Source: Gemmatimonadaceae bacterium (GTDB taxonomy: Bacteria > Gemmatimonadota > Gemmatimonadetes > Gemmatimonadales > Gemmatimonadaceae). Taken from it: 5,769 bases of DNA. The stretch covers positions 1 through 5,769 of the forward strand of contig JANWKK010000250.1 in the NCBI GenBank assembly GCA_025451425.1, read 5' to 3'. Made by a program: the position numbers and the translations under genes. Of this stretch, positions 1 to 5,769 are shown piece after piece (position 1 is the stretch's first letter; every line of letters begins with the position of its first letter). The notes beneath the pieces were generated by a model. That model had not been told where the DNA came from. It saw only the letters and a program-made list of their open reading frames with translations, and ran no database searches.

Positions 1-260
1 ATGCGGTGATGGCTATCCGCACCACCAATCTCGGGCAAAGGGACGCTCTGCTCGCCGCGGACTCCAAGAAGTTCTTCACAGAGCCGCACTATAATGGATT
101 TCCCGCCGTTCTCGTCCGGCTCGACGCCGTGACCGTCGCTGATTTGAAAGTGCTCCTCGCCGATGCCTGGGCGAGCATGGCACCGCCCGAGCTCAGCGGT
201 CAATCGAGGCCTGCCACCAGCAAAAGCCACGGAGGACGCAAGCGTAATGGCAAAAAATAG
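1..260 (+). CDS. MmcQ/YjbR-like family protein, 3' part only
   Basis: The frame is open from the window edge to the TAG at 258-260, so the true start is probably upstream. An in-frame GTG-ATG at 6-11 exists, but it falls in the middle of the usual domain. The visible 80 or so residues match the C-terminal half of the MmcQ/YjbR (CyaY-like fold) family as I know it: a Leu-Leu-Ala-Ala-Asp turn, then Phe-Phe-x-x-x-Pro-His-Tyr-x-Gly, then a strand rich in Ala-Val-Leu-Val-Arg-Leu, and a final helix Leu-x-x-Leu-Leu-x-x-Ala-Trp ending near a Pro-Pro. The last 20 residues are Lys/Arg-rich and look disordered. The family is annotated as DNA-binding-like, but its biochemical role is poorly known. The 3' end overlaps a possible small ORF beginning at 247. 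Confidence 0.75.
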   Translation, partial: AVMAIRTTNLGQRDALLAADSKKFFTEPHYNGFPAVLVRLDAVTVADLKVLLADAWASMAPPELSGQSRPATSKSHGGRKRNGKK

Positions 261-309
261 AATGAGTCTCACCGCGTTCGCGCTCGGCTTGGTGGGACTC
301 GGAGTCTAG
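247..309 (+). CDS. Possible 20-residue hydrophobic peptide, or remnant of a truncated gene
   Basis: An ATG at 247 lies 11 bases after a strong GGAGG (231-235) and overlaps the end of the YjbR-like gene in another frame. It encodes about 20 residues: a Lys/Arg-containing start, then a run of Leu, Ala, Gly and Val like the start of a signal peptide. It stops at a TAG (307-309) that belongs to the first CTAG unit of the heptamer array. After that TAG the frame stays open for about 30 codons. It could be a translated mini membrane peptide, the N-terminus of an exported protein cut off by the repeat, or a chance ORF. There is no homology I can recognise. Confidence 0.25.
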   Translation: MAKNRMSLTAFALGLVGLGV

Positions 310-345
310 CACCTAGCACCTGCCCTAGCACCTAACACCTCGCCA
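306..345 (+). repeat. Heptamer array 1, consensus CTAGCAC
   Basis: Units begin at 306, 313, 320 (shortened by two bases), 325, 332 and 339. They read CTAGCAC, CTAGCAC, CTGCC, CTAGCAC, CTAACAC and CTCGCCA. The array sits directly after the YjbR-like gene and supplies the stop codon of the small ORF before it. The same seven-base period and related unit recur at 5286-5377. It is preceded by a small dyad, GACTC-G-GAGTC (296-306). The remaining 120 bases to the next gene hold one strong hairpin (406-444) and no other gene I can see. Confidence 0.75.
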
Positions 346-405
346 GCCAAACGAAATAGGTACCAAAGTGAGGCTTGCCCCCGTCGCCAAACGAGCTAAT
401 TGTTC

Positions 406-444
406 GAGAGCAGGCGCCGGGCACTCCGCTCGGCGCGTGCTTTC
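406..444 (+). promoter_or_regulatory. Strong hairpin in the leader of the plug lipoprotein gene
   Basis: Bases 414-419 (GCGCCG) pair perfectly with 431-436 (CGGCGC). After one G-G mismatch (413/437), the stem continues with 406-412 against 438-444, including one G-T wobble. That gives about 13 pairs around an 11-base loop (420-430). Only a short mixed T-containing tract follows, so a classical terminator is not clear. It lies 25 bases before the start of the lipoprotein gene and just upstream of its Shine-Dalgarno. It may attenuate transcription, end upstream transcripts, or stabilise the leader; the sequence does not decide. Confidence 0.5.
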
Positions 445-468
445 TATTCTGAGCGGTAGGGAGGGCCA

Positions 469-930
469 ATGCCCATGACTTCCGCGATGCCGCGTTTCGT
501 GCTGTCCACGCTCCTTCTCGGACTCGCGACAGCCTGCGCCTCGTCCTCGGGACATCCGACGGGACAGACGCAGCCGACGCCAAGAGCGGGTGTGACAGCC
601 CAGGACATCGAGCAACATGAGGGTGAGCCGATCGAGGCCGTGCTACAAGCGAAGGTGCCGGGAATCATCGTGACGCGCACATCCGATGGCGGGATCGCCG
701 TGCAGATGCGCGGCACGTCGTCGTCGTTCTACGGCAACACCACACCGCTCTATGTCATCGATGGCGTGGCCATGTCGCCAGGGCCTAACGGTGCATTGAC
801 GGGCATCAACCCGTACGATATCGAGACGATCAAAGTGCTCAAAAGCCCGTCCGAGACGGCGCTCTACGGTATGCGCGGCGGGAACGGCGTCATCGAGATC
901 ACGACGAAGAAGCCGAAGGCCAAGAGTTGA
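469..930 (+). CDS. Stand-alone TonB-dependent receptor plug-domain lipoprotein
   Basis: The product is 153 residues from ATG 469, with Shine-Dalgarno AGGGAGGG at 458-465; ATG 475 is an alternative start. Residues 8-23 form a type II signal peptide ending in Leu-Ala-Thr-Ala-Cys, so C23 should be lipidated. A Ser/Thr/Gly/Pro-rich linker (24-42) leads to a complete plug domain (about 43-147). This shows the SusC-class signature: Leu-Tyr-Val-Ile-Asp-Gly-Val (94-100), Ile-Asn-Pro-Tyr-Asp-Ile-Glu (113-119), Val-Leu-Lys (123-125), Ala-x-Tyr-Gly-x-Arg-Gly-x-Asn-Gly-Val-Ile (131-142) and Ile-Thr-Thr-Lys. No beta-barrel follows: the frame stops at 928-930 after a short Lys-rich tail. In full receptors this domain closes the barrel pore. 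As a free lipoprotein it might act as a periplasmic or membrane-bound accessory, but its role is unknown. Confidence 0.85.
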   Translation: MPMTSAMPRFVLSTLLLGLATACASSSGHPTGQTQPTPRAGVTAQDIEQHEGEPIEAVLQAKVPGIIVTRTSDGGIAVQMRGTSSSFYGNTTPLYVIDGVAMSPGPNGALTGINPYDIETIKVLKSPSETALYGMRGGNGVIEITTKKPKAKS

Positions 931-938
931 GTTGATCG

Positions 939-963
939 CATTGCCATTCGTCGTTAGGCAATG
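939..963 (+). promoter_or_regulatory. Start-codon-sequestering hairpin before the GNAT gene
   Basis: CATTGCC (939-945) and GGCAATG (957-963) are perfect 7-base inverted repeats with an 11-base loop. The right arm contains the ATG (961-963) of the acetyltransferase gene, so folding of the mRNA would hide the initiation codon. The upstream lipoprotein gene ends at 930, so the structure fills the 30-base gap. No good Shine-Dalgarno is visible for the downstream gene. Translational control or coupling is inference; chance is possible. Confidence 0.4.
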
Positions 964-1533
964 ACAGTACCGGAGCAGCTGCGGACGTCGCGTCTGCTGC
1001 TCCGGCGGTGGCGCCCGATGGACGCTACCGAGCTCGCGCCCATTCTCGAGGCGAACGTCGCGCACCTCACGCGCTGGATCCCGGCACGCGTCGCCATGCC
1101 CGCCCCAGTTCAGGCGCTCGTTGGGCGCCTCGAGAGCTACGCCGCGGCGTTCGACGCCGGCCGTGAATGGCGATATGCCATCGTTGCCAGCGTCGCTCCG
1201 CGTCTCCTGGGCGAAATGAGCCTCTTCCCGCGCAGCGAGACGGAACGCGTCACGTTCGACGCGGAAGACGCCGATCACATCGAGATTGGCTACTGGCTCC
1301 GGCAAGACGCGACTGGCCATGGGTTCGCCACCGAGGCAGCGCAGGCGGCAGTGGACCTGGCGCTCTCACTCCCGGGTATGTCAAGAGTCACCATTCACTG
1401 CGACGAGCAAAACGCTCCTAGCGCGGCGCTGCCCCGTCGCCTAGGGTTTGAGCACGTTGCAACGATCGAGCAGCCGGCTCACTCTGGCCTGCCGGCAGCT
1501 CGGCTCCAGATCTGGGAGTATACGCGTCCCTAA
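961..1533 (+). CDS. GNAT family N-acetyltransferase, RimJ/RimL-like
   Basis: The product is 190 residues. The N-terminus (Arg-Thr-x-Arg-Leu-Leu-Leu-Arg-Arg-Trp, 8-17) is the usual opening of RimJ/RimL-type acetyltransferases. Motif A, which binds acetyl-CoA, is at 108-130: Ile-Gly-Tyr-Trp-Leu, then Gln115-x-x-x-Gly119-x-Gly121-Phe-Ala-Thr-Glu-Ala. Motif B is at 144-163: Ile-His-Cys-Asp-x-x-Asn151-x-x-Ser154 and Leu-Gly-Phe. Family members transfer acetyl groups from acetyl-CoA to protein N-termini, amino sugars, antibiotics or other amines; the substrate cannot be read here. It lies 30 bases after the plug lipoprotein gene and 13 bases before the peroxidase, so co-transcription with the latter is likely. 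The ATG start is the only good candidate; a hairpin covers it and its Shine-Dalgarno is weak. Confidence 0.9.
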   Translation: MTVPEQLRTSRLLLRRWRPMDATELAPILEANVAHLTRWIPARVAMPAPVQALVGRLESYAAAFDAGREWRYAIVASVAPRLLGEMSLFPRSETERVTFDAEDADHIEIGYWLRQDATGHGFATEAAQAAVDLALSLPGMSRVTIHCDEQNAPSAALPRRLGFEHVATIEQPAHSGLPAARLQIWEYTRP

Positions 1534-1546
1534 CGAGTCGCCGCGC

Positions 1547-2164
1547 ATGCATCCGATGTTCTTGCCGGAGGTCGAGGCATTTCCGGCAGAGGGGAGTCGA
1601 AGGGAGATGATGGCGCGTCTTCGCGCCGCTGGTCTCCCCATTCCGCAGATTCAGCATCTCTTCGCGTTCAAGACGGATCGCACGGACCATCTGGCGCGCT
1701 TCACGCACGGCGTGATGCGCGGTCCGTCGCCGCTGTCGCCCGGACAACGCGAGCTCATTGCCGCGTTCACCTCGCGACGCAACGACTGTCCTTTCTGAAT
1801 TGGCTCTCACGCCGCGGTCGCGGCGGAGCTGTTGGGTGACAAAGACCTCGTTATGGCTGTCCTCGCGGACTATCGGACCGCGCCGATCTCCGAACCCGAG
1901 CGCGCGCTCTTTGCGTTGATCGCGAAAGTCGTCGAGGACTCGACGTCGATTACAGCAGCGGACCTCGAGTGCGCTCGCAAGGCGGGATGGACCGACGAGG
2001 CATTGTACGACGCGATCACCGTGTGCGCACTGTTCCAGTTTTATAACACCTGGATCGATGCGACGGGTGTGAGCGACATGTCGCCTGCGGGCTACGAGAT
2101 GTCGGGGAAGCGGCTGGCCGAGAAGGGTTATGCATATGCTGAAGAGGCGGTTGAGAGGGGCTAG
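1547..2164 (+). CDS. AhpD/carboxymuconolactone decarboxylase-type peroxidase, predicted selenoprotein (TGA 1796-1798 read as Sec84)
   Basis: Read through the TGA, the product is 205 residues. The first half (1-83) opens with Met-Phe-Leu-Pro-x-Val-Glu and carries Pro-Gln-Ile-x-His-Leu-Phe-Ala (33-40). The proton-relay Glu69 lies 12 residues before Cys81, as in AhpD. The active site reads Cys81-Pro-Phe-TGA-Ile-Gly-Ser-His88, matching the AhpD spacing Cys-x-x-Cys-x3-His, with TGA in place of the second Cys. The second half (85-205) continues in the same frame with family-typical helices, including Tyr-Arg-Thr-Ala-Pro-Ile-Ser-Glu and Asp-Ala-Ile-Thr-Val-Cys-Ala-Leu-Phe. A SECIS-like hairpin follows the TGA. 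The enzyme would reduce peroxides in the cytoplasm by thiol/selenol chemistry. It starts 13 bases after the GNAT gene; ATG 1556 is an alternative start and no clear Shine-Dalgarno is seen. A nonsense mutation or base-call error is the main alternative. Confidence 0.8.
1796..1829 (+). promoter_or_regulatory. In-frame Sec TGA with bacterial SECIS-like stem-loop
   Basis: After TGA (1796-1798) come 17 bases and then the apical loop GGTC (1816-1819). The loop closes a perfect six-pair stem: CGCCGC (1810-1815) with GCGGCG (1820-1825). Below it, GCTC (1803-1806) pairs with GAGC (1826-1829), leaving a three-base bulge TCA (1807-1809). Bacterial SECIS elements lie within the coding region just after the UGA. 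As I recall the published model, the loop begins about 16-37 bases downstream with a G in its first two positions. The E. coli fdhF element also has a GGUC tip about 18 bases after its UGA and a bulge on the 5' side. The stem sequence is also constrained by coding (His-Ala-Ala-Val-Ala-Ala), so chance pairing in GC-rich DNA cannot be excluded. Confidence 0.65.
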
Positions 2165-2172
2165 GGTCTCTC
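2153..2172. terminator. Possible weak bidirectional hairpin between convergent genes
   Basis: GAGAG (2153-2157) and CTCTC (2168-2172) flank a 10-base loop at the junction of the peroxidase gene (stop 2162-2164) and trmO (stop 2178-2180). The decamer GGGGCTAGGG (2157-2166) sits here and recurs exactly at 5289-5298 in the heptamer hairpin, again just after a gene end. The stem is short and lacks a T-run, so termination is tentative. Confidence 0.3.
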
Positions 2173-2177
2173 GCTCC

Positions 2178-2576
2178 TCACCGCTCGCAACCGGGCTTCA
2201 AGATCGGCTTGATGTCGAGTACCGGCGTGCCGTCGATCGCCTCGAGCTCCGCGACGCGGATCCGCGTTTCTCCGCTGACCTCGAGAATCGTTACGCGATG
2301 CAGGCCAATCGGGTTCGGCCGGTCCGGTGAGCGCGTGCTGAAAACGCCATAGAGTCGTCCTCGCGGATTGGAGCGGGGATGCACGCGAAGCACGCTGCGA
2401 TTCGCCTGATGCAGCCAAGTGAAGACGAACACTTCCTGCCCAACGCGGAGATCCTGCGCTGCGTCGGCGTACTCCGGCGCGATCACGAGCCACGCGTCGG
2501 GGGCACCCTCGTCACCCTGCTTCGGCGCGTCGACGCGACTGACGAGCGGCGAGCTCACTCGGCCAATGGGATTCAA
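2178..2576 (-). CDS. trmO: tRNA (t6A37) N6-methyltransferase TrmO (TsaA/YaeB family)
   Basis: The product is 132 residues. It opens with Asn-Pro-Ile-Gly-Arg-Val-x-Ser-Pro (2-10), the standard family start. The core has the SAM-binding and catalytic signature: His66-Pro-Arg, Gly77-Val-Phe-Ser-Thr-Arg-Ser-Pro, then Arg86-Pro-Asn-Pro-Ile-Gly (86-91). It ends with Asp115-Gly-Thr-Pro-Val-Leu-Asp-Ile-Lys-Pro (115-124). TrmO proteins use S-adenosylmethionine to methylate N6 of t6A at position 37 of ACY-reading threonine tRNAs. At 132 residues it is slightly short; it has the N-terminal beta-barrel but little of the C-terminal region of the E. coli enzyme. The start is TTG (2574-2576), since an in-frame TAG about 22 codons upstream leaves no ATG or GTG; its Shine-Dalgarno is weak. 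It runs convergent to the peroxidase and downstream of exbD on the same strand. Confidence 0.9.
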   Translation of the reverse strand: MNPIGRVSSPLVSRVDAPKQGDEGAPDAWLVIAPEYADAAQDLRVGQEVFVFTWLHQANRSVLRVHPRSNPRGRLYGVFSTRSPDRPNPIGLHRVTILEVSGETRIRVAELEAIDGTPVLDIKPILKPGCER

Positions 2577-2654
2577 CGTGTGCTTCTGGTCGAACGACGG
2601 GTGATCCGGCAGGCGCGTCTCGGCAACCTACATCGGCGGTCCAACGGCGCTCAT

Positions 2655-2682
2655 CGAGATCTCGGTGTCACGTCCTCACCGA
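2655..2682. other. Palindrome and hairpin in the exbD-trmO intergenic region
   Basis: The 216-base gap between exbD and trmO (2577-2792) contains a 10-base palindrome, CGAGATCTCG (2655-2664). Overlapping it is an inverted repeat, TCGGTG (2662-2667) with CACCGA (2677-2682), around a nine-base loop. Either could be an operator for trmO or a processing or termination structure for the exbD transcript. I see no gene in this gap. Confidence 0.3.
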
Positions 2683-2792
2683 TCCAACCTTCGATTTCGC
2701 GGGCTCAACTACGAGTCACCAGTCTACACCCTTCGGAAGACGATGGTCCCGCGTTCGCCGCCGAGGCGCTCGTGCCTATCGAGAACTGCCGC

Positions 2793-3200
2793 CTACCGTG
2801 GCACGTATTGATCGCTGGGAAGGATCCCAACGACGCGCACGCCTGCGCCTTTCGCCACGTCCATCGCATTGACGACGTCCTGATACGTCGCGCCTGGATA
2901 CCCGGCAATCTGGATGATCTTTTCGCGACGGGCTGCGTAGATCGACGCTAGCCTTTCCCGCAACGCGCCGCCCGGCACCGGAGTCTTGTTGATTCTGTAC
3001 GTGGGCCCCGAAAGGACCTCGAGCACGATACTGCTCGACGTTTCACAGATGCCTTCGCACGGAAGCAGGTGTTGGGCGTCCATGGTCGAGTGGACACGAA
3101 TGCTCGCAGCCATGAAAATGATCAGGAGCACCAGCAGCACGTCGAGCATTGGGGTGACATTCATTTCCGAAACAGCCACCGTTGGCATTTCGTTGCTCAT
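2793..3200 (-). CDS. Biopolymer transport protein, ExbD/TolR family
   Basis: The product is 135 residues. A short cytoplasmic N-terminus leads to the family signature Met-Asn-Val-Thr-Pro-Met-Leu-Asp-Val-Leu-Leu-Val-Leu-Leu-Ile-Ile-Phe-Met (13-30). Asp20 is the membrane proton-carrying aspartate equivalent to Asp25 of E. coli ExbD. One transmembrane helix (about 15-34) is followed by a periplasmic domain ending in the conserved Tyr-x-Asp-Val-Val-x-Ala-Met-Asp-x-Ala-x-x-Ala/Gly-Gly-Val (106-121). ExbD/TolR subunits work with ExbB/TolQ to convert proton-motive force into work by TonB or TolA. ATG 3198-3200 has a GAGG (3206-3209) about five bases upstream. No ExbB, TonB or TolQ gene is present, so this is an orphan copy here. 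Cys48 and Cys52 in the periplasmic domain form a CxxxC pair that I do not associate with typical members. Confidence 0.92.
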   Translation of the reverse strand: MSNEMPTVAVSEMNVTPMLDVLLVLLIIFMAASIRVHSTMDAQHLLPCEGICETSSSIVLEVLSGPTYRINKTPVPGGALRERLASIYAARREKIIQIAGYPGATYQDVVNAMDVAKGAGVRVVGILPSDQYVPR

Positions 3201-3297
3201 CAGCGCCTCGTGTCGATTGTGCCTTCACGGTACGATCCCTTGATTAAGGCCTCGTGGCCCGGCCGTTGTCCTTTCATTGGACGTTTATTGCGAATCC
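3201..3297. promoter_or_regulatory. Divergent intergenic region between exbD and the HAD gene
   Basis: This 97-base gap separates genes transcribed away from each other, so it must hold promoters for both, unless leaderless or longer transcripts are used. It contains AT-richer stretches (around 3237-3247 and 3270-3295) in an otherwise GC-rich context and a small dyad, GTCC (3268-3271) with GGAC (3279-3282). No convincing -35/-10 pair with standard spacing is visible, so the exact promoters are not assigned. Confidence 0.45.
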
Positions 3298-4047
3298 ATG
3301 AACGACGCTAAGCGCGCGGCTCCACGCGGCATCCTTCTCGACTACGGCGGCACGCTCGTCGAGGAGGCCGCCTTCGACCCACGCGCCGGGATGCATATTC
3401 TCCTCACTCACGTCGCGTATCGCCCGCCTAACGTGAGCACCGACGCGATCATCGAACGCGTAGACCGCGTCACCGAGGAGGTCAGCGCCCGCCGCGATGA
3501 TTTTCAGATCGAGACACCATGGCCCGCGCTGACGCGGCTCATCTACGACTACTTCGGTGTTCGCTTCGCCCAGTCACTCGACGAGCTCGAGGTCGAGTTC
3601 TGGGACGCATCGGTCACGACACGACCGATGCCCGGTGCGCGCGACGCATTGGAGGAACTCGATCGCGCCGGCATCGCCCTCGGCGTCGTGAGTAATTCCT
3701 CATTTCGCGGCGAGGTGATTCGGCACGAGCTCTCGAAGCATGGACTAGCCGATCACCTCTCGATCGTCGTCGCTTCGGCCGATTACGCGGTACGCAAGCC
3801 GAATCCGCTGCTGTTCGAGACGGCTGCGGGCCTTCTCGGCGTTTGCGCGGGAGACATCTGGTTCGTCGGGGATCGACTCGACACGGATGTCGCGGGGGCG
3901 CGCGCTGCGGGGATGTATCCTGTGTGGCTTGGTGGACCTAACGCTGATGCCGGTGATGGCGAGCTGCTCGTTGTCGCTGATTGGCGGGGGCTGTTGGAGG
4001 TCGTTCGACCGTCTTTGAAAGTGTCGACACGGACCAAGGCGGACTAA
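3298..4047 (+). CDS. HAD-superfamily hydrolase with Asp-x-Gly motif I
   Basis: The product is 249 residues from ATG 3298 (an in-frame TTG at 3277 would add seven). HAD motif I is Asp15-Tyr-Gly17-Gly-Thr19-Leu. Asp15 is the nucleophile, but the usual acid/base Asp two residues on is Gly. Motif II is Val-Val-Ser132-Asn-Ser, motif III is Lys167-Pro-Asn-Pro, and motif IV is Phe-Val-Gly-Asp192-x-x-x-x-Asp197-Val-x-Gly-Ala. A helical cap (about 28-105) lies between motifs I and II, as in subfamily I (C1 cap). The layout fits a Mg-dependent small-molecule phosphatase or related enzyme; the Asp-to-Gly change in motif I recurs in a known HAD subgroup but leaves catalysis uncertain. The stop at 4045-4047 is followed 37 bases later by the alpha/beta hydrolase, a probable operon. 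Confidence 0.88.
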   Translation: MNDAKRAAPRGILLDYGGTLVEEAAFDPRAGMHILLTHVAYRPPNVSTDAIIERVDRVTEEVSARRDDFQIETPWPALTRLIYDYFGVRFAQSLDELEVEFWDASVTTRPMPGARDALEELDRAGIALGVVSNSSFRGEVIRHELSKHGLADHLSIVVASADYAVRKPNPLLFETAAGLLGVCAGDIWFVGDRLDTDVAGARAAGMYPVWLGGPNADAGDGELLVVADWRGLLEVVRPSLKVSTRTKAD

Positions 4048-4084
4048 TGCGGCTCTTTGCAGTTGGCTGCGCGTACATTCAGGG

Positions 4085-4759
4085 ATGTCTGCCACGACTC
4101 CGCCGCGGCGAGCGGTGCTTCTGCATGGACTCGGTCGATCCGCGCGTTCCATGCGTACGGTGGAGCGAGCGCTCGTTGGGCGCAGTTATCGCGTGCTCAA
4201 CCTCGAGTATCCGTCTCGCACTGCCGACATCGATACACTGGCAGCCGAGGTGGCGCGGCGCGCGCGCGAGTGGGCCAATGGCGAACCGACGGACTTCGTC
4301 ACGCATTCACTCGGCGGTATCCTGCTCCGCGCGGCAGTCGATCGTGGCCAGTTTCCGCTCGAGCAGATCGGGCGCGTCGTCATGCTCGGGCCGCCTAACG
4401 GCGGAAGTGAGCTCGCTGACGTGCTCCCGCGCGTTCCAGTCTTTGGTTGGATCTACCGGCAATTCACGGGACCCGCTGGCCTTCAGCTCGGCACGCGGCA
4501 GAACGGCGTGCCTCGTCGGCTTCCGCCGGTGTCGTTCGACCTCGGCGTCATCGCCGGCAGCCGGAGCTACAATCCACTCTTCTCGGCGATTCTTGGCGAC
4601 GCGAACGACGGGAAGGTGCGGGTCGAGCAGGCGCGCGTCGAAGGCATGCGGGATTTTCTCGTCGTGCCGCACTGGCATCCGCTGTTGATGATCGCGCCTA
4701 CCGTTGTCGCCCAGATCGTGCAGTACCTCGAGGCCGGCAGCTTTCGACGAGAGCCGTAG
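4085..4759 (+). CDS. Alpha/beta hydrolase, lipase/esterase-like
   Basis: The product is 224 residues. Strand and oxyanion-hole sequence Val-Leu-Leu-His-Gly-Leu-Gly-Arg-Ser lie at 11-19. The nucleophile elbow Thr-His-Ser75-Leu-Gly-Gly (73-78) varies the Gly-x-Ser-x-Gly rule at its first position. A Gly-Pro-Pro-Asn-Gly-Gly-Ser segment (102-108) follows, as in the lipase/PGAP1-type group. The remaining triad is likely Asp175 (Asn-Asp-Gly-Lys-Val) and His198 (His-Trp-His-Pro-Leu). It would hydrolyse an ester bond of a lipid or small substrate. No signal peptide is visible, suggesting a cytoplasmic location. ATG 4085 is the only sensible start; AGGG lies immediately before it, too close for a normal Shine-Dalgarno, so coupling to the HAD gene 37 bases upstream is plausible. 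Confidence 0.87.
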   Translation: MSATTPPRRAVLLHGLGRSARSMRTVERALVGRSYRVLNLEYPSRTADIDTLAAEVARRAREWANGEPTDFVTHSLGGILLRAAVDRGQFPLEQIGRVVMLGPPNGGSELADVLPRVPVFGWIYRQFTGPAGLQLGTRQNGVPRRLPPVSFDLGVIAGSRSYNPLFSAILGDANDGKVRVEQARVEGMRDFLVVPHWHPLLMIAPTVVAQIVQYLEAGSFRREP

Positions 4760-4780
4760 GCGCGGCGCGTCGGCGTCAGC

Positions 4781-4796
4781 TACGTCACCTGACGTA
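4781..4796. promoter_or_regulatory. Operator-like dyad TACGTCA-CC-TGACGTA
   Basis: Perfect 7-base inverted repeats are separated by two bases and lie 57 bases before the membrane-protein start. A further CGTCA sits just upstream (4774-4778), making a direct repeat with the left arm. The size and symmetry fit a dimeric transcription factor site better than an RNA hairpin, since a two-base loop cannot close. No regulator gene is adjacent. The 94 bases between the lipase and the membrane protein genes (4760-4853) hold this dyad and the hairpin at 4829-4848. Confidence 0.5.
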
Positions 4797-4828
4797 TTCT
4801 GTGGTTCGTGCCCTCGTGCAAGTGTGCA

Positions 4829-4848
4829 TTCCCTCATTTGGGAGGGAA
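4829..4848 (+). promoter_or_regulatory. Shine-Dalgarno-sequestering hairpin before the membrane-protein gene
   Basis: TTCCCTC (4829-4835) pairs perfectly with GAGGGAA (4842-4848) around a six-base loop. The strong Shine-Dalgarno GGAGG (4841-4845) lies almost wholly in the right arm, eight bases before the ATG at 4854. Folding would hide the ribosome site, a layout found in translational switches and RNA thermometers; regulation here is inference. Confidence 0.45.
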
Positions 4849-4853
4849 AGGTC

Positions 4854-5279
4854 ATGTTCGTTCTTCTGCTCATCGTGACGTTCACGATCGCCACGGCCGC
4901 GTCGATCGTTATTGCGCGCATGTTCAATCAATCGCTGGCGGGCATCATTGGCCGACTGATTCCGGACGAGCTCGCAGTCGCCTGGCACCGCTACGTGCTG
5001 TTCGGGCTTTACCTCGTCGGTGTCAACGGAGGCGTGCGCATTTGGGAGTTCGAGAAGTACGTGCTCCCGATCGGTGCTGAGCGCGAGACTCTGGTTCTCA
5101 CTCCGGACCGCTGGGCGCTCGAGGTTTATAGAACGCTCATGGGAACCTTGCGGAGCATTGCAACTGTTCTCTTGCTGCTCTTCGTGCTGGCGCTGTTCGG
5201 GTATCTCGTCGTCAGAGCGCGCGAGCGAACCACGAAATCGCCGGCAGGGTCGCCGAGCTTGAGCGCGGTTCCTGGCTGA
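4854..5279 (+). CDS. Small integral membrane protein, three predicted helices, unknown function
   Basis: The product is 141 residues. ATG 4854 is chosen because it has GGAGG eight bases upstream and starts at the first hydrophobic residue; a longer frame from 4704 would overlap the lipase and adds Ser/Arg-rich sequence typical of a wrong frame. Helix 1 spans about 2-22 and helix 3 about 99-121. A weaker hydrophobic segment (about 44-60) may be helix 2. The loops carry Ile-Pro-Asp-Glu-Leu (36-40), Val-Asn-Gly-Gly-Val-Arg-Ile-Trp-Glu-Phe-Glu (57-67) and Leu-Thr-Pro-Asp-Arg-Trp (82-87). The tail after 122 is basic and then Ser/Pro-rich, likely cytoplasmic. I do not recognise a family. A possible operator dyad and a Shine-Dalgarno hairpin precede it, and a large repeat hairpin follows its stop. 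Confidence 0.75.
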   Translation: MFVLLLIVTFTIATAASIVIARMFNQSLAGIIGRLIPDELAVAWHRYVLFGLYLVGVNGGVRIWEFEKYVLPIGAERETLVLTPDRWALEVYRTLMGTLRSIATVLLLLFVLALFGYLVVRARERTTKSPAGSPSLSAVPG

Positions 5280-5280
5280 C

Positions 5281-5377
5281 GGGAGCTAGGGGCTAGGGAC
5301 TAGGGGCTAGAGCACTCCGATCTAGCCACTACCGCCTAGCCACTATCCCCTGGCCCCTAGCACTTATCGCCTACCAC
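5281..5377 (+). repeat. Heptamer array 2: inverted CTAG repeats forming a large hairpin, with a G-quadruplex motif
   Basis: Left arm units start at 5286, 5293, 5300 and 5307 (CTAGGGG, CTAGGGA, CTAGGGG, CTAGAGC). Right arm units start every seven bases from 5322 to 5371 (CTAGCCA, CTACCGC, CTAGCCA, CTATCCC, CTGGCCC, CTAGCAC, TTATCGC, CTACCAC). Bases 5286-5310 pair with 5336-5360 at 21 of 25 positions plus one wobble, leaving a 25-base loop. The plus strand also has four G-runs (5281-5283, 5289-5292, 5296-5298, 5303-5306) with loops of 5, 3 and 4 bases, a canonical quadruplex motif. The array begins two bases after the membrane-protein stop, so it probably ends or stabilises that transcript. Confidence 0.8.
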
Positions 5378-5387
5378 CCTTCTCGGC

Positions 5388-5769
5388 GTGACGGACAAGC
5401 TGCAGCATTTCGTCGATGACTCGTGGCAGGCATTCCACCACGCGAACACCTTCGTGCGAGAGTGGACGACAGGCAATCGCGTCGAACGCCTCCGCATCGG
5501 CCCACGCGGCGGGCAGCGGTTTCTGTTTCAGTACCTCGCCACGAGTATCGGGCCGCCACACAAGCTGCTCTATGTGCTGCACACGTCGCGAACGGACGCC
5601 GTGCTTGGACGCTACGAGAGTCCGTGGATCGAGAGTGATGAACTGGCAACATTTCTCGACCGGTTCGGAGACTTCATTGCCCAGGACTCGCGTCACGACC
5701 TGTGGGCGTTGTGCGGTGCCGGCGACGGCACAATTGTGTGGGACCGGCACGATCTCATGTTACGCGTAC
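5388..5769 (+). CDS. Unrecognised protein, 5' part only (GTG start)
   Basis: The frame is open from GTG 5388 to the window end, giving 127 codons plus one base. It is missed by complete-ORF calling because the stop is outside. An in-frame TAG at 5358-5360 and the lack of another ATG/GTG before 5388 fix the start; no good Shine-Dalgarno is visible. The protein is rich in Asp, Arg, His and aromatics, with no signal peptide or membrane segment. It has Trp-x-x-Phe-His-His-Ala-Asn near residue 14, a Arg-x-Gly-Pro-Arg-Gly-Gly turn, Leu-Leu-Tyr-Val-Leu-His-Thr, and Phe-Leu-Asp-Arg-Phe-Gly-Asp-Phe. This looks like an alpha/beta cytoplasmic domain. I do not recognise a family. The minus-strand frame at 5364-5750 is judged a shadow. 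Confidence 0.65.
   Translation, partial: MTDKLQHFVDDSWQAFHHANTFVREWTTGNRVERLRIGPRGGQRFLFQYLATSIGPPHKLLYVLHTSRTDAVLGRYESPWIESDELATFLDRFGDFIAQDSRHDLWALCGAGDGTIVWDRHDLMLRV

Follow-up and report, generated by a model that had tools for sequence, protein, structure and literature searches.

Does a TGA codon inside an AhpD-like gene of a Gemmatimonadaceae bacterium end translation, or is it decoded as selenocysteine (Sec)? We analysed a stretch of 5,769 nucleotides (the window), whose forward strand holds a reading frame at 1547..2164, with an ATG start at 1547 and a TAG stop at 2162-2164. Read through, the frame comprises 205 codons and contains one TGA only, at 1796-1798, which is codon 84 and is followed by 121 codons. 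An earlier note on this DNA had claimed these coordinates, a TGA in place of the second active-site Cys and the length of the downstream part, and all of them were verified. The predicted Sec lies in the motif C81-P-F-U84-I-G-S-H88. Together with Glu69, Cys81 and His88, which are present at the spacing that the note had described, it makes up an active site of the AhpD type (E-x11-C-x2-C-x3-H), and in an alignment residue 84 pairs with the second Cys of the CxxC motif of the solved relatives 2pfx and 3c1l. The read-through product matches PF02627 (6.7e-11, TGA read as Cys) and scores 92.6 bits against TIGR01926, ‘peroxidase-related enzyme’, for which the cut-off is 81.8, so that we assign it to the AhpD-like proteins of that family, with the CMD fold. 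Its match to NF041238 is weak, with 41.7 bits over residues 57-176 and below the cut-off of 175 bits. On the evidence of the sequence we conclude with high confidence that this locus, from a soil bacterium of the Gemmatimonadota type, encodes a single AhpD-like selenoenzyme, and insertion of Sec at codon 84 is very likely.

The codon at position 84 was read as DNA in 34 distinct rows, which consist of the window and 33 relatives with at least 52% identity, namely every such match from searches of the family (179 genomes) and the phylum (395 genomes), plus the locus L022. TGA is found at codon 84 in the window and in 33/33 relatives, in line with the proposal of a single 205-residue selenoprotein; judged from the aligned sequences, such agreement at one codon in all 34 close rows is far beyond chance. 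The first relatives taken from genome contigs, all three with TGA at the site, were those of a Gemmatimonas MAG (L001, 87%), a member of the Gemmatimonadaceae (L002, 65%) and a Chloroflexi MAG (L003, 63%). L001 comes from the genome G001, and the search of its family gave matches at E <= 1e-3 in 67 of 179 genomes; 28 of the 179 have one of at least 52% identity (two of them partial) with TGA inside each; in the phylum search, 40 of 395 genomes match at E <= 1e-30. More distant rows (below 52%, fetched for part of such matches) comprise 26 with TGA and eight with Cys, and the TGA rows among them form at least two further groups by motif and hairpin, of the CVF-U-T..AH and CLF-U-TGAH types. In G001, TGA also stands at the second Cys of two more distant CMD-family genes (L025 and L027), where by eye the sequence downstream resembles other stem-loops. 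Double recoding was considered for rows with one TGA and one TAG and dropped, as L023, the one that was translated, has the TAG as an ordinary C-terminal stop.

If the TGA were a real stop, the locus would be a broken gene, or would give an 83-residue product and a separate downstream fragment. The neighbouring frame (469-930) does end with TGA, which therefore is not decoded as a residue throughout. Degraded sequence after the TGA in close relatives had been named in advance as evidence against a selenoprotein; instead, these relatives, whose alignments start at residue 1 or 2, are conserved beyond it. This conservation, the TGA at one codon in all close rows and a stem-loop that is either frozen or covarying leave the real stop with a negligible probability.

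The stem-loop, a predicted bacterial SECIS element on the forward strand, occupies 1810..1825 in the fold of the window, with a stem of 1810-1815 paired with 1820-1825 and a GGUC loop at 1816-1819. Counted from the T of the TGA as base 1, the 6-bp stem starts at base 15 and the GGUC loop forms bases 21-24 in 58 of 58 TGA rows, the set obtained after removal of three duplicates and two distant rows. In all 58, the hairpin that follows the TGA carries a G in its apical loop, the feature by which SECIS elements are judged; six of six stem pairs are formed in 55 of them and five of six in the other three. The inner stem occurs in four versions (GCCGC/GCGGC, UCCGC/GCGGA, GGCGC/GCGUC and GCGGC/GCCGC), and the two-sided pair changes among TGA rows include changes to U-A and to G-U and a C-G pair swapped to G-C. 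The GGUC loop is found in none of the eight Cys rows, which have at most four of the six pairs, and which are a weak control because all of them are distant (25-41% identity). The codons within the gene provide a stronger control. Codons 89-92 (GCC GCG GTC GCG) are each represented by one codon in 32/32 close rows, whereas at the other 24 conserved A/V/G/P/T codons the commonest codon averages 0.62, with a maximum of 0.91 at codon 93, the bases of which also lie within the stem. Across all 66 conserved columns tested, the sole further codon that is fully frozen is I170, outside the hairpin. Folds of single sequences show no unusual stability (z -0.26 to -1.46). A lower stem beneath the hairpin, seen in the fold of the window, was dropped since L001, one of three relatives folded, lacks it, and the single Rfam match on the window, to a miRNA family (21.8 bits, gathering score 90), was taken as chance.

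Sec insertion also requires a dedicated machinery, which we searched for in related genomes. Above curated cut-offs, selB is present in 104, selA in 105 and either in 113 of the 179 family genomes. Among the 28 genomes with an orthologue, 24 have selA, 26 have selB and all 28 have at least one, compared with 85 of the 151 genomes without an orthologue (one-sided Fisher p 6e-7, a value that is generous because the genomes are related to each other). With 98 candidates scored per genome, tRNA-Sec was above the cut-off in 24 of the 28; it was not found among these candidates in G082, G009, G002 and G008, each of which has selA or selB. At the same cut-offs, 14 control genomes gave two matches for selB, one for selA and three for tRNA-Sec, with E. 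coli included in each case. The genome of the nearest relative (G015, 92%) contains selA, selB and selC. TGA-bearing matches of about E 1e-11 or better occur in 47 genomes, a count that leaves out five genomes with weaker TGA matches and in which the TGA position is unchecked in many distant matches. Of these 47, 45 have selA or selB, and so has each of the five. The two exceptions are G014, which has tRNA-Sec, and G037, which has a distant TGA-bearing relative (33%) yet no match for selA, selB or selC.

In two of the 28 orthologue genomes, G016 and G075, the gene adjoins selA and selB, and the same 12-kb stretches contain tRNA-Sec and selD; the stretch of G016 also holds a Sec-type AhpD paralogue. 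The gene and selA/selB are on separate contigs in the remaining 26, where linkage is possible as many contigs are draft. In the Chloroflexi phylum, a search at E <= 1e-40 found the gene in one of 400 genomes, G003 itself, in which selB was found and no tRNA-Sec above the cut-off, the best candidate being a tRNA-Leu; the gene in G003 may therefore reflect transfer or a binning error. Other candidate selenoproteins were seen along the way. The selD gene of G001 (L067 2400-2720) has its own in-frame TGA, at a C-A-G-U site, and is directly followed by tRNA-Sec. Matches to formate dehydrogenase alpha with one in-frame TGA occur in four of ten genomes searched (G035, G118, G160 and G025), all below the curated cut-off; those in G015, G001 and G075 are free of TGA, and none was obtained in G016.

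Protein databases show how the locus is treated by standard annotation. As had been predicted, it can be split: P0083, P0088 and P0117-P0119 (112-115 residues, 79-91% identity) start past the site and lack it. We aligned 121 rows, the query (written with C) and the 120 matches listed of 830, in which residues 81 and 84 are C/C in 72 (query counted), C/W in 31, T/C in four (P0052, P0058, P0075 and P0115) and S/W in three (P0044, P0095 and P0116, possibly SxxU); the site is lacking in six. The expectation that Cys or Sec occupies position 84 in all homologues is borne out by the TGA of the window and its close relatives, and does not extend to five of the 121 rows listed, which have C81 with S, R, F or L at 84. 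Eight proteins of 323-336 residues (P0002-P0009) start just past a Sec-type site and run on into another AhpD domain, this one with CxxC. They resemble tandem fusions of a Sec and a Cys form in which the first half was truncated at a TGA. We infer that the W at residue 84 in 34 of the 120 matches listed is TGA translated with code 4. A FastTree tree gave at least nine Sec/Cys changes on the labels used, a count on which we do not rely because long branches were joined and 34 labels rest on this reading of W.

The W shown at this position in some databases could also be taken at face value, with UGA decoded as Trp, or as Cys, by another UGA-reading tRNA instead of as Sec. A UGA-reading tRNA-Cys exists. 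Non-canonical bacterial tRNAs are also treated in the available text of a review (PMC7609411). However, W is what code 4 gives for TGA, and the W-bearing P0017 is 94% identical to the locus L039, whose DNA reads TGA. Furthermore, tRNA-Sec with a TCA anticodon is present in G001, G016 and G075, and a SECIS-like stem-loop would lack an evident role if UGA were read by such a tRNA. We consider decoding as Cys or Trp very improbable, and retain Sec as the residue at position 84.

The genomic neighbourhood adds little to the assignment of a function. A GNAT acetyltransferase gene (961..1533, forward strand; PF13302, 6e-24) ends 13 bases upstream of the selenoprotein gene, and the order TonB plug, GNAT, AhpD-Sec, TrmO and HAD is kept in G015; ExbD and the later genes of the window were not found in the stretch of G015 examined. 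This kinship with G015 makes it very probable that the window belongs to the Gemmatimonadaceae. We rejected the idea that the GNAT and selenoprotein genes form a conserved operon, as the two are adjacent in G015 but no GNAT gene was found in the 8.7 kb read around the selenoprotein gene in G001. A scan of ten proteins of the window gave no match to the AhpC family, so that the location beside ahpC that characterises classical AhpD is not seen here, and the window yielded neither an AhpC nor a reductase partner. The frame at 469-930 encodes a 153-residue protein that consists of little beyond a TonB plug domain; it bears a SusC/RagA signature and lacks a barrel. Short CTAG-rich repeats are visible by eye between genes at 300-340 and 5280-5370.

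The AlphaFold2 model of the protein, with Cys replacing Sec, has a mean pLDDT of 93.9. In a structure search with this model the nearest fold was 6k40, an alkyl hydroperoxide reductase of D. radiodurans. By analogy with AhpD, we expect Sec84 to attack the peroxide and Cys81 to act as the resolving residue, with Glu69 and His88 as parts of a proton relay; the alignment does not settle the roles of 81 and 84, since loss of either position occurs. We propose that SelD and SelA would make Sec-tRNA(Sec), and that SelB would bind the GGUC stem-loop and insert Sec at codon 84. The Sec84 selenolate, tuned by Glu69 and His88, would then attack the peroxide, Cys81 would resolve the selenenic acid to form a selenenylsulfide, and a cellular thiol donor would reduce the latter.

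By this analogy the enzyme probably acts as a peroxidase. Alternatively, Sec may be inserted into an enzyme that is mainly involved in thiol-disulfide chemistry or reductive dehalogenation, or into an adaptor that reduces a partner. The fold search does reach the debrominase Bmp8 (6ohj_A, E 5.8e-3), the name of TIGR01926 goes no further than ‘peroxidase-related enzyme’, and no neighbouring gene fixes a substrate. Yet the best structural matches are 6k40 and the antioxidant defense protein 3c1l, and E69, C81, the thiol or Sec at position 84 and H88 are all present and arranged as in AhpD, which makes a role other than that of a peroxidase rather unlikely.

The locus gives a common soil phylum a place on the selenoprotein map, a phylum in which the gene is split or mistranslated by standard annotation. 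Being frozen and covarying, the hairpin offers a clean signature for locating more such genes, and the genes that adjoin selA and selB are a natural system in which to test the benefit of selenium to soil bacteria. We speculate, tentatively, that in Gemmatimonadota AhpD-type selenoenzymes are among the main clients of the Sec trait, and that AhpD-Sec with selA, selB, selC and selD is a compact cassette in the lineage of G016 and G075, which may move as a self-sufficient selenoperoxidase module.

Among known systems, M. tuberculosis AhpD (1gu9, 1knc) has the E-x11-C-x2-C-x3-H spacing in common with the protein described here. Its fold matches weakly (1gu9_L, E 0.44, TM-score 0.34), and it belongs to a different branch of the CMD superfamily. 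The CxxC site of classical AhpD, with its spacing of Glu and His, is recognisable here with Sec replacing the second Cys. The solved proteins 6k40, 2pfx, 3c1l, 2prr and 2oyo are relatives in sequence and fold; in 2pfx and 3c1l, where the Cys pair could be aligned, Cys is found where the window has Sec84. The alkylhydroperoxidase-related (seleno)proteins of NF041238, of the CFYUT type, likewise have Sec in an AhpD-type domain, and the score of the present protein is far below the cut-off of that model.

The closest system is the published family of AhpD-like selenoproteins (TIGR01926/COG2128), which is alike in the NCBIfam model matched above its cut-off, in the CxxU position and in the stem-loop after the TGA, as far as the available texts describe it. 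The earlier note had suggested that the CxxU arrangement in this subfamily and its occurrence in this lineage may both be undescribed. The former does not hold, as Table 1 of PMC13188914, in its available part, has the entry ‘AhpD-like protein, TIGR01926, CxxU’, and such proteins were already reported in 2005, with 27 AhpD-like CXXU sequences from the Sargasso Sea in the accessible text of PMC1088965. The latter stands within the literature searched, which did not extend to most subscription papers: it contained no report of an AhpD-like selenoprotein from Gemmatimonadota. Neither PMC13188914 nor PMC9312934 has the word stem ‘gemmatimonad’ in its main text, and in the available text of PMC3281104, PMC4807772 and PMC8318568 the name occurs in other contexts. 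AhpD-like CxxU proteins, including ‘AhpD-like 1’, are also described from GOS aquatic samples in the available part of PMC2398784, and the accessible text of PMC1794560 lists two AhpD-like (COG2128) selenoproteins in sequenced genomes, one of them that of Alkaliphilus metalliredigenes. The GOS ‘AhpD-like 2’ (pfam02627, PMC2398784), likened here by its description alone, also combines the CMD domain with CxxU and is reported to be commoner in nonmarine samples. In contrast to the Sargasso Sea, GOS and two-genome occurrences given in these texts, the gene belongs here to a Gemmatimonadota clade of soil type, in which the GGUC hairpin is very conserved, and in two genomes the gene lies within a sel cluster. 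Useful additions to this known family are its spread across Gemmatimonadota, the paralogues with Sec and the sel cassette.
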